Shown: piece by piece, positions 1 through 64,000 of the stretch
Layout of the letters: each line of letters begins with the position of its first letter
How positions within the stretch are numbered: the first letter of the stretch is position 1
NCBI RefSeq assembly: GCF_010731295.1
Contig: NZ_AP022579.1
Coordinates: forward strand, 5,704,001 to 5,768,000
Direction: 5' to 3'
Source of the DNA: Mycolicibacterium boenickei
GTDB taxonomy: Bacteria > Actinomycetota > Actinomycetes > Mycobacteriales > Mycobacteriaceae
DNA: 64,000 nt
Position numbers and translations under genes: made by a program
The notes under the pieces: model-generated
Database searches by the model: none
Told to the model about the DNA's origin: nothing
The model's input: only the letters and a program-made list of their open reading frames with translations

Positions 1-95
1 AGCACTGGTGGAAGCTGGCCGTCAAGGCCTACCCGCCGTACGCCGAGTACCAGACGAACACCGACCGACAGATTCCGGTCTTCGTCGTCGAGTGA
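1..95 (+). CDS. Deazaflavin (F420)-dependent nitroreductase family protein, C-terminal fragment
   Basis: Only the last 30 residues are inside the window, read in the frame that starts at base 3 and stops with TGA at 93-95. The tail contains WW, then AYPPYAEYQ, then [11 protein letters not shown], which is the typical end of the DUF385/Ddn-like family. These proteins bind cofactor F420 and reduce nitro compounds or quinones in mycobacteria. The gene ends 5 bp before the stop of the convergent acyltransferase gene. Family assignment rests on this tail alone, so substrate cannot be inferred. Confidence 0.75.
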
Positions 96-99
96 CGCG

Positions 100-2163
100 T
101 CACCACCAGCCGAGGGCGTCGGACATCTGCCGCGCCAGCTCGGTGGTGAGGGTGCGGACATAGGCCGCCGAGAGGTGATGGGCATCGTGGTACACGAGCA
201 CATTGCCCTCGACGGCACGGCAGATCGTCGGGCGGCACACCGCATCGGTGAGGTCGAGTGCCTTCATCAGCGGATAGTCGGCCAGATGGTCGAGGGTGGG
301 ATTGCGGTCGGCGAGGGCTTCGTCGCGCGGCAACCCACAGGATTCGGCGTCGCCGCCTCTGGACAGGCAGTCGACCGGCGAGAAGAACCATCCGTCCCGG
401 ATCATCCAGGGCGTGTCACGCATGCCGAGCATCGGAATCCCGTTGGCGGACAGCTCATCCCAGATCCCGAGGTAGTAGTCGGGCACATAATCGCCCGGGC
501 TGTTGAGGATCGGGCGCGTCGAGGTGAAGAACACATAATCCGGCCGGTCCGCGATGATCTGCGCCAGCGCGTTGTCCGACCAGGTACGGCAGGACGGATA
601 CGGCTCGAAGGATCCCGCGATGATGGGCAGCCGCTTGGTGGTCAGCGGGCAGCCGAACTTCAAGTAGGTGGTCACCTTGAAGCCGTGTTGACGCCCGATC
701 TGGTGCAGCGCGGTCAGCCAGTGCTCTGAATGCGACCCACCGGCCAGCGCGATCGTGTGGGCCCCCTTGGGGTCTCCGTATACGCAGGTGATGACCTCGG
801 CACCGGTGAATCCGGTGACGCAATGGTCGACCGCTGACGGTGGAATGTCGTCGTCGGCCTCCAACGCGCTCGGGCGCATCGGCAGCTTGGCGACCGGCCG
901 GTTCTCGATGAGCGCCTGCGCGCCCGGATAGTCGCGGATCGAGAGCATGCCGAGTTCGGCACCGCTGGCGCGGGCGCGGGCGACATGCCCCTGCCACATC
1001 AGCGACGTCGCCACCAGCACCACCGCCACGAGCACCACCACTGCGCCCGACACCACTCGCAGGCCCGGCCCCCGACGCCACGGCAGCTGAGCCCATCGCG
1101 CGGTGAGCGTCGCCAACGCCCCCACGGCCAGCATGATCACGATGCCATCGGCCAGGCCGACCGCATCGTCGTTGATGGTCGCCAGCCAGAAGATCAGCAG
1201 GGGCCAGTGCCACAGATACAGCGGATAGGCCGCCGCCCCGATGGCGACCAGCGGGGCGCTGCACAGGAATTCGTTCGCCCTGGGCGACGTCCCCTGGGCT
1301 GCACCGACGATCACCAGCACCGTCGCCGCGACCGGAATCAATGTCCAGATGCCCGGCGACTGCACGGCCCGGCCGGTGAGCACGCCGCACACCAGGATCG
1401 CCACCAGGCCGGTCGCTGCCGCACCGGCCCGCAACCAGCCAGGCCACCGGGTCAGCCTCGCCGGGCCCGCGACCAGCGCCGCGGCCAACACACCGACCAG
1501 CAGCTCCCAGGCGCGCGCCGCAGTGCTGTAGTAGGCGAGCATCGGATTGTCTGCCTGGGTCGTGATCGCGTAGTACAGCGATGCCGCCGCCGCGATACCC
1601 GACACGGCGACCAGGCTCGTGCGTCGCGCGCCGCGACCCCGACGCACCGTCACCGCGAGAACGACACCGGCGAGCACGAAGAACGCGAGCGCGAACTGGC
1701 CCAGCACCGAGACGGCCCACAGGTGATGCAGCGGGGTGACCGTCTCACCGGCCTGCACATAGTCGTCCGCCGAGCCGAGCAACTCCCAGTTCTGATAGAA
1801 GCCCAGACCCGCCAGCGTCTGGTCGGCGAAAGCCTCCCACCGGGTCTCCGGTTGCACGAGCACGGTGAGCACCGCACTCACGACCACCACCAGAACCAGC
1901 GGCGGCACCAACCAGCGCACCACCCGCCCGAACTCGGCGGCCAGGATTCTCGGGCTCGCCGTACCGATGTCGCGAAGAACCCGACCGCCGATGAAGAAGC
2001 CGGAGAGCACCAGCAGGACATCCATCCCACCGGGTGCCCGGCCGAACCAGAGATGGCAGACGACGACCATCACGGCGGCGACGCCACTCAGCCCGATCAG
2101 GTCATCACGCACCCGCCGCCGGACAACGGGAACGCGAACCAGATCGCCAACAATCGCCTGCAC
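100..2163 (-). CDS. Membrane acyltransferase (acyltransferase 3 family) with C-terminal SGNH domain
   Basis: A 687-aa protein. The first ~380 residues are an OafA/YrhL-type acyltransferase 3 domain with about ten hydrophobic segments, beginning with LIGLSGVAAVMVVVCHLWF and LSGFFIGGRV. After the last helix (about residue 390) comes an extracytoplasmic SGNH-like esterase/transferase domain, with the Ser block at GGSHSEHW and the Asp-x-x-His block at YHDAHHLS near the C-terminus. Such fusions O-acylate surface glycans or lipids. GTG at 2163 has a good upstream AGGGGA; GTG at 2112 is an alternative start. The acceptor is unknown. Confidence 0.85.
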   Translation of the reverse strand: MQAIVGDLVRVPVVRRRVRDDLIGLSGVAAVMVVVCHLWFGRAPGGMDVLLVLSGFFIGGRVLRDIGTASPRILAAEFGRVVRWLVPPLVLVVVVSAVLTVLVQPETRWEAFADQTLAGLGFYQNWELLGSADDYVQAGETVTPLHHLWAVSVLGQFALAFFVLAGVVLAVTVRRGRGARRTSLVAVSGIAAAASLYYAITTQADNPMLAYYSTAARAWELLVGVLAAALVAGPARLTRWPGWLRAGAAATGLVAILVCGVLTGRAVQSPGIWTLIPVAATVLVIVGAAQGTSPRANEFLCSAPLVAIGAAAYPLYLWHWPLLIFWLATINDDAVGLADGIVIMLAVGALATLTARWAQLPWRRGPGLRVVSGAVVVLVAVVLVATSLMWQGHVARARASGAELGMLSIRDYPGAQALIENRPVAKLPMRPSALEADDDIPPSAVDHCVTGFTGAEVITCVYGDPKGAHTIALAGGSHSEHWLTALHQIGRQHGFKVTTYLKFGCPLTTKRLPIIAGSFEPYPSCRTWSDNALAQIIADRPDYVFFTSTRPILNSPGDYVPDYYLGIWDELSANGIPMLGMRDTPWMIRDGWFFSPVDCLSRGGDAESCGLPRDEALADRNPTLDHLADYPLMKALDLTDAVCRPTICRAVEGNVLVYHDAHHLSAAYVRTLTTELARQMSDALGWW

Positions 2164-2316
2164 GCTGAACTTCCCCTGGGCTGTATTCGCCGGTCATCGA
2201 CGACGAGAACACCTGGGGCCACGCCGTTCGTCGACCGAGCATAGGCCACCGCGACGGGCGGTCACCTCCGGCGTCCAGGCGCCACGAAGCGCCAAAGCGG
2301 ACGGACTCCGATGCCC

Positions 2317-3810
2317 TCAGCCCGGCCGGCGAGACTCCAGCAGCTGCCACGCCCTGAGCGCCAGCCAGAGCTGGGCCCGGGTATCGGCCGATTCCAGGTC
2401 GTCACCCAACAACTGGCAGATGCGTCGCATCCGGTTGCGCATGGTATGGCGATGGACCGCGAGCTCGGCGGCCGCGGCTTCCATCTGGCCGTTGCGTCCG
2501 AGGAACGCAGCCAGCGTCGGGATCAGCTCGTCCCCACCGGCCAGCGCATCCAACGGCGCGGCCAGAACGCGAAGTTCGGCGGCGCTGCGGCCGTCGAGCA
2601 GCACCCCCATCGGGCTGAGCTCGCCGAACTCGCTGAACCGCCCGGCGCCGGAGTGGGCCGCGATGCGGGCCTGCTCCAGAGCCGTCTGCACCTCTGACAG
2701 ACGGCTCGGAAGACTCATCCCGCCGCCGATCGTCAGGCCTGTCTGCCGCTCGAGCTCCTCGACGACGGTGCGGATGCGGCGTCGGCTCCCGGCCGCCGGA
2801 ACCACGATCACGATCTCCTCGCCCGTCGGTGCCATCAGAAACGTGGTCAGCACCCGGCCCAGCACATGCTCGGCCGCCAACAACGGCCCCGCTCCGGTGA
2901 ACGACGCCGCGACTACGTCGCTATCAGGCTCGAAACCGAAGTAGCGCAACACCGCATCGTCGACGCCACCCGACCCGGCGAGCATCTCGCGGGTGACCGC
3001 GATCCGCAGCAGCTGCTCGGCGTCGACCACCCGGGCCGGCTTCTCGATCGCAATCGAGATGAGCGACACCGCATGTGCGACCAGGAGGCGGTCGGCGTTC
3101 GACATCGCGGCGGACGTGCGCACCGCGAGCCGCCCGCGTACCGGCTGGGCGGCACGCAGATTCTGGATCGTGACGTAGGCATCCCCGTCCGCGGTGACAT
3201 GGGCACCGCGCCGGCCCGCGGTGCCGGCTTGCTCGCCGAGCACGGCGATCAGCCGCTCCTGCGCACCGCCTGCGGCCGCCAGCACCGTGGCGTCGGTGTC
3301 GACCACCACCACCGTCGCCGACAGAGCGTCGGCCAGGGCGCCGACCACCCCCGGAATGCCACCACGCAATGTGGCGCGGGCCAGCACCTCCTGAGCGTCG
3401 ACCACGCGCTGCACCGAGCGCAGTTCGTCGGCCCTGAGCGCATCGATCACCACCCGCGCGATCGCGATGAACGGGGTCGACGGCGGCACCTCCAGCACCG
3501 GCAGTCCGAATTCGTCACCGGCTGCCCGCACCGCAGGTGGCACATAGGCGAGCGTGGTGCCGGTGTCGATGGCCAGCGCCGCCGTGCCGGCCGCGGCCAG
3601 GCGCGCGACATAGGCGGATTGCGCGGCGTCGTCGGCACCGATGTTGATGCCCGTCGTCATCACCAACTCACCACCGGCCAGGTACGGCGTCGGATCGCTC
3701 AGTTCGATCGCATGCGCCCAGGAGATCTCGCGGTCGGCGCCGAGCGCCCCGGCCACCACGACAAGGCCTAGGCTGTCGACCTCGGACAGGTCCCGCACCG
3801 TGAGCGCCAC
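2317..3810 (-). CDS. PucR family transcriptional regulator
   Basis: A 497-aa protein starting at GTG 3810. Residues 1-125 form the PucR (purine catabolism regulator-like) sensory domain, with the landmark TPYLAGGELVMTTGI. A GGDEF-like middle region follows, and the C-terminus holds the PucR helix-turn-helix around AAAELAVHRHTMRNRMRRI. PucR proteins are usually metabolite-responsive activators of adjacent catabolic genes, but no obvious catabolic partner is next to it: the upstream neighbour is a divergent 49-aa protein and the downstream neighbour is the acyltransferase. The ligand cannot be predicted. Confidence 0.9.
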   Translation of the reverse strand: MALTVRDLSEVDSLGLVVVAGALGADREISWAHAIELSDPTPYLAGGELVMTTGINIGADDAAQSAYVARLAAAGTAALAIDTGTTLAYVPPAVRAAGDEFGLPVLEVPPSTPFIAIARVVIDALRADELRSVQRVVDAQEVLARATLRGGIPGVVGALADALSATVVVVDTDATVLAAAGGAQERLIAVLGEQAGTAGRRGAHVTADGDAYVTIQNLRAAQPVRGRLAVRTSAAMSNADRLLVAHAVSLISIAIEKPARVVDAEQLLRIAVTREMLAGSGGVDDAVLRYFGFEPDSDVVAASFTGAGPLLAAEHVLGRVLTTFLMAPTGEEIVIVVPAAGSRRRIRTVVEELERQTGLTIGGGMSLPSRLSEVQTALEQARIAAHSGAGRFSEFGELSPMGVLLDGRSAAELRVLAAPLDALAGGDELIPTLAAFLGRNGQMEAAAAELAVHRHTMRNRMRRICQLLGDDLESADTRAQLWLALRAWQLLESRRPG

Positions 3811-4051
3811 AGAAGCAGTCTTACTCCTTTTCGGCGGTCGCCGGCATCACCCCGAGCACGCGCCTGTGACGGCAGGCACTCCTCTGCGACCAAACGGCTT
3901 GAGCTGTAGTCAAACTCACACTCTAAGAATTGGTTTTAATCAACGCCGAGCGGGAGCATGGAGGCATCCCTTTCTTCGGGCGATCCCCGATGTGTGGATG
4001 TAGAAACAAACGAGTACCCGTGATCCGGGGCACTTTCAAGGAGTGAGAAGT
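3811..4051. other. Divergent intergenic region between PucR gene and 49-aa gene
   Basis: A 241-bp region between two divergent starts. It includes an AT-richer stretch near 3905-3945, unusual for this genome and a likely promoter zone. The Shine-Dalgarno of the small downstream gene (AAGGAG) lies at 4038-4043. No clear palindromic operator was recognised. Confidence 0.4.
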
Positions 4052-4201
4052 ATGTCGTTCGCACAATTCCGTGCAAACCAGAAGCGGGCCAACATGCGGC
4101 GCCGCATCTACGCGCGGATCAACGAACTGCCCGACTCGTCGGTGCGCGAAGAGTTGATCGCAGTCGTCCAGCGGCACGAGCTTCAGGATGCACATCACTG
4201 A
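4052..4201 (+). CDS. Small basic hypothetical protein (49 aa)
   Basis: A 50-codon ORF: MSFAQFRANQKRANMRRR followed by an amphipathic helical stretch ending in VVQRHELQDAHH. It is preceded by AAGGAG nine bases upstream of ATG and followed at 20 bp by a strong intrinsic terminator, so it sits in its own transcription unit. The Arg/Lys-rich N-terminal half suggests nucleic-acid binding, but I recognise no family. Codon third positions are mostly G/C, as in neighbours. Function unknown. Confidence 0.65.
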   Translation: MSFAQFRANQKRANMRRRIYARINELPDSSVREELIAVVQRHELQDAHH

Positions 4202-4220
4202 AATGACGATCCCGCTGTAC

Positions 4221-4258
4221 AGAGCCGGTGGCCCCAAGGCCTCCGGCTCTGTTGTTTT
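4221..4258 (+). terminator. Intrinsic terminator of the 49-aa gene
   Basis: An 8-bp stem (AGAGCCGG paired with CCGGCTCT) continues, after one T-T mismatch, into GGCC/GGCC around a CCAA loop and is followed by GTTGTTTT. The strong stem plus T-rich tail fits Rho-independent termination on the plus strand. Confidence 0.8.
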
Positions 4259-4273
4259 CGGCGGTCAGATCGG

Positions 4274-5020
4274 TTAGCCGCGGCCGAAGTACGGCATGGC
4301 CCGAGCCATCACGGTCAGGGAAGGAACCGACACCTCCAGCGGCAGTTCGACGAGGTGCGCGACGGCGCGGGCCACATGCTCGACGTCGAAAGTCGGCTCA
4401 GCCGCGAGGCTTCCATCGGCCTGCAAGGTCTGATGGCTGAATCCGGCGGTCATGTCCGTCGCGGCATTGCCGATGTCGATCTGGGTGACACAGATGTCGA
4501 TATCGCGCAGATCCAACAACATTGACGCGGTCAGCCCACTCATCGCGTGCTTGGTGACGGTGTAGGCCAGGCTCTTGGGGCGGGGCCGGTGCGCCGAGAT
4601 CGATCCGTTGTTGATGATCCGGCCGCCCCTTGGCAGCTGAGCCGCCATGACACGCGCGGCTTCCCTGGCGCAGAACACCGCGCCGTCGACGTTGGTGCGC
4701 CACGTGGAATGCCACTGCTCGTCGTCGATGTCGGCGATCGACGCCGACGGTCCGAATACCCCGGCGTTGTTGAACAGCACGTCGACGCGTCCGAATGTCG
4801 ACACCGTATCGGCGAACAGCGCCTGCACCGAGGCTGAATCCGTGACGTCGGTCGGGACGACGCGGGCATTCGGGTTCCCGTCGGCGACGGCCCTCAGCGG
4901 CTCGGGGCGACGCCCCGACAGCACCACCCGATGGCCTGCCCCCAACAGGACCCGAGCCGTTGCGCCGCCGATACCGCTACCCGCACCCGTGATGACCACG
5001 ACCTTCTGGTCTTTCTGCAC
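4274..5020 (-). CDS. SDR family NAD(P)-dependent oxidoreductase
   Basis: A 248-aa classical short-chain dehydrogenase. The cofactor motif TGAGSGIG is at residues 11-18, NNAG lies in the middle, the catalytic Ser is in NNGSIS and Tyr-x-x-x-Lys is YTVTK. GRRP after the second strand suggests NADP(H) preference. The length is typical. It lies alone on the minus strand, separated from the upstream repeat-protein gene by a hairpin at 5041-5081. Substrate unknown. Confidence 0.9.
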   Translation of the reverse strand: MQKDQKVVVITGAGSGIGGATARVLLGAGHRVVLSGRRPEPLRAVADGNPNARVVPTDVTDSASVQALFADTVSTFGRVDVLFNNAGVFGPSASIADIDDEQWHSTWRTNVDGAVFCAREAARVMAAQLPRGGRIINNGSISAHRPRPKSLAYTVTKHAMSGLTASMLLDLRDIDICVTQIDIGNAATDMTAGFSHQTLQADGSLAAEPTFDVEHVARAVAHLVELPLEVSVPSLTVMARAMPYFGRG

Positions 5021-5040
5021 GGGTTCGATTGTGCCCGACC

Positions 5041-5081
5041 TCGCCTCAGCGCATCCGGGATCGCCGATTGCGCTGAGGCGA
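5041..5081 (-). terminator. Hairpin after the two-repeat protein gene
   Basis: A perfect 13-bp inverted repeat (arms 5041-5053 and 5069-5081, TCGCCTCAGCGCA and its complement) with a 15-nt loop lies just past the stop of the minus-strand gene at 5088. There is no U-tract, so termination is plausible but unproven. Confidence 0.5.
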
Positions 5082-5087
5082 GGGAGT

Positions 5088-5381
5088 TCAGTTGAGCAGG
5101 TAAAGGCCTACCGTGCCACCGTCATTCACGGCATAGACGGCTTCACCCGGGCCGGCGCCGGCAGCGTTGGCCGCGGCCACCGCCGACGGAGCGTCGGCGT
5201 GATTGCCGGTCCAGTGCCATGCGCGACCGCCGGTGCCGGTGTGGTTGTCGAATATATAGAGGCCGACGGTCCCGCCGTCGTTGACCTCGAAGATCGCCTC
5301 ACCGGGCCCTGCTCCCGATGCGGTGGCCGCAGCCGCCGCCGATGGTGCGTCCCCGTGATTGCCAGTCCATCTCCAGCTCAT
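5088..5381 (-). CDS. Two-repeat small protein (97 aa), function unknown
   Basis: The start is ATG at 5381, preceded by CAGGAG at 7-8 bp; an upstream extension to 5462 has no such site. The protein is two copies of a 42-residue unit (residues 3-44 and 55-96) joined by a Gly-rich linker. About 32 of 42 positions are identical. Each copy opens with W-x-WTGNHxDAPSA, passes through GAGPGEA and ends VNDGGTVGLY. There is no signal peptide, Cys or obvious catalytic residue. The repeat looks like a small beta-rich binding module, possibly a pseudo-symmetric lectin-like or wall-associated domain, but that is inference. I do not recognise a named family. Confidence 0.8.
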   Translation of the reverse strand: MSWRWTGNHGDAPSAAAAATASGAGPGEAIFEVNDGGTVGLYIFDNHTGTGGRAWHWTGNHADAPSAVAAANAAGAGPGEAVYAVNDGGTVGLYLLN

Positions 5382-5493
5382 GTTGAACTCCTGTGTCGAG
5401 TGCCGATGCGCCCGTGGTCGATGGGCACATCCACTGTCGGCCGCGGTCACGGCGTCGCGCACGCGTAGTGCACTACTCGACTGGGATCCGGAG

Positions 5494-6939
5494 CTAATGC
5501 GTCGGCGTACCGCCCGCGGGACTCGGGCGCGGCGCGGTGAAGAACGCCGCCACCACGGCGATCACGCTGATCATCGCCGCGACCGTGAATGCCGCATGGA
5601 CACCCGGTAGATCCGGGGCCCCGCCCGATTGGGACGCCTTCGTCATGACCGTCACGAACAAGGCGGTTCCGGCCGCGCCCGCAACCTGTTGCAGCGTCGT
5701 CAAGATGGCACTGCCGTGTGAATAGAACCGGTCGGGCAGAACGCCGAGCGCGTCAGTCATCAACGGGGTGAACATCATCGACAGGCCCACCATCATGATC
5801 GTCTGCAGCACAACCAGTTCCCACACGGGAGACGCCGCCGACAGCAGGGTGAATCCCCACAGTGATGCGCACAGCAGCAGCGAACCGGGCACGACGAGCA
5901 CCCTGGCACCGTGCCGGTCATACGCCCGCCCGACCAGCGGACCGGCCAACCCCATCAGCAGCCCACCCGGCAGGGTCGCCAATCCGGCGACCAACGCGCT
6001 CTGCTTCAACACGTCCTGGACGTACAGCGGCACCATGATGATGGCGCCGAACAACCCCATGAACCCGAGGATCACCAGGCCCAGCGACACCGAGAACCGG
6101 CGATACGTGAACGGGCGCAGGTCGAGGAACGCGCGGTCGCGTCGCTGCAGTTGGATCTGCCGCGCACCGAACAGCACCATCGCCACCGCACCCACCGTCA
6201 TCGGCACCCACGCCGGTAGCGACTGCTGACCGTGGGCCGCCTCACCCATCAGCGACAGCCCGAACACCAAGCCCGCGAACGCAACCGCCGAAAGCGGTAC
6301 CGAGACCGGATCGATCGGCGTCGGTTCCTCTCGCTCATCGTCGACGCGCAGCCAGGCCAGACCGGCGCTGAGCGCCACCAGCGCGATGGGCAGCACGATC
6401 CAGAACATCCAGCGCCAGTCGAGCGAGCCCAGGATGAACCCGGACAGCGTGGGACCGATCGCCGGAGCTACCGCGATGACGATCGAGATGGTGCCCATCA
6501 TCTGGCCGCGCCGATCGGCCGGGATCAACGTCATGACCGTCGTCATCAGCAGCGGCATCATCACAGCGGTCCCGCACGCCTGCACGATCCGCCCGACCAG
6601 CAGCACCGCGAACCCCGGGGCCAGCGCGGCGATCAGGGTGCCGGTGCAGAACAACGCCATCGACGCCAGGTAGATGCTCCGTACCGGGTAGCGCTGCAGC
6701 AGCGATCCGGACATCGGGATCACCACGGCCATCGTCAACAGGAAGCCACTGGTCAGCCATTGCGCCGTGCTCGCGGAGATGTCCAGGTCCACGATCAGCG
6801 CGGGCAGTGCCACGCTCATGATCGTCTCGTTGAGGATCATCACGAACGCCGAGCCCACCAGCAGCGCGATGATGACGTTGGCGCTCGCCTGGGTACGCGG
6901 TTGCGTCGCGATCTCCCCCGTGCTCGGGCCCGTACTCAT
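5494..6939 (-). CDS. DHA2-type MFS multidrug exporter
   Basis: A 481-aa membrane protein with about 14 hydrophobic segments, as in the EmrB/QacA (DHA2) drug:H+ antiporters. It has an acidic residue in helix 1 (MILNETIMSVALPAL), motif A-like spacing after helix 2, and the motif C region AVAPAIGPTLSGFIL in helix 5. ATG 6939 has GGGGAGAGG just upstream. It is divergent from a SAM methyltransferase across a 179-bp region containing a palindrome. The transported compound is unknown. Confidence 0.88.
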   Translation of the reverse strand: MSTGPSTGEIATQPRTQASANVIIALLVGSAFVMILNETIMSVALPALIVDLDISASTAQWLTSGFLLTMAVVIPMSGSLLQRYPVRSIYLASMALFCTGTLIAALAPGFAVLLVGRIVQACGTAVMMPLLMTTVMTLIPADRRGQMMGTISIVIAVAPAIGPTLSGFILGSLDWRWMFWIVLPIALVALSAGLAWLRVDDEREEPTPIDPVSVPLSAVAFAGLVFGLSLMGEAAHGQQSLPAWVPMTVGAVAMVLFGARQIQLQRRDRAFLDLRPFTYRRFSVSLGLVILGFMGLFGAIIMVPLYVQDVLKQSALVAGLATLPGGLLMGLAGPLVGRAYDRHGARVLVVPGSLLLCASLWGFTLLSAASPVWELVVLQTIMMVGLSMMFTPLMTDALGVLPDRFYSHGSAILTTLQQVAGAAGTALFVTVMTKASQSGGAPDLPGVHAAFTVAAMISVIAVVAAFFTAPRPSPAGGTPTH

Positions 6940-7068
6940 TACCTCTCCCCTGTCTCCCCCGAGACTTCGTTTGCGCAGCCACCCAGGGTAGGTGGGGCAC
7001 CCGACATCAGGGAAACCGGTTTTTGCTGCGGTGGTCGCGTCGCGGGAAATTAACGCAGACAGAAATTG

Positions 7069-7082
7069 AGTAGTGGACTACT
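7069..7082. promoter_or_regulatory. Candidate operator in the exporter/methyltransferase divergent region
   Basis: AGTAGTGGACTACT is a perfect 6-bp inverted repeat around GG. It lies 37 bp upstream of the methyltransferase ATG and 130 bp from the exporter start. The location and symmetry suggest a regulator site. No regulator gene is adjacent, so the binding protein is unknown. Confidence 0.4.
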
Positions 7083-7118
7083 ACAGACTTCGCGCCGGCC
7101 GGACGAAAGCATCGGGCA

Positions 7119-8204
7119 ATGACGATCATCGACGAAGCACCGCACCTCGACAGCGCCATCCCGTCATTCCCACTCGCCACCAACGGGACGCCGCATCCAC
7201 TTGCCCTCACGACAGCGAGTTTCAAGGCGGCGATGTCGGCCGCGGACCGACTGATCATCGACGGTCGTGCCACTCGCGACGACGTGCAGGCCCGAGTTAT
7301 CGCCGCCTGCAATGCCCTATCCGACCAGATCCGGGTCCACCTGTGTGCCGGTGCCCCTGACGCCGACGAGCTGGGCGCGTTCGTGCACCGGGAGACCTAC
7401 CCGTATCTGGGGCTGAGCACTCTGATCGACCGCTCCTACGCCAAGCCCCGCGGGTACGCGGGTGACTATCTGACGTTGCAGATGGTGTACGACGACCAGC
7501 CGGACGGTGTGCGCCGACTCGGCCCGTACATCGACCGGTGGTTTCTCGGCATACCCGCCTCGTGCGCGGTGAAGAACCGACGAAAACTGTTGCGCGACAT
7601 CATTTTCGACACCGCGCAGCATTGCCACGACCGGCCCGCTGCGATCACGAGCCTGGCCTGCGGGCCGGCCAGGGAGATCTTCGACATCTTCGGCCAGACG
7701 CAGTACCCGGACATCATCGCCACCTGCCTGGACATCGACGACCAGGCATTGGGCTATGCCAAGGGCGTCGCGCACAACGCCGGTGTGACGGGGCGAGTTG
7801 CGTTCGTACAAGCCAACATCGTCAAGGTCGCGCTGGGACGTCAAACCCTCGAGCTGGGCGATCAGGATCTGGTGTATTCGATCGGCCTCATCGATTATCT
7901 GGCCGATCATCTCGTGGTGAAGCTGCTGGACTGGATCTACCATCACCTGCGCCCGGGCGGGACAGCGCTGGTCGGGAACTTCGATATCGACAATCCCGAT
8001 CGGGCCTTCATGGACCACCTGCTCGACTGGAAACTGATCCACCGCTCACCACAGGACTTGGAAGACCTGTTCGCGCAGTCGAAGTTCGCGGGCGCGCCCG
8101 TCGAGGTGCGACGCGAAGCCACCGGGATCAACCTGTTCGCCTCGGCCAGCCGGCCAGTGAATGAGATGTCCAATCCTGGTTCGCGCGGCCACAAGCGGGT
8201 TTAG
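7119..8204 (+). CDS. Class I SAM-dependent methyltransferase (EF/3-OH-palmitate methyl ester-like)
   Basis: A 361-aa protein. The N-terminal ~130 residues are helical and end in YAKPRGYAGDYLTL, a signature of the methyltransferases annotated as extracellular factor 3-hydroxypalmitate methyl ester synthesis-like. The Rossmann methyltransferase core follows: SLACGPAREIFD (motif I), CLDIDDQAL (acidic end of strand 2), and DLVYSIGLIDYL. The C-terminal strand ends in GTALVGNFDIDNP. It likely methylates a carboxyl group or small lipid. It is divergent from an exporter. Family link is moderate and the function in mycobacteria is unknown. Confidence 0.75.
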   Translation: MTIIDEAPHLDSAIPSFPLATNGTPHPLALTTASFKAAMSAADRLIIDGRATRDDVQARVIAACNALSDQIRVHLCAGAPDADELGAFVHRETYPYLGLSTLIDRSYAKPRGYAGDYLTLQMVYDDQPDGVRRLGPYIDRWFLGIPASCAVKNRRKLLRDIIFDTAQHCHDRPAAITSLACGPAREIFDIFGQTQYPDIIATCLDIDDQALGYAKGVAHNAGVTGRVAFVQANIVKVALGRQTLELGDQDLVYSIGLIDYLADHLVVKLLDWIYHHLRPGGTALVGNFDIDNPDRAFMDHLLDWKLIHRSPQDLEDLFAQSKFAGAPVEVRREATGINLFASASRPVNEMSNPGSRGHKRV

Positions 8205-8213
8205 GGTCGAAAA

Positions 8214-8993
8214 ATGACTGGGTCACCTGTGATTCGCCGCCTGGTGTCAGCGGCGGCAATCGTGTCGATGATCGGCGTTGGGGCGGCGTGCAATTCACCC
8301 GATCCGGGCAGCGGCACCGGACCGGCACCGACCACGGTCGACGCCACCACAACACCTGCATCGCCGGATGCCGAGGCCCAACCGTTCACCGGTTTCCTCG
8401 AAACCGTCGACGGTACAAGAGGAATCGTCACCTACAAGGCAGAGCTTCCGCAGCTGAAAGGCGGGGCCGCCGCAGTCCGCGACAAGTTCAACGCCTCGGT
8501 CCGCGCTGCCCTCGACGACTATCTGAGGCCCACCGAGGACAACCTCCCGGTCACGGTCGCTCCGGGCACGCTGCTCGAGGACGAACGCAGCAGGGTGTCC
8601 CACATCGGAAGCGGTGTGGTGGCCGGCGTGCTGCTGCTCAACATCTACGTCGAGCACGCGGCGCATCCGTTCAACACAGTCTCGACGACGGTCATCGACG
8701 CCCATACCGCCGCGCCGATCATGATCACCGACCTGTTCGCCGACCAGAACGCCGGCCTGAACGCGGTGGTGCAGGCCATCAAGGCCGAGATGGCCGGCGA
8801 CGACAAGCTGGCCAACCAGACGCCACCGGAGCCGGTCGCCGATCAGCTCGCCAACTGGCTGCCCGACGACGACGGCCTGGTGTTCTACCTATCGGTCGCC
8901 CACGTGCTCGGCGACTACTACCCGGTCACGGTGAGCTGGGACACGATTGCCGGCGTTCTCGCGCCAGGGGTGCGGGAGAAGCTGACGAAGTAA
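8214..8993 (+). CDS. Secreted lipoprotein with DUF3298/RsiV-like domain
   Basis: A 259-aa protein starting 9 bp after the methyltransferase stop. The signal peptide has a hydrophobic core and a lipobox ending at Cys26 (GVGAAC), so it is probably anchored to the cell membrane. A Thr/Pro-rich linker precedes a domain with PFNTVSTTVIDAHTAAPIMITDLF and a C-terminal LVFYLSVAHVLGDYYPVTVSW, the pattern of DUF3298 proteins such as MPT64/RsiV. No enzymatic residues are identifiable. It may form a short operon with the methyltransferase. Confidence 0.8.
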   Translation: MTGSPVIRRLVSAAAIVSMIGVGAACNSPDPGSGTGPAPTTVDATTTPASPDAEAQPFTGFLETVDGTRGIVTYKAELPQLKGGAAAVRDKFNASVRAALDDYLRPTEDNLPVTVAPGTLLEDERSRVSHIGSGVVAGVLLLNIYVEHAAHPFNTVSTTVIDAHTAAPIMITDLFADQNAGLNAVVQAIKAEMAGDDKLANQTPPEPVADQLANWLPDDDGLVFYLSVAHVLGDYYPVTVSWDTIAGVLAPGVREKLTK

Positions 8994-9031
8994 GTCCGCG
9001 ACTGGTGAGCGCACCGAGGATCACGGCATGA

Positions 9032-9066
9032 AAATGGCCCCCGGAGATAATCTCCGAGGGCCATTT
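9032..9066. terminator. Hairpin between the lipoprotein gene and tRNA-fMet
   Basis: The two arms AATGGCCCCCGGAGA and TCTCCGAGGGCCATT pair around TAA with a C/A mismatch. The hairpin is flanked by AAAA and TTT, so it could stop transcription both from the lipoprotein gene and from the minus-strand tRNA gene, which ends 6 bp away. Confidence 0.7.
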
Positions 9067-9071
9067 CCTCT

Positions 9072-9148
9072 TGGTAGCGGGGACAGGATTCGAACCTGCG
9101 ACCTCTGGGTTATGAGCCCAGCGAGCTACCGAGCTGCTCCACCCCGCG
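9072..9148 (-). tRNA. Initiator tRNA-fMet (CAT)
   Basis: A 77-nt cloverleaf read on the minus strand: acceptor CGCGGGG pairs with CCCCGC, leaving an unpaired first position (C1 opposite T72). The anticodon arm CTGGG-CTCATAA-CCCAG has the three consecutive G-C pairs diagnostic of initiator tRNA. The T arm is GGTTCGAATCC and the CCA end is encoded (9072-9074). The unpaired 1-72 position and G-C run distinguish it from elongator tRNA-Met. Confidence 0.95.
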
Positions 9149-9232
9149 TTGCGAATACAAGGTTACCGGGGTCTTACGTGGAGCTCCAAATCGGGTGCTC
9201 AGAGCGTTTTTTGGCCCGGAAACGACCGGAAA

Positions 9233-10624
9233 TCAACCCACGAAGCGCACCACCTGGCCGCACCGGAACACCCCTGCCGGGTCGTGCCGCTCGGCCAGAG
9301 CGGCCAGCCAGTGCCGGGTCTCCTCGTCGTAGACCCGCACGGCCCGTCCGGCGTCCTCAGACGGCGCGAAATTGGCGATCTGGCCGCCGCTGGACCATTG
9401 CGACAGCGCCACGATCAGCGCACCGGCCTGCGGCACCACCCGTTCGGCGACCGGAGGCGCCAGCACTCCGATGACGGCCACCGCGAAGGCAGCGTCGCGG
9501 TGGCAGAACGCACTGCGGTGTTGCGCCTCACGCGCCAGGGCGCCACCGAGCATCCGGACTTCGACGATCGTCTGCACCGAGCCGGATTCCGGACCGGCCG
9601 CATCGAGGAGCACCTCAACCGCATCCGCGGTCAATTCTCGTAGCAGCGTGTGGTGTTCGTAGATCGGCATCGGATCGACCGGATCGGCATGCACCGCACC
9701 GATCGCGGCGTACGGCATCACCGCGACGGTGTCGAGCACCGGCGTGGCGACCGCACGCATCGGCGCCAGGAGTCGTTCGGCTTCGGCGAAGTCGCCTAGG
9801 GCGGCGTAGCGCACCGCGACGGTGAAGCGGCCGGCCAACGGCTCGGGAACTCCGGGCAACGGTGGAAGCTGCAGCAGTGCAAGAGAAGTCGAGATGGACT
9901 CCGGCAGGTCGGCACACCATCGGGCCCACTCGCGCACCACCGTGGCATCGGTAGCGTCGAAATACACCGCGCCGCCGTAGAACTCAGAGATCGGCAGCAG
10001 GTCGATCTCGACGGAAGTGACGATGCCCAGGGTCGATTTCCCGCCACGTAGACCCCAGAACAACTCGGCGTTCTCTTCGGGTGAGGCCCGCAACAACTCC
10101 CCGGCACCGGTGACCAACTCGAAGGACCGCACGTAGTCCGACGACAGCCCGACGGTGCGCACCAGCGGCCCGATCCCGGCACCGGTCAGGTATCCCACAA
10201 CACCGACGCGTGGTGAGGATCCGCACAATCCGGCCAGACCGTGCGGAGTCGCCGCGTCGAGCACGTGCTGCCACGTCGCCCCGGCCGCCACCCGGGCGGT
10301 GCGGGCCACCGGGTCGACAGCGACGTCCGTCATGCCGGACGTCACCACGAGGATCGTGTCGGAGGTGACCGACAGGGCACCGTGGCCGGTGGCCTGGACG
10401 CTCACCCGGTATCCCCGGGCGGCCGCGTAACCGACGGTGTTGGCGATGTCGTAGGCCGACGACGCCAACACGACTGCGGCGGGCTGCACGGTGGCCGCCA
10501 GATTCCACGGGGTGGCGCGCTCGTAGCCGGCCTCTCCAGGCAGCGCGACCGGGGCGGCGACGTGGGCACGTAGCCCCTCCAGCGCGTCGTCCAGGCCGTC
10601 GTGCGCAAGGTCGGTCAGGGTCAT
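9233..10624 (-). CDS. FAD-binding (PCMH/BBE-type) oxidoreductase
   Basis: ATG 10624 follows GGGAGGA at 6 bp; the reading frame is open up to 10750 but without a start signal. The 463-aa product has an N-terminal FAD-binding PCMH domain (about residues 35-205, with VQATGHGAL, where the His could carry the flavin, and a later GLCGSSPRVGVVG segment) and a C-terminal berberine-bridge-enzyme segment ending in AERHDPAGVFR. Such enzymes oxidise sugars, alcohols or alkaloid-like substrates. Whether attachment is mono- or bicovalent cannot be decided. Confidence 0.85.
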   Translation of the reverse strand: MTLTDLAHDGLDDALEGLRAHVAAPVALPGEAGYERATPWNLAATVQPAAVVLASSAYDIANTVGYAAARGYRVSVQATGHGALSVTSDTILVVTSGMTDVAVDPVARTARVAAGATWQHVLDAATPHGLAGLCGSSPRVGVVGYLTGAGIGPLVRTVGLSSDYVRSFELVTGAGELLRASPEENAELFWGLRGGKSTLGIVTSVEIDLLPISEFYGGAVYFDATDATVVREWARWCADLPESISTSLALLQLPPLPGVPEPLAGRFTVAVRYAALGDFAEAERLLAPMRAVATPVLDTVAVMPYAAIGAVHADPVDPMPIYEHHTLLRELTADAVEVLLDAAGPESGSVQTIVEVRMLGGALAREAQHRSAFCHRDAAFAVAVIGVLAPPVAERVVPQAGALIVALSQWSSGGQIANFAPSEDAGRAVRVYDEETRHWLAALAERHDPAGVFRCGQVVRFVG

Positions 10625-10698
10625 CGGGGTCCTCCCAGGAATGCTGCTCAGCAGCCGGTGCGAATACTCGGCGCAAAGCATGACCGGGACCTCTTGGT

Positions 10699-10721
10699 GT
10701 TGACTTGGTGCCCAGGTCAAC
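10699..10721. promoter_or_regulatory. Candidate operator upstream of the flavoprotein gene
   Basis: An imperfect inverted repeat with arms TTGACTTGG and CCAGGTCAA around TGC (10700-10720; the outer G-C extends to 10699-10721). It matches in 8 of 9 arm positions, 75 bp upstream of the oxidoreductase start and inside its probable promoter. The regulator is unknown. Confidence 0.4.
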
Positions 10722-10726
10722 TCACG

Positions 10727-10786
10727 GCGAGCAGACGCAAAACCCCCCATTTCTGCTCCGAAATGGGGGGTTTTGCGTCTGCTCGC
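10727..10786. terminator. 27-bp perfect inverted repeat after the UPF0182 gene
   Basis: Arms 10727-10753 and 10760-10786 are perfectly complementary over 27 bp with a 6-nt TGCTCC loop. The inner part is a C6/G6 tract flanked by A4/T4. It lies 8 bp past the stop of the UPF0182 gene, transcribed on the minus strand, and before the next minus-strand gene, so it is a very strong terminator or a mobile hairpin element. Confidence 0.75.
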
Positions 10787-10794
10787 GGGAGGAC

Positions 10795-13700
10795 CTACTT
10801 GGACGAATTGAACTTGTTCATCGCATCGTTCAACCGCTGCAACGCCTCCCCGTACTTGCCGAAGTCACCGCTGCGCTGCGCATCCTGCGCCGCCGACAGG
10901 GCCGACTCGACCTCCTTGAGCGCGCCGGCCTTGGCCGGCGACAGCTGCACGGGCTCTCCCGGCGGGACCGCCGCGGGCGGTGGTGCGACGACCTGCGGCG
11001 CCTGACCGTCGGCATTGGCCGGCGGTTGAGCGGCCGGCGGAGCGACTTCAGGCGTACCGGCGGCCTGCGGTTTGCCGTCGGTGGGAGCCACATTGGTGGC
11101 GGTGGCACCCGCCCCCGGGCCGAACAGTTCGGTGAGCGCGGCACCAACGGTCGGGCCGTAGCCGACCTTGTCGCCGTAGAGCATGGCGACCCGGATCAGG
11201 CGCGGGTACGTCGACGCCGCGTCGCTGGTTCCCGGCGATGCGTAAACCGGTGCCACGTAGAGCAACCCGCCATCGGCCACCGGCAGGGTCAACAGGTTGC
11301 CCCACCGGATCCGGTTCAGGTTGTCGCGTCCGATCACACCGAGGTCCTGCGTGACGGCGGTGTCGGTGCTGATCGCGTTGAATGCCTGTTTGGGGCCCTT
11401 GACCTCACCCGGGATCGTCAGCACGGTGATCTTGCCGTACGTCGCGGGATCCGAGCTGGCACTGACATAGGCGGCGAGGAACTCGCGCTGCAACCAGTTC
11501 AGCGCGCTGGTCAGCTGGAACGACGCCGAACCATCGTTGTTCACAAGGTCTTTGGCGACGATGTAGAACGGGGGCTGATAGCTGCTCGCCGTCGGGTTCG
11601 GGTCCAGCGGGACATTCCAGAAGTCGGCGTTGGTGAAGAACTTCACCGGATCGTCGACGTGGTACTTGGTCAGCAGGGACCGCTGCACCTTGAACAGATC
11701 CTCGGGATACCGCAGGTGCGACTGCAGTTCCGGAGAGATGTCCGCCTTCGGCTTGACGGTGCCCGGGAAGACGCTCATCCAGGCCTTGAGTACCGGATCC
11801 TGCTCGTCCTGGGCATACAGCGTCACGGTGCCGTCATAGGCGTCGACGGTGGCCTTGACCGAGTTACGGATGTAGGACACCTGCTTGTCGGGAGCCAGCC
11901 GGTTGACCGCGACCTCGTTGGAATCGGCCGTCGCGCTCGACAGCGTGGTCAACTCCGAGTACGGGTAGTTGTCCAACGTCGTGTAACCGTCGACGATCCA
12001 GACCATGCGCTTGTTGACGATCGCCGGGTACACGCTGGTGTCGGTGGTCAGCCACGGCGCCACCGCCTCCACGCGCTCGGCCGGATCCCGGTTGAACAGG
12101 ATCTTGCTGTTCTCACCGATCACGTTGGACAGCAGGAAGTTCCGTTCGGCGAACTTGGCCGCGAACACCGTCCGGGCCAGCCAGTTGCCGATCGGCACAC
12201 CGCCGGTGCCCGAGTAGGTGTAGTTCTTGGTGTCGGTGTTGGTCTCGTAGTCGTACTCGCGGTCGACGTCACCGTTCTTGCCGACGATCGCATAGTCGGC
12301 CGAGGTGTCGGCGATCACCGGACCGAAGTAGACCCGGGGCTGATCCAGCGGTGCCGGTCCGGGCGAGATCACCTTGCCGTTGGCGCCGACGACGCTGGCG
12401 AGGAACTCGGGGTAACCACCGTTCTGGTTGGGGTCGTTGGCAATTCCACGCACCGTGTTGGCCGGTGAGGCGATGAAGCCGTTGCCGTGGGTGTAGACGG
12501 TGTGCCGGTTGATCCAGTCGCGCTGGTTCTCGATCAACCGGTCCGGGTTGAGTTCGCGTGCGGCGACTACGAAGTCGCGCAGGCCGCCGTCAGGACCGGC
12601 ATAGCGGTCGATGGCCAGCTGGTCGGGGAAGAAGTAGAAGTTCTTACCCTGCTGGAACTGGGTGAACGCGGGGCTGACGATCGTCGGATCGAGCAGCCGG
12701 ATGTTCGACGTAGTGGCGCGGTCCGCGGCCACCTGCGCCGCCGTGGTCTGGCCGTTGCTCTCGTAGTTGCGGTACGTCACCGTGTCGTCGGTGAGCCCAT
12801 AGGCCTGCCTGGTCGCGGCGATACTGCGGCTGATGTATTCGCTTTCCTTCTGCGCGGCGTTGGGCTTGACGCTGAACTGCTCGACGATCAGCGGCCACCC
12901 CGCACCCACCACCAATGAGCTGAGCAGCAACAGCACCACGCCGATGGCGGGAATCCGCAAGTCGCGCAGCACGATCGCCGAGAACACCGCGGCCGCGCAG
13001 ATCAGCGCGATGGCCAACAGGATCAGCTTGGCCGGCAGCACGGCGTTGATGTCGGTGTAGCCGGCGCCGGTGAAGGGCTTGGCGGCGCGGGTGTTGCTCA
13101 GTAGCTCGTAGCGGTCCAGCCAGTACGCGAATGCCTTGAGCAGGATCAGGAAGCCGACCAGGCTGATCAGCTGGATACGCGCGGCGCGGCTCAGCGCTCC
13201 GCTGCGACCCGTCAGCCGGATCCCGCCGAACACGTAGTGCCCCAGCAGGTTCGCCACGAACGCCAGGAACGTCGCGACGAACAGATAAGTCAGCACCAAG
13301 CGGTAGAACGGCAGATCGAACGCGTAGAAGCCCAAATCCCGGCCGAACTGCGGATCGGTGATCCCGAAATCGCTGCCGTGCAGGAACAGCTGCACCCGCA
13401 CCCAGTAGCTCTGCGCGATCACACCGGCGAGCAGGCCGATGAAGACCGGTACCCCGATCCCGAACAGCCGCAGCCGGGCCAGCACAGTGGTGCGGTACCG
13501 CGCCACCGGATCATTCGGGCCGGCGGCCGGGACGAACACCGGACGGCTGCGGTAGGCCAACGCCAGCCCCGCGAACACCACCGCCCCGATGAGCAGACCC
13601 ACCACGAGGAACACGATGAGACGGGTGGCCAGCACGGTGGTGAACACCGAGCGGTACCCCAGCTCGCCGAACCACAGCCAGTCGACGTAGCCGTCGACCA

Positions 13701-13806
13701 CCCGAGGTCCGATCAACAACGCCAACACCGCCACCAGTGCCAGCCCGATCAGTACTCGGCTACGTCGCGTCAGCTTCGGCATCCTCGCCGCCGGCCGCAT
13801 CCCCAC
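10795..13806 (-). CDS. UPF0182 family large membrane protein (Rv3193c-type)
   Basis: A 1003-aa protein. Seven hydrophobic segments occupy roughly the first 300 residues, beginning [19 protein letters not shown] ~600-residue extracytoplasmic part follows with repeated aromatic and Asn-rich segments, and the tail is Pro/Ala-rich before a short helical end ([19 protein letters not shown]...). Length and layout match the UPF0182 family conserved in Actinobacteria. The molecular function is not established. It is downstream of and co-oriented with the PDZ protease gene. Confidence 0.9.
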
Positions 13807-13902
13807 TCGTGAACTCCCGTTTCAGCCTCGGTGGACTCGTGACATGCCCGACGGGGCCGCCCGATTTTCTACAACTCTAGTCATCCACCGGCCGGGTGCG
13901 GC

Positions 13903-14931
13903 CTAACAGCGAGGTGGTTCGCCACCGGCAGAAATCGTGTGCAGCGCGTCGACCGCCTGGGTCAGCGTTTCCACCCGGACCAAATCCATGCCGTCCTGGG
14001 GTGCCGAGCGCGCCTCGGTGCAGTTGTCGGCGGGCACCAGGAACACGGTCGCGCCTGCTTCCTTGGCGGCCAGCATCTTGTGCGTGATGCCGCCGATGGA
14101 TCCGACCTTGCCCTCGCCGGTGATGGTCCCGGTGCCTGCGATGAACTTGCCGTCGTTGAGGTCACCGGTGGTCAGCTTGTCGACGACGGCGAGGCTGAAC
14201 ATCAGCCCGGCCGACGGGCCGCCGATGTTGGCCAGGTTGAAGTCGATGTCGAACGGTGCCCACGGGGCATCGAGGACGCCGACGCCGAGGAACCCGTAAT
14301 CCCGATCGGGGTTGTCGCCGAGTGTGATGGTCGCGACCCCGGGCGGCGCATTCTTGCGACGGAAGTCGATCACCAGCTGATCACCGGGCTTAGTCTTCTT
14401 CAAGATCGCCTGGAACGCGTCGAGGTTGGCCACCGGCGTGCCGTTCACCCCGTCGATCGCGTCGCCGTCGCGAAGCTTGCCCGCCGAGGGACCGGGGTCG
14501 GTGACGCTCTGCACGGTCACCGCCACCGGGTATTTCAGGAACGACAGCGCCGCGTACTCGGCGCTGTCCTCGGACTTCTTGAAGTCGGAGTTGTTGGCCT
14601 CGTCGATCTCGTTCTTGGACTTGTCCGGCGGGTACACCAGGTCACGCGGCACCAGCTGCTCACGACCCGACATCCACAACGCCATCGCCTGCCCCAAGGT
14701 CAGGCCGTCGCGCTGGGACACCGTGGTCATGTTCAGATGCCCCGAGGTCGGGTGCAGGTGCGCGTCCGGCCCCTCGATATCGACCACCTGCTTGCCCTCG
14801 ACCTCACCCAGGGTGTTGAAGGTCGGACCGGGCCCCAACGACACGAAGGGCACCGTCACCACCGACAGCAGTACGCCGAACGCCACGATCGGCACCAGCG
14901 CAACCAGCAGCGTCAAAATCCGCCTGTTCAC
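13903..14931 (-). CDS. PDZ domain Lon-like serine protease (YlbL/Rv3194c family)
   Basis: The start is placed at GTG 14931 (NRRILTLLVALVPIV...), giving 342 aa like the M. tuberculosis homologue; GTG 14940 is an alternative, and longer readings enter the divergent gene. One N-terminal membrane helix (residues 3-30), a PDZ domain around VTDPGPSAGKLRDGD, and a C-terminal Lon (S16) protease domain with the catalytic Ser in NIGGPSAGLMF and Lys in GGITHKMLAAKEAG. It is a membrane-anchored protease facing outward. It is divergent from the zincin gene over about 90 bp. Confidence 0.88.
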   Translation of the reverse strand: MNRRILTLLVALVPIVAFGVLLSVVTVPFVSLGPGPTFNTLGEVEGKQVVDIEGPDAHLHPTSGHLNMTTVSQRDGLTLGQAMALWMSGREQLVPRDLVYPPDKSKNEIDEANNSDFKKSEDSAEYAALSFLKYPVAVTVQSVTDPGPSAGKLRDGDAIDGVNGTPVANLDAFQAILKKTKPGDQLVIDFRRKNAPPGVATITLGDNPDRDYGFLGVGVLDAPWAPFDIDFNLANIGGPSAGLMFSLAVVDKLTTGDLNDGKFIAGTGTITGEGKVGSIGGITHKMLAAKEAGATVFLVPADNCTEARSAPQDGMDLVRVETLTQAVDALHTISAGGEPPRC

Positions 14932-15022
14932 GCCGCCCACAGTAAAGCCTGCGCCTCCGTGTTCACCCACAGCGTGACCCACGACCGCACCCGGACACCC
15001 GGTCATGAGTACCGTTGTGGGT

Positions 15023-16429
15023 ATGGCTGACCTGCCTTTCGGCTTCTCCGCCGGGAACGACCCCGACCGAGACAAAGACAAGAAGGACCCCGATTCGGGG
15101 TCCGGCTCCGGCAACTCCGGACCAGGTCCGGGCTCGGATCCGTTCGGTTTCGGCATGGGCGGAGCCAACTTCGACATGGGTGACCTGGGGCAGATCTTCA
15201 CCAAGCTCGGCGAGATGTTCAGCGGCGCCGGCAGTGCGATGGCCGGCGGCAAACAATCCGGCCCGGTGAATTACGACCTGGCCCGCCAGCTGGCGTCCAA
15301 CTCGATCGGGTTCGTCGCGCCGGTGCCGGAGAAGACCACCGGGGCGGTCGCCGACGCGGTCCGGTTGGCCGAGACCTGGCTCGACGGGGTCACCCCGCTG
15401 CCCGCGGGCACCACCCGATCGGTGGCCTGGACTCCCAGCGACTGGCTGGACAACACCCTGGACACCTGGAAGCGGTTGTGCGACCCGGTGGCCGAGCAGA
15501 TCTCCTCGGTGTGGGCGTCGGCGCTGCCCGAAGAGGCCAAGAGCATGGCCGGTCCCCTGCTGGCGATGATGTCGCAAATGGGCGGCATGGCATTCGGCTC
15601 CCAGCTGGGCCAGGCGCTGGGCAAGCTGTCACGCGAGGTGCTGACCTCCACCGACGTCGGCCTGCCGCTGGGCCCCAAGGGGGTCGCGGCGCTCATGCCC
15701 GAGGCCATCGAATCGCTGGCCGAAGGGCTCGAACGGCCCCGCAGCGAGATCCTGACCTTCCTGGCCGCCCGCGAAGCCGCCCATCACCGGCTGTTCAGCC
15801 ATGTGCCGTGGCTGTCGAGCCAGCTGCTCGGCACGGTCGAGGCCTTCGCCAAGGGCATGAAGGTCGACATGACCGGCATCGAAGACTTCGCCCGCGGCTT
15901 CAACCCCGCGTCCCTCGGGGACCCCTCGGAGATGGAGCAGCTGCTCAACCAGGGCATCTTCGAGCCGAAGGCCACCCCCGAGCAGGAAGCCGCCCTGGAG
16001 CGGCTGGAAACCCTGCTCGCGCTGATCGAGGGCTGGGTGCAGACCGTGGTCACCGCGGCACTGGGCGATCGCATCCCCGGTACCTCGGCACTGGCCGAGA
16101 TGCTGCGTCGTCGTCGCGCCACCGGCGGGCCTGCCGAACAAACCTTCGCCACTCTGGTCGGCCTGGAATTGCGTCCCCGCAAGATGCGCGAGGCCGCGGT
16201 GCTGTGGGAGCGGCTCACCGAGGCCGTCGGCACCGATGCCCGCGACAGTGTCTGGCAGCACCCCGACCTGCTGCCGAGCGCGGCCGATCTCGACGAGCCG
16301 GCAGGATTCATCGACCGGATGATCGGCGGCGACACCACGGGCCTCGACAGCGCCTTCGAACAGGCCATCGCCGATCTGGAGAAGGAAGAGGGCAAGCGCC
16401 GCGACGAAGGCGGCGACAGCGGCAACTGA
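15023..16429 (+). CDS. Zinc-dependent metalloprotease, DUF2342 family (Rv3195-type)
   Basis: ATG 15023 (MADLPFGF...) is chosen for similarity to homologues; ATG 15005 in the same frame is possible. The 468-aa product starts with an acidic Gly/Ser/Pro-rich low-complexity region (to about residue 40), then the zincin_2 domain with FLAAREAAHHRLFSHVPWL as probable metal-binding helix, and an acidic-basic C-terminus. There is no signal peptide. It heads a plus-strand run with the E1-like protein and ABC1 kinase. Its peptide substrate is unknown. Confidence 0.85.
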   Translation: MADLPFGFSAGNDPDRDKDKKDPDSGSGSGNSGPGPGSDPFGFGMGGANFDMGDLGQIFTKLGEMFSGAGSAMAGGKQSGPVNYDLARQLASNSIGFVAPVPEKTTGAVADAVRLAETWLDGVTPLPAGTTRSVAWTPSDWLDNTLDTWKRLCDPVAEQISSVWASALPEEAKSMAGPLLAMMSQMGGMAFGSQLGQALGKLSREVLTSTDVGLPLGPKGVAALMPEAIESLAEGLERPRSEILTFLAAREAAHHRLFSHVPWLSSQLLGTVEAFAKGMKVDMTGIEDFARGFNPASLGDPSEMEQLLNQGIFEPKATPEQEAALERLETLLALIEGWVQTVVTAALGDRIPGTSALAEMLRRRRATGGPAEQTFATLVGLELRPRKMREAAVLWERLTEAVGTDARDSVWQHPDLLPSAADLDEPAGFIDRMIGGDTTGLDSAFEQAIADLEKEEGKRRDEGGDSGN

Positions 16430-16490
16430 GCCCTGCACGGCCTGTGGATAACTGAAACGGCGGTTGTCGCCGCCGTGGCAGAGTCATCGC

Positions 16491-17351
16491 ATGACGCGCT
16501 ATGTGCTCGCCGCGGGCCGGCAGATCCTGCTGCGTCCTGACGAGGCGGTTCAGGTGGGCTGGGATCCCCGACGCGCGGTGCTGGTCCGTCCCCCCGCCGG
16601 GATGTCGCAGAACCAGCTGGCCGGACTGCTGCGCATACTGCAGGCCGGTGCGACCCGTGACGAATTGGTCGACGAATTGGTCATGGCCGCAGCATCCTTC
16701 GACGACGGCGCGGCGATCGACGAGTTGCTCGCGGCGCTCACCGAAACCGGCCTGCTCACCGCGGTACCGACACGGCGCGCCCGGCGAGTCCGCGCGGCGT
16801 CCATCCGCGTCCACGGCCGCGGCCCCCTGTCCGAACTACTGGCCAACGGACTGCGCTGTTCGGGCGCGAAAGTCAGGTGCAGCGCCAACCCGCACACGGG
16901 GAACGTGGCAACCTCGACCGACCTGGTGGTGCTGGCCGACGATCAGCTCACCGACCCGCGGCTGCTGCAGGACCTGCACCGCGACGGCATCGCCCACCTG
17001 TCGGTGTGCGTCCGCGACGGCGCCGGGCTGGTGGGGCCGCTGGTGATCCCCGGGCTGACGAGCTGCCTGCATTGCGCCGACCTTCACCGCACCGAACGGG
17101 ATGCGGCATGGCCGGCTTTGGCCACGCAGCTCCGCGGCGCGGTGGGCAGCGCCAGCCGGTCGACCATCCTGGCCACCGCGGCGCTGGCGATGCGCCAGGT
17201 CGACCTGGTGATCCGTGCGGTCGGGCACACCGGCGGCGACCAGCCCGCCCCCGAAGCGCCGCCGACCCTGAACACCACCCTGCAACTCGACCCCGAGGGG
17301 TACTCGATCGTCGCGCGACGTTGGTCCCGGCATCCCGACTGTCCTTGTTGA
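16491..17351 (+). CDS. TOMM-type cyclodehydratase / leader-binding E1-like protein (Rv3196-type)
   Basis: A 286-aa protein. Residues 1-90 resemble the winged-helix leader-peptide-binding module of azol(in)e RiPP C-proteins. A Rossmann-like E1/ThiF-derived part follows, with the family hallmark VGPLVIPGLTSCLHCADLHR then ERDAAWP. CLHC and the terminal HPDCPC give four Cys for a structural zinc. No YcaO partner or precursor peptide is visible in this window, so its client is unknown. It lies 61 bp after the zincin gene and 42 bp before the ABC1 kinase. Confidence 0.8.
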   Translation: MTRYVLAAGRQILLRPDEAVQVGWDPRRAVLVRPPAGMSQNQLAGLLRILQAGATRDELVDELVMAAASFDDGAAIDELLAALTETGLLTAVPTRRARRVRAASIRVHGRGPLSELLANGLRCSGAKVRCSANPHTGNVATSTDLVVLADDQLTDPRLLQDLHRDGIAHLSVCVRDGAGLVGPLVIPGLTSCLHCADLHRTERDAAWPALATQLRGAVGSASRSTILATAALAMRQVDLVIRAVGHTGGDQPAPEAPPTLNTTLQLDPEGYSIVARRWSRHPDCPC

Positions 17352-17393
17352 AAACGTTTGTTGCCAGTTGGTTGTGGGCGATTCAGACCCGTC

Positions 17394-18728
17394 ATGGATG
17401 ATGGTCTGGTGTCTGACATCAAACGTGGAAGCGTGGCACGGAATGCGAAGCTCGCCGGCCTGGCCGGCGGCATGGCGGGTCGGGCCGCACTGGGCTTCGG
17501 CAAGCGTCTGACCGGCAAGTCCAGGGACGAGGTCACTGCCGAGTTGATGGACAAGGCCGCCCAACAACTGTTCACCGTGTTGGGTGAGCTCAAGGGCGGC
17601 GCGATGAAGGTGGGCCAGGCCCTGTCGGTGATGGAAGCAGCCATCCCCGAGCAGTACGGCAAGCCGTACCGCGAGGCACTCACCAAACTCCAGCGGGAAG
17701 CCCCGCCGCTGCCCGCCGCCAAGGTGCACCGGATGCTCGACGCCCAGCTGGGCACCAAGTGGCGGGAGCGGTTCACCTCATTCGACGACACCCCGGTGGC
17801 CTCGGCCAGCATCGGTCAGGTGCACAAGGCGGTGTGGTCGGACGGGCGTGAGGTCGCCGTCAAGATCCAGTACCCCGGTGCCGACGAGGCCCTGCGCGCC
17901 GACCTCAAGACCATCCAGCGTCTGGTGGGTGTGTTCAAACAGCTCGCCCCGGGCGCCGACATCCAAGGTGTGGTCGACGAGCTCATCGAACGCACCGAGA
18001 TGGAGCTCGACTACCGCCTGGAGGCAGACAACCAGCGGGCCTTCGCCAAGGCCTACGCCGACGATCCTCATTTCGCGATTCCCCACATCGTGGCGAGCGC
18101 CCCCAAAGTGGTCATCGCCGAATGGATGGAAGGCATCCCGATGTCGGAGATCATCCGCGACGGGACGCCTGAGCAACGCGACCTGATGGGCACCCGGCTG
18201 ACCGAGCTGACGTTCGGGGCACCGGAACGGCTCGAGATGATGCACGGCGACGCGCATCCCGGAAACTTCATGCTTCTGCCCGATGGCCGGATGGGTGTCA
18301 TCGACTTCGGAGCGGTGGCGCCGCTGCCCGGCGGGCTGCCCTACGCGCTCGGCGAGATGATCCGGCTGGCCCGCGACAAGAACTACGACGAGCTGCTGCC
18401 GGTCATGGAAGCGGCGGGCTTCATCCAGAAGGGTGAACAGGTCTCCATCGAGGAGGTCAACGACATGCTGCGCCAGTATGTCGAACCCATCGAGGTCGAC
18501 GTCTTCCACTACACCCGCCGGTGGCTGCAGAAGATGGCCGCAGGCCAGATGGACAATTCCGTGGCGCAGATCAAAATGGCACGCCAGCTCGACCTCCCGG
18601 CGAATCTGGCGATCCCGGCCCGGGTTATCGCCTCGATTACGGCGATCTGCTGTCAGCTCGACGCCCACGTGCCGGTGAAAGCGATTGCCACGCAATTCGT
18701 TCCGGGGTTTGACGAGGAAGCCGCCTAG
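17394..18728 (+). CDS. ABC1/AarF (UbiB) family atypical kinase (Rv3197-type)
   Basis: ATG 17394 gives 444 aa; GTG 17412 is an alternative. The family-specific KxGQ motif is in GAMKVGQALS, the A-rich loop is PVASASIGQVHKA, the VAVK lysine is EVAVKIQYPG, the catalytic-loop region is MHGDAHPGNFM and the metal motif is VIDFGAV. These are ABC1 atypical kinases/ATPases. In M. tuberculosis and M. smegmatis the homologue has been linked to macrolide resistance and binding of WhiB7, whose gene is convergent here. Regulation by WhiB7 is inferred from that knowledge. Confidence 0.88.
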   Translation: MDDGLVSDIKRGSVARNAKLAGLAGGMAGRAALGFGKRLTGKSRDEVTAELMDKAAQQLFTVLGELKGGAMKVGQALSVMEAAIPEQYGKPYREALTKLQREAPPLPAAKVHRMLDAQLGTKWRERFTSFDDTPVASASIGQVHKAVWSDGREVAVKIQYPGADEALRADLKTIQRLVGVFKQLAPGADIQGVVDELIERTEMELDYRLEADNQRAFAKAYADDPHFAIPHIVASAPKVVIAEWMEGIPMSEIIRDGTPEQRDLMGTRLTELTFGAPERLEMMHGDAHPGNFMLLPDGRMGVIDFGAVAPLPGGLPYALGEMIRLARDKNYDELLPVMEAAGFIQKGEQVSIEEVNDMLRQYVEPIEVDVFHYTRRWLQKMAAGQMDNSVAQIKMARQLDLPANLAIPARVIASITAICCQLDAHVPVKAIATQFVPGFDEEAA

Positions 18729-18776
18729 AAACTCGGCAGACGCCGAGCGCTTGACGGCCCTCGCTACGTCTCGAAC

Positions 18777-18822
18777 GTCACGCTGGAGTGGCGCCCGAAC
18801 TCGGGCGCCACTCCAGCGTGAC
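18777..18822. terminator. 22-bp perfect inverted repeat between convergent genes
   Basis: Arms 18777-18798 and 18801-18822 are perfectly complementary (outer part GTCACGCTGGAGTGG) with only AC between them. It lies between the stop of the ABC1 kinase gene and the stop of convergent whiB7. It has no U-tract but is positioned as a bidirectional transcription barrier. Confidence 0.6.
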
Positions 18823-18856
18823 AATGGTCGAGCGCGGCAGCGCCGACGTCGGCGCG

Positions 18857-19156
18857 TCAGGCCGCGGCCACGTTCTTCCGCGGACGCCCGCGCGGCCGCT
18901 TGCGCGCCACGATGGTTCCGCGGTCGAGGATCTCGCCGCCCCAAACGCCCCACGGCTCTTGCCTTTCCAGCGCGGCAGCCAGGCACTCGCGGCGGATCGG
19001 GCAATCCGCGCACAGAGCCTTGGCCTGCTCCAGATCGACTGGGCTCTCGGCGAACCACAGATCGGGATTCCCGATGTGGCACGGCACCGCCGGTAGCCGC
19101 TGTTCGCATGTCACCGGCGCGACGCTCATCTCTGGAGCGGTCATCGCAATGGACAT
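18857..19156 (-). CDS. whiB7: Transcriptional regulator WhiB7
   Basis: A 99-aa WhiB protein starting at ATG 19156 after an AGGGGG site. The Fe-S ligands are Cys26 (CHIGNPDLWF), Cys49, Cys52 (CADCP) and Cys58. WGVWGG is the sigma-contact turn, and KRPRGRPRK is the C-terminal AT-hook that distinguishes WhiB7 from other WhiB proteins. An additional Cys17 is present. WhiB7 binds SigA and activates intrinsic antibiotic-resistance genes, including its own, under ribosome-targeting drugs. It is transcribed from an unusually long leader with a uORF and an intrinsic terminator (19246-19570). Confidence 0.97.
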   Translation of the reverse strand: MSIAMTAPEMSVAPVTCEQRLPAVPCHIGNPDLWFAESPVDLEQAKALCADCPIRRECLAAALERQEPWGVWGGEILDRGTIVARKRPRGRPRKNVAAA

Positions 19157-19245
19157 GTGTTTGTCCCCCTGCTTCCTGGTCGTAGTTGTCGGCGATCTGT
19201 CTCTTCGAGGGATCTGCGACCAGTTTTTTCGGGGTGGAACGACTC

Positions 19246-19290
19246 CCAAAAAATTTGGCCACGGATCCGGTTGACTGCGGGTCCGTGGCC
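19246..19290 (-). terminator. Conditional terminator in the whiB7 leader
   Basis: On the minus strand GGCCACGGACCC pairs with GGATCCGTGGCC (one G-U), a 12-bp stem with a 10-nt loop, followed by AAATTTTTTGGG. It has a true U-tract, begins 24 nt after the uORF stop and ends about 90 nt before whiB7. It is therefore a premature terminator in the leader, not the end of uvrD2. Confidence 0.85.
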
Positions 19291-19314
19291 ATTTGGCGGT
19301 GATGGGAGCTCTAC

Positions 19315-19533
19315 CTAGTAGGGGCTCCGATCCACGGACGCGCCAGTCGCGGCGGCCGGACGGCGCTTGTGCTGCGGGGAAATAGCAGCGGCGGCCAACC
19401 ATGCGGCGGCGGCGGCGGGGGCAGCGGGTGCGGCGTACCGGTGAACTGCCGGGGAAACCGCGGCAGCGGCGACGGCAAGCACGGACGGCATGCCTGCAAC
19501 CGCTACACCGCTGAATTCGATGTTGTTATCCAT
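19315..19533 (-). CDS. whiB7 upstream ORF (regulatory leader peptide, 72 aa)
   Basis: ATG 19533 is preceded by GGAGG with a 9-nt spacer. The peptide begins MDNNIEFSGVAVAG, is Ala/Pro-rich through the middle and ends VDRSPY before TAG. Its stop lies 24 nt upstream of the leader terminator, the geometry needed for translation to control termination. The sequence resembles no enzyme, so the act of translation is probably what matters. A GTG at 19542 is too close to the Shine-Dalgarno. Confidence 0.7.
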   Translation of the reverse strand: MDNNIEFSGVAVAGMPSVLAVAAAAVSPAVHRYAAPAAPAAAAAWLAAAAISPQHKRRPAAATGASVDRSPY

Positions 19534-19576
19534 TGCGGGCACCCTCCTTCCGTCTCGTCACCAGAGCTGTGTTACG

Positions 19577-19616
19577 AGGCTAAAGCCTAACAGCCGAATC
19601 GCACAACCTATTTTCT
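19577..19616 (-). promoter_or_regulatory. WhiB7-dependent whiB7 promoter
   Basis: On the minus strand an AT-rich box (GAAAATAG, 19609-19616) stands 2 bp upstream of a -35 hexamer TTGTGC (19601-19606). An 18-bp spacer leads to a -10 TAGCCT (19577-19582). An AT-rich block next to the -35 is the known signature for AT-hook binding by WhiB7, supporting autoactivation. Confidence 0.75.
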
Positions 19617-19638
19617 ACCTGCGGTTTTGGCGTGATCT

Positions 19639-21762
19639 TTACGAATTTTGGCGGCCTTTGACCAACTCGAGAACGTCCGGGCCGTACTGCTCGAGCTTGC
19701 GCGCACCGATTCCCGGGAGCGCCACCAACGCGGCTTCGTCGGCCGGCAACGACTCGGCGATGGCAATCAGGGTGTTGTCGGTGAACACCACATACGCCGG
19801 CACTTTCATCTCCTTGGAGACCCGCAGCCGCCACTCCTTGAGCTCGGCGAGCAGCTCTTCGTCCAGGTCCGAAGGACAGGTTTCGCAGCGGCGCAACATG
19901 ATCGCCGGCGGGGTGGTCAACGCGGCATTGCACACCCGGCAGCGCGGCGCCGGGCCACGTTGACGACGCGTCCGATCCGGGCCCGAGCCAACCGAATTCT
20001 GCAGCTGCGGTGCGATGCCGTTGAGGAACCGCGACGGCCGACGGCCCTGCCGCCCGCCTGGCGTGCGGGCCAGTGCCCAACTCAGCCCCAGGTGCACCCG
20101 GGCCCGGGTGACCCCGACATAGAGCAGGCGACGCTCCTCCTCCACCGGCTCGCTGTCGGGCCCGTGCGCAAGGGCATGCGAGATGGGCAGCGTGTTGTCG
20201 GCCAGGCCGACCAGGAACACCGCATCCCACTCCAGGCCCTTGGCCGCGTGCAGAGACGCCAGCGTCACGCCCTGCACCACCGGTGGATGCCGCGCGTCGG
20301 CCCGCTGGCGCAGCTCGGCGACCAGCGCCCGCAGATCCAGCTCCGGACGCAGCGCCACCTCCTCGTCGACCAACTCGGCCAACGCCGTCAGCGCCTCCCA
20401 GCGCTCGCGGGCCTTCGTGCCGGCCGGCGGTTCGGCGGTCAATCCGAGCGGCTCGAGCAGCTCGCGTACCAGCGCGGGCAGATCGTCCTCGGGAATGTCA
20501 CGTTCGGCGAAGCGTTGCATTGCGACCAGCGCCTGGCGGATCTCCTGGCGGCTGAAGAAGCCTTCGCCACCGCGCACCTGGAAGGCGATCCCGGCCTCGG
20601 TGAGCGCCTCCTCATACACCTCGGACTGCGCGTTGATCCGGTAGAGCACCGCGATTTCGGCGGGCTCCGTTCCGTTTTCGATCAGCTTCTTGATGGACCG
20701 GGCGACGGCATTGGCCTCGGCCACCTCGTCGGGATACTCGGAGAACGTCGGCTCCGGACCAGGGTCACGCTGCCCCACCAGATGCAGCTTGCTGCCCGCC
20801 ATCCGGCCGCGGGCGGCCGCGATCACCCGGTTGGCCAACGACACCACCTGCGGTGTCGACCGGTAGTCCCGCTCCAGCCGCACCACCGCGGCGTCGGGGA
20901 AGCGCCGCGAGAAGTCCAGCAGGAAGCGCGGGGTGGCACCGGTGAACGAATAGATGGTCTGGTTCGCGTCACCGACCACGGTGAGGTCGTCGCGCTCCCC
21001 GAGCCAGGCATCGAGCACGCGCTGCTGCAGGGGCGTGACGTCCTGGTACTCGTCGACGACGAAGCAGCGGTAGCGATCGCGGAACTCCTGCGCGACGGCG
21101 GCGTCGTTCTCGATGGCCGCGGCGGTGTGCAGCAGCAGATCGTCGAAATCCAACAGGGCCGAGCCGTCCCGGCGGGCCTTGAGCTTCTCGTAGTTCGAAT
21201 AGACCGAGGCGACCTTGGCCGCATCGAACGGGATGTCGCGGCCGACCTTGGCCACCGCAGTGCCGTAGCCCTCCGGGGTGATCAAAGATGCCTTGGCCCA
21301 CTCGATTTCGCCGGCCAGGTCGCGGACGTCGTCGGTGCTGGTCTGCATGCCTGCGCGGTTCGCGGCCTGCGCGACCACGGCGAACTTGCTGTCGAGCAGC
21401 TCCCACCCGGTGTCGCCGACCAGACGGGGCCAGAAGTACTGCAACTGCCGGCGCGCTGCGGCGTGAAATGTCACCGCCTGCACCGCAGAGGTGTTCACGC
21501 CCGACTCCTGGCCGAGCACCCGCAACCGGCCGCGCATCTCCCCCGCGGCCCGCGCGGTGAAGGTCACCGCGAGCACCTGGCTTGGCGCGACATGACCGCC
21601 TGCGACCAGGTGCGCGATCCGACGGGTGATGGTGCGGGTCTTGCCGGTACCCGCGCCTGCGAGCACGCACACCGGACCGCGGGCGGCCAGCACAGCCTCC
21701 CGCTGCTCATCGTCCAGATCACCCAGCGCGGGCGAGGGAGCCTCCAACGGCATGCGCTCCAT
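19639..21762 (-). CDS. uvrD2: ATP-dependent DNA helicase UvrD2
   Basis: A 707-aa SF1A helicase. The Q motif region [11 protein letters not shown] leads to Walker A AGAGTGKT near residue 40, the Walker B-type VVDEYQD follows, and motif V/VI near [11 protein letters not shown] completes the core. After ~residue 560 there is a Cys-x-x-Cys pair (CRVC ... CETC) and a C-terminal HRDC domain ending with [13 protein letters not shown]. The tetracysteine plus HRDC are specific for mycobacterial UvrD2, an essential 3'-5' helicase. whiB7 follows on the same strand. Confidence 0.95.
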
Positions 21763-21798
21763 GGTGTCAGAGACCGGTGACAGGTCTGGGAGCGCCGT

Positions 21799-22542
21799 CT
21801 ATCGCTGCCGGCTCAGCCACTGGTCGAAGGTGGTGGGCGCGATGCGCGCGCCGGCGCCGGGCAGCAGCGCATTGCCCGCCATCTCGACACCGAAGACCGA
21901 CGACCACGTCGGCACCAAGGTCACCTCCCGGCCACGGGCTGCCAGGGTCCGCCGGGCCAGGTCCACCAGATCCTGGGTCTGTGGGCCGGCCACGTCGGCG
22001 TAGCGGCCTTGCGGGTGGCCCACGGCGACCTCCGCGAGCACTGCTGCGACGTCGTCGGGATCGATGGGCTGAACCAGCAGAGGAGCGATTTCGGCCCGCC
22101 CGTCCCGCTCGGTCCAGCTCACCACCATCTCGGCGAAATCGTGGAACTGGGTGGCAGGCACGATGGTCCACGGCACCGACCCGGCCTCGATCAGCCGCTC
22201 CTGCTCGCGTTTTCCGGCGTAGTGCGGATTGCCGTCGATGCCGTGGATCCCCACGATGGACAGCAGCACGTGATGGCTCACCCCGGCGCGTTCCTCGGCG
22301 GCCAGCAGGGTGCGGGTGGCGGTGCCCAGATAGTCCACAGTGCTGTCCCGATCGGTGGGCGGGGCGCTGATCGCGTCGACCACCGCCCGCACCCCGGCCA
22401 GAGCCGCGTCGAGGCCCTCCCCGGTGGACAGGTCCACCCCCGACGAGCGGCTGATGGCCACCACCTCGTGTCCTGCGGCCTGCAGGGCGGCGACCACGCG
22501 CGCCCCGATGTTTCCCGTAGCTCCGGCAACTGCGACTCGCAT
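21799..22542 (-). CDS. NmrA/NAD(P)-binding SDR-like protein
   Basis: A 247-aa atypical SDR. The Rossmann motif GATGNIGARV is at residues 7-16. Nucleotide-sugar or quinone-reductase-like features include HHVLLSIVGI and the YAGKREQERLI stretch, a YxxxK-type pair in the NmrA/QOR2 subgroup. It is divergent from an Rrf2 regulator over 72 bp with a palindrome between, so it is probably controlled by it. The enzyme may act on quinones or simply sense NADP. First gene of the block absent from the M. tuberculosis order. Confidence 0.8.
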   Translation of the reverse strand: MRVAVAGATGNIGARVVAALQAAGHEVVAISRSSGVDLSTGEGLDAALAGVRAVVDAISAPPTDRDSTVDYLGTATRTLLAAEERAGVSHHVLLSIVGIHGIDGNPHYAGKREQERLIEAGSVPWTIVPATQFHDFAEMVVSWTERDGRAEIAPLLVQPIDPDDVAAVLAEVAVGHPQGRYADVAGPQTQDLVDLARRTLAARGREVTLVPTWSSVFGVEMAGNALLPGAGARIAPTTFDQWLSRQR

Positions 22543-22572
22543 GATGTCTCCCGTCCTCGCCGATGAATATCT

Positions 22573-22589
22573 CGGACTATATAGGTCCG
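22573..22589. promoter_or_regulatory. Candidate Rrf2 operator
   Basis: An inverted repeat CGGAC-TATATAG-GTCCG in the 72-bp divergent region between the NmrA-like gene and the Rrf2 gene. The AT-rich centre overlaps the probable promoter elements of both. The gene context supports autoregulation plus control of the reductase. Confidence 0.55.
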
Positions 22590-22614
22590 TAATATCTGTA
22601 ATAAACTACGGGCT

Positions 22615-23082
22615 GTGAAACTTCCCGTGGCCACCGAGTGGGCCCTGCACTGCGCGACGTCGCTGGCGCAGCTCGAGCCGGGGACCACCGCGTCGGCCGC
22701 AGATCTCGCCGAGTATTTCGACCTGCCAGCGGCCTATCTCGCCAAGCAACTGCAGGCCCTGACGCGCGCGGGTGTACTGGTCGCGACAACCGGCCCGCGC
22801 GGCGGGTTCCGGCTGGGCCGGGCACCCGCTGACATCACCCTGCTGCAGATCGTCGAGGCGGTCGACGGCGCGTCGCCGCCATACGAGTGCCGCGAGATCC
22901 GCCGGCAGGGTCGCGGCGCCCTGCCCGCCTCGTGGTGCCGCCACGAGTGCATCCTCGCGGTCAAGATGGCTGACGCCCACCAGGCCTGGCGGGCCAGCCT
23001 CGACGGCGTCACACTTGCCGACATCCTCGCCGACATCCCGGCCGCAGCACCGGCCCGCACCCGAAAGTTGTTGGGCAGGTGA
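22615..23082 (+). CDS. Rrf2 family transcriptional regulator
   Basis: A 155-aa protein starting at GTG 22615. The N-terminal winged helix (to ~residue 65) ends with VLVATTGPRGGFRLGR, the Rrf2 wing. The C-terminal part carries Cys residues in YECREI and SWCRHECI, so a redox cluster or thiol switch as in NsrR/IscR is possible, though the spacing between the first and second Cys is long. Divergent from the NmrA-like reductase gene and 3 bp from the convergent lyase gene. Confidence 0.85.
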   Translation: MKLPVATEWALHCATSLAQLEPGTTASAADLAEYFDLPAAYLAKQLQALTRAGVLVATTGPRGGFRLGRAPADITLLQIVEAVDGASPPYECREIRRQGRGALPASWCRHECILAVKMADAHQAWRASLDGVTLADILADIPAAAPARTRKLLGR

Positions 23083-23085
23083 GAC

Positions 23086-23964
23086 TCAGAGCAGGAGCCG
23101 GCCCAATTCCTCGCGGCCGCCGCCGTCGAGCGGCAGCAGCGGCGGACGCGGGTCTCCGACGCCCCGGCCGAGCAGCTCGAGTCCACCCTTGATCGTGGTG
23201 GGCAGGCCGCCCGCCACGATGAACTCCAGGAAGGGCTTGAGCTCGGTGTAGATGGCCTCGGCCTTGGCCCAGTCTCCGGCCTGCGCCGCTGCGTAGAGGT
23301 CCAGGCACGGCTGCGGCAGCAGATTCGGCGCCGCTGTGCACCAGCCCTTGGCCCCAGCCTTGAAAGCCTTGAGAATCATGGGATTACTGCCGTTGTAGAA
23401 CGGCAGCCGGCCGTCGGTGAGCTCGGACAGGCGCTGCATGCGGGTGATGTCCCCGGTGGATTCCTTGACCATGGTGACGTTGTCGATGTCGTCGAACATC
23501 TGGACCAGCAGCTCCGGCCGCATGTCGATACCACTGGTGGCCGGGTTGTTGTACACCATGATCGGAATTCCGATCGCGGCGCCGATCGCCGCGTAGTGCT
23601 GGGCGATCTCCCGTTCGGACAGTTTCCAGTAGGAAATCGGCAGCACCATCACCGCATCCGCACCGGCGCGCTCGGCATACCGCGCCCGGCGAATCGTGTT
23701 GGCAGTGGTGAGATCTGACGCACCGATGATGACGGGAACCCGACGGTCGACCACGCCGATCGTGGTGTCGATGACAGCATCGAACTCGGCCTCGGCGAGA
23801 TAGGCCGACTCGCCGGTGCTGCCCAGCGGGACGATCCCGTGGGCTCCGTCGGTCACCAACCGGTCGACGAGAGCGGCAAGCTTGTCCGTGTCGACCCGCT
23901 GGTCCTCGGTGAAGGGAGTCACGGGATAGGCCAGGATTCCGTGGATCTCAGTGGTGGAGGGCAT
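23086..23964 (-). CDS. DapA/NanA family aldolase-lyase (dihydrodipicolinate synthase-like)
   Basis: A 292-aa TIM-barrel class I aldolase. It has the GSTGES loop near residue 48, YNNPATSG with the catalytic Tyr, and the Schiff-base Lys in MVKESTGD. The surrounding residues differ from biosynthetic DapA, so a catabolic keto-acid lyase or aldolase is more likely. It lies 37 bp downstream of the class II aldolase gene on the same strand and shares its promoter and operator. Confidence 0.85.
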   Translation of the reverse strand: MPSTTEIHGILAYPVTPFTEDQRVDTDKLAALVDRLVTDGAHGIVPLGSTGESAYLAEAEFDAVIDTTIGVVDRRVPVIIGASDLTTANTIRRARYAERAGADAVMVLPISYWKLSEREIAQHYAAIGAAIGIPIMVYNNPATSGIDMRPELLVQMFDDIDNVTMVKESTGDITRMQRLSELTDGRLPFYNGSNPMILKAFKAGAKGWCTAAPNLLPQPCLDLYAAAQAGDWAKAEAIYTELKPFLEFIVAGGLPTTIKGGLELLGRGVGDPRPPLLPLDGGGREELGRLLL

Positions 23965-24001
23965 GTTGATGTCCTTTCCGTGCGGTTGGGTGGTTCAGGG
24001 G

Positions 24002-24787
24002 TCAGCTGGTCAATGCGTCGGGATGGTTGCGGAGCGCGCGGCGGGCGTAGTAGGCGAAGTTGGCCTGGCTGCGCTTGGGCCGCAACGTCCAGTCATGGGC
24101 CTCCCGCGCCAGCCGCGGAGGCAGGTCGGCGATCGTTCCCGCGCCCATGGCCGCCAGTTGCAGTTTGGCGCCACGCTCGATCAGCATCGCCAGCGAGCAT
24201 GACTCCTCGATGCTGGCCCCGGCGATCACATGACCGTGGTGAGCCAACAGGATCGCCTTCTTGTCCCCCAGTGCGGCGCTGATGATCTCGCCCTCCTCAT
24301 TGCCGACCGGGACACCCGGCCAGTCAGCCAGGAAGGCGCAGTCGTCATAGAGCGGGGCGATGTCCATCTGCGACACCCGCAAAGGAACTTCCAGCATCGA
24401 GAGCGCGGCGACGTGGAACGGGTGAGTGTGCACGATGCACTGCACATCGGGCCGCGCACGGTAGATCCAGGAATGGAATCGGTTGGCGGGGTTCGCCATT
24501 CCCTCGCCTTCGAGAACGTTGAGATCCTCGTCGACGACCAGCAGATTCTCATCGGTGATCTCGTCGAAGCCCAGGCCGAGCCGCTGGGTGTAGTACGTGC
24601 CCGGCGTCTCGGCCCGCGCTGTGATCTGCCCGGCCAATCCCGAGTCGTGGCCCGCGTCGAACAATGCGCGGCAGGTCAAGGCCAGCTTCTGCCGCGGAGT
24701 CAGCGTCGACTCCGCGATATGGGTCGAAAGCCCATCGAGGGCCCGCTGCATCAGAACCTGCTTCGAATCACCGAGCGTGGTGTTCAT
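24002..24787 (-). CDS. Class II aldolase/adducin family protein
   Basis: A 261-aa protein with the metal-binding His pattern HTHPFH and a later LLAHHGHV, giving the zinc site of L-fuculose-phosphate aldolase-like proteins. The N-terminal GLAGQITAR is the usual nucleotide- or phosphate-binding loop region. It heads a two-gene operon with the DapA-like lyase. A promoter (-35 TTGACT at 24854-24859, -10 TACAGT at 24830-24835) with an operator inside the spacer lies just upstream. Substrate unknown. Confidence 0.88.
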   Translation of the reverse strand: MNTTLGDSKQVLMQRALDGLSTHIAESTLTPRQKLALTCRALFDAGHDSGLAGQITARAETPGTYYTQRLGLGFDEITDENLLVVDEDLNVLEGEGMANPANRFHSWIYRARPDVQCIVHTHPFHVAALSMLEVPLRVSQMDIAPLYDDCAFLADWPGVPVGNEEGEIISAALGDKKAILLAHHGHVIAGASIEESCSLAMLIERGAKLQLAAMGAGTIADLPPRLAREAHDWTLRPKRSQANFAYYARRALRNHPDALTS

Positions 24788-24829
24788 CTCGGCCTACCTT
24801 TCTACATCGAGGGGTCGGCAACACGTCCG

Positions 24830-24859
24830 ACTGTAGGACACCGTGTGTCATCTAGTCAA
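24830..24859 (-). promoter_or_regulatory. Aldolase operon promoter with operator A
   Basis: On the minus strand, -35 TTGACT (24854-24859), an 18-bp spacer and -10 TACAGT (24830-24835). The palindrome TAGGACACnnnGTGTCAT (24834-24851) fills the spacer, so a bound regulator would block RNA polymerase. The same palindrome recurs at 24961-24980 and 25921-25940. Confidence 0.7.
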
Positions 24860-24960
24860 CAGTTTCTTCGACATGCACGAGAATCGCAGCGTCGCCGGCA
24901 TCGGTTCGAGAGCGGCGGCCCCGCCCCTTCACTCCGACGCACAGCCGATCTTGTTTCCTT

Positions 24961-24980
24961 TATGACACTTTGTGTCCTAT
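24961..24980 (+). promoter_or_regulatory. Operator B, upstream of the exported small protein gene
   Basis: ATGACACTTTGTGTCCTA in this orientation is the complement of the TAGGACACnnnGTGTCATA palindrome. It overlaps a plausible -10, TATGAT (24978-24983), of the plus-strand gene that starts at 25026. It is identical in both half-sites to operator A. Confidence 0.65.
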
Positions 24981-25025
24981 GATCGAGACATCTCGATCGA
25001 ACCGTCGAAGAAGGAGTGAGTAGCC

Positions 25026-25325
25026 ATGAAACACATAGCAACGTCCACGGCGTTTTCCATCGGCGCGGTCGCCGCCTGGCTCGCCGCGGGGGCCGCCGTC
25101 GCCGCAGCGGCCCCCACCGGCCCGTCGGCGGCCGAAACCATCGCGCAGCTACAGGCCGATGGCAAGCGGGTGATCATCAACAAGGTCGGCAGCGGTCCGC
25201 TCGGTCAATGCACGGTGACCAATGTCCACACGGTCGTCGTACGCCCGCAAGCGAGGACCGTCACCATCCACGGCCTACCGGATTTCGAACCCATCCCCAC
25301 CGTGCACGTGAACCTCACATGCTGA
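25026..25325 (+). CDS. Small exported hypothetical protein (99 aa)
   Basis: ATG 25026 follows AAGGAG. An N-terminal signal peptide (KHIATSTAFSIGAVAAWLAAGAAVAAAAP) predicts Sec export with cleavage near residue 29. The mature ~70 residues begin PSAAETIAQLQADGKRV and hold two Cys (QC at ~65 and the final C), able to form a disulfide. Similar short exported proteins are common in mycobacteria without assigned function. Operator B lies in its promoter, tying it to the XRE-cupin regulon. Confidence 0.75.
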   Translation: MKHIATSTAFSIGAVAAWLAAGAAVAAAAPTGPSAAETIAQLQADGKRVIINKVGSGPLGQCTVTNVHTVVVRPQARTVTIHGLPDFEPIPTVHVNLTC

Positions 25326-25344
25326 CGGGACACAAGAGCGCGAG

Positions 25345-25875
25345 TCAGCGATTGCGGCCGTACTCGGTGTGGGTGATCACCAGAACCTCACTGGGCGTAC
25401 TCCCCCGCTGACGCAGCTGGTGCGGCAACGAGGCGTCGAAGTACGCGCAGTCGCCGGTCTCGAGGACGATCAAATCGTCCTGGTACCGCAGCTCGACCAC
25501 GCCCGCGTGGACGAACACCAACTCCTGTCCGGCGTGCTCTGGATGCGGATGTTCGGAGAACTTGAGGGTCGGTCGCACGATGAACGGCGACATCGACTTA
25601 CCGAGCATCCCCGCCGCCACGGCTTGATAGCGACTGTTGCCGCGCTCGCCCGCGCGGTCGATCGACAACGTGGTGACCGCCGGGTCCTCGGAAAACAATT
25701 GTGCGACATCGACCTCGAGCGCACGTGCCAGCTTCATCGCCACCGCGATCGACGGTGTGGAACGCTGACGTTCGACCTTGGACAGGTAGCTCTTGGTCAA
25801 CCCGGTTGCCTCGGCGAGCTCCTCAAGCGTCATACCCCGCTGTTGACGCACAGCACGTAACAGAGCGCTCATCAC
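25345..25875 (-). CDS. XRE family regulator with cupin domain
   Basis: A 176-aa protein. Residues 8-62 form a lambda-repressor-type HTH (QRGMTLEELAEATGLTKSYLSKVERQRSTPS). Residues 100-170 form a cupin_2 sensor barrel (HPEHAGQELVFVHAGVVELRYQDDLIVLETGDCAYF). Proteins of this build repress or activate neighbouring catabolic genes in response to a small ligand. A copy of the three-fold repeated palindrome (25921-25940) lies 46 bp upstream of its start, consistent with autoregulation. Confidence 0.88.
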   Translation of the reverse strand: MMSALLRAVRQQRGMTLEELAEATGLTKSYLSKVERQRSTPSIAVAMKLARALEVDVAQLFSEDPAVTTLSIDRAGERGNSRYQAVAAGMLGKSMSPFIVRPTLKFSEHPHPEHAGQELVFVHAGVVELRYQDDLIVLETGDCAYFDASLPHQLRQRGSTPSEVLVITHTEYGRNR

Positions 25876-25920
25876 ACCTCCTGCCCACAGCGAAGAATAC
25901 CCAGTTCGACCAATGGTCCC

Positions 25921-25940
25921 ATAGGACAGCGGGTGTCATA
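25921..25940 (-). promoter_or_regulatory. Operator C, upstream of the XRE-cupin gene
   Basis: ATAGGACAGCGGGTGTCATA differs at one arm position from the consensus of operators A and B (TAGGACACnnnGTGTCATA). It is 46 bp before the XRE-cupin start on the minus strand and downstream of the acyl-CoA dehydrogenase pair. Most likely an autoregulatory site. Confidence 0.65.
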
Positions 25941-25984
25941 TGGTCGACATTCCGTCCGGCCGCACGATCTCCAGGGTTCGCGAA

Positions 25985-26998
25985 CTACTCGCCGGCGCCA
26001 GTGACCAACGCCCACAAGCCTTCCGCCCCGGCACCGGTGGCGTAGTCGGTGAGGACCTCATCCCAGTGCGCAACCGAGCCGTACTCCGAACGCCAGGACA
26101 ACGCAGGCATGGTGAACTCGTGCAGCCGGTGCTCGAGCGTGGTGCCGATCGCACCGTGGACCTGATGAGCGTTGCGCACCACCACCGAGGTTGCGTGCCC
26201 CACGCACGAACGTGCCACGGCGACAAGGAAATCCAGGTGCGGCGACGACCAGTCCGATCGCAACGCCTCGGCCAGCGCCCCATCGGTGGCCGCCCGGGCC
26301 AGCGCCGACTCGGCGGCGATGTCCGCCACCAGATTCTGCACGGCCTGGAACTTGGCCAGCGGTCGGCCGAACTGGGTGCGTTCGCGGGTGTGCGCCACCG
26401 ACGACTCCAGAATCCGGTCCAGCGCCGCGCACACCTGAACGGCACGAACCAGAGCGGCACGGTGCGCGAACTGGGCGATCACGTGGTCGGACACCGGGGT
26501 CCCGGACAGCGCTGCGAGGTCTGCCCGGACATCGTCGCGCGGCTCCCCCGCGTTGTTGCGCCCCGCGCTCACCGACAGCGACGCGGTGTCCACATCGGCC
26601 ACGCGGTGGCCGGTGCCGTCGCGCCAGAGCAGCACCACCCGCTCGGAGTCAGCGGCCCACGGCACACCCCGGGCGACACCGGCGTCGTCGAGCAGACAGG
26701 CGGTGCGGCGCTTGCCGTCCACCTCCAGCCCCGCCGTCTCCAACAGCCAGCAGGCCAGCAGATCATGTTCGGCCAACGGGATTTTCACCCCGTGCCAGGC
26801 CGCGGCGCGCAGCAGCTCGACCGCCTCGGGCCAGCCGGCGCCACTGCCGCCGGACGCCTCGGAGCCGGTGAGCCGCACCAGGCCGAGTTCGTCGAGCCGA
26901 TCCCACAATTCGGCGGTGGCGTCACCGGGCGCGTGCCGCTCGCGGTGCGCGGCGAAGACCGCCGACATCATCTCGACCAGTTCGGTGTCGACACTCAT
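25985..26998 (-). CDS. Acyl-CoA dehydrogenase family protein
   Basis: A 337-aa ACAD that is shorter than the classical ~380 aa. The C-terminal half is well conserved (ERTQFGRPLAKFQAVQNLVADIA, then VHGAIGTTLEHRLHE, where Glu may be the base). The N-terminal FAD-binding half is degenerate. It overlaps the upstream ACAD gene by 4 bp (ATGA). Such unequal pairs often form alpha2-beta2 enzymes, as in mycobacterial steroid ChsE-type dehydrogenases. Substrate unknown. Confidence 0.82.
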   Translation of the reverse strand: MSVDTELVEMMSAVFAAHRERHAPGDATAELWDRLDELGLVRLTGSEASGGSGAGWPEAVELLRAAAWHGVKIPLAEHDLLACWLLETAGLEVDGKRRTACLLDDAGVARGVPWAADSERVVLLWRDGTGHRVADVDTASLSVSAGRNNAGEPRDDVRADLAALSGTPVSDHVIAQFAHRAALVRAVQVCAALDRILESSVAHTRERTQFGRPLAKFQAVQNLVADIAAESALARAATDGALAEALRSDWSSPHLDFLVAVARSCVGHATSVVVRNAHQVHGAIGTTLEHRLHEFTMPALSWRSEYGSVAHWDEVLTDYATGAGAEGLWALVTGAGE

Positions 26999-28131
26999 CT
27001 CATCCCCAGTCCCCGCGCAATGACACCTCGCAACACCTCGTTGGTCCCGCCGCGAAGGGTGAAGCCCGGGCGCTGGACCACCGCATCGGCCAGCATCGCG
27101 CGGTAACCCTCGGCATCGGTCTCGCCGAGGACATCGGCGAAATCGGCGATGTCGCCTTCAGTGGAGGTGCCCAGCACCTTGACCACGGCCGCCGCGGTGT
27201 CGGCCGGTTCATGCCGCTCCAGCGCGCCGGCAACCGCCATCGACATCTGGTGCAGACCGGTGATGCGGCCCAGGTAACGCCCGAGGTCGGTATGACGGGG
27301 CAGCGATCCGTCCCGCACATGGGTGGCCATGTCGGCCAGCAGCGGGAACGTCGACAGGAAGCGCTCGGGTCCGCTGCGCTCGAAGCTCAGCTCCGAGGTC
27401 ACCTGCTGCCAGCCGTTGCCGATGGTGCCGAACACCATGGCGTCGGGCACGAACACCTCATCCAGGATCACCTCGTTGAAATGATGCTTGCCGTTCATCG
27501 AGATGATGGGCCGGATATCGACGCCCGGTGCGCGCAGATCGACGATGAACTGGCTCAGACCGTCGTGCCGGTGCGCGGGATCGACAGGCGCACTGCGGGC
27601 CAGGCAGATGAACGCATGGGCCAGATGCGCCCCCGACGTCCACACCTTGGCGCCGGTGATCGCCCACCCACCGTCCACCTGTACGGCCTTGGTGCGCACG
27701 CTGGCCAGATCCGATCCGGAATCCGGCTCGCTCATCCCGATGCCGAAGTAACACTCGCCTTTGGCGATGGCGGGCAAGAACTTTCGCCGCTGCTCCTCGG
27801 TGCCGTACTTGAGCAACGACGGAACGATCTGACGGTCGGCGATCCAGTGCGCCCCCACCGGCGCCCCGGCCGCCAGCAGTTCCTCGGTGACCACGAACCG
27901 CTCCTGGTGGCTGCGCCCGTGCCCGCCGTATTCGACCGGCACCGTCATCCCCAGCCAACCGCGCGCCGCCAACGCCCGCGTGAAGTTCTCGTCCCAACCG
28001 GTCAGCCAGCTGTCGGCGTAGCGGCCGATGGTTCCGGCCTGCTGCTGCTCGGCGATGAACTGCCGCACTTGCAGCCGTAACTCGTCGAGCGCATGCGGGT
28101 CGCCGGCCACCGGCGGCACCAATCGGGTCAT
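26995..28131 (-). CDS. Acyl-CoA dehydrogenase
   Basis: A 378-aa full-length ACAD. It has the middle-domain motif YFGIGMSEPDSGSDLAS followed by the beta region with ITGAKVWTSGAH, and the C-terminal segment GGTNEVLRGVIARGLG. It binds FAD and catalyses alpha,beta-dehydrogenation of an acyl-CoA. It is the first gene of the minus-strand pair and overlaps the downstream smaller ACAD by 4 bp, so the two are translationally coupled and probably form a heteromer. Confidence 0.88.
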   Translation of the reverse strand: MTRLVPPVAGDPHALDELRLQVRQFIAEQQQAGTIGRYADSWLTGWDENFTRALAARGWLGMTVPVEYGGHGRSHQERFVVTEELLAAGAPVGAHWIADRQIVPSLLKYGTEEQRRKFLPAIAKGECYFGIGMSEPDSGSDLASVRTKAVQVDGGWAITGAKVWTSGAHLAHAFICLARSAPVDPAHRHDGLSQFIVDLRAPGVDIRPIISMNGKHHFNEVILDEVFVPDAMVFGTIGNGWQQVTSELSFERSGPERFLSTFPLLADMATHVRDGSLPRHTDLGRYLGRITGLHQMSMAVAGALERHEPADTAAAVVKVLGTSTEGDIADFADVLGETDAEGYRAMLADAVVQRPGFTLRGGTNEVLRGVIARGLGMR

Positions 28132-28231
28132 GTTCAGCTCCGTCCACTGCGGATTAGCAACTTACCGGTGACGGTGGGAGACCTGCGTCACCGCGGGCAT
28201 GGGACGGCGGTTCGGCTACGTTATGTGCACT

Positions 28232-28480
28232 ATGACTGCTACACCCACTGCTCTGACCATGTACACCACGACGTGGTGCGGCTACTGCTCGCGGCTCAAG
28301 ATGGCGCTCAAGTCAGAGGGCATCGCGTGGACCGAGGTCGACATCGAGCAGGATCCGGCAGCCGCCGAGTTCGTCGGCTCCGTCAACGGCGGTAACCACG
28401 TGGTACCGACCGTGAAGTTCGCCGACGGGTCGACGCTCACCAATCCCACGATCAAGCAGGTCAAGGCCAAGCTCAGCTGA
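28232..28480 (+). CDS. mrx1: Mycoredoxin Mrx1 (glutaredoxin-like)
   Basis: An 82-aa thioredoxin-fold protein. ATG 28232 (MTATPTALTMYTT) is chosen over an upstream in-frame start at 28199 by comparison with known mycoredoxins. The active site is CGYC near residue 16, and the cis-Pro loop is VPTVKF. NGGN and ADGSTLTNP are typical of the actinobacterial Mrx1 group. It reduces mycothiol mixed disulfides. Divergent from the ACAD operon and followed at 18 bp by convergent nudC. Confidence 0.9.
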   Translation: MTATPTALTMYTTTWCGYCSRLKMALKSEGIAWTEVDIEQDPAAAEFVGSVNGGNHVVPTVKFADGSTLTNPTIKQVKAKLS

Positions 28481-28498
28481 CGCTTGGCCCGCAGGCCG

Positions 28499-29446
28499 TC
28501 AGTCCAGGGCGGCCCAGGACTCGATGATCTCGCGGGCAATCGAGATCGACCCGGGCAGCAGCAGCCTCGAACGGGAATCGCTGTCGGCGGCACTCCAGTC
28601 ACCCCGATCCAGCGCCTCACGGATCTCGGCCCGGGTGAACCAGTCGGCCTCGGCGATCTCGCCGTCATTGAACGAGAACGGCTGTTCCGGATCGCCGATG
28701 GCGTGGAAGCCCACCATCAGCGACCGCGGGAACGGCCACGGCTGGCTGCCCAGATATTGCACGTCGGTGACCGTCAGGCCGACTTCCTCGGCGATCTCGC
28801 GCACCACGCAGGTCTCGAACGATTCGCCCGCCTCGACGAACCCGGCCAGGATCGAGAACAACCGCTCGGGCCACGCCGTCTGCCGGGCCAGCACCGCCCG
28901 ATCGTGGCCGTCATGCACCAGACAGATCACCGCCGGATCGATCCGCGGGAACTCCTCGTGGCCGCTGACCGGGTCGACCCGCGACCAGCCGCCTTTCGCC
29001 GAACGCGTCGCCGCACCGTCCACTGCGCTGAACCGGGCCCGGTCATGCCAGTTCAGCAACGCCGTCGCGGTCGCCACCAGCTGTGCGCTGACGTCATCGA
29101 ACACCTCGCCGGCCCGGCGCAGATCGAGTACCTCTGCGGGCGTGTCGGGGTCGTCGGGCGCCTCCAGGGCACTGCGGATTCCCCAGACATGCCGACCGTC
29201 CCCCAGTCGGCCCAGGAACACCGCGTGCTCCGGCGGCCTGTCGCCGCCCAGGCTCGAGGCCTTGCCGAGCACCACCTGGCCACCCGAGATCAGTACCTGG
29301 TTGCGCCGGTCGACCCGCAGCAGCAGCGCGTCCGGCCAGCCCTCGGTCGCGGCATCGATATCGGTGCGCAGCGCATCGGCCCGATCGGCACCGACCCGCG
29401 AGAGCAGGGGGACGTTGCGCAGGCCGAAGGTGAGGCGTTCGGTCAT
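28499..29446 (-). CDS. nudC: NAD(H) pyrophosphatase NudC
   Basis: A 315-aa Nudix hydrolase. The Nudix box is GFVEAGESFETCVVREIAEEVGL (G-x5-E-x7-REUxEExG fits), followed by SQPWPFPRSLM, which identifies NADH pyrophosphatases. The two Cys pairs that bind zinc in E. coli NudC are absent in the insert (GAATRSAKGGW), as in other mycobacterial homologues. The start overlaps the channel gene stop by 4 bp, so they are co-transcribed. In mycobacteria NudC can degrade isoniazid-NAD adducts. Confidence 0.9.
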   Translation of the reverse strand: MTERLTFGLRNVPLLSRVGADRADALRTDIDAATEGWPDALLLRVDRRNQVLISGGQVVLGKASSLGGDRPPEHAVFLGRLGDGRHVWGIRSALEAPDDPDTPAEVLDLRRAGEVFDDVSAQLVATATALLNWHDRARFSAVDGAATRSAKGGWSRVDPVSGHEEFPRIDPAVICLVHDGHDRAVLARQTAWPERLFSILAGFVEAGESFETCVVREIAEEVGLTVTDVQYLGSQPWPFPRSLMVGFHAIGDPEQPFSFNDGEIAEADWFTRAEIREALDRGDWSAADSDSRSRLLLPGSISIAREIIESWAALD

Positions 29447-30537
29447 CGCTCGGCGTCCGCGCTGCGGATGTAGAGCAGCCGGTCGCCGGACTCCAGTGCA
29501 TCCACCTCGGGTGCGTCGACCCGCACCAGGCGGCCCTCACGCACCACGCCGAGCACGATGTCATGCAGATGCCGCGGCGAGCCGCCCTCCTCCTTGGGAC
29601 TCACCTCCCGTTCGGCGATCGCGAAGCCCGCATCGGGCGTCAGCAGATCCTCCATCATCTCCACCACGCTGGGGGTCTGCGTCGCGATACCGAGCAACCG
29701 GCCGGCGGTCTCGGAGGACACCACCGTGGAGTCCGCACCGGACTGTTTGAGCAGATGCAGGTTGTCCGACTCCCGCACCGCGGCGATGATCTTGGCCTTG
29801 GGGGCCAGCTCACGCGCGGTCAACGTGACCAGCACCGCGCTGGCGTCGTTGTCGGCCGCGACGATGATCGACTTCGCGTGCTGGGCACCGGCCAGCCGCA
29901 GCACACCGGAATTGGTGGCGTCACCGTGCACCGTCACGAGGCCGGCGCCCTTGGCGCGTTCCAGCGCGGCCGCGTTCTCGTCGACGACGACGATGTCAGC
30001 CGGGGAGACCTCGTCGCCGACCATCGCGGCGACCGCCGTCCGCCCCTTGGTGCCGTATCCGACGACGACGGTGTGGTTACGCACTTTGTTCCTCCATCGC
30101 TGAATCTTCAGCGCCTGCCGGGATTGTGTGGTCAGGGTTTCCACCGTGGTACCGATGAGAACGATCAGGAAGGCCACCCGCAGCGGCGTGATGACGATGA
30201 CGTTCACCAGACGAGCCGAATCCGTGTACGGCGTGATGTCGCCGTAGCCGGTCGTCGACAACGACACCGTGGCGTAGTACAGGCAGTCCAAGAACGACAG
30301 CGGATTGTTCGCATCCGGGGCGCTGTCGTTGTCCCGATAGCCGTAACGATCCGCGTACACGATGAGCACCGCGGCGAACAGCGCACCCAACGCGTACATC
30401 ACCCGCATGAAGATCTTGCGGGCCGGGCTGACGAACGGCTCGGGGATGCGCAACACATCGACGAGCGCGGCGTCCGGGCGCGAGGTCAGGTTCGAGTCGA
30501 TCGCGGCGAGCCGGCGCCGCAGCCTGCCTTTAGCCAC
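29443..30537 (-). CDS. Potassium channel with RCK/TrkA-N domain (Rv3200c-type)
   Basis: A 364-aa protein: short N-terminal cytoplasmic part, TM1 (VMYALGALFAAVLIVYAD), pore helix with selectivity filter STTGYGD, TM2 (VIVITPLRVAFLIVLIGTTV), and a cytoplasmic RCK domain with the Rossmann GYGTKGRTAV motif. Residues 230-360 complete the RCK/TrkA-C region. A two-TM K+ channel gated by nucleotide or ion binding. It is the first gene of the nudC operon. Confidence 0.9.
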   Translation of the reverse strand: MAKGRLRRRLAAIDSNLTSRPDAALVDVLRIPEPFVSPARKIFMRVMYALGALFAAVLIVYADRYGYRDNDSAPDANNPLSFLDCLYYATVSLSTTGYGDITPYTDSARLVNVIVITPLRVAFLIVLIGTTVETLTTQSRQALKIQRWRNKVRNHTVVVGYGTKGRTAVAAMVGDEVSPADIVVVDENAAALERAKGAGLVTVHGDATNSGVLRLAGAQHAKSIIVAADNDASAVLVTLTARELAPKAKIIAAVRESDNLHLLKQSGADSTVVSSETAGRLLGIATQTPSVVEMMEDLLTPDAGFAIAEREVSPKEEGGSPRHLHDIVLGVVREGRLVRVDAPEVDALESGDRLLYIRSADAER

Positions 30538-30612
30538 GCGACCCCATCAACGAGCAAAGCGCCCCGGGACGCGCCGGGATCAATCTGATCAGACGCACGC
30601 CACAATGTAACC

Positions 30613-31002
30613 ATGACCGCACCCGAGCCTCAGCGGATCTCCGCCGCACCCGCCGCCCAACGCATGGCAGCCCTGCTCCTTGGCATGGGCACCCTGCACT
30701 TCGTCGCCCCCAAGCCCTTCGACTCGATCATCCCGGCCGAGCTGCCCGGCAGCGCCCGGTTCTACACCTACGCCTCCGGGGTGGGCGAGCTGGCCACCGG
30801 CGCGCTGCTGGCGGTGCCCCGCACCCGACGGCTCGGCGCGCTGGCCGCCGTGGCGCTGTTCATCGCCGTGTTTCCCGGGAACGTGAACATGGTCCGGCTG
30901 TGGTGGGACAAGCCATGGCCCATGCGGATCGTGGCCATCGCCCGACTGCCGCTGCAGATCCCGATGATCACCTCGGCACTGCGCGTGTACCGCAACTCCT
31001 AG
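30613..31002 (+). CDS. DoxX-like small membrane protein
   Basis: A 129-aa protein with four hydrophobic segments (residues ~18-35, 50-70, 75-92, 105-122), e.g. RMAALLLGMGTLHFVAP and LGALAAVALFIAVFPGN. The GLxHF and VFPGNVNM features are seen in DoxX/DUF417-type membrane proteins. Function is unknown; no catalytic residues can be assigned. Divergent from the K+ channel gene. Confidence 0.7.
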   Translation: MTAPEPQRISAAPAAQRMAALLLGMGTLHFVAPKPFDSIIPAELPGSARFYTYASGVGELATGALLAVPRTRRLGALAAVALFIAVFPGNVNMVRLWWDKPWPMRIVAIARLPLQIPMITSALRVYRNS

Positions 31003-31147
31003 TCGCGCACGTCCTGCCCACCCGCTGACCAGAACACCTGGGCAACAGCCTGATTCGTTACCCAGCCGCGCCCCGAGCCGCGCAGGACGAAGTTTGGCAA
31101 GGCTATCGTTGCTGGTGGCGCACGGTTTTCACCGATATCGTCGGACC

Positions 31148-31861
31148 GTGACGATCCCCAACCATCCGTCCGAGCCGCACGTCGGTTCCCTGTCGTCGAG
31201 GCTGAACTGGCTGCGCGCCGGGGTTTTGGGCGCGAACGACGGCATCGTGTCCACGGCCGGCATCGTCGTGGGCGTGGCGGCCGCGACGGTGGAGAAGGCG
31301 CCGATTCTGACCGCCGGAATCGCCGGCCTGGCAGCGGGCGCGGTCTCGATGGCGTTGGGCGAGTACGTCTCGGTGAGCACGCAGCGGGACACCGAACGCG
31401 CACTGTTGCGCAAGGAGCGCCGCGAGTTGCGAGACGACCCGGCCGCCGAGTTGGACGAGCTGACCGCGCTCTACGAGGCGAAGGGCCTCACGACGGCGAC
31501 CGCCCGCACGGTGGCCGAGGAACTCACCGACCACGACGCCTTCGCCGCGCACGCCGAGGTCGAATTGGGCATCGATCCCAAGGATCTGACGAATCCGTGG
31601 CAGGCCGCGGCATCCTCGGCGCTGTCGTTCACCATCGGCGCGTTGCTGCCGTTGCTCGCGATCCTGATCCCGCCGACGACCTGGCGGATCCCGGTAACCG
31701 TGGTCGCCGTGCTGCTGGCGCTCATGCTGACCGGCGCCGTGTCGGCCGGGTTGGGCGGCGCGCCGAAGGGACGCGCGGTGCTGCGCAACGTGATCGGTGG
31801 CGGTCTGGCCCTGGTGATCACCTATCTGATCGGACTGCTGGTGGGCACCACCATCACCTGA
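31148..31861 (+). CDS. VIT1/CCC1 family metal transporter
   Basis: GTG 31148 gives 237 aa. The first helix has VLGANDGIVSTAGIVVGVAAAT, the signature of VIT1/CCC1 iron/manganese transporters, followed by GLAAGAVSMALGEYVSVSTQRD and a cytoplasmic metal-binding helical domain with repeated Glu (RALLRKERRELRDD...). The last two helices are hydrophobic. It probably moves Fe2+ or Mn2+ out of the cytoplasm. A DUF2231 gene follows at 35 bp. Confidence 0.85.
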   Translation: MTIPNHPSEPHVGSLSSRLNWLRAGVLGANDGIVSTAGIVVGVAAATVEKAPILTAGIAGLAAGAVSMALGEYVSVSTQRDTERALLRKERRELRDDPAAELDELTALYEAKGLTTATARTVAEELTDHDAFAAHAEVELGIDPKDLTNPWQAAASSALSFTIGALLPLLAILIPPTTWRIPVTVVAVLLALMLTGAVSAGLGGAPKGRAVLRNVIGGGLALVITYLIGLLVGTTIT

Positions 31862-31896
31862 CCTCTTCGCGTCATCCCGACCAGCCAAGGAGCCCC

Positions 31897-32388
31897 GTGA
31901 CGATCATCAACGGCCTGCCGGCCCATGTCCTGCTCGTCCACGCGCTGGTCGTACTCGTGCCGCTGACGGCGGTGCTGGAGATGCTCTGCGCGCTGTGGCC
32001 CGCCGCCCGCCGCGGGCACCTGCTGTGGCTCACCCTCGTCCTGGCCGTCCTGACAACGGTTTTGACCCCGTTGACGACTTACGCCGGGGAATGGCTCTAC
32101 GACCTGCGACCTGCCCAGGATGCGGTGCTGCAAGAGCACGCCGAACGCGGGGACTCCATGATCTATTTCTCACTGGCGCTGCTCGTCGTGGCCCTGGCCT
32201 TGGTGGGGCTGCATTTCGCCGAACGGCGCGACACCAGCCGAAGGCTGCTCTACCACGGCATTGTCGGGGTGGTCGCCGTGCTGGTGGGCGTGACCTCGAT
32301 CGTGCAGATCTACCGCATAGGCGATCTCGGAGCACGGTCGGTCTGGGGATCCGAGATCGCCAACCTGACCTCGGCCGGCGACCGCTAG
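31897..32388 (+). CDS. DUF2231 family membrane protein
   Basis: GTG 31897 with AAGGAG upstream gives 163 aa. It begins MTIINGLPAHVLLVHALVVLVPLTA, the DUF2231 hallmark with paired His in helix 1, and has four helices. Residues His and Glu in the first loop could bind metal or heme, but function is unestablished. The stop overlaps the convergent adnB stop by 3 bases (TAG/TAG). Confidence 0.8.
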   Translation: MTIINGLPAHVLLVHALVVLVPLTAVLEMLCALWPAARRGHLLWLTLVLAVLTTVLTPLTTYAGEWLYDLRPAQDAVLQEHAERGDSMIYFSLALLVVALALVGLHFAERRDTSRRLLYHGIVGVVAVLVGVTSIVQIYRIGDLGARSVWGSEIANLTSAGDR

Positions 32389-35300
32389 AACTCCTCCCCG
32401 AGATCCGGGGCGGTCACGGGGTCGGTGAGCAGGGCGACGAGTTCATCCTCGCCGGGCAGCGATTCGGGGCTCACGGTCTGCCCCGAACGCACGTAATGGA
32501 ACGCGGCCCGCACCGACTCCGGCGGGCACCCACGCAGTGACGCCCAGGCCAGGCGGTACACCGCGAGCTGAACCGCGGCCTGCGCCATGGCTTCCGGGGT
32601 GGACGGGGGCTCGCCGGTCTTCCAGTCCACCACCGTGGTGGTGCCGTCCTCCTGTGCGAACACCGCATCGATCCGGCCCCGCACGACGGTCGTCCGGGTC
32701 CGCCCGATCGCCATGTCGAACGGAACTTCCACCTCGATCGGGGTGCGCGCGGCCCACGACGACATGACGAAGGCGTCCTGCAACTCGGCCAGTTCGGCCG
32801 CACTGGCACGACCACTGTCGCCGTCCACCGCGCCGGGCAGATCATCGAGGTCGAACAACCGCTCGGAGTGGAAGTACCGCTGCACCCACTCGTGGAATGC
32901 GGTGCCCAACAAGGCATGCGGATCCGGCCGCTGCGGCAGCTTGCGATGCAGCCGCTGCAACGCGGCCTGCCGATCACGGCTGAGCTCCACCAGTGTGCTG
33001 ACCGACAACTGACCGGGCAGCTCCATCGGGGTGGCCTGTGGTGCGCGATCACGTTCGGCCAGTAATGCGTCGACGTCGGCAGCCCAGCCCTCGGCGTCGG
33101 CAGCAGCGCCTTGCCCGCTGCCCTCCTGGTCGTCGTCGCCCGCCTGCGCGTGGGCCTGAGCCTGGGCCACCAGTGCCGCGCCTCGGCCGACATCAGAAAC
33201 TCGGGCCGGAGCCGCCGGCCAGACGGCTTCGACAGCCTTGTCCCGCAACGGGTTCACTTCACCGGGCGGCGGGTCCTGAGCCCACTGCTCGATCTCCCCG
33301 CATGGCCGGCCCTGCGCGGCGGCGTCCTCGATGATGGCCTTGATCTCGCAGAGGAACTCCGACGGGCCACGCGGCTTGCTCTCGGTAGCACCCCAGTGAT
33401 GCCCGGAGATGAGCAACGTGTCCTCCGACCGGGTGATCGCGACGTACAGCAGCCGCCGCTCCTCGTCGACACGACGCTGCTCGAGGCTGCGTTTGTGATC
33501 GGAGATCTTGTCCGACAAGATCTTCCGGTCGTTGATGTCGGAGGTATCCAACACCGGGACACCGAGCTCGGACTCGGTTGCGCGGTCGCCGCGCAGCAGC
33601 GGAGGCAGATCCGACGGATCCGTCAGCCAGGTGCGCGCCGAAGCCGTCGACGGGAACACCCGGCCGCTCAGATGCGGAACCGCCACCACCTGCCATTCCA
33701 GCCCCTTGGCGGCGTGCACCGTGAGGATCTGCACCCGGTCGTGCGACACCGTCAACTCGGCAGGCGCCAGGCCGTTCTCCACGTCGGCCGCCACGTCCAG
33801 ATAAGCCAGGAGCGCGAGCACCGAACCGCCCGGCCGCCCGGCGAAGTCGGCCACGAGATCGCAGAACGTGTCGAGGTTCTCGGTCCCCGTCCAGCCAGCG
33901 GCCACCGGCCGGGCGGCACGCGCCTCGGCATCCAATCCGGCGACGCGCCGCACCTCGGCCACCAGCTCGGGCAGCGGGTGACTCAGGTGCGCACGCAACA
34001 CGGTCAGCTCGCGCCCGAGGGCCTCGATCCGCTGATATCCGGCCGGCGAATAGTGCTCGGCGGCACCGGGATCGCAGATCGCATCCGCCAGGCAGGCCGC
34101 GTCGGCGTCGGGGGCGGCCTGTGCCACGATCTCGGCCGGGCTGGGCTCCCCCGCCGCTCGATCGTCGAGTTCCCTGGCGCGCCTCCACAACGCGGCGATG
34201 TCGCGGGCACCGAACCGCCACCGCGGCCCGGTCAGCACTCGCATCACCGCCGACCCGGCGGCGGGATCGGCGACCAGGCGCAGCATCGCGACCAGATCGG
34301 CCACCTCGGGCACGGCCAGCAGCCCGGCCACTCCGACCACCTCGACGGGCACCCCGCGGGCACTCAGCGCCTCGGCCATCGGCGCGGCGTCGGCGTTACG
34401 CCGGACCAGTACCGCAGCGGTGGGCGTGTCCGCGCCCTGAGCCACCGCGCCGTGGTAGATCCGGGCCAGATGGTCTGCCACCCAGTCACGTTCGGTCTCG
34501 ACGTCATTGAGCAGTGCGCACCGGATGGTGCCGGGCTCGGCATCGGGCCGGGGCCGCAGCTCATGCACCGTCACCGAGCGTCGGCGTGCCTCCTCTGATA
34601 CCGCGTTGGCCAGATGCAGGGCGCTGGGCGGGTTGCGCCAGCTGGTCCGCAGCTCCAGGGTCGGCGCGGGCGTACCGTCGGCGAGCGGGAAGTCGGTGGT
34701 GAACCGGGGCAGATTCGTCGCCGACGCGCCCCGCCAGCCGTAGATCGACTGGATCGGGTCCCCCACCGCCGTCAGCGCCAGGCCATCGTCGACGCCGCCG
34801 CCGAACAACGAGGACAGCGCCACCCGCTGCGCGTGCCCGGTGTCCTGGTACTCGTCGAGCAGCACCACCCGGAAACGTTGCCGCAGTTGCTCACCGACCT
34901 GAGGGAACTGCGACGCGAGCCGCGCCGCCGCGGACATCTGCATACCGAAATCCATCACTTTGTCGGTACGCATCCGCTGGTGCAGCGCATCGATCAACGG
35001 CACCAGCTCGGTGCGTTCGGTCTGAGTGGCCAGCATTTTCAGCAGCCACTGGCTGGGCCCGCGATCCCGCTGGTACGGCCCGGCGGGCAGGGTGTGCACC
35101 AGCCGCTCGAGCTCCACGTGGGTGTCGCGCAGCTGGTCGGTGTCCACCAGGTGCTCGGCGAGCGCGCCGGACAGGCGCAGCACCATGTCGGTGACGGCGG
35201 CCGGCGTCTTCTCGATGGCCAGTTCCCCCGGATGGGCGCACACCACCTCGAATGCCAGCTGCCACAGCTCGGTTTCGCTGAGCAACCGGGTGTCCGGCTC

Positions 35301-35711
35301 GACCGGCAACAGCAGCCCGTGCTCGCGCAGCAGCGTGCCGGCGAACGCGTGGTAGGTGCTGACCGTCGCCGACTCCACCGCATCGTCGCTCGCTCCCGGT
35401 ACCGGCGCCAGACCGGCACCGGCGAGCCGGGCCAGCCGGGTGCGTACCCGGCGCAGCAGCTGGCCTGCCGCCTTACGGGTGAAGGTCAGCCCCAGCACCT
35501 GCGATGGCGTGGCGTAGCCGTTGGCCACCAACCAGACCACCCGGGCTGCCATGGTCTCGGTCTTGCCTGCACCGGCGCCTGCGATCACCACGACGGGCCC
35601 CGGTGGCGCGGCGATCACCGCGGCCTGCTCCTCGGTCGGCGGGAACAGGCCCAGTGCGGAGGACAATTCGGCCGGGCTGTACCGCACGCCGGGCGGTGCG
35701 GTGTGCGTCAT
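32385..35711 (-). CDS. adnB: AdnB subunit of the AdnAB helicase-nuclease
   Basis: The start is ATG 35711, overlapping the adnA stop by 4 bp. The 1108-aa protein has Walker A AGAGAGKT at residues 44-51, Walker B in VVLLDEYQDTG, and the helicase motifs through VTRSEDTLLISGHHW. The C-terminal RecB-like nuclease domain has VVDWKTGEP (Asp-x-Lys) after an upstream Asp. AdnAB is the mycobacterial DNA end-resection motor-nuclease for double-strand break repair. AdnB is known as the lead motor in M. smegmatis. Confidence 0.93.
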   Translation of the reverse strand: MTHTAPPGVRYSPAELSSALGLFPPTEEQAAVIAAPPGPVVVIAGAGAGKTETMAARVVWLVANGYATPSQVLGLTFTRKAAGQLLRRVRTRLARLAGAGLAPVPGASDDAVESATVSTYHAFAGTLLREHGLLLPVEPDTRLLSETELWQLAFEVVCAHPGELAIEKTPAAVTDMVLRLSGALAEHLVDTDQLRDTHVELERLVHTLPAGPYQRDRGPSQWLLKMLATQTERTELVPLIDALHQRMRTDKVMDFGMQMSAAARLASQFPQVGEQLRQRFRVVLLDEYQDTGHAQRVALSSLFGGGVDDGLALTAVGDPIQSIYGWRGASATNLPRFTTDFPLADGTPAPTLELRTSWRNPPSALHLANAVSEEARRRSVTVHELRPRPDAEPGTIRCALLNDVETERDWVADHLARIYHGAVAQGADTPTAAVLVRRNADAAPMAEALSARGVPVEVVGVAGLLAVPEVADLVAMLRLVADPAAGSAVMRVLTGPRWRFGARDIAALWRRARELDDRAAGEPSPAEIVAQAAPDADAACLADAICDPGAAEHYSPAGYQRIEALGRELTVLRAHLSHPLPELVAEVRRVAGLDAEARAARPVAAGWTGTENLDTFCDLVADFAGRPGGSVLALLAYLDVAADVENGLAPAELTVSHDRVQILTVHAAKGLEWQVVAVPHLSGRVFPSTASARTWLTDPSDLPPLLRGDRATESELGVPVLDTSDINDRKILSDKISDHKRSLEQRRVDEERRLLYVAITRSEDTLLISGHHWGATESKPRGPSEFLCEIKAIIEDAAAQGRPCGEIEQWAQDPPPGEVNPLRDKAVEAVWPAAPARVSDVGRGAALVAQAQAHAQAGDDDQEGSGQGAAADAEGWAADVDALLAERDRAPQATPMELPGQLSVSTLVELSRDRQAALQRLHRKLPQRPDPHALLGTAFHEWVQRYFHSERLFDLDDLPGAVDGDSGRASAAELAELQDAFVMSSWAARTPIEVEVPFDMAIGRTRTTVVRGRIDAVFAQEDGTTTVVDWKTGEPPSTPEAMAQAAVQLAVYRLAWASLRGCPPESVRAAFHYVRSGQTVSPESLPGEDELVALLTDPVTAPDLGEEF

Positions 35712-38700
35712 GACCGGTCCCCGAGGGCCTGGGCCGGGCACGACGAACGCACCGGGCAGTTCGCGCAACCGTCGTTGACCCGGGCGGTGAACTGCGGCCC
35801 GGCCGTGGCCGCCGCCGCGGTACCGACGGTGCCCAACCAGTCAGCTCGGGTGTCGGGTGTCATCGGATCCTGTTCACGTTCGGTGGCTCCGGCCGCCCCC
35901 GCCTTGCCCAGGTATACCAACCGGCCCCCGCCCGGTTCATCCCCGTGCGGCAACAACCCCGCGGCCACCGCGAGCTGATAGGTGGCCAGCTGGGCGTGCT
36001 TCTGCGCATCGTCCTTGGTGACCGGGCTCTTGCCGGTCTTGAGGTCCACCACGACGAGCCGGTCGGCCCGGTCCCGCTCGAGGCGGTCCAACCGGCCGCG
36101 CACCCGAACGCCCGGCCCCTCGGGCCCCGGTTCGACGATGGTGCCCTCGACGTCGATCTCGGTGGCGACCTCGGTCAGCTGGCCCCGGGAGTCGGCACGC
36201 CACCGGGTGAAGGTCTCCAGCATCGCCCGATGCCGTGTCAACTCATTGTCCGAATACCACTTCGCCTCGAAAGGCAGGTCTTCCCAGACCTTTTCCAGGT
36301 CGTTGACCAGCTGGCTCTCGGTCTTGCCGGAGTCGGACACCAAGGCATGCAGCAGCGACCCGACCGTCGAGCGCACATCACGCCCGTCGCTGCCGCCGTG
36401 CCGCTCAAGCAGCCAACGCAGGGGGCAGTCGGTGAGCATCTGCAGCGTCGACGGCGACAGGGTCACGACATGTTCGGGATCCGACCAGAGCGGCTCCTCG
36501 GTGGACAGCGGAGTCATGGTGTGCCACTGCGACGGATCTGCACCCGGCACCCCGGCAGCGGCCAGCCGGGCCAATTGGGTTGCCGCGCAAGACCGCGACT
36601 CCTCATCGACTGCGCCTTCCGGCGCGCACACGACGGCCCGCAGCCGGCCGACCACCGCCGAGGGCTGCAGCACCCGCGGAGCGGCCAATGGCGGCAGCGG
36701 TACCGATTCGGTTGCCACCTCGGCCAGTTCGGCGCAGAACGGCGAGGGCAGCAGCGATTCATCACCACCGTCGCTGTCGACCGCGGTCACCAGCAATCGC
36801 GTCCTCGCCCGGCCCATGGCCGCCATCAGCAGCCGACGCTCCTCGGCCAGCAGCGGTGCCCTGGTCGACACCGAACGGTCGTCCGGGGCGGCCACTCCGT
36901 CGAGCACATCCACCAGATTCTGCGTGCCCAGGATGCCGCCACGCGGAACAGTGTTGGGCCACAAGCCTTCCTGCACGCCGGCGATCACCACGAAGTCCCA
37001 TTCCCGGCCGAGTGCCGCATGTGCGCTGAGCACCGCCACGGCGTCGGCCTGCGGGTCGGCATCCGCTGTCGACATCGACGCTCCCAGCGTCGTCACATGG
37101 TCAACCAGCCCGCGCAACGACGCTCCCGCCGTGCGGTTCACATACTGGTCGGCCACGTCGAACAGCGCCGTCACCGCATCCAGGTCCCGGTCGGCCTGTA
37201 CTCCGATGGTGCCGCCCCGCTCGCTGGCGGCCAGCCAGCGCGGCTGCAAGCGGCAGGCATTCCAGACCTGCCACAAGGTGTAGCGCGGGTCGGCGCCGTC
37301 CCGCTCGCTGCGGCGGGCGGCGGCCAGGACCGACCGCAGGCGGCGCAGCGGCTTGACGTGTTCGGCCGCCAATCCGGCCGGCTCCGCCTCGATCGCGGCG
37401 ACCAGCAGATCGGTGAAATCCCGTGGTGGCGTGGAGCCGTCGGCGCGGCGCAACGCCCGGCGCAACTGCCGCAGGGTCACCGGGTCGACGCGGCCGATCG
37501 GGCCGGTCAGCAGGCTGACCGCACTGTCGCCGTCCAGCCGCCCTGATGCCGTCGTCTCCAGCACCGTCAGCAGGGCCGCGACGGCGGGCTGCTGCGCGAG
37601 CCCCAGATCGGGCCCGGTCGCCTGCACGGGCACGCCGGCCCCGCTCAACGCCCGCGCCAGCGCCGCGCCCACCCGGGAAACCGACCGCACCACCACAGCC
37701 ATCTCCGACCACGGCACCCCGTCCACCAGGTGGGCCCGGCGCAGGGCATCGGCGATGTACGCATTCTCGGCGTGCGGGGTGGCCGCCATCCGCAGGGTCA
37801 CTGCACCCTGTCCGCGCTCGGGGTTGCCCTCCACCATCCGGCCGGGCCCGACGCCGGGCAGCCGGCGTCCGATTCCCGAGATCGCCGATGCCACCGCGGG
37901 CGCGCAGCGGTGCGACCGGGTGAGGGTGATGGCCGGAGCGTCGGCGTCGCCCTGCTCGCGCAACAACACCGGATCGGCGCCGCGGTAACCGAACACCGCC
38001 TGGTCGGGATCGCCCGCGATGACCGTCAGCCCTGCGCGGGCGGCCAGCACCCGGACCAACAGTGCGGCCTGCGGGTCGAGGTGCTGTGCGTCGTCGACCA
38101 GCAGCAGGCTGAGCCGCGCGCGCTCGGCGGCCAGCAGATCGGCATCGGTCCCGAGCGCCTCCAACGCCGCCCCGACGAGTTCGGCAGCGCCCAGCGCCGG
38201 CACCGTGGCCTGCGGTGCGGCCATCCCGACCGCCGACCGCAGGAGCATGATCTGCTCGTAGGCTTGCGCGAACCGGCCGGCCGCCAACCATTCCGGACGC
38301 CCCGCCGAGCGGCCGAGCCGTTGCAGCGCACGAGGATCCACGCCGCGCTCGGTGCAGCGGGCCAGCAGGTCACGCAGCTCGGTGGCGAAACCCGCGGTGC
38401 TCAGCGCGGGCCACAACTGCTCGGGCCAGCCCACGGGTGAATCGGCACCGTCCTCCAGGTCGCCTGCCAGCAATTCGCGGATGATGCCGTCCTGTTCGGC
38501 GGTGGTGATCAGCCGGGGCGGCGGATCACCATTGCGCTGGGCCGCCAGCCGCAGCAGCGCGAAGGCGTAGGAGTGCACAGTGCGCACCAGCGGTTCCCGC
38601 ACCACGCCATGGGTGCCAGCGCCGAGCAGCCGCGCCGTGATGGCGGCCCTGGCCTCCGAACGCAGCCGGGCCGAACCGGTCAGCAGCAACACCGACTCGG

Positions 38701-38854
38701 GATCGGTGCCCGCCGCGATGTGCTCGACCGCGGTACTGATCAACAGCGAGCTCTTTCCGGTGCCCGAGCCGCCCAGCACCCGCACCACGCCGTTGCGGCC
38801 CGGTGCCAGCAGTTCGGTGCCGGTCAGCGTGGGCTGGACGTGTTGTGCGGTCAT
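35708..38854 (-). CDS. adnA: AdnA subunit of the AdnAB helicase-nuclease
   Basis: ATG 38854 gives 1048 aa; ATG 38863 is an in-frame alternative. Walker A is GGSGTGKS (residues 28-35). The Walker B region is LLLVDDAQHLD, where an Asp replaces the usual Glu, consistent with the subordinate motor role of AdnA. A C-terminal RecB-type nuclease carries VVVDLKTGKS and ends with FeS ligands CANCPVRSSCP. First gene of the adnAB operon. The upstream 146 bp contains a 34-bp tandem repeat. Confidence 0.93.
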   Translation of the reverse strand: MTAQHVQPTLTGTELLAPGRNGVVRVLGGSGTGKSSLLISTAVEHIAAGTDPESVLLLTGSARLRSEARAAITARLLGAGTHGVVREPLVRTVHSYAFALLRLAAQRNGDPPPRLITTAEQDGIIRELLAGDLEDGADSPVGWPEQLWPALSTAGFATELRDLLARCTERGVDPRALQRLGRSAGRPEWLAAGRFAQAYEQIMLLRSAVGMAAPQATVPALGAAELVGAALEALGTDADLLAAERARLSLLLVDDAQHLDPQAALLVRVLAARAGLTVIAGDPDQAVFGYRGADPVLLREQGDADAPAITLTRSHRCAPAVASAISGIGRRLPGVGPGRMVEGNPERGQGAVTLRMAATPHAENAYIADALRRAHLVDGVPWSEMAVVVRSVSRVGAALARALSGAGVPVQATGPDLGLAQQPAVAALLTVLETTASGRLDGDSAVSLLTGPIGRVDPVTLRQLRRALRRADGSTPPRDFTDLLVAAIEAEPAGLAAEHVKPLRRLRSVLAAARRSERDGADPRYTLWQVWNACRLQPRWLAASERGGTIGVQADRDLDAVTALFDVADQYVNRTAGASLRGLVDHVTTLGASMSTADADPQADAVAVLSAHAALGREWDFVVIAGVQEGLWPNTVPRGGILGTQNLVDVLDGVAAPDDRSVSTRAPLLAEERRLLMAAMGRARTRLLVTAVDSDGGDESLLPSPFCAELAEVATESVPLPPLAAPRVLQPSAVVGRLRAVVCAPEGAVDEESRSCAATQLARLAAAGVPGADPSQWHTMTPLSTEEPLWSDPEHVVTLSPSTLQMLTDCPLRWLLERHGGSDGRDVRSTVGSLLHALVSDSGKTESQLVNDLEKVWEDLPFEAKWYSDNELTRHRAMLETFTRWRADSRGQLTEVATEIDVEGTIVEPGPEGPGVRVRGRLDRLERDRADRLVVVDLKTGKSPVTKDDAQKHAQLATYQLAVAAGLLPHGDEPGGGRLVYLGKAGAAGATEREQDPMTPDTRADWLGTVGTAAAATAGPQFTARVNDGCANCPVRSSCPAQALGDRS

Positions 38855-38890
38855 GGGATGCATGACACCAGAGGGGTACGACAAGTGGAT

Positions 38891-38977
38891 CCCGACAAGT
38901 AGCGGAGCGGATTGGAGCGATAGGCCCGACAAGTAGCGGAGCGGATTGGAGCGATAGGCCCGACAAGTAGCGGAGCC
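38891..38977. repeat. 34-bp tandem repeat between adnA and the lipV-like gene
   Basis: Two identical consecutive 34-bp units (38891-38924 and 38925-38958) followed by 18 bp of a third unit (to 38976). The unit begins CCCGACAAGTAGCGGAGCGG. A related CGACAAGTGGAT occurs just before. It lies in the divergent intergenic region of adnA and lipV, so it is minisatellite-like (MIRU-type) and may affect either promoter. Confidence 0.85.
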
Positions 38978-39000
38978 TGAGCTCTGGCAGCATCTATGAC

Positions 39001-39774
39001 ATGTCAGCCGAGAAGTTGCATGTCCACCGCTACGGCCCCGGCCAGCCGCCCCGGCTGTTGCTCGTCCACGGCTTGACCGGGCACGGCCAACGCTGGAAGA
39101 CGCTGGCCGAGCAGCACCTGCCCGAGGTGCCGGTGCTGGCCCCTGACCTGCTCGGGCACGGCCGCTCGTCGTGGGCCGCCCCGTGGACACTCGATGCCAA
39201 CGTAGAGGCCCTGGCCGCACTGCTGGACGGCCCGACCCTGGTCGCCGGGCATTCGTTCGGCGGTGCGGTGGCGCTCAATCTCGCTGCCGCACATCCGGAT
39301 CTGGTCAGCGGGCTGGTGTTGCTGGATCCGGCAGTGGAGCTCGACGGCGAGTGGATGCGGGAGATCGCCGATTCCATGATGGCCTCACCCGATTATCCCG
39401 ACCGCGCCGAGGCGCGTGCCGAGAAGGCCAACGGTTCGTGGGGCGAGGTGGCACCGGCGGAGTTGGAACGGGACCTCGACGAGCACCTCGTCGAACTACC
39501 CGGCGGCCGGTTCGGCTGGCGGATCAGCGTTCCGGCCATGATGTCCTACTGGAGCGAGCTGGCCCGTCCGGTTGCCTTGCCGCGCAAGGGCACTCCCACC
39601 GTCCTGGTCCGCGCCACCCGCACCAGCCCGCCGTACGCGCGCGACGGTTTCATCACGGCGCTGGGCGATCACCTCGGCCCGGATTTCACCTTGCTGGACT
39701 GGGATTGCGACCACATGGTGGCCCAGGCCAAACCCGCCGAGACCGCGAAGTTGATCCTCGAGCAATTGGGCTGA
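39001..39774 (+). CDS. lipV: Alpha/beta hydrolase, LipV-like (Rv3203-type)
   Basis: A 257-aa alpha/beta hydrolase. Oxyanion strand LLLVHGLTGHG, nucleophile elbow GHSFGGA (Ser near residue 83), acid in PTVLVRATRT region, catalytic His in WDCDHMVAQ near the C-terminus. No signal peptide, so cytoplasmic. In M. tuberculosis LipV is a lipase/esterase. The downstream ATL gene starts 1 bp after its stop. Confidence 0.8.
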   Translation: MSAEKLHVHRYGPGQPPRLLLVHGLTGHGQRWKTLAEQHLPEVPVLAPDLLGHGRSSWAAPWTLDANVEALAALLDGPTLVAGHSFGGAVALNLAAAHPDLVSGLVLLDPAVELDGEWMREIADSMMASPDYPDRAEARAEKANGSWGEVAPAELERDLDEHLVELPGGRFGWRISVPAMMSYWSELARPVALPRKGTPTVLVRATRTSPPYARDGFITALGDHLGPDFTLLDWDCDHMVAQAKPAETAKLILEQLG

Positions 39775-39775
39775 C

Positions 39776-40072
39776 ATGGCCGCCGTCACCGAGGAACAGG
39801 TGGAAGCCGTGCGGGCGTTGGTCGCCGCGATCCCGCCGGGGCGGGTCTGCACATACGGCGACATCGCCGATGCCGCAGAGCTTTCCAGTCCACGGATCGT
39901 CGGCTGGATCATGCGGACCGACTCCTCGGACCTGCCCTGGCATCGGGTGATCACGGCGTCGGGCCGCCCGGCCCCGCACCTGGCCACCCGGCAGCTGGAG
40001 CGGCTGCGCGCCGAGGGGGTGCTGGCTTCAGACGGGCGGGTGCGCCTGTCCGAATACCGGCACCAGTTCTGA
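39776..40072 (+). CDS. Alkyltransferase-like protein (ATL), MGMT family
   Basis: A 98-aa protein matching the C-terminal DNA-binding domain of O6-alkylguanine DNA alkyltransferase. The helix-turn-helix and recognition region are GRVCTYGDIADAAELSSPRIVG. The active-site motif PCHRV is replaced by PWHRV, so it cannot transfer the alkyl group. ATL proteins bind alkylguanine lesions, flip the base and recruit nucleotide excision repair. It begins 1 bp after the lipV-like gene and is translationally coupled. Confidence 0.9.
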   Translation: MAAVTEEQVEAVRALVAAIPPGRVCTYGDIADAAELSSPRIVGWIMRTDSSDLPWHRVITASGRPAPHLATRQLERLRAEGVLASDGRVRLSEYRHQF

Positions 40073-40093
40073 CCGCTCGCCGACGCTGGCGAG

Positions 40094-40948
40094 TCAGAGG
40101 ATCAGGCGCACCAGCGAGGCCGTGCGGGCCAGGCCGGGGAACGCCGCCGCGGTGGACCGAGGGTGCAGCGCGTGTACGGCCAACCGGAACATCAACGCCC
40201 GCAACAACATCTGCGGCCATTCGGGTAGCGACTGCCACCGCTCGATCAACCCGTCGTCGGCATCGCCCCAGGACAACGCGTCGACCACCACCACGCCCGC
40301 GGCCCATGGCGCCGGCCGCCAGTACGGGGTGATGTCGGTGATCCCCGGCGCCGCCGTACCGGCGAAAAGCACTGTGCCGTAGAGATCGCCGTGCACCAGT
40401 TGACTGGCACTCCTGGTCGGCCTGCGCAGACCGGCCAGCTGATTGATCAACTCCACGGACCGTTGGCCGTCCGACGAGCCGGGCGACACCCTGGCGCCCG
40501 GCGGCAACGAGTGCAGCGGCCGGTCCTCCCAGGCCGCCCGGTCGGCGGCGATGAACACATCGACATCCGCCCACGGCGCGACCGGGGGCTGGGTGAGGAA
40601 ACGGGGCCGTTCCAACTTCGCGGTGGCCTCGTGCAATCGCACTGCCGCCGACACCACCTCGTCGTGGCGGGGTTCAGGCGTGCCTGCGACGAACGTGTCG
40701 GCCCGCCACCCGGCGACCACGTAGCGGCCGTCGGTCGAACGGACCGGGCGGGCAAGCCGCACCCCGTCGATGAACAGGGACTCCCGCACCTTGGCCGACC
40801 ACGCCGCACGGGCATGCTCGGGCACCATCGACATCACGACTTCGCCGCAGCGCCAGCCTCCCTCCCAGCCCGAGCCGAGCGGTACCGGGCGCACCCCGGA
40901 CAGGCCGAACGCCGCCAGCACATGTTCCGGCGGCCGTTCCACACTCAC
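40094..40948 (-). CDS. TIGR02569 family protein (Rv3205c-type)
   Basis: A 284-aa actinobacterial protein starting VSVERPPEHVLAAFGLSG or ATG nearby. It has features of a degenerate phosphotransferase fold: GSGWEGGWRCGEVVMSMVP at the N-terminus and LVHGDLYGTVLFAGTAAPGITDITPYWRP, a HGDL-like catalytic loop with a following Asp, near residue 185. Whether it has kinase activity is unknown. Isolated minus-strand gene between ATL and moeZ. Confidence 0.75.
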   Translation of the reverse strand: MSVERPPEHVLAAFGLSGVRPVPLGSGWEGGWRCGEVVMSMVPEHARAAWSAKVRESLFIDGVRLARPVRSTDGRYVVAGWRADTFVAGTPEPRHDEVVSAAVRLHEATAKLERPRFLTQPPVAPWADVDVFIAADRAAWEDRPLHSLPPGARVSPGSSDGQRSVELINQLAGLRRPTRSASQLVHGDLYGTVLFAGTAAPGITDITPYWRPAPWAAGVVVVDALSWGDADDGLIERWQSLPEWPQMLLRALMFRLAVHALHPRSTAAAFPGLARTASLVRLIL

Positions 40949-40984
40949 AGCCTCAGCCTAAGCGGTTGACCGGCAAACCAGCCG

Positions 40985-42175
40985 TCAGTACATCACCATG
41001 TCGGGCTCGAGTTGCTTGGCCCAGGCCACAATTCCGCCCTGCAGATGCATTGCGTCGGAGAAACCGGCCTTCTTGACGATGGCGAGCACCTCGGCCGAAC
41101 GAATCCCGGTCTTGCAGTACAGCACCGGTGTCCGGTCCACCGCGAGCTTGGCCAGCGCATCACCTGACTCGAAAGTCGGCTTCGGGATGAGCTCGGCACC
41201 CTCGATGTGATTGATGTCCCACTCGACGGGTTCGCGGACATCGATCAGCGCCAACGGTTTCCCGGAGTCGATGAGTTCCTTGAGCTCCAGCGGCGTGATC
41301 GTGGAATCGGCCGCGGCGGCCGCGGCTTCATCGGAAACGACCCCGCAGAACGCCTCGTAGTCGATCAGCTCGGTGATCTTCGGAGTGGCCGGATCCTTGC
41401 GGATCCGGATGGTCCGGTACGACATCTCGAGCGCGTCGTAGACCATCAGCCGGCCCAGCAGCGGTTCGCCGATGCCGGTGATCAGCTTGATCGCCTCGGT
41501 GCCCATGACCGACGCGATGGAGGCGCACAGAATGCCCAGCACGCCGCCCTCGGCGCAGGACGGCACCATGCCCGGTGGCGGCGGCTCGGGGTACAGGTCG
41601 CGGTAGTTCAGGCCCAGGCCGTCGGGGGCGTCTTCCCAGAACACCGAAACCTGGCCTTCGAAGCGGTAGATCGAGCCCCACACGTAGGGCTTGCCGGCCA
41701 GCACCGCGGCATCGTTGACCAGGTAGCGGGTGGCGAAGTTATCGGTGCCGTCCAGGATCAGGTCGTACTGGCTGAACAGCTCCACCGCATTGTCGGGTTC
41801 CAGCCGGAACTCGTGCAGGTTCACCGTGACCAGCGGGTTGATCTCCTGCACCGACTCCTTGGCGCTCTGCGCCTTGGACTTCCCGATGTCGGACTGGCCG
41901 TGGATGATCTGGCGCTGCAGGTTGGACTCGTCGACCACGTCGAACTCGACGATGCCGATGGTGCCCACGCCGGCCGCGGCCAGGTAGAGCAGGGTCGGCG
42001 ACCCGAGCCCACCGGCGCCGATCACCAGCACCTTGGCGTTTTTCAGCCGCTTCTGCCCGATCACGCCGACGTCCGGAATGATCAGGTGACGGCTGTAGCG
42101 CGTCACCTCTTCGCGCGTCAGCTCGGCGGCCGGCTCAACCAACGGCGGTAACGACACGTCCAAATTCGCGGACAC
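40985..42175 (-). CDS. moeZ: Adenylyltransferase/sulfurtransferase MoeZ
   Basis: A 396-aa fusion: an N-terminal ThiF/MoeB-type E1 domain (residues ~20-270; nucleotide motif GAGGLGSP) and a C-terminal rhodanese domain (residues ~290-390) with active-site loop YCKTGIRS. It activates and sulfurates small sulfur carriers such as MoaD2, CysO and possibly ThiS, feeding molybdopterin and cysteine synthesis. The conserved position downstream of the DUF3152 gene matches M. tuberculosis Rv3206c. Confidence 0.93.
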   Translation of the reverse strand: MSANLDVSLPPLVEPAAELTREEVTRYSRHLIIPDVGVIGQKRLKNAKVLVIGAGGLGSPTLLYLAAAGVGTIGIVEFDVVDESNLQRQIIHGQSDIGKSKAQSAKESVQEINPLVTVNLHEFRLEPDNAVELFSQYDLILDGTDNFATRYLVNDAAVLAGKPYVWGSIYRFEGQVSVFWEDAPDGLGLNYRDLYPEPPPPGMVPSCAEGGVLGILCASIASVMGTEAIKLITGIGEPLLGRLMVYDALEMSYRTIRIRKDPATPKITELIDYEAFCGVVSDEAAAAAADSTITPLELKELIDSGKPLALIDVREPVEWDINHIEGAELIPKPTFESGDALAKLAVDRTPVLYCKTGIRSAEVLAIVKKAGFSDAMHLQGGIVAWAKQLEPDMVMY

Positions 42176-42299
42176 CGTATGTCTCCTCAGATCTTTTGGG
42201 TCGGTTCATCGTCCCAGCTCCTCGTACCCACAACGGTAATCCGCTGCTCATGCTTCCCGCGCCCCGGCTACCGCGACCGAATCCGGTCACCGCCGCGGA

Positions 42300-43337
42300 T
42301 CAGGCGATCGGATAGGGCCAGGGATTGAATCGGCAGGTCAGGCCGTCGGCCTTGACGGTTCCCGGGTCGAACTTGGCGGCATCGTCGTTCGAGGTGGAGA
42401 ACGTCTGCTGCATCATGATCGGCGCCAGTTTTCCGTTGGCCTCGCAGGCCTCGTGCCGCTGGTAGCCGATGGCGTGACCAACCTCATGGTTGATCAGGTA
42501 CTGCCGGTAGGAGCCGATGTCGCCCTGGAACGGCACCGCGCCGCGGACCCACCGGGCCTCGTTGACGAACACCCGGGGCTGATTGCCGTCGTAGGACGGG
42601 TTGTAGCAGGACGATTCCAGCTCGATGTCGTACCCGCAGCCCTCGCGCACCGTCATCGGGGAGGTCAACGACACCCGGAAGTCGGGTTCGACCCCGCTGC
42701 TCGCGTCCACCCGGGTGAACGCGAACAACCCGTTGTGCGTCCAGCTCTTCGGGTTGGCCAGGGTCTCACTGACCATGTGGGCGAAACCTTCGTCGCCGCC
42801 GAACGCGGTGGTGTCCACGCCGTCCTCGACCTCGACGGAGTACGTGAAGGATTTCGTGGTGCCCTCACCGATCTTGGGGGTGGTGCCCGGCACGATCCGC
42901 CAGGTCCGTGCCCCGGCCTCGGTGAACTGACCGCCTGCGGGCAGGATGCCGGTCGGCAGGTTCGCGTCGAACTGGGTCAGGCCCTTCGGCGGCGCACCGA
43001 TGATCGAGGTGCTGGCCACGTCGATGGTGGGCGGGCCCTGCACCGGACCCTCTTCCTCCTGGGCCGCATGCGGCGCGCTGGTGCCGGTGATGGTCTGGTA
43101 GACCACCACCACGGTCAGCACGATCAGCACCGGCAACGCATACGCGCGCCAGCCGTATGTGGATACGAATCGGCCGATCCACGTCTGTTTACGCCACTGC
43201 TGGTGGTCGTCCCTATTTGATCTGGCTCGTCCTGAATCAACGGCGATCGGATCTCGCTGAGCGCGTAGCGGCTCCCGCCACTCGTTGCGCAGCGCCGGGA
43301 CACGGCCACCCCCGCGACGTCCCGGGTCGTAGGTCAC
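42300..43337 (-). CDS. DUF3152 zincin-like exported protein (Rv3207c-type)
   Basis: GTG 43337 gives 345 aa; an upstream ATG at 43421 lacks support. A membrane helix (YALPVLIVLTVVVVYQTI, residues ~65-85) follows a basic cytoplasmic part, so the C-terminal domain is outside. The C-terminal DUF3152 domain contains HEVGHAIGYQRHEAC, an extended HExxHxxGxxH zinc site, and paired Cys (CGYDIELESSC). The protease-like fold is clear; substrate unknown. It precedes moeZ on the same strand by 124 bp. Confidence 0.85.
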   Translation of the reverse strand: MTYDPGRRGGGRVPALRNEWREPLRAQRDPIAVDSGRARSNRDDHQQWRKQTWIGRFVSTYGWRAYALPVLIVLTVVVVYQTITGTSAPHAAQEEEGPVQGPPTIDVASTSIIGAPPKGLTQFDANLPTGILPAGGQFTEAGARTWRIVPGTTPKIGEGTTKSFTYSVEVEDGVDTTAFGGDEGFAHMVSETLANPKSWTHNGLFAFTRVDASSGVEPDFRVSLTSPMTVREGCGYDIELESSCYNPSYDGNQPRVFVNEARWVRGAVPFQGDIGSYRQYLINHEVGHAIGYQRHEACEANGKLAPIMMQQTFSTSNDDAAKFDPGTVKADGLTCRFNPWPYPIA

Positions 43338-43454
43338 GGGAACCAGAATGGCACAGACTCCTGTGAATCGGTTCTCAGCGCAGCTATGCCGTGACCACGC
43401 TGGTGTCATTTCGAAACCCACGCCCGTTTCGCAACGACCGCGCGACAGATCTGA

Positions 43455-44195
<741 letters not shown>

Positions 44196-44198
44196 ATC

Positions 44199-44438
44199 TC
44201 AAGCGGTTTCGGCGCCCACGCCGAAACCGACCCGGCGCACGTCGGCGGCGCCGATCTCTACATAGGCGATCCGGCTGTTCTGCACCAGGAATCGCCGCCC
44301 CTTCTCATCGGTCAGCGCCAGCACACCCGAATCCTTGGCGAGTGCGTCGGTGACCTGCTGCTCCACCTCGGTGGGTGTCTGCGCGCTGTTGAAGGTCAGC
44401 TCGCGCGGGCTGTCCGTGACACCGATTTTGACCTCCAC
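44199..44438 (-). CDS. DUF3107 family protein (TB9.4-like)
   Basis: GTG 44438 with GAAGGG upstream gives 79 aa. The sequence VEVKIGVTDSPRELTFNSAQTP and the C-terminal RFLVQNSRIAYVEIGAAD match the short DUF3107/TB9.4 family, a small ubiquitin- or ThiS-like fold by prediction. It is conserved next to the TetR gene in mycobacteria. Function is unknown. A longer reading to 44609 lacks a start signal. Confidence 0.8.
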   Translation of the reverse strand: MEVKIGVTDSPRELTFNSAQTPTEVEQQVTDALAKDSGVLALTDEKGRRFLVQNSRIAYVEIGAADVRRVGFGVGAETA

Positions 44439-44670
44439 GCTGGACCCTTCTTTCTTTCTCGCGTCGTGTTTGTCGACTTCCCTGAGCAGGCTAGTAGACC
44501 ACCGGACCGCATCGCCGCCAGCGGGTGCGGACTTGGCTACGCCGTGCGCGAAACGCAGAGACCTAACCGAGTCCGGACCGTGACCGACACGCCTTGAGCT
44601 CAACCTCATCTGTCACTTCTGCCTCGATAGCATCAGTTTCGATATTGGACGAGACGACTGGGGCAGCCGC

Positions 44671-45462
44671 ATGACCAGGCACTATTCGCCGTACGACACC
44701 ACCCCGACCGAGCGCTTCGGGGACCGCCCGTATGAGCCGGGCACGTACTCCGGCTACACCCCCGACTACAGGACCGACTACGCGACGGGCCAGAGCAGCT
44801 ACGCCACCGACGCCGAGGCGGACTACGACGCCGATTACGACGATTACGACGACGAGGTCACGTTCTACGAAGACCCCATCGACCGGCGCTGGATCTGGGT
44901 GGCCGCCGTGGCCGGCGCGATCCTGCTGATCGCAGTCATCTGCACCGTGGTGATCCTCGGCGGCGGGGACAGCGGGTCCGTGTCGGCCACCCTGACCTCG
45001 CCGTCGGCACAGCCGACGCAGACCACGCAGCCCGCCCAGGACGCCACGTCGAAGCCGGTTCCGCCGCGCGCGGCGCCGACCGCTCCCCTGTCGCCGGAGA
45101 CCGTCACCACGCTGACGCCGACGCCCAGCGCCACCGCCACGCCCGCACCCGCACCGCCCGCCGCGGTCGAACCGCCCGCCGGCGTCGCGACCCCGAACGC
45201 CGTCACCTACACGGTGACCGGCAACCGGCAGCTCATCGACCTGGTGACCATCGTCTACACCGACGCGCAGGGCGCCCTGCAGACCGACATCAACGTCGCG
45301 CTGCCGTGGACCAAGACCGTGGTGCTCAACCCGGGCGTCACGCTCAAGTCCGTGACCGCGACCAGCGTCGCCGGCCAGCTCAACTGCTCGATCACCGATG
45401 CAGCGGGCGCCGTGCTGGTCGCGCAGGCCAACAACACGATGATCACCACCTGCACGCAGTAG
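44671..45462 (+). CDS. MmpS-like membrane-anchored protein (Rv3209-type)
   Basis: A 263-aa protein. Residues 1-72 are a Tyr/Asp/Thr-rich cytoplasmic segment with acidic repeats (DADYDDYDDE). One membrane helix (WIWVAAVAGAILLIAVICTVVIL) follows, then a Ser/Thr/Pro-rich linker, and a C-terminal ~100-residue MmpS-type beta domain (TYTVTGNRQLIDLVTIVYTDAQGAL ... PWTKTVVL). Two Cys are in the C-terminal region. MmpS proteins help MmpL transporters, but no MmpL is nearby. Confidence 0.8.
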   Translation: MTRHYSPYDTTPTERFGDRPYEPGTYSGYTPDYRTDYATGQSSYATDAEADYDADYDDYDDEVTFYEDPIDRRWIWVAAVAGAILLIAVICTVVILGGGDSGSVSATLTSPSAQPTQTTQPAQDATSKPVPPRAAPTAPLSPETVTTLTPTPSATATPAPAPPAAVEPPAGVATPNAVTYTVTGNRQLIDLVTIVYTDAQGALQTDINVALPWTKTVVLNPGVTLKSVTATSVAGQLNCSITDAAGAVLVAQANNTMITTCTQ

Positions 45463-45492
45463 CGACCGAACCGTTCGAGGGCGACTGGGTCT

Positions 45493-45508
45493 GGCGGGGC
45501 GACCCGCC
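45493..45508. terminator. Weak hairpin between convergent genes
   Basis: GGCGGG and CCCGCC (6 bp) around a GCGA loop, followed by TT, in the 52-bp gap between the MmpS-like gene and the convergent ferritin-like gene. It may terminate one or both transcripts; the stem is short. Confidence 0.35.
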
Positions 45509-45514
45509 TTGGAG

Positions 45515-46213
45515 TCAGGCCAGGCCCAGTTCCTGCATCCGCGACTGGTGGGTGTTCTGCAGCCGACTGAAGAACTCGGCCAACTGGGTCAGGCCCTCAC
45601 CGCTGGACATCACCAGGTCGACCAGTTCGTCGTGATCGGCCAGCACGAACTGCGCCTGGGTGACGGCCTCCCCGAGCAGACGACGCGCCCACAGCGCCAA
45701 CCGGTGGCGCTGGCGATCGCTGGCCGTCACCGCGGCCCGTACCTCGGCGACCACGAACTGGGAATGCCCGGTTTCGGACAGCACCGCACGCACCACCGTC
45801 GCCACCGCCTCGGGCAGGGCGTCGGCGATCTCCAGGTAGAAGTCCGCGGCGAGCGCATCGCCGATGTAGGTCTTGACCAACGCCTCCAGCCACGTGCTCG
45901 GAGTGGTCATCCGGTGATAGTTCTCCAAGGCGGACGCATACTTCGTCATCGCCGGAACAACGTCAACTCCCCTGTGCTCCAACGCATCTCGCAAGAGCTC
46001 GTAGTGGCCCATCTCCGCGGCGGCCATGCTCGCCATGTTGATCCGGCCACGCAGGTTCGGCGCCATGCGCGCTTCTTCGGTCAACCGGTAGAACGCGGCG
46101 ACCTCGCCGTAGGCCAGCACCGCGAACAATTCGTTGACGCCCGGATGATCCGCCGACACGCCTGAATCGACCGGTTTGGCGATCTGTTCCGCGGCAGGCT
46201 GAGGCGAATTCAT
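45515..46213 (-). CDS. Ferritin-like fold protein (Rv3210c-type)
   Basis: ATG 46213 gives 232 aa. Four-helix-bundle candidate ligands are in YGEVAAFYR, AAAEMGHYELL, and SETGHSQFVVAE (E/ExxH pairs), matching the ferritin-like diiron layout. An extension to 46258 lacks support. The fold may be a hydroxylase of tRNA or an iron-binding protein, but no function is established. Its gene is convergent with the MmpS-like gene and its 5' end faces the rhlE leader. Confidence 0.8.
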   Translation of the reverse strand: MNSPQPAAEQIAKPVDSGVSADHPGVNELFAVLAYGEVAAFYRLTEEARMAPNLRGRINMASMAAAEMGHYELLRDALEHRGVDVVPAMTKYASALENYHRMTTPSTWLEALVKTYIGDALAADFYLEIADALPEAVATVVRAVLSETGHSQFVVAEVRAAVTASDRQRHRLALWARRLLGEAVTQAQFVLADHDELVDLVMSSGEGLTQLAEFFSRLQNTHQSRMQELGLA

Positions 46214-46507
46214 GAGGCCAACTCTAGACGCCACCGGGAGACCATGATCGGCTGGCAAATCGGCCCAGATCCCGCGACCAGCTACAATGGCTTGTGGTAA
46301 CGGCTTCGAGCCGACAATTTCGGCCGCCGAACCGCTACCAGGAAATGTGCGTGCACGCAGTTGGCCCGCCCTGTGGAGCTGGGCCCAACGGATCGGCAGC
46401 GCCGAGGATACGAACCTTGTCCGGGCGAACCCGACCGTTTCACCGTCAAACTCCGTGTGCGCTGGATGCCCATGAGGTTTGACAGTGAAAGGCCACCTCT
46501 ACCCACC
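46214..46507 (+). promoter_or_regulatory. Structured 5' leader of the rhlE helicase gene
   Basis: A 294-bp gap with a -10-like TACAAT (46283-46288) placing transcription start near 46295. The ~210-nt leader can fold into several stems: GGTAACGG with CCGCTACC (46296-46343), GTTGGCCC with GGGCCCAAC (46361-46390), and a long stem 46438-46453 with 46474-46490. In-frame ATG codons at 46361 and 46472 fall inside these stems, so the start is taken as 46508. Leader regulation, such as by the helicase itself, is inferred. Confidence 0.55.
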
Positions 46508-48007
46508 ATGACCCATGTAAATAAAACGTTTGCCGAACTCGGCGTCCGCGACGAGATCGTCCGCGCACTCAGCGAGAACGGCATACAGCACCCCTTTGCC
46601 ATCCAGGAACTGACCCTCCCGCTGGCGCTGGCCGGCGACGACCTGATCGGTCAGGCCCGCACCGGTATGGGCAAGACCTACGCGTTCGGTATCCCGCTGC
46701 TGCACCGCGTCTCCTCCGACGAGACCCGCCCGCTCAACGGCACTCCCCGGGCCCTGATCGTGGTGCCCACCCGCGAACTGTGTCTGCAGGTCTACGACGA
46801 CCTCGCCGGCGCGGCCAAGTACCTGACCACCGGTGACCGCAAATTCTCCGTGACCTCCATCTACGGCGGCCGTCCGTACGAGCCCCAGATCGAGGCGCTG
46901 CGCAAGGGCGTCGACGTCGTCGTCGGCACCCCGGGCCGGCTGCTCGACCTGGCCCAGCAGGGACACCTGCAGCTCGGCGGACTGTCCGTGCTGGTGCTCG
47001 ACGAGGCCGACGAGATGCTTGACCTGGGCTTCCTGCCCGACATCGAGCGCATCCTGCGGCTGACCCCCGACGACCGGCAGTCGATGCTGTTCTCGGCCAC
47101 CATGCCGGACCCGATCATCACGCTGGCCCGCACGTTCATGAACCAGCCGACCCACATCCGGGCCGAGGCCCCGCATTCGGCGGCCACCCACGACACCACC
47201 GAGCAGTTCGTCTACCGGGCCCACGCCCTGGACAAGTCGGAGCTGGTCAGCCGGATCCTGCAGGCCGAAGGCCGCGGCGCCACGATGATCTTCACCCGCA
47301 CCAAGCGCACCGCGCAGAAGGTGTCCGACGAACTCGCCGAGCGCGGGTTCAAGGTCGGCGCCGTGCACGGCGACCTGGGCCAGGGCGCCCGTGAGAAGGC
47401 CCTGAAGTCCTTCCGCACCGGGGCGATCGACGTGCTGGTCGCCACCGACGTCGCGGCCCGCGGCATCGACATCGACGACGTCACGCACGTCATCAACTAC
47501 CAGTGCCCCGAGGACGAGCAGGCCTACGTGCACCGCATCGGACGCACCGGCCGCGCCGGCAAGACCGGTGTCGCGATCACCCTGGTCGACTGGGACGAAC
47601 TGGCCCGCTGGGAAACGATCGACAAGGCGCTGGAGTTGGGTTGTCCCGATCCCGCCGAAACCTATTCCAGCTCACCGCATATCTACGAAGAGCTGGGTAT
47701 CCCGACCGACGTCACCGGCCAGATCGGCGAGCCGCGCAAGCCTGCGGCCAAGCGCAGCCCCGACGAGAAGCGCATCTCCTCGGCGGACGAGGACCGGCCG
47801 GCCAAGACCAGGACCCGCACCCGGCGGCGTACCCGCGGTGGCCAGTCGGCCAACGGACATCCCGAGGGCACCGCGGCTGCCGCACAGGACAACGGCGATG
47901 CCGCACCGGTGACCGACTCGGACGACACCGCGGGCGACGCATCGACCGCCGGCCGTCGCCGCCGCCGGCGCCGTCCCCGCAAGACCGAGACCGCCGCAGC
48001 CGGCTGA
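46508..48007 (+). CDS. rhlE: DEAD-box ATP-dependent RNA helicase RhlE
   Basis: ATG 46508 (MTHVNKTFAELGV) gives 499 aa. Core motifs: Q motif near IQHPFAIQELTLPL, Walker A ARTGMGKT, PTREL, TPGR, DEAD (VLDEADEMLD), SAT (LFSATMP), and the second RecA half with RGIDI and HRIGRTGRAG. The C-terminal ~110 residues are an Arg/Lys-rich, Ala-rich disordered tail for RNA binding. The tail and gene order match M. tuberculosis Rv3211. Downstream gene starts 25 bp later. Confidence 0.93.
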   Translation: MTHVNKTFAELGVRDEIVRALSENGIQHPFAIQELTLPLALAGDDLIGQARTGMGKTYAFGIPLLHRVSSDETRPLNGTPRALIVVPTRELCLQVYDDLAGAAKYLTTGDRKFSVTSIYGGRPYEPQIEALRKGVDVVVGTPGRLLDLAQQGHLQLGGLSVLVLDEADEMLDLGFLPDIERILRLTPDDRQSMLFSATMPDPIITLARTFMNQPTHIRAEAPHSAATHDTTEQFVYRAHALDKSELVSRILQAEGRGATMIFTRTKRTAQKVSDELAERGFKVGAVHGDLGQGAREKALKSFRTGAIDVLVATDVAARGIDIDDVTHVINYQCPEDEQAYVHRIGRTGRAGKTGVAITLVDWDELARWETIDKALELGCPDPAETYSSSPHIYEELGIPTDVTGQIGEPRKPAAKRSPDEKRISSADEDRPAKTRTRTRRRTRGGQSANGHPEGTAAAAQDNGDAAPVTDSDDTAGDASTAGRRRRRRRPRKTETAAAG

Positions 48008-48032
48008 CCCGCGAACGCCAGAAGACCAGTCC

Positions 48033-49271
48033 ATGGTCAGACCCGAACGCCGCACCCGCGGCGACATGATTGCCGCGGCGGCAATCGTCGCGATCGTCGC
48101 GCTCGCCGCCGGCCTGATCTGGTGGACCAGTGATGCCCGGGCCACCATCAGCAGGCCCGCCGCCGCACCGGTTCCGTACCTGACTCCGGCCCGTGAGGTG
48201 CCTGCCGGTCTGCAGCAGCTGTGGACCACGCAAAGCCCGAAGACCACCGAACCCGTGCTCGCCGGCGGGTCGGTGGTGACCGGCGACGGATCCACCGTCG
48301 AGGGACGCGACCCGGCGACCGGCGCGGTGTTGTGGAGCTATGCCCGCGACCTCGAACTGTGCGGCGTGACGGCGGTGTACCAGTACGCGGTCGGCGTGTA
48401 TCCCGACGCCCGTGGCTGCGGACAGGTCAGCACCGTCGACGGCAAGACCGGCAGGCGCGGCCCGGCCCGCACCGCCTTCGCCGACCCCGAGGTCCGGCTG
48501 TCCTCCGATGGCTCCACGGTGCTTTCCGCCGGGGACAGTCGCCTGGAGCTGTGGCGCTCGGACATGGTCCGGATGCTGTCCTACGGCGCCCTGGACGCCC
48601 GCATCAAGCCCGACGTCCCGGCCCAGCCGGTGTGCCGCAAGCTGTCGGCGGCGGCCAGCTCCTCGGCGGTGTCGGTGCTGGAGTCCTGCCCCAAGAGCAA
48701 GTTCATCCGGCTGACGCTGCTGCGCCCGGCCGACGAAGAGGACACCCCCGACGTGCGTTACGTCGAGCTGCAGGACGTGACCGACGAGTCCGGGGCCCAG
48801 GTGGTCGCGGTGTCGGGCACCACGACCGCGGTGTACCTGCCCACCCCGAGGCCGATGGTGAACATCATCGACGAGACTGGAAAGACCCTGGCCAGCCTGC
48901 CGCTGCCCAAGCCGGCCGCGCCGCAGGCGACCACCACCCGCTCCGGGGACGTGATCAGCTGGTGGACCGGGGACTCCGTACTGGTCTTCAGCACCACCGG
49001 GACCGCGGGCCTGCAGTACAAGTTCACGGTGACACCCACCGCGGACGAGTCCGGTCCTCACATGCCTGTCGGACCCGCCACGGTGATGGCCGGTCACCTC
49101 CTGGTTCCGGTCACCGACGGTTACGACCTCTTCGATCCGCAGACCGGTACCGGGCAGCGCCACATCACGCTGCCGCGCACACCCAGCGTGTCGCCGGTGG
49201 TGCCGGTGGCGGCCGGAGACAACGTGCTCGAGCAGCGCGGAACGGAACTGGTGGCGCTGGGCCCCGCCTGA
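48033..49271 (+). CDS. Membrane-anchored propeller-like protein (Rv3212-type)
   Basis: A 412-aa protein. A short cytoplasmic N-terminus is followed by one membrane helix (MIAAAAIVAIVALAAGLIWW, residues ~12-32). The rest looks like PQQ-type beta-propeller blades, with repeated TGAVLWSY, GQVSTVDGKTG, LELWRS and YDLFDPQTGTG elements. Four Cys in the outer part may form disulfides. It is co-transcribed with rhlE (25-bp gap). Function unknown; conserved in mycobacteria. Confidence 0.82.
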   Translation: MVRPERRTRGDMIAAAAIVAIVALAAGLIWWTSDARATISRPAAAPVPYLTPAREVPAGLQQLWTTQSPKTTEPVLAGGSVVTGDGSTVEGRDPATGAVLWSYARDLELCGVTAVYQYAVGVYPDARGCGQVSTVDGKTGRRGPARTAFADPEVRLSSDGSTVLSAGDSRLELWRSDMVRMLSYGALDARIKPDVPAQPVCRKLSAAASSSAVSVLESCPKSKFIRLTLLRPADEEDTPDVRYVELQDVTDESGAQVVAVSGTTTAVYLPTPRPMVNIIDETGKTLASLPLPKPAAPQATTTRSGDVISWWTGDSVLVFSTTGTAGLQYKFTVTPTADESGPHMPVGPATVMAGHLLVPVTDGYDLFDPQTGTGQRHITLPRTPSVSPVVPVAAGDNVLEQRGTELVALGPA

Positions 49272-49281
49272 GAGCCCTATG

Positions 49282-49983
49282 TCAGCCGATGTCGATCACG
49301 ATGACGGTGGTGTTGTCACTGCCGCCGGCGTCGTTGGCCACCCGAACCAGTCGCTGCGCGGCGACCTCGGGTTCGGCATCCGTCGCGGCGGCGACGATCT
49401 CGACGTCCTCGGCGCCGGCGAACAATCCGTCACTGCTGATCAGCAACCGGTCACCCGGCCGGCAGTCGAGATCGAACAGATCCGGACGGATGACGGGGCC
49501 GATGCCCAAGGCCCTGGTCAGCAGGTGGCGGTGCGGATGGAATCGGGCTTCCTCCCGGGTGATCTCCCCGGCACGCACCAGTTCCCCTGAGACGCTGTGA
49601 TCATCGGTGAGCTGACACATGACGCCGTCGCGGATCCGGTTCAGCGGCGAATCCCCGATGTTGATGGCCATGGGGCCACCCTGCTCGTCGCCGAACATCG
49701 CCACCACGGTCAGCGTGGCACCCGAACTGGTCCCCGAGGCGCTGACGTGCGCGAAGACCTGCTCATTGGCGTTCTGGACCGCACCGACCAGCCCGTCGCG
49801 GTCGGGCGCCGCGGCGAATCCGGCGGCCAGCACCTCGACCGCGATCCGGCTGGCGTGTTCACCGCCGGGCCCGAAACCGTCGGCAATCGCGTACAGGATG
49901 CCGTCGGCGAGCAGAGAATCCTGGTTGCTCTCCCGCACCGGCCCCTGATCGGTGGCCGTCGCGGACCGTAACACCGAAGCCAT
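49282..49983 (-). CDS. PP2C family protein serine/threonine phosphatase
   Basis: ATG 49983 after GAGAGGACG gives 233 aa. The PP2C metal-binding and catalytic motifs are present in order: TDQGPVRESNQDSLL, ADGFGPGGEHAS (Asp of motif 2), INIGDSPLNRIRDG, SSDGLFAGAED, and SDNTTVIVIDIG at the C-terminus. No membrane helix, so cytoplasmic. Its substrate may be a Ser/Thr-kinase target, but no kinase is adjacent. Upstream on the plus strand lies a small ORF that shares its 5' region. Confidence 0.88.
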   Translation of the reverse strand: MASVLRSATATDQGPVRESNQDSLLADGILYAIADGFGPGGEHASRIAVEVLAAGFAAAPDRDGLVGAVQNANEQVFAHVSASGTSSGATLTVVAMFGDEQGGPMAINIGDSPLNRIRDGVMCQLTDDHSVSGELVRAGEITREEARFHPHRHLLTRALGIGPVIRPDLFDLDCRPGDRLLISSDGLFAGAEDVEIVAAATDAEPEVAAQRLVRVANDAGGSDNTTVIVIDIG

Positions 49984-50030
49984 CCAGATCGTCCTCTCGT
50001 CGCTCCGGCGACCCCCTGCCACCGGAGAAG

Positions 50031-50207
50031 ATGCCGCTCGCCGAGGCGCCGGTTGCTGGCCGGCAGGCCCGATGGGAACTCGGCGATCTCGGCGACCGGC
50101 ACACGTGCCCCACCGAGCAACCCTGCCGCGCACGCCTGGGCAACCTGGCCTGTCCCTGGGACACCACCAGCTGGGCGGGCGCGGTCAAGGTCAAGGTGGC
50201 CGCCTAG
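50031..50207 (+). CDS. Small Cys-containing ORF beside PP2C (58 aa), putative
   Basis: A 58-codon ORF from ATG 50031, directly after GGAGAAG, to TAG 50207, which overlaps the stop of the convergent ParA-like gene. Product: MPLAEAPVAGRQARWELGD, then RHTCPTEQPC and NLACPWDTTSWAGAVKVKVAA. Three Cys with C-x5-C spacing could bind a metal. Third codon positions are ~84% G/C, as in true genes here. It is divergent from PP2C with a 47-bp gap. I recognise no family. Confidence 0.45.
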   Translation: MPLAEAPVAGRQARWELGDLGDRHTCPTEQPCRARLGNLACPWDTTSWAGAVKVKVAA

Positions 50208-51001
50208 ACCACCTCTGGCGTGAACGTCGGAAGCTTCTTGCCGGACTTCCAGTGTTTGAGCAACGCCTGGGCCAGCTCGCGATAGGCCAGGCCGCCCTTG
50301 CTCTTCCGGCCGGCCAGCACCGAGGATCCCGATGCGCTGGCCTCGGCGAACCGGACGGTGCGCGGGATCGGCGGGGCCAACACGGGCAGCTCGTACCGGT
50401 CGGCGACGTCCAGCAGTACGTCGCGGCTGTGGGTGGTGCGCGAATCGTAGAGCGTCGGCAGCGCGCCCAGCAGCGCGAGATCGGGGTTGGTGATCTGCTG
50501 CACGTCGGAGATGGTGCGCAGGAACTGCCCCACGCCGCGGTGCGCCAGGGTCTCGCATTGCAGCGGCACGATCACCTCGTGCGCGGCCGTCAGACCGTTG
50601 AGCGTCAGCACACCCAGCGACGGCGGACAGTCGATGATCACCACATCGAAGTCGGATTCGACCTTGGCCAGGGCCCGCTTGAGCGCGTACTCGCGCCCGG
50701 CCCGCATCAACAGCATGGCCTCGGAGCCCGCCAGGTCGATGTTGGCCGGCAGCAGCGTCATCCCCTCGGCCGTGTCCACCAGGGCTGCCCCTGGTTCGAC
50801 ATCGCCCAGCAGTACCTCGTGCACCGAAACCGGTAGCTTGTCCGGGTCATGGCCCAATGAAAACGTCAGACAGCCTTGCGGATCCAGATCGACCAGCAGA
50901 ACGCGACGCCCCTGCTCGGCCATCGCCGCCCCCAGCGACGCCACCGTCGTCGTCTTGGCTACCCCACCCTTTTGATTGGCGACCGCTAATACTCGCGTCA
51001 C
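50204..51001 (-). CDS. ParA/MinD-like ATPase (Rv3213c-type)
   Basis: GTG 51001 gives 265 aa. The deviant Walker A KGGVAKTTT is at residues 11-19, a second Lys motif is absent as usual for ParA, Walker A' is DLDPQGCLTF, and Walker B is VVIIDCPPSLG. The C-terminus ends in KHWKSGKKLP. No ParB partner is adjacent, so it is an orphan Soj/ParA-like ATPase in M. tuberculosis as well. Divergent from the acid phosphatase gene over 58 bp. Confidence 0.9.
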   Translation of the reverse strand: MTRVLAVANQKGGVAKTTTVASLGAAMAEQGRRVLLVDLDPQGCLTFSLGHDPDKLPVSVHEVLLGDVEPGAALVDTAEGMTLLPANIDLAGSEAMLLMRAGREYALKRALAKVESDFDVVIIDCPPSLGVLTLNGLTAAHEVIVPLQCETLAHRGVGQFLRTISDVQQITNPDLALLGALPTLYDSRTTHSRDVLLDVADRYELPVLAPPIPRTVRFAEASASGSSVLAGRKSKGGLAYRELAQALLKHWKSGKKLPTFTPEVV

Positions 51002-51059
51002 ACCTTCATCCAAGCACGCTCTCGGCGGCATTGCCGGTACGTGGGGCAGAATCGCCGGT

Positions 51060-51671
51060 GTGAGCGACCGCCTGCACCGCCTGATCCTGCTCCGCCACGG
51101 TGAGACCGAGTGGTCGGCAACCGGCAGGCATACCGGCCGCACCGAGCTGGAACTCACCGAGACCGGGCGCGAGCAGGCCGTGCTGGCCCGCCCCGCCCTT
51201 GCCGAACTGCAGTTGAGCGACCCGCTGGTGATCAGCAGCCCGCGGCGCCGCGCGCTGGCCACCGCGGAGCTGGCCGGCCTGCACGTCGACGAGGTCAACC
51301 CTGTGCTGGCCGAGTGGGATTACGGCGACTACGAGGGGCTGACCACACCGCAGATCCGCCAGACCGTGCCGGATTGGCTGGTGTGGACGCACGGTTGTCC
51401 GGGCGGGGAGACCGTGGCAGCGGTCAGCGCCCGGGCGGACCGGGCCGTGGCGTTGGCGCTGGAACATGTGCCCGCCCGGGATGTGGTGTTCGTCGGACAC
51501 GGGCATTTTTCCCGCGCGATGTTGACCCGCTGGACGGAACTGCCGGTGTCCGAAGGCATCCGGGTGTCGATGGTGCCCGCTTCGCTTGCGGTGTGCGGTT
51601 TCGAGCACGGCGTGCGTCAGATCACCGCGCTCGGCCTGACCGGTCATCCCAACCCGTGTCTGTCGCTGTGA
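51060..51671 (+). CDS. gpm2: Histidine-phosphatase acid phosphatase (Rv3214/Gpm2-type)
   Basis: GTG 51060 gives 203 aa, the same length as the M. tuberculosis homologue. The phosphohistidine motif is LRHGETEW, followed by GRHTGRTELELTE, with catalytic RALATAELAG and a second His in FVGHGHFSR. Despite the phosphoglycerate-mutase-like name, the family member in M. tuberculosis is a broad acid phosphatase. The stop overlaps the GTG start of entC by 3-4 bp, so it is coupled to isochorismate synthase. Confidence 0.85.
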   Translation: MSDRLHRLILLRHGETEWSATGRHTGRTELELTETGREQAVLARPALAELQLSDPLVISSPRRRALATAELAGLHVDEVNPVLAEWDYGDYEGLTTPQIRQTVPDWLVWTHGCPGGETVAAVSARADRAVALALEHVPARDVVFVGHGHFSRAMLTRWTELPVSEGIRVSMVPASLAVCGFEHGVRQITALGLTGHPNPCLSL

Positions 51672-52753
51672 ATCCCTCATTCGTGCTGGCCGGTCCGACC
51701 GGTGCAGTGCTGGCCGAGGGGGTGCGCGCCGGGTTCCCCGACATCGCCGACGCCCAGGACGCATTGCGCTCGGGAACACCAATTGTGCTGGGCGCCTTGC
51801 CCTTCGATCTGGCAGCACCCGCAGCCCTGTACGAACCCGAAACGGTTCAGTTCACCGACGCCCTGCCCGATTGGCGCCCGACTCCGCCCCCCGCGGTGCT
51901 CGATCGCGAAACCCTGCCCCCGGGCCCGGTGCACCGCGGCCGGGTGGCCGAGGCGATCCGGCGTCTGCGCGACCCACAGGTCCCGATCGACAAGGTGGTC
52001 CTGGCCCGCGCGCTGCGGCTGACCGCAGATTCTCCGTGGGACGTGCGCGGCGTGCTGCGCAGGCTGGCCGACGCCGACCCGGCCGCCACCGTCTATCTGG
52101 CGGACCTGTCCGCGGCGGGAGAAGCCAACGCCGGCACCGTGCTCGTTGGCGCGAGCCCCGAATTGCTGGTGGCGCGCGAGGGTGAGCGGGTGATCTGTCA
52201 GCCGTTCGCCGGCTCTGCCCCCCGATCGACCGATCCGCAGATCGATGCGGCCAACGCGGCCGCGCTGGCGGCCTCGGCGAAGAACCGTCATGAGCATCAG
52301 CTCGTGGTCGACGTGATGCGCCAGGCGTTGGACCCATTGTGTGTGGATCTGCAGATCGCCGACGAGCCCGAGCTGCACGGCACCGACGCGCTGTGGCACC
52401 TGAGCACCCCGGTCATCGGACGGCTACGCGAAAAGCAAACCACGGCAATTGATCTGGCGTTGGCGCTGCATCCCACACCGGCGGTCGGCGGAGTACCGAC
52501 AGATCGCGCCGCGGCACTGATCTCCGAACTGGAGGGTGATCGCGGGTTCTACGCGGGCGCCGTCGGCTGGTGCGACAGTCACGGCGACGGACGCTGGGTG
52601 GTCTCGATCCGGTGCGCCGTGTTGTCCGCGGACCGATATACGGCACTGGCCAGTGCGGGCGGCGGTATTGTCGCCGAGTCCGATCCAGACGACGAAGTAG
52701 ACGAGACCACCACGAAATTCAGGACCATCCTGACGGGACTAGGGGCGACATGA
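51668..52753 (+). CDS. entC: Isochorismate synthase (EntC/MenF family)
   Basis: GTG 51668 gives 361 aa. Chorismate-binding signature: IDKVVLARALRLTAD, FAGSAPR, ASAKNRHEHQLVVDVMRQAL, the conserved LSTPVIGRL and HPTPAVGGVPTD, and final GGIVAESDPDDEVDET. It converts chorismate to isochorismate for menaquinone or salicylate-derived siderophore precursors. It overlaps the upstream phosphatase by 4 bp and the downstream GNAT gene by 4 bp (ATGA). Confidence 0.9.
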   Translation: MNPSFVLAGPTGAVLAEGVRAGFPDIADAQDALRSGTPIVLGALPFDLAAPAALYEPETVQFTDALPDWRPTPPPAVLDRETLPPGPVHRGRVAEAIRRLRDPQVPIDKVVLARALRLTADSPWDVRGVLRRLADADPAATVYLADLSAAGEANAGTVLVGASPELLVAREGERVICQPFAGSAPRSTDPQIDAANAAALAASAKNRHEHQLVVDVMRQALDPLCVDLQIADEPELHGTDALWHLSTPVIGRLREKQTTAIDLALALHPTPAVGGVPTDRAAALISELEGDRGFYAGAVGWCDSHGDGRWVVSIRCAVLSADRYTALASAGGGIVAESDPDDEVDETTTKFRTILTGLGAT

Positions 52754-53238
52754 GCGAGCTGATCCGCCGGGCACGGCCGGGCGACGAGGTCGAGATCACC
52801 GCGATGATTCGCGAATTGGCCGAGTTCGAACGCGCCTCAGATGAGTGCACCGTGACCGAAAAGCAGATGCACACAGCGCTTTTCGGAGACCGTCCAGTGG
52901 CGTATGCACACATGGTCGAGGTCGACGGGCAGATCGCCGCAACCGCGGTGTGGTTCCTGAACTTCTCCACCTGGGACGGCGTGGCCGGACTGTATCTGGA
53001 GGACCTCTACGTGCGTCCGGCGTTCCGGCGGCGCGGGCTGGCCCGGAAGCTGTTGTCCACGTTGGCCGGTGAATGCGTCGAGCAGGGTTACACCCGGATG
53101 ACGTGGGCGGTACTGAACTGGAACGTCAACGCCATCGCGCTGTACGACGCCGTCGGCGGCAAGCCCCAGACCGAGTGGACCACCTACCGGGTATCGGGTC
53201 CCGAACTCTCGGCGCTGGCCGCCGAGCGCCGCGATTAG
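52750..53238 (+). CDS. GNAT family N-acetyltransferase (Rv3216-type)
   Basis: A 162-aa acetyltransferase. The acetyl-CoA loop is VRPAFRRRGLARKLLSTLA (R-x-x-G-x-A), with a preceding YLEDLYV strand and following WNVNAIALYDAVG. Substrate class resembles diamine/spermidine-type acetyltransferases of the SSAT family by the YxxW pattern, but this is weak. It is the last gene of the phosphatase-entC-GNAT cluster and overlaps the convergent membrane-protein gene stop by 4 bp. Confidence 0.85.
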   Translation: MSELIRRARPGDEVEITAMIRELAEFERASDECTVTEKQMHTALFGDRPVAYAHMVEVDGQIAATAVWFLNFSTWDGVAGLYLEDLYVRPAFRRRGLARKLLSTLAGECVEQGYTRMTWAVLNWNVNAIALYDAVGGKPQTEWTTYRVSGPELSALAAERRD

Positions 53239-53612
53239 TCTCGCCGGGTAATCCAGTCCACCGAGGACGGGCTGAACAGCAGACCCAGCGTCACCAGGGC
53301 GAGCAATCCGACCAGGACGCCGTACACGACGTGGTGCGAGGTGATCACGTACCAGGCCACGGGTAGTAGCAGCAGGTTGGTCAGCACCGCGATCCCCCGG
53401 CCCCACCGCCGAGCGGTGATCAGCGCCCAACCGCCGGCCAGTACCCCGCCACCGATCAGCACGAACCAGATCGCGGTGCCGTAGCCGCTGACGATGTGCT
53501 GATCGGCTCCGGCGACCGCGCGCACCAGTAGCACGACCGCCATGATCAGCGCGGCGATCCCTTCGGCGGCGGTGATGAAACCTGCATACCGGATCGAAGG
53601 AGGCTGGATCAC
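53235..53612 (-). CDS. Small four-helix membrane protein (Rv3217c-type)
   Basis: GTG 53612 gives 125 aa. Four hydrophobic segments (e.g. [77 protein letters not shown]) with short loops. No motif suggests an enzyme. The start overlaps the stop of the dehydroquinase gene by 4 bp, so the two are co-transcribed. Function unknown. Confidence 0.8.
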
Positions 53613-54049
53613 GACTGCCGCTCCGCGAAATAGCGCACCGCGTACTCGTATCCGGCCGGTCCCGCTCCGGCGATCACCACCTCCGCGACGGCCGACACAT
53701 ACGAGTGGTGCCGGAACGGTTCCCTGGTGTGGATGTTGCTCAGGTGCACCTCGACCACAGGCAGTTCGGCGGCGCTCAGCGCGTCGCGAATCGCCACCGA
53801 GGTGTGGCTGTAGGCCGCGGGATTGATGATGATGCCCGTGCAGTCGACGCGCGCCGCCTGGATGGCGTCGACGAGCACGCCCTCGTGATTGCTCTGCACC
53901 GCGCGGACCTCGAAGCCGGACTCCGCAGCCAACTCGGCCACCCGCTGCTCGATCTGAGCCAGCGTGGTGGAGCCGTAGATCTCGGGCTGCCGGGTGCCCA
54001 GCATGTTGAGATTCGGTCCGTTGACGAGCAACAATCGGCGTTCGGTCAC
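53609..54049 (-). CDS. aroQ: Type II 3-dehydroquinate dehydratase (AroQ family)
   Basis: The start is placed at GTG 54049 ([15 protein letters not shown]), giving 146 aa, the usual AroQ length; a TTG at 54112 would add 21 residues. Motifs: [21 protein letters not shown] (with the catalytic Arg and Tyr), [10 protein letters not shown] (Asn and His), and [17 protein letters not shown]. It dehydrates 3-dehydroquinate to dehydroshikimate. In M. tuberculosis the shikimate enzyme AroD lies elsewhere, so this may be a second, catabolic or regulated copy. Confidence 0.85.
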
Positions 54050-54169
54050 CTCCAGTACGGTACCGGCCTGATTCACGACGTCGAGATCGACGCGAGGGTT
54101 GTGGCTGGGCAAAATTCACAACCCTCACGTCGATTTCGGCGAATGCCGGGGGTGGGGATACTTGACCGC

Positions 54170-54559
54170 GTGTCGAGCGTCCACCTCTGCCCGTGCGGTA
54201 CCGGCCGCGACTACCCCGACTGCTGCGAGCCGCTGCACACGGGCGCCCGGCGAGCGCCCACTGCCATCGCGTTGATGCGCTCGCGGTTCAGCGCGTTCGC
54301 CGTGGGTGATGTCGCCTACCTGCTGACCTCGTGGCATCCCGACACCCGACCCGCCGACCTGACCCTCGACGAGACCATCACCTGGCGGCGGTTGCAGATC
54401 GTCGACACCGACGCGGGCGGCGAGGACGACGCCACCGGCGTGGTGGAGTTCCGTGCCCAGTACGTCCAGGACGGCAGCCGGCACATCCTTCATGAACGAA
54501 GCCGTTTCGAGCGGGTGAATGGCCAGTGGCGCTACCTCGACGGGGAGCTCTACGAATAA
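54170..54559 (+). CDS. YchJ family protein (UPF0225, SEC-C motif)
   Basis: GTG 54170 gives 129 aa. The N-terminal SEC-C-like zinc motif CPCGTGRDYPDCC is at residues 7-19. The rest resembles an NTF2-like domain: LMRSRFSAFAVGDVAYLLTSWHPDT, then FEAR-like FRAQYVQDGSRHILHERSRF. YchJ proteins are often adjacent to metal or secretion-related genes. Function unassigned. It is divergent from the dehydroquinase gene and precedes the lipid-kinase gene by 35 bp. Confidence 0.82.
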   Translation: MSSVHLCPCGTGRDYPDCCEPLHTGARRAPTAIALMRSRFSAFAVGDVAYLLTSWHPDTRPADLTLDETITWRRLQIVDTDAGGEDDATGVVEFRAQYVQDGSRHILHERSRFERVNGQWRYLDGELYE

Positions 54560-54594
54560 CGGCGGGACACATTGCCCCGTTAGGCTCATGCCCC

Positions 54595-55557
54595 GTGCGT
54601 GCCGTGCTGATCGTCAACCCGAACGCCACCTCGACCACCCCTGCGGGTCGTGACCTGCTCGCCCATGCGCTGGAAAGCCGGGTGACGCTGACCGTGGAAC
54701 ACACCAACCACCGTGGTCACGCGATCGAGATCGCCCGCGACGCCGCCAGGGACGGGGTGGACGTGCTGATCGTGCACGGCGGCGACGGCACGGTCAACGA
54801 GGTGGTCAACGGCGTGCTCGGCGACTGTGGCACCCGCCCCGATCCCGCCCTGGCCCCCGCGGTGGCCGTCGTCCCGGGAGGGTCGGCCAACGTCTTCGCC
54901 CGGGCGCTGGGCATCAGCCCGGACCCCATCGAGGCCACCAACCAGCTCGTCGACCTGCTCGGCGGCTATCGGATGGGACGCCCGTGGCGCCGCATCGGCC
55001 TGATGGACTGCGGCGAGCGCTGGGGCGTGTTCACCGCGGGGATGGGCGTGGACGGTGACGTGGTGGCGGCCGTGGAGGCCCAGCGCGCCAAGGGCCGCAA
55101 GGTCACCGCATCGCGCTACATCCGGGTGGCGGTGCGCGAGTTCCTGGCCACCGCCCGCAAGGAACCGAATCTGACGCTGCATCTGCCGGGGGCCGAACCC
55201 GTCGACGGGGTGCACTTCGCGTTCGTGTCGAACTCCAGTCCGTGGACCTACGCCAACAGCCGCCCGGTGTGGACGAACCCCGACACCACGTTCGACACCG
55301 GTCTGGGCGTGTTCGCCACCACGAGCATGAACGTGTGGGCGAATCTGCGACTCGTCCGGCAGATGGTGGCCCGCAACCCGCGCCTCGCCGCCAAGCACCT
55401 GATCCGTGACGACAACGTGTCAACGGTCACCGTGACGAGTAACACGCCTGTCGCCTGCCAGATTGACGGAGATTACATCGGCGCGCGCGAAACCATGACG
55501 TTCACGTCGGTTCCCGAGGCACTGAGCGTCGTCGCGCCGACGAATAAAAGTGATTGA
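54595..55557 (+). CDS. Diacylglycerol/lipid kinase family protein (Rv3218-type)
   Basis: GTG 54595 gives 320 aa. The DAGK catalytic core has VRAVLIVNPNAT at the start, VHGGDGTVNEVVNGVLG for ATP binding near residue 60, and PGGSANVFARALG. The C-terminal part matches the YegS/DgkB-like lid, with FAFVSNSSPWTYANSRP. It likely phosphorylates a lipid or sphingosine-like substrate. The length matches the M. tuberculosis protein (321 aa). whiB1 follows after 258 bp. Confidence 0.88.
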   Translation: MRAVLIVNPNATSTTPAGRDLLAHALESRVTLTVEHTNHRGHAIEIARDAARDGVDVLIVHGGDGTVNEVVNGVLGDCGTRPDPALAPAVAVVPGGSANVFARALGISPDPIEATNQLVDLLGGYRMGRPWRRIGLMDCGERWGVFTAGMGVDGDVVAAVEAQRAKGRKVTASRYIRVAVREFLATARKEPNLTLHLPGAEPVDGVHFAFVSNSSPWTYANSRPVWTNPDTTFDTGLGVFATTSMNVWANLRLVRQMVARNPRLAAKHLIRDDNVSTVTVTSNTPVACQIDGDYIGARETMTFTSVPEALSVVAPTNKSD

Positions 55558-55603
55558 CCTGCGCAAACACACCGCTTAAGGTGGAATTAGGGCGCAGCTG
55601 GTT

Positions 55604-55622
55604 CCTGAGTGTAGTACACAGG
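55604..55622. promoter_or_regulatory. Palindrome upstream of whiB1
   Basis: CCTGA-GTGTAGTACAC-AGG contains the inverted repeat GTGTA-G-TACAC with outer CCTG/CAGG arms. It lies ~50 bp upstream of the CRP site and ~110 bp from the likely transcription start of whiB1. It could be a second regulator site or the terminator of the lipid kinase gene. Confidence 0.35.
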
Positions 55623-55650
55623 AGTGAGGGCTCCGGTCACCGCCCCACCC

Positions 55651-55666
55651 AGTGACTTTGCCCACG
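55651..55666 (+). promoter_or_regulatory. CRP/Rv3676-type cAMP receptor protein site for whiB1
   Basis: AGTGACTTTGCCCACG matches the known upstream CRP site of M. tuberculosis whiB1 (AGTGAGATAGCCCACG) in 13 of 16 positions. A -35 TTGACA follows at 55683-55688, which places the site at about -58 from a start near 55717. cAMP-CRP control of whiB1 is established in M. tuberculosis. Confidence 0.75.
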
Positions 55667-55815
55667 TGTTAACTCAATGCTATTGACATCTGTTCAGCCT
55701 GTGAAAGCATCAATGCAACAGTGCAGAAACATTCGTGTGCACGCGTTAACAGCCGAAGAAAATCTAGTGCGCTTCGCCGCGCACGCATGACATGTCTAAC
55801 GAGGAGTTTGATCTT

Positions 55816-56070
55816 ATGGATTGGCGCCACAAGGCCGTCTGTCGCGACGAAGATCCGGAGCTGTTCTTCCCCGTGGGAAACAGTGGCCCGGCGCTTGCCC
55901 AGATCGCCGACGCGAAGCTGGTCTGCAACCGTTGCCCCGTCACCACTGAGTGCCTCACCTGGGCCTTGGACTCCGGCCAGGACGCCGGCGTGTGGGGCGG
56001 GATGAGCGAGGACGAGCGCCGTGCGCTCAAGCGTCGCAACGCCCGTACCAAGGCCCGCACCGTCGTCTGA
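55816..56070 (+). CDS. whiB1: Transcriptional regulator WhiB1
   Basis: ATG 55816 after GAGGAG gives 84 aa, the canonical length; an ATG at 55792 would add 8 residues. Fe-S ligands are Cys9, Cys37, Cys40 (CNRCP) and Cys46. The turn is AGVWGGMS, and the basic C-terminus is KRRNARTKART. WhiB1 binds SigA and uses a nitric-oxide-sensitive [4Fe-4S] cluster to control essential genes. The promoter has a CRP site, and a strong terminator follows at 56092-56133. Confidence 0.97.
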   Translation: MDWRHKAVCRDEDPELFFPVGNSGPALAQIADAKLVCNRCPVTTECLTWALDSGQDAGVWGGMSEDERRALKRRNARTKARTVV

Positions 56071-56091
56071 TCTCGACTCAGACCTCGACGC

Positions 56092-56133
56092 AAGCTATGG
56101 CCCCGACGAATGTCGGGGCCATAGCTTATTTTT
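56092..56133 (+). terminator. Intrinsic terminator of whiB1
   Basis: A perfect 16-bp stem (arms 56092-56107 and 56112-56127) with a GAAT tetraloop, followed by ATTTTTG. One of the few hairpins here with a proper U-tract. Confidence 0.9.
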
Positions 56134-56256
56134 GCGGCAATTATCGATAGCAAATTGAGTAATTGTCGTCACATTTCGTTTTTGACGCAGCTGAGGAATT
56201 GCTTCACTGGTACTGACGTACCACTGTGAGTGTGCTGCGAACCCCGCAGGCCGCGC

Positions 56257-57756
56257 TCACTGGATCCCGCGGCTGCGCCGGCCGATCGGCACGCGCAGCA
56301 CCACGTCGGTGCCACCCGAGTCGACGTCGTGCATGCCCAGCGAGCCGTCCAGTTCCGCGGTCACCAGCGTGCGGACGATCTGCAGGCCCAACCGGTCGGA
56401 CTTCTCCAGGCTGAACCCGTCGGGCACTCCACGGCCGTCGTCGTGCACCACGACGTCGAGCCAGCGGGCCGACCGCTCGGCCTTGATGGTCACGCACCCC
56501 TGGGACGTATTCGCGTCGAAGGCGTGCTCGATGGCGTTCTGCACCAGTTCGGTGATCACCATGATCAACGCCGTCGCACGGTCGGCGTCGAGCACGCCAA
56601 GGGCACCGTCCCGGTTGATCCGGATCGGGGTGTCCACCGAGGCGACATCGTTCATGATCGGCAGGATCCGGTCGATCACCTCGTCGAGGTTGACTTCCTC
56701 GTCGACCGACATCGACAACGCGTCGTGCACCAACGCGATCGACGACACCCGCCGCACCGATTCGATCAGTGCCTCGCGGGCCTCCAGATTGTTGGTGCGG
56801 CGCGCCTGCAGCCGCAACAGGGCCGCCACGGTCTGCAGGTTGTTCTTCACCCGGTGGTGGATCTCCCGGATGGTGGCGTCCTTGCTGAGCAACGCCCGGT
56901 CACGTCGTTTCACCTCGGTGACGTCGCGGATCAGAACGGCAGCGCCGACCGCGGCACCGTGCACGACCAGCGGCAGGGTCCGCAACAGCACCGCCGCGCC
57001 ACCGGCGTCGACCTCCATCCGCATGCTGGAGCCGCCCGCCAGCGAGTCGCGCACGTGGTTGGCCAGTTCCTGGGCCTCGAACGGGTCGGAGATCAACGGA
57101 CGCGTGACGGTGACCAGGTTGTGCCCGTCGAGCTCGGAGGTCAGGCCCATGCGGTGATAGGCCGAGATGGCGTTGGGGCTGGCGAACACCACGTCCCCGA
57201 CCTCGTCGAGGCGGATGAACCCGTCACCCACCCGCGGGCTGGAACGTGACATGGCCAGATCACCGACGTTGGGGAAGGTGCCCTCGGACAGCATGTGCAG
57301 CAGATCGCTCGCACAGTCCAGGTAGGCCCCCTCCAGCGGGCTGGCCATCCGGCGGGCGGCCAGCGCGGTCTGGTGAGTCAGCACCGCGACCACGTGATCG
57401 CGGTGCCGCACCGGTACCGCTTCCACGTTCAGGCCGGGTAGGTCCGGCGAATGTCGTTGGGTACCACCGTTTCCCCGCCCGATCGCACCGGACTCGAAGG
57501 CCGTGGTGACGACCGGCAGGTCCGCGGCGGCCGCCAGCGTGCCGACCGAATCGGCCAGCAGCACGGTCGGGGCGGTATTGGGACGCACCTGTGCGACGCA
57601 CACCAGCACGCCGTCGTCGCGCCGCACCCACATCAGATAGTCGGCGAACGACAGGTCGGCCAGCAGCTGCCACTCCCCGACCACCGCATGCAGGTGGTCC
57701 ACCGCGCTGCCGGGCAGCACGGTGTGCTCGGCGAGCAGGTCACCGAGGGTGGACAT
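56257..57756 (-). CDS. pdtaS: Sensor histidine kinase PdtaS
   Basis: A 499-aa cytosolic kinase. An N-terminal GAF domain (about residues 20-150), a PAS domain (about 170-285), and HisKA_2 with IREIHHRVKNNLQTV (His300/301) followed by an HATPase_c domain with ELVQNAIEHAF, DDGRGVP and DRLGLQIV. No membrane helices. It phosphorylates the RNA-binding antiterminator PdtaR. The homologue is Rv3220c in M. tuberculosis. It faces whiB1 convergently and is downstream of the TB7.3-like gene on the same strand. Confidence 0.92.
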   Translation of the reverse strand: MSTLGDLLAEHTVLPGSAVDHLHAVVGEWQLLADLSFADYLMWVRRDDGVLVCVAQVRPNTAPTVLLADSVGTLAAAADLPVVTTAFESGAIGRGNGGTQRHSPDLPGLNVEAVPVRHRDHVVAVLTHQTALAARRMASPLEGAYLDCASDLLHMLSEGTFPNVGDLAMSRSSPRVGDGFIRLDEVGDVVFASPNAISAYHRMGLTSELDGHNLVTVTRPLISDPFEAQELANHVRDSLAGGSSMRMEVDAGGAAVLLRTLPLVVHGAAVGAAVLIRDVTEVKRRDRALLSKDATIREIHHRVKNNLQTVAALLRLQARRTNNLEAREALIESVRRVSSIALVHDALSMSVDEEVNLDEVIDRILPIMNDVASVDTPIRINRDGALGVLDADRATALIMVITELVQNAIEHAFDANTSQGCVTIKAERSARWLDVVVHDDGRGVPDGFSLEKSDRLGLQIVRTLVTAELDGSLGMHDVDSGGTDVVLRVPIGRRSRGIQ

Positions 57757-57802
57757 CAGTCACCGTCCTCCGCGCACGCGAGGAACCTCAGAGTCCCGAA
57801 CG

Positions 57803-58018
57803 TCAGTCGATCACCGCGATGAGATCGCCGGCCTGGATGACATCGCCCTCGGCGACGTTGACCTTGGTCACAGTGCCCGCGATCTCGGCGAGGACCGGGA
57901 TCTCCATCTTCATCGACTCGAGCAGCACCAGGGTGTCCCCCGCACCGATCTGATCGCCCTCGTGAACCACGACCTCCAGCACACTGGCCACGATTTCGGC
58001 GCGAACGTCCTCGGCCAT
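57803..58018 (-). CDS. Biotinyl/lipoyl-domain protein TB7.3-like
   Basis: ATG 58018 gives 71 aa, almost identical in length to TB7.3 of M. tuberculosis. A biotinyl carrier domain with ESMKMEIP, where Lys is the attachment residue, and hydrophobic strands on either side (MAEDVRAEIVASVLEVVV ... VTKVNVAEGDVIQAGDLIAVID). It may serve as a carboxyl carrier protein, but no carboxylase subunit is nearby. It sits 47 bp upstream of pdtaS on the same strand. Confidence 0.92.
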   Translation of the reverse strand: MAEDVRAEIVASVLEVVVHEGDQIGAGDTLVLLESMKMEIPVLAEIAGTVTKVNVAEGDVIQAGDLIAVID

Positions 58019-58155
58019 CTTCACCCCACTTCACTACGGCTGCTTAACCCGACTACTTGTGCGGCCTATATCGAACCACAACCCCGGGTGGACAGCGCTG
58101 CCCCCAGGGCATGAGACACTAGGGAGCAAGCTCTTAGACCATCTGGAGGATCATC

Positions 58156-58248
58156 ATGGCCAAGCGTGGCCGCAAGAAGCGGGACCGCAAGCACTCGAAG
58201 GCGAACCACGGCAAGCGCCCCAACGCCGGTTCGAAGTCAGTGCGCTAG
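58156..58248 (+). CDS. 50S ribosomal protein bL37
   Basis: A 30-codon ORF with GGAGG upstream: MAKRGRKKRDRKHSKANHGK followed by a short tail ending SKSVR. It matches the short basic mycobacterial ribosomal protein bL37, first found in the M. smegmatis 70S structure and absent from most annotations because of its size. The last six residues (after KRPNA) extend beyond the 24-residue form I recall, so the C-terminus may vary by species. Isolated gene with a terminator downstream. Confidence 0.85.
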   Translation: MAKRGRKKRDRKHSKANHGKRPNAGSKSVR

Positions 58249-58267
58249 CCGCTTCGGCAGACTGTGA

Positions 58268-58300
58268 CCGCCCGACTCCCTTCGGAGATCGGGCGGTTTG
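58268..58300 (+). terminator. Terminator downstream of bL37
   Basis: CCGCCCGA pairs with TCGGGCGG around an inner CTCC-CTTC-GGAG stem-loop, followed by TTTGT. It lies 20 bp after the bL37 stop. It is also near the stop of rshA on the other strand and may serve both. Confidence 0.75.
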
Positions 58301-58330
58301 TCGTTGGGCCGACAAGGGCAAACCGCCAGG

Positions 58331-58636
58331 TCAGCCCCGGATGATGGTGGTCTGGCTGATCTGGATGCGCAGCCGCTCCCGCAGGCCTTCCGGTGCCTTC
58401 TCCCCGCTGCACTTGGCGGCGATGAGCTTCTTGACGCGCTCCTCGACCCCGTAGTGACGCAGGCAGGCCGGGCATTCTTCGAGGTGGTGCTTGAGCTTGT
58501 CACGGCTTTCGGCCGTGCACTCGCCGTCGAGCAATGTCCATACCTCGGCGATCACCGCGGCGCAGTCAGGATGCTCGGGGTCGACGGGCCCGACCGGCGG
58601 GGTCCAGCGCTCGTCCTCATCGTGCTTGTCACTCAT
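58331..58636 (-). CDS. rshA: Anti-sigma factor RshA
   Basis: A 101-aa zinc anti-sigma protein. The ZAS motif HHLEECPAC (H-x3-C-x2-C) is near residue 50, and a further Cys is present in DCAA and KCSG. It binds SigH and releases it on disulfide stress or on phosphorylation by PknB. The gene overlaps sigH by 4 bp (58633-58636), as in M. tuberculosis, so both are co-transcribed. Confidence 0.95.
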
Positions 58637-59277
58637 GACGAGACCTCCTCCGGCTCACCAAGCTGCTGACCTCGGATGAAACCGCGATCCCTGGCCACAT
58701 CGGCCAGCAGGTCGCGCAGTTGCTTGCGCCCGCGGTGCAGCCGAGACATCACCGTCCCGATGGGAGTATCCATGATCTCGGCGATCTCCTTGTAGGGGAA
58801 ACCCTCGACGTCGGCGTAGTACACCGCCATCCGGAATTCCTCGGGCAACGCCTGCAGCGCCGCCTTGATCTCGGTGTCCGGCAGCGCCTCCAGGGCCTCG
58901 ACCTCGGCCGATCGCAGACCGGTCGACGAGTGCTCGGCATTGGACGCCAGCTGCCAGTCGGTGATCTCGTCGGTCGGGTATTCGGCCGGTTGCCGCTGCT
59001 TCTTGCGGTAGCTGTTGATGTAGGTGTTGGTCAGGATGCGGTACAGCCACGCCTTGAGGTTGGTGCCCTCGCGGAATGACCGGAAGCCGGCGTAGGCCTT
59101 GACCATGGTTTCCTGCAACAGGTCCTCGGCGTCGGCGGGGTTGCGGGTCATCCGCAGCGCGCCGCCGTACAGCTGGTCCAGCAGCGGGATGGCATCGCGT
59201 TCGAACCGGGCGGTCAGCTCGGCATCTGTTTCGGCAGGCTGCGGCGTGTCAGGCTCGGCCTGCTCGACGTCAGTCAT
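58633..59277 (-). CDS. sigH: ECF sigma factor SigH
   Basis: ATG 59277 gives 214 aa, close to the 216 of M. tuberculosis; GTG 59304 is a further possible start. Sigma region 2 has [20 protein letters not shown] with [20 protein letters not shown], and region 4 has [40 protein letters not shown]. It controls thioredoxin, mycothiol, heat-shock and other oxidative-stress genes. A GGAAC-type promoter lies upstream, consistent with autoregulation, and rshA follows with 4-bp overlap. Confidence 0.96.
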
Positions 59278-59325
59278 CGTGGGAAACACCTTCCCTTCTG
59301 TCACGGCGCCACCAAGGGGTCCGGA

Positions 59326-59353
59326 ATACCTCTGGGTATCCGGCGGCCGTTCC
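59326..59353 (-). promoter_or_regulatory. Candidate SigH-dependent sigH promoter
   Basis: On the minus strand GGAAC (59349-59353) is followed by 19 bp and GTAT (59326-59329), a loose match to the SigH/SigE-type consensus GGAAC-N17-19-GTT. It lies ~50 bp upstream of the ATG and supports the known autoregulation, but the -10 fit is weak. Confidence 0.5.
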
Positions 59354-59490
59354 AGGCATACGGTTGGCACCAGAATCCTCCTTCAGATCCTAGAGCGTGC
59401 TACCGACAGGTAGCGCTGAGCAGGTGTCGAGAGCAATAACAGCATGTAGTGGCCGCTGTGTTCCCGGCGTGCCCGGCTACCGTGTCCCGA

Positions 59491-59982
59491 ATGGCACGCG
59501 CAGCAACCCCCGCGATCGCGGCTCTGGTGGCCGCAGGCATCGACCACGAGGTGGTCGCCTACCAGCACGACCCTCGTAACGAGTCGTTCGGCGACGAGGC
59601 AGTAGCCCAGTTGGCGGCCGACGGCATCGTCGCCGAGCAGGTGTTCAAGACCCTGGTGATCGCATTGCCCAAGGGCCTGGCGGTCGCGGTCGTACCAGTG
59701 CCGGCCAAGCTGTCCCTCAAGGCCGCGGCGGCGGCGCTGGGAGTGCCCAAGGCCGAGATGGCCGACCCGGCCGCCGCGCAACGCTCCAGCGGCTACGTGG
59801 TGGGCGGGATTTCCCCGCTGGGACAACGCAAGCCGCTGCCCACCGTCGTCGACGCCTCGGCGCTCGCGTTCGACAAAGTGCTCTGCAGCGCGGGCAAGCG
59901 TGGGCTGGACGTCGCGCTGGCCCCCGCCGATCTGATCCGGGCAACCGGCGCGGTGACCGCCGAGATCGCCGTCACCGCCTGA
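59491..59982 (+). CDS. YbaK/EbsC family aminoacyl-tRNA deacylase
   Basis: ATG 59491 gives 163 aa. The YbaK domain has VFKTLVIALPKGLAVAVVPVPAKLS with the conserved Lys, then GYVVGGISPLGQRKPLPTVVD, the typical Gly-rich substrate loop. Such enzymes hydrolyse Cys-tRNAPro, preventing mistranslation. The gene is complete here, whereas the M. tuberculosis region annotates pieces of it. Divergent from sigH. Confidence 0.88.
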   Translation: MARAATPAIAALVAAGIDHEVVAYQHDPRNESFGDEAVAQLAADGIVAEQVFKTLVIALPKGLAVAVVPVPAKLSLKAAAAALGVPKAEMADPAAAQRSSGYVVGGISPLGQRKPLPTVVDASALAFDKVLCSAGKRGLDVALAPADLIRATGAVTAEIAVTA

Positions 59983-60106
59983 AACCGGCGGCCGAGGCGG
60001 GCATGCCGCGGCATGTCGCAATCGGAAACGTAGCGGTGTGCGAATCCGTGATTTACACCACGGCTCGTGCCAGATTGCATGGACCCGACGAGGAAGGCGG
60101 GCGCAC

Positions 60107-61219
60107 ATGACGATCAGCGTGGCCGAGCGGGCGGAACTGGCCGCCGCGGTGTCCGAACTGCTGCACGACGAATGCTCCGAACCGGACGTGCGCCGGGTGA
60201 TCGGGACCGATGACGGGTTCGACCGCGAGTTGTGGCGCAAGCTCGCCGCCCAAGGGGTCACCGGTCTGCTGGTCGACAGCGAGTACGGCGGCGTCGGCCT
60301 CGGCGCGCTGGAGCTCGAGGCCGTCGCCGAAGCGACCGGGGCCGCGCTGCTGCCCGCACCGTTTCTGTCCAGTGCGGTGCTGGCATCCGCGTTGATCGGT
60401 GCGGCAGGCACCGACGACGACAAGCGGCGACTGCTGCCTGCCCTGGTCGACGGGACCTCGGTGGGAACCGTCGCGGTGACCGGTTCCCGGGGGACCTGGG
60501 CGCCGGAGGGCGTGGCGGTGCGCGCCACCGAAACGGATCCGCAGGGCGCCGATTACACCCTTACCGGCAACGCGCATTACGTGATGCACGGTCAGGTGGC
60601 CGACGTGATCCTGGTCGTCGCCCGCACCAACGGAGACTTCGGCATCTTCCAGGTCGCGCCCGATGCCGACGGCTTCGAGCGCGCGGCCGCAACGGTTTTC
60701 GACCCGACCGTCCCCCTGTCGACCTACACGTTCGACGCCACTCCCGCCCGCCGCGTCGGCGCCGCCGGGTGGGACGCCGTGCAGCACGCCCTCGACCTCG
60801 CGCTGGTCGCCCTGGCCGGCGAACAGGTCGGCGGGGCCCGGCGGATCTTCGACATCACCGTGGACTACCTCAAGACCCGGATCCAGTTCGGCAGGCCGAT
60901 CGGCAGCTTCCAGGCCCTCAAGCACATGGCCGCCGATCTGCTGGTACAGGTCGAATCGGCCACGTCGGCCGCCCAGCACGCCGCCGCCGAACTGGCCTCC
61001 GGCAGCGAAAAAAGCAGTGGTGCAATCGCTCTGGCCGGCTTCGCGTGCGCGGAGGCTTACCACACGACCGCCATGTCGGCGATCCAGATGCACGGCGGTA
61101 TCGCGTTCACCTGGGAACACCCGGCACACCTGTACCTACGCCGGGCCCGCACCGGCCTGCAACTGCTCGGCGGCTCGGGGCTGCACCGCGAGCGCTACCT
61201 CTCGGCGAAAGGCGCCTGA
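60107..61219 (+). CDS. Acyl-CoA dehydrogenase (small subunit-like)
   Basis: ATG 60107 after AGGAAGG gives 370 aa. The N-terminal FAD domain is divergent, while the C-terminal part has LKTRIQFGRPIGSFQALKHMAADLL, and the end has IQMHGGIAFTWEHPAHLYLRRARTG, where Glu may be catalytic. It is the first gene of a three-gene operon with another ACAD and a CoA-transferase. The pair layout resembles heteromeric ACADs of steroid or aromatic catabolism. Confidence 0.88.
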   Translation: MTISVAERAELAAAVSELLHDECSEPDVRRVIGTDDGFDRELWRKLAAQGVTGLLVDSEYGGVGLGALELEAVAEATGAALLPAPFLSSAVLASALIGAAGTDDDKRRLLPALVDGTSVGTVAVTGSRGTWAPEGVAVRATETDPQGADYTLTGNAHYVMHGQVADVILVVARTNGDFGIFQVAPDADGFERAAATVFDPTVPLSTYTFDATPARRVGAAGWDAVQHALDLALVALAGEQVGGARRIFDITVDYLKTRIQFGRPIGSFQALKHMAADLLVQVESATSAAQHAAAELASGSEKSSGAIALAGFACAEAYHTTAMSAIQMHGGIAFTWEHPAHLYLRRARTGLQLLGGSGLHRERYLSAKGA

Positions 61220-61221
61220 AG

Positions 61222-62418
61222 ATGACAGCCAACGACCTGCCCGACGCCGATCAGCTGCAGACCGAAGTGCGCGACTGGCTCGCCCAGAACTGGTCCGGCC
61301 TGCCCAAATCGACCGATCCGTGGGTCAGCTCACCGGAGCGGGTGGCCTGGCTGCAGAAGGTGCTGGACGCGGGCTACGCGGTACCGACCTACCCCACCGA
61401 GTGGTTCGGCCGCGAATACCCGAATGAACTTGCCGCGGTCATCGAGCGGGAGTTCCGAGCAGTCAAGGCCCCTGGTGCGCGCCAGGACAAATACAGCATT
61501 CCGGCCAACACCGCGCTGAAATTCGGCTCCGACAAACTCAAGCACGATCTGGTGCGGGACTTCCTGACCGAACGGATCCGCACCTGCCTGCTCTACAGCG
61601 AGCCGGGCGCCGGCTCCGATCTGGCCGCCGTGCGCACCACCGCGGTCCGCGACGGTGACGAGTGGGTGGTCAACGGCCAGAAGGTGTGGACGTCGGGCGC
61701 GACCACGGCCGAATACGCCCTGTTGATCGCCCGCACAGACTGGGACGTGCCCAAGCACAAAGGTTTGAGCTTCTTCATGATTCCGATGCGTCAGCCCGGC
61801 ATCGACGTCCGCCCGCTGGTGCAGATCACCGGCGAATCGCATTTCAACGAGGTGTTCATCACCGACGCGCGGGTGTCCGACGCGTACCTCCTTGGCGGCG
61901 AGGGCAACGGGTGGCGGGTGCTGCAGACGGCACTGGCCTACGAGCGGTCGATCATGGGGGACGGCGGTCGCGGCTCACGCAACCGCACCCGCGCCGACGA
62001 CCTCATCGGCCTGGCCCGTGACCACGGCCGCCTCGACGACCCGGCGGTGCGCAAGGAGCTGGCCGATGTGCTCGCCTTGCGGGAACTCAACTCGCTCAAC
62101 AATGCCCGCGCCAAAGCTGCTGCGACACAAGGAACGTCAAGCTCGATCATGTCTCTGGGCAAGCTGGCGATGTCGAACATCCTCCATGCGGAGGCACGGC
62201 TCAAGACCGAGATCATCGGCGCGGAAGCACTTTTGGCCGGGCCCGACAATCCCGAGGCCGACGACATCAACTTCCTGACGCTCAACGCGTTCTTCACGTC
62301 GATCGGCGGCGGCACCGACCAGATCCAGCGCAACATCATCGGCGAGCGGGTGCTCGGCCTGGCCAAAGAGCCCGAGGTCGATCGCGACATCCCGTTCCGC
62401 CAGGCCCGCCGGAGCTGA
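61222..62418 (+). CDS. Acyl-CoA dehydrogenase (large subunit-like)
   Basis: A 398-aa ACAD starting 2 bp after the preceding stop. The middle domain has LLYSEPGAGSDLAAVRTTAV and VNGQKVWTSGATTAEYALLIARTD. The C-terminal GGGTDQIQRNIIGERVLGL binds the adenine part of FAD. It likely forms a heteromer with the upstream ACAD. The CoA-transferase gene starts 5 bp after its stop. Confidence 0.9.
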   Translation: MTANDLPDADQLQTEVRDWLAQNWSGLPKSTDPWVSSPERVAWLQKVLDAGYAVPTYPTEWFGREYPNELAAVIEREFRAVKAPGARQDKYSIPANTALKFGSDKLKHDLVRDFLTERIRTCLLYSEPGAGSDLAAVRTTAVRDGDEWVVNGQKVWTSGATTAEYALLIARTDWDVPKHKGLSFFMIPMRQPGIDVRPLVQITGESHFNEVFITDARVSDAYLLGGEGNGWRVLQTALAYERSIMGDGGRGSRNRTRADDLIGLARDHGRLDDPAVRKELADVLALRELNSLNNARAKAAATQGTSSSIMSLGKLAMSNILHAEARLKTEIIGAEALLAGPDNPEADDINFLTLNAFFTSIGGGTDQIQRNIIGERVLGLAKEPEVDRDIPFRQARRS

Positions 62419-62423
62419 CCCCG

Positions 62424-64000
62424 ATGGCCGACCCGGACTACTACGACCCACCACTGGCCGGGGTTCGCATCCTCGACCTGTCGCGCGGCCCGATGACGGC
62501 GGTGGGACGCCTGCTGGCCGACCTCGGTGCCGCGGTGACCCAGGTGCACCTGCACGGCGTCACCGAACAACCCGCCGCGAGCGCCGGAGTCGACGCCGAC
62601 TCGGTGGCGATCGGGATCAACCGGCACGGCCTGGACACGGTCGTCCTTGATCCGTCGACCCCCGCCGATCAACGTCGCTGGGGCCAGCTGCTTTCCCGTG
62701 CCGACATCCTGATCGAGGACACCCGCCCCGGTTCGGATGCCGAAAGAGCCCTGTCGGTACGCGACATCCTCAGCGAGCGCCCCGGCCTGGTGGTCCTGTC
62801 CATCAGCGATTTCGGCCGCGACACCAGCTACCGCGACTGGCAGGCCACCACACCGGTACTGCACGCGCTGACCAGTGAGCTGTCCCGCTCGGGCATCCCG
62901 GGACGGGAGCCGTTGGTACCGCCCGCCGCACAACTGCCCTATCACGTGGCGGCGGCGCAGGCAGCGGTGATGACCGTGAGCGTGTACCTGGACCGATTGC
63001 GCACCGGCACCGGCGATCTCATCGATTTCTCGATCCTCGACGGGGCCATGCAGACGCTCGACCCGCCGTACGGGACAGCGGGGACGGCCTCGGCCGGCGT
63101 CGCCCTGAGCGCGCAACGACGCGACTGGAACGCCGAGCGGCTGCGGTACCCCATCATCGCGTGCAAGGACGGTCACGTACGGATCTGCCTGCTGGCAAAA
63201 CGCCAGTGGCACGGCATGTTCGAGTGGATGGGCCGGCCCGGGCAGTTCGCCGATCCGTCGTTCGACCGGCTGCGAGTGCGGTTCAGTTCGCCGGAGTTGA
63301 TGGCCGCGATCGGGCAGTTCTGCGCCGGGCAGACCCGCGCCGAACTGGAGGACGCCGGCCAGCGGCACGGGGTGCCGACCGCAGCGGTACTCACCCTGGC
63401 CGAAACCCTCGGCACCGCACAGGTCAGGGACCGCGGGTATTTTCACGAGATCGACCTGGCCCCCGGAATATCGGCGCCCGTGCCGGCAGGTGTCGTCGAG
63501 ATCGACGGGCACCGGGCCAACGCGCTCAACGTCTCCGAACCTGCGACGGCCGCTCGCATCGAGGTCGCCCCGCGGCTCTCCGCCCGCTCCCGCCGCAATG
63601 AGGGCCTGCCGCTGGAGGGGGTGCGCGTGCTGGACCTCGGAGTGATCGTCGTCGGATCCGACACCGGACGACTCTTCGGCGATCTCGGCGCCGACGTCAT
63701 CAAGATCGAGAACTCGGCGTTCCCGGACGGGCTGCGCGGCAACCTGACCTCGATGTCGCAGACCTACGCCGCCGGCCACCGAAACAAGCGCTCGATCGGC
63801 ATCGATCTGCGGACGGCGGAAGGTCGGGCATTGGCCCACCGGCTGGTGACCCTGTCCGACGTCGTGTTGACCAATTTCAAACCGGGCGTGGCCGAGACGC
63901 TGGGCATGGACCACCGAACCTTGCGAAAGGTGAATCCGGGCATCGTGGTGGTCGACAGTTCGGCGTTCGGGCCCACCGGGCCGTGGGCGAAGCGGATGGG
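62424..64000 (+). CDS. Type III CoA-transferase (CaiB/BaiF), tandem-domain, partial at window end
   Basis: An ORF from ATG 62424 continues without stop to the window end (525 codons). It contains two CaiB/BaiF domains: the first from LAGVRILDLSRGPMTAVGRLLADLGAAV to about residue 380, the second beginning EGVRVLDLGVIVVGSDTGRLFGDLGADVIKIEN near residue 395. This repeats the family's core in one chain. Such enzymes swap CoA between acyl-CoA and free acids; the adjacent ACADs suggest a CoA-dependent catabolic pathway. The second copy's key Asp region lies near VVVDSSAFGPTGPW. Confidence 0.88.
   Translation, partial: MADPDYYDPPLAGVRILDLSRGPMTAVGRLLADLGAAVTQVHLHGVTEQPAASAGVDADSVAIGINRHGLDTVVLDPSTPADQRRWGQLLSRADILIEDTRPGSDAERALSVRDILSERPGLVVLSISDFGRDTSYRDWQATTPVLHALTSELSRSGIPGREPLVPPAAQLPYHVAAAQAAVMTVSVYLDRLRTGTGDLIDFSILDGAMQTLDPPYGTAGTASAGVALSAQRRDWNAERLRYPIIACKDGHVRICLLAKRQWHGMFEWMGRPGQFADPSFDRLRVRFSSPELMAAIGQFCAGQTRAELEDAGQRHGVPTAAVLTLAETLGTAQVRDRGYFHEIDLAPGISAPVPAGVVEIDGHRANALNVSEPATAARIEVAPRLSARSRRNEGLPLEGVRVLDLGVIVVGSDTGRLFGDLGADVIKIENSAFPDGLRGNLTSMSQTYAAGHRNKRSIGIDLRTAEGRALAHRLVTLSDVVLTNFKPGVAETLGMDHRTLRKVNPGIVVVDSSAFGPTGPWAKRM

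Follow-up and report, generated by a model that had tools for sequence, protein, structure and literature searches.

An XRE-cupin regulator with three predicted operators beside a POD-type operon in a mycobacterium: a probable ErfA-type local repressor

Three copies of one short palindrome stand in front of three neighbouring transcription units of a mycobacterial genome, including the gene for a regulator of the XRE-cupin type. Which protein reads these sites, does it repress or activate, and what may be the task of the enzymes that it controls? The original prediction proposed direct repression and autoregulation by the XRE-cupin protein and left the function of the regulon without a name. 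Here, the window is the whole analysed stretch of 64,000 nucleotides (positions 5704001-5768000 of contig C1 in the 6.59 Mb genome G000). The explanation that fits best overall, with a probability of about 0.8, is a local autoregulating XRE-cupin repressor of an oxime-type operon. The features relevant to this question are given below in window coordinates; POD denotes pyruvic oxime dioxygenase.

22615-23082: gene of an Rrf2-family regulator; orientation convergent to the POD-DapA operon, divergent to an NmrA-like SDR gene
23086..23964, minus strand: DapA-superfamily gene, homologue of PA0223/3NA8 (3na8 match); second gene of the operon
24002..24787, minus strand: "class II aldolase" gene, a POD homologue of the PRK07090 family (NCBIfam, structure match, active-site residues)
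24820..24824, minus strand: degenerate half-site GTGTT of the POD promoter, read from the window sequence
24830..24859, minus strand: predicted POD-operon promoter, with -35 TTGACT (24859-24854), an 18-bp spacer and -10 TACAGT (24835-24830)
24834..24852, minus strand: operator 1, GATGACACACGGTGTCCTA as read toward the POD gene, filling the spacer of the POD-operon promoter
24961..24979, plus strand: operator 2, TATGACACTTTGTGTCCTA, overlapping the -10 TATGAT (24978-24983) of the small protein gene
25026..25325, plus strand: small protein gene (99 aa), with an N-terminus judged by eye to be signal-peptide-like
25345..25875, minus strand: XRE-cupin regulator gene with a GTG start; an alternative ATG start at 25872 is possible
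25922..25940, minus strand: operator 3, TATGACACCCGCTGTCCTA, upstream of the regulator gene; in-register -10 TATGGG (25923-25918), weak

The regulator, which shares 99% identity with its counterpart in Mycolicibacterium porcinum (L049), has the composition of an XRE-cupin protein: an N-terminal Cro/C1-type HTH (HTH_3, residues 6-59) is followed by a C-terminal Cupin_2 domain (residues 108-167, GTG numbering), and palindromic operators are present in promoters adjoining its own gene. This architecture is also backed by a predicted model and a fold match, and the cupin residues H114/E118/H152 (GTG numbering) are invariant in 82/82 distinct homologues. No XRE-cupin chain was named with a ligand among the matches listed in the fold comparison (at most 50). 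A reading of the regulator as part of a defence system is unsupported, its 17 PADLOC matches covering just the HTH part; the POD and small proteins have no PADLOC matches. The small gene has its place between the regulator and POD genes, with separate operators, in the window as in several close relatives. Judged by eye, its product looks exported; it has no Pfam or NCBIfam match and no obvious fit with an oxime theme, which counts against the main reading.

The operator and its place in the promoters

The three 19-bp palindromes share the symmetric consensus TAKGACACNNNGTGTCMTA. They were originally placed at 24834-24851, 24961-24980 and 25921-25940; the sites stand, and their exact ends were off by one base. 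When the window was scanned at up to three mismatches, six strand-matches (three sites on both strands) were obtained against 0.11 expected, and none of 100 shuffles attained this number, which bears out the assumption that such clustering is unlikely by chance. Moreover, at one mismatch or fewer the consensus occurs at just three places of the whole 6.59 Mb genome, all at this locus and all in predicted promoters. Two further places appear at two mismatches: L004 falls within long coding frames, and L005 has no long coding frame across it in a quick scan. At three mismatches there are 16 matches to the operator pattern and 34 to its reversed control. The operator pattern is the rarer one, so the matches beyond the three sites look like background. 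An operator with a 2-bp centre was not found in this genome at up to two mismatches. A version of the core with a 4-base centre was dropped, its frequency being at chance level.

Each operator lies within a predicted promoter spacer, and its terminal TA begins the -10 hexamer, which agrees with the earlier placement of the sites in the POD-operon spacer, across the -10 of the small gene and 5' of the XRE-cupin gene. The POD-operon promoter (TTGACT-18-TACAGT) is the sole sigma-70-like match in 24700-26050, where 0.3 are expected from shuffles. In the small gene promoter, TATGAT starts at the last TA of operator 2 and the -35 is weak; the near end of operator 3 is 47 bases 5' of the regulator GTG start. 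The weakness of the promoter hexamers of the small and regulator genes counts against the main reading.

The same geometry recurs in relatives, where identical sequences were counted once. The core arm columns 4-8 and 12-16 are conserved at 89-100%, except for 73% at one column in the regulator promoters, and most flanking columns are conserved at just 30-50%. TAnnnT follows the operator in the same register at 58 of the 75 distinct POD promoters, and columns 6 to 2 before the POD operator read T67 T57 G62 A66 C66 per cent in 61 distinct contexts (defined as operators within 200 bp 5' of POD, second sites among them). In addition, a half-site GTGTC occurs 13-15 bases after the last TA of the operator in 54/75 distinct POD promoters, all other offsets tested giving 0 or 1. 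At offset 13 it is 19 bp from the right arm of the operator, just under two helical turns, and near the expected transcription start; it is possible that this half-site serves as a second contact for the regulator. The window half-site GTGTT departs from this sequence at one base and lies two positions off. Downstream of the regulator and small-gene operators, no comparable run of conserved columns was found.

Conservation of the operator with the regulator and POD genes

We analysed 401 genomes of the window's family, calling the regulator at E <=1e-30 and POD at E <=1e-60 (first-look candidates were scored in part, 8 and 6 per genome, respectively). The regulator is present in 46 genomes, each of which is also among the 48 with a POD homologue, and the POD gene adjoins the regulator in every one of the 46 loci. 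The two genes are divergent in 40/46, as a rule with the operator between them, and a DapA-like signal on the same strand was detected in 45/46, the remaining locus ending inside POD.

The comparison with orthologous loci, proposed at the outset as a check, places the operator at the regulator or POD gene in 46/46 genomes, with no mismatch in 18, one in 20, two in 3 and three in 1. In the remaining four loci, all from genus g46 (L183, L186, L187, L188), the operator was found by eye as TAGGACACAAGTGTCCTA and alike; these loci score 5-7 mismatches because the operator centre is 2 bp instead of 3, and this spacer change coincides with the regulator of one genus. The exact motif occurs in 18/401 genomes, all of which carry the regulator, so that none of the 355 genomes without a regulator has it; the reversed control occurs in 1/401. 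The POD-only genomes G046 and G065 have no site at up to four mismatches in the 7-7.5 kb read, and one of these two (L190) has a 30%-identical relative of the regulator about 2 kb away. Beyond 200 bp upstream of the regulator and POD genes, there is one site (up to two mismatches) in 142,000 positions, and this lone site has the position of the small-gene operator in sister loci.

From 36 named loci, 32 (L049-L080) were kept and L081-L084 were dropped as weak or partial relatives. A site at up to two mismatches is present in 31/32 and a POD gene is nearby in 26/32. The loci without POD are L053 (contig end), L062, Ralstonia L075, L076 and L078, and L079. The Ralstonia loci, which keep the operator with no POD gene in the stretch, and L079 (a MAG of Pseudonocardia, regulator 46%), which has neither POD nor site, count against the reading given above.

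One protein search had 848 matches, of which 120 were listed. Twelve plasmid loci were fetched from 28 POD and 114 regulator records. Seven of them carry a regulator homologue together with POD, and in five of the seven (Rhodococcus L131 and L132, Burkholderia L134 and L135, Paraburkholderia L136) a site lies within 130 bp upstream of POD. In Cupriavidus metallidurans L139, the operator (3081-3099) is just 5' of a MOSC gene (2539-3063, minus strand) and not at POD. Variovorax L138 (regulator 40%, POD present) and Prescottella L141 (regulator 44%, no POD) have no site, and both count against the main reading. POD loci with no regulator in the stretch (L133, L137, L140, L142) have a site near POD in 0/4 cases; a single match with three mismatches in L137 is 3.8 kb away.

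Co-occurrence of regulator and site across genera, the spacer change and the promoter geometry make it highly probable that the operator and its targets belong to the XRE-cupin regulator, as was originally predicted. Judging from the sequence comparisons, its autoregulation is likewise well supported, and we infer that the XRE-cupin protein binds the palindrome.

Two observations on individual taxa may be added. The 2-bp centre of the g46 operator is a natural variant suited to asking how the dimer reads spacing. Mycolicibacterium frederiksbergense has two copies of the regulator (L062, L080), of which the L062 copy has no nearby POD; a site with one mismatch at L062 7648-7666 lies between two apparently convergent genes and is not promoter-like.

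The enzymes and the probable function of the regulon

The statement that the function of the regulon is unknown can now be improved, since the "aldolase" is a POD homologue and the gene set matches that of ErfA with PA0224-PA0223. The first protein of the operon scores 466 bits with NCBIfam NF005484 (PRK07090; cut-off 261) and belongs to Pfam Aldolase_II. Its nearest solved structures are 8il8, 8ix6 and 8iqa at 259-265 bits, the next chain having 94 bits. We take 8ix6 and 8iqa to be Bradyrhizobium POD and truncated AfPOD, which fits the content of PMC11841055. 8IL8 is the POD of Alcaligenes faecalis (PMC11841055), and homology to it spans residues 2-251.

With identical sequences counted once, the residues H119, H121, H183, Q53, F103, H104, E164 and K8 (AfPOD numbering) are conserved in 83-84 of the 84 readable homologues, Lys8 in all 84. 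The window protein thus shares with the A. faecalis (8IL8) and Bradyrhizobium PODs the Fe(II)-binding triad His119/His121/His183, Gln53, Phe103, His104 and Glu164, and the N-terminal Lys8. The Met19 position is M in 40 homologues, L in 41 (including the window) and F in 3. The pocket mouth is different: F69, Y233 and I239 of AfPOD are replaced by L in 81/84, W in 82 and R in 81, respectively. In the window these are L70, W233 and R239, of which only 233 is kept in kind; the hydrophobic pocket mouth of POD is not retained as such, so we filed the protein as a POD homologue rather than as POD. As its pocket mouth is changed, another oxime or another reaction is possible. By its sequence, the window protein is a member of a distinct POD subfamily with an altered pocket mouth, and the chances that the first enzyme of the operon has POD-type chemistry appear evenly balanced.

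The POD of Nocardia niigatensis L072 (about 5098-5878) was dropped from these counts: its frame met a stop, though tblastn covers most of the gene, which may reflect a disrupted gene, a sequencing artefact or the choice of frame.

Putative PODs include PA0224 (46.9%) and M. liflandii MULP_00998 (49.2%), actinobacterial PODs were placed next to that of P. aeruginosa, and nitrite formation by P. aeruginosa is reported from acetaldoxime, not from pyruvic oxime (PMC5216522). This report and the changed pocket mouth count against POD activity in this subfamily. The pod cluster of A. faecalis includes GST-type, transporter and acetyltransferase genes (PMC8629993), whereas the POD homologue of the window has a DapA-like partner. 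This second operon gene belongs to the DHDPS superfamily and gives 350 bits with 3na8, the next chain having 156 bits. A DapA function was rejected for it, its score being under the TIGR00674 equivalog cut-off (183.4 vs 206.15 bits); 3NA8 is PA0223, which is reported to have no DapA activity in vitro (PMC3281039).

The same gene set, a POD-family gene followed by a PA0223-type DapA-like gene and adjoining the regulator, is apparently found at ErfA (PA0225). This XRE-cupin inhibitor acts mainly, and in a conserved manner, on the adjacent metabolic operon ergAB (PMC7901475); by locus numbers, ergAB should correspond to PA0224-PA0223. The ErfA site at exlBA is ACAACACTTTGTGTCAA (PMC13001255). Its 12-base core ACACTTTGTGTC coincides with 12/12 central positions of the window site 24961-24979, the one ErfA site compared differing from it in the outer bases. 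An XRE-cupin gene beside a POD-family "aldolase" gene and a DapA-like gene, as well as the core, are common to both systems (PMC5216522, PMC3281039, PMC13001255), whereas the window is mycobacterial, has three separate operators (those of the small protein and regulator genes included) and lacks exlBA. The proposed orthology to ErfA is based on gene order taken from papers and on the common core of the site.

Within the XRE-cupin family of P. aeruginosa (PsdR, PauR, PA0535, PA1359, PA1884, PA4987), the domains, the palindromic site where known, the mostly few local targets and the core-promoter position are the same as here, whereas motifs and metabolites are different; the three known consensus sites (ErfA, PsdR, PauR) are quite unlike one another (PMC7901475). 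We suggest that the window regulator is of a known kind, the ErfA-type local regulator, and that the new points are the likely identity of the regulated enzyme and the conservation of the operator across two phyla. A link between ErfA and POD was not found in the literature searched, the coverage of which was partial, so that it may already be in print. The available parts of the ErfA and PA0223/PA0224 papers contain no mention of oximes, the POD literature found contains neither ErfA nor XRE, and we found no publication joining XRE-cupin, class II aldolase and dihydrodipicolinate synthase in Mycobacterium.

Genes that recur beside the regulator and POD genes are also informative. YiiM-like MOSC genes directly follow POD-DapA in Burkholderia L134 and L135, and one comes after POD-DapA in L044, which belongs to the same genus as the window (41% to the protein of Ralstonia); such a gene is present in the POD cluster of Variovorax L138, and three Ralstonia loci have one about 0.7 kb from the regulator gene, the operator sitting at the regulator and not near the MOSC start. 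The L078 and L135 proteins give 135 bits with Pfam MOSC, and those of L138 and L078 match the 6-hydroxyaminopurine reductase model under its cut-off; the L139 protein is of another, weaker type (37.5 bits). The MOSC enzyme mARC is a reductase of N-hydroxylated compounds, oximes and hydroxylamines among them, and reactions of this type are also carried out by YiiM and YcbX (PMC10637980). Genes for such reductases thus lie near POD or the regulator in Burkholderia, Variovorax, Ralstonia and a relative from the window's genus, whereas the window's regulon contains none. Eight loci, of which L041 and L051 come from the same genome, carry a C-N hydrolase gene. M. peregrinum and other close relatives have it between the regulator gene and POD, whereas in Nocardia niigatensis L072 it lies beyond the regulator. 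In M. peregrinum L051 an operator is between the C-N hydrolase gene and POD. The window's genome offers no clear counterpart of this hydrolase (best E 1.6e-4, 28% identity), the gene of which in sister species occupies the interval from the small gene to POD.

The same operator and regulator could also serve ordinary carbon catabolism, a true class II aldolase and a DapA-type aldolase splitting a sugar acid or an amino-acid-derived keto acid, with a sugar acid or amino acid as inducer. The family annotations (Aldolase_II, DHDPS) agree with this, and the clade-wide changes of the pocket mouth allow another substrate. However, the three best solved relatives are all POD chains, far ahead of the next one; the POD-typical K8, Q53, H104 and E164, located outside the generic metal triad, are conserved; and MOSC N-reductase genes recur beside the POD homologue. 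In addition, recombinant members of the POD clade, which may or may not include this subfamily, are reported as active (PMC11841055). We regard carbon catabolism as a serious, though not the favoured, possibility. Most likely, the operon handles oximes or related N-oxygenated compounds.

The mode of control and its alternatives

In the proposed mechanism, the XRE-cupin protein would act as a local, dimeric, autoregulating repressor, binding the palindrome in the -35/-10 spacer of three promoters (those of the POD-DapA operon, the small protein gene and its own gene). Overlapping the start of the -10, the bound repressor would exclude RNA polymerase, until binding of a small inducer to the cupin domain ends this exclusion; dimerisation and induction are presumed here. 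The first enzyme, a homologue of the POD-family Fe(II) dioxygenases, the characterised relative of which converts oxime and O2 into carbonyl and nitrite, may release a carbonyl compound, and the PA0223-type DapA-superfamily protein may act on it. That the inducer is oxime-like is a tentative suggestion.

Since the operator position would block RNA polymerase, we infer repression, and this sign of control is probable by analogy with the characterised Pseudomonas family. All seven XRE-cupin factors of P. aeruginosa with determined regulons are inhibitors, the eighth, PA2312, having given no data, and they bind next to their own genes (PMC7901475). Activation, or different action at each promoter (repression of the regulator's own gene and activation of the POD operon), could be supposed from the extra architecture that the second GTGTC half-site gives to 54/75 distinct POD promoters. 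The blocking position at all three predicted promoters and the uniform inhibition in P. aeruginosa speak against it, and we consider it unlikely.

If the palindrome were the site of another regulator, the XRE-cupin gene would be one of its targets, and an Rrf2-family gene (22615-23082) is indeed present in the same region of the window and of close relatives. Its protein has weak NsrR/IscR-type scores under the cut-offs. However, among the 40 loci L041-L080 this gene was seen in just 11, each a close relative whose regulator shares 90% identity or more with that of the window; the shorter loci end before it. The operator, on the contrary, accompanies the XRE gene in every one of the 46 family genomes as well as in Nocardia, Rhodococcus, Burkholderia and Ralstonia. 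Moreover, the change of the spacer from 3 to 2 bp coincides with the XRE-cupin regulator of one genus, and binding beside the own gene is the norm of the XRE-cupin family (PMC7901475). Such a role of the Rrf2-family protein is therefore very improbable. One could also suppose that the three sites have clustered by chance or belong to a repeated element of no regulatory meaning, as short palindromes do arise by chance and the looser 4-base-centre core is at chance level. This reading is refuted by the comparative data (operator kept at the regulator in 46/46 genomes), together with the excess over 0.11 expected strand-matches and the uniqueness in the genome, and has a negligible probability.

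An autoregulating repressor of an oxime-type operon would also have a broader meaning. What ErfA, which represses the ExlA toxin operon, responds to is described as unknown (PMC13001255), as is the regulatory system of the pod cluster in the nitrifier A. faecalis (PMC8629993). An operator, regulator and POD-type gene common to actinobacteria and proteobacteria bring these problems together and point to a few candidate inducers, namely oximes and hydroxylamine adducts. One can suggest, with considerable reservation, that the ErfA-type repressors represent a cross-phylum stress or nutrient switch for oximes and N-oxygenated compounds derived from hydroxylamine. In this switch the invariant His-x3-Glu...His metal triad of the cupin would detect a chelating ligand resembling an oxime, whereupon a POD-type dioxygenase and, elsewhere, MOSC N-reductases and C-N hydrolases would be released. 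If true, this would put a name to the signal of ErfA in its repression of the ExlA toxin genes of P. aeruginosa. With the POD homologue, a possible oxime-to-nitrite chemistry also reaches rapidly growing mycobacteria.

The leader of the small protein gene has an element of its own. A perfect palindrome, GATCGAGACATCTCGATC, with 8-bp arms and a 2-base centre is located at 24981-24998, starting inside the -10 of this gene and extending into the leader. It is possibly a second control element or a leader hairpin; it is absent from M. peregrinum L051 and nearly kept in M. porcinum L049.
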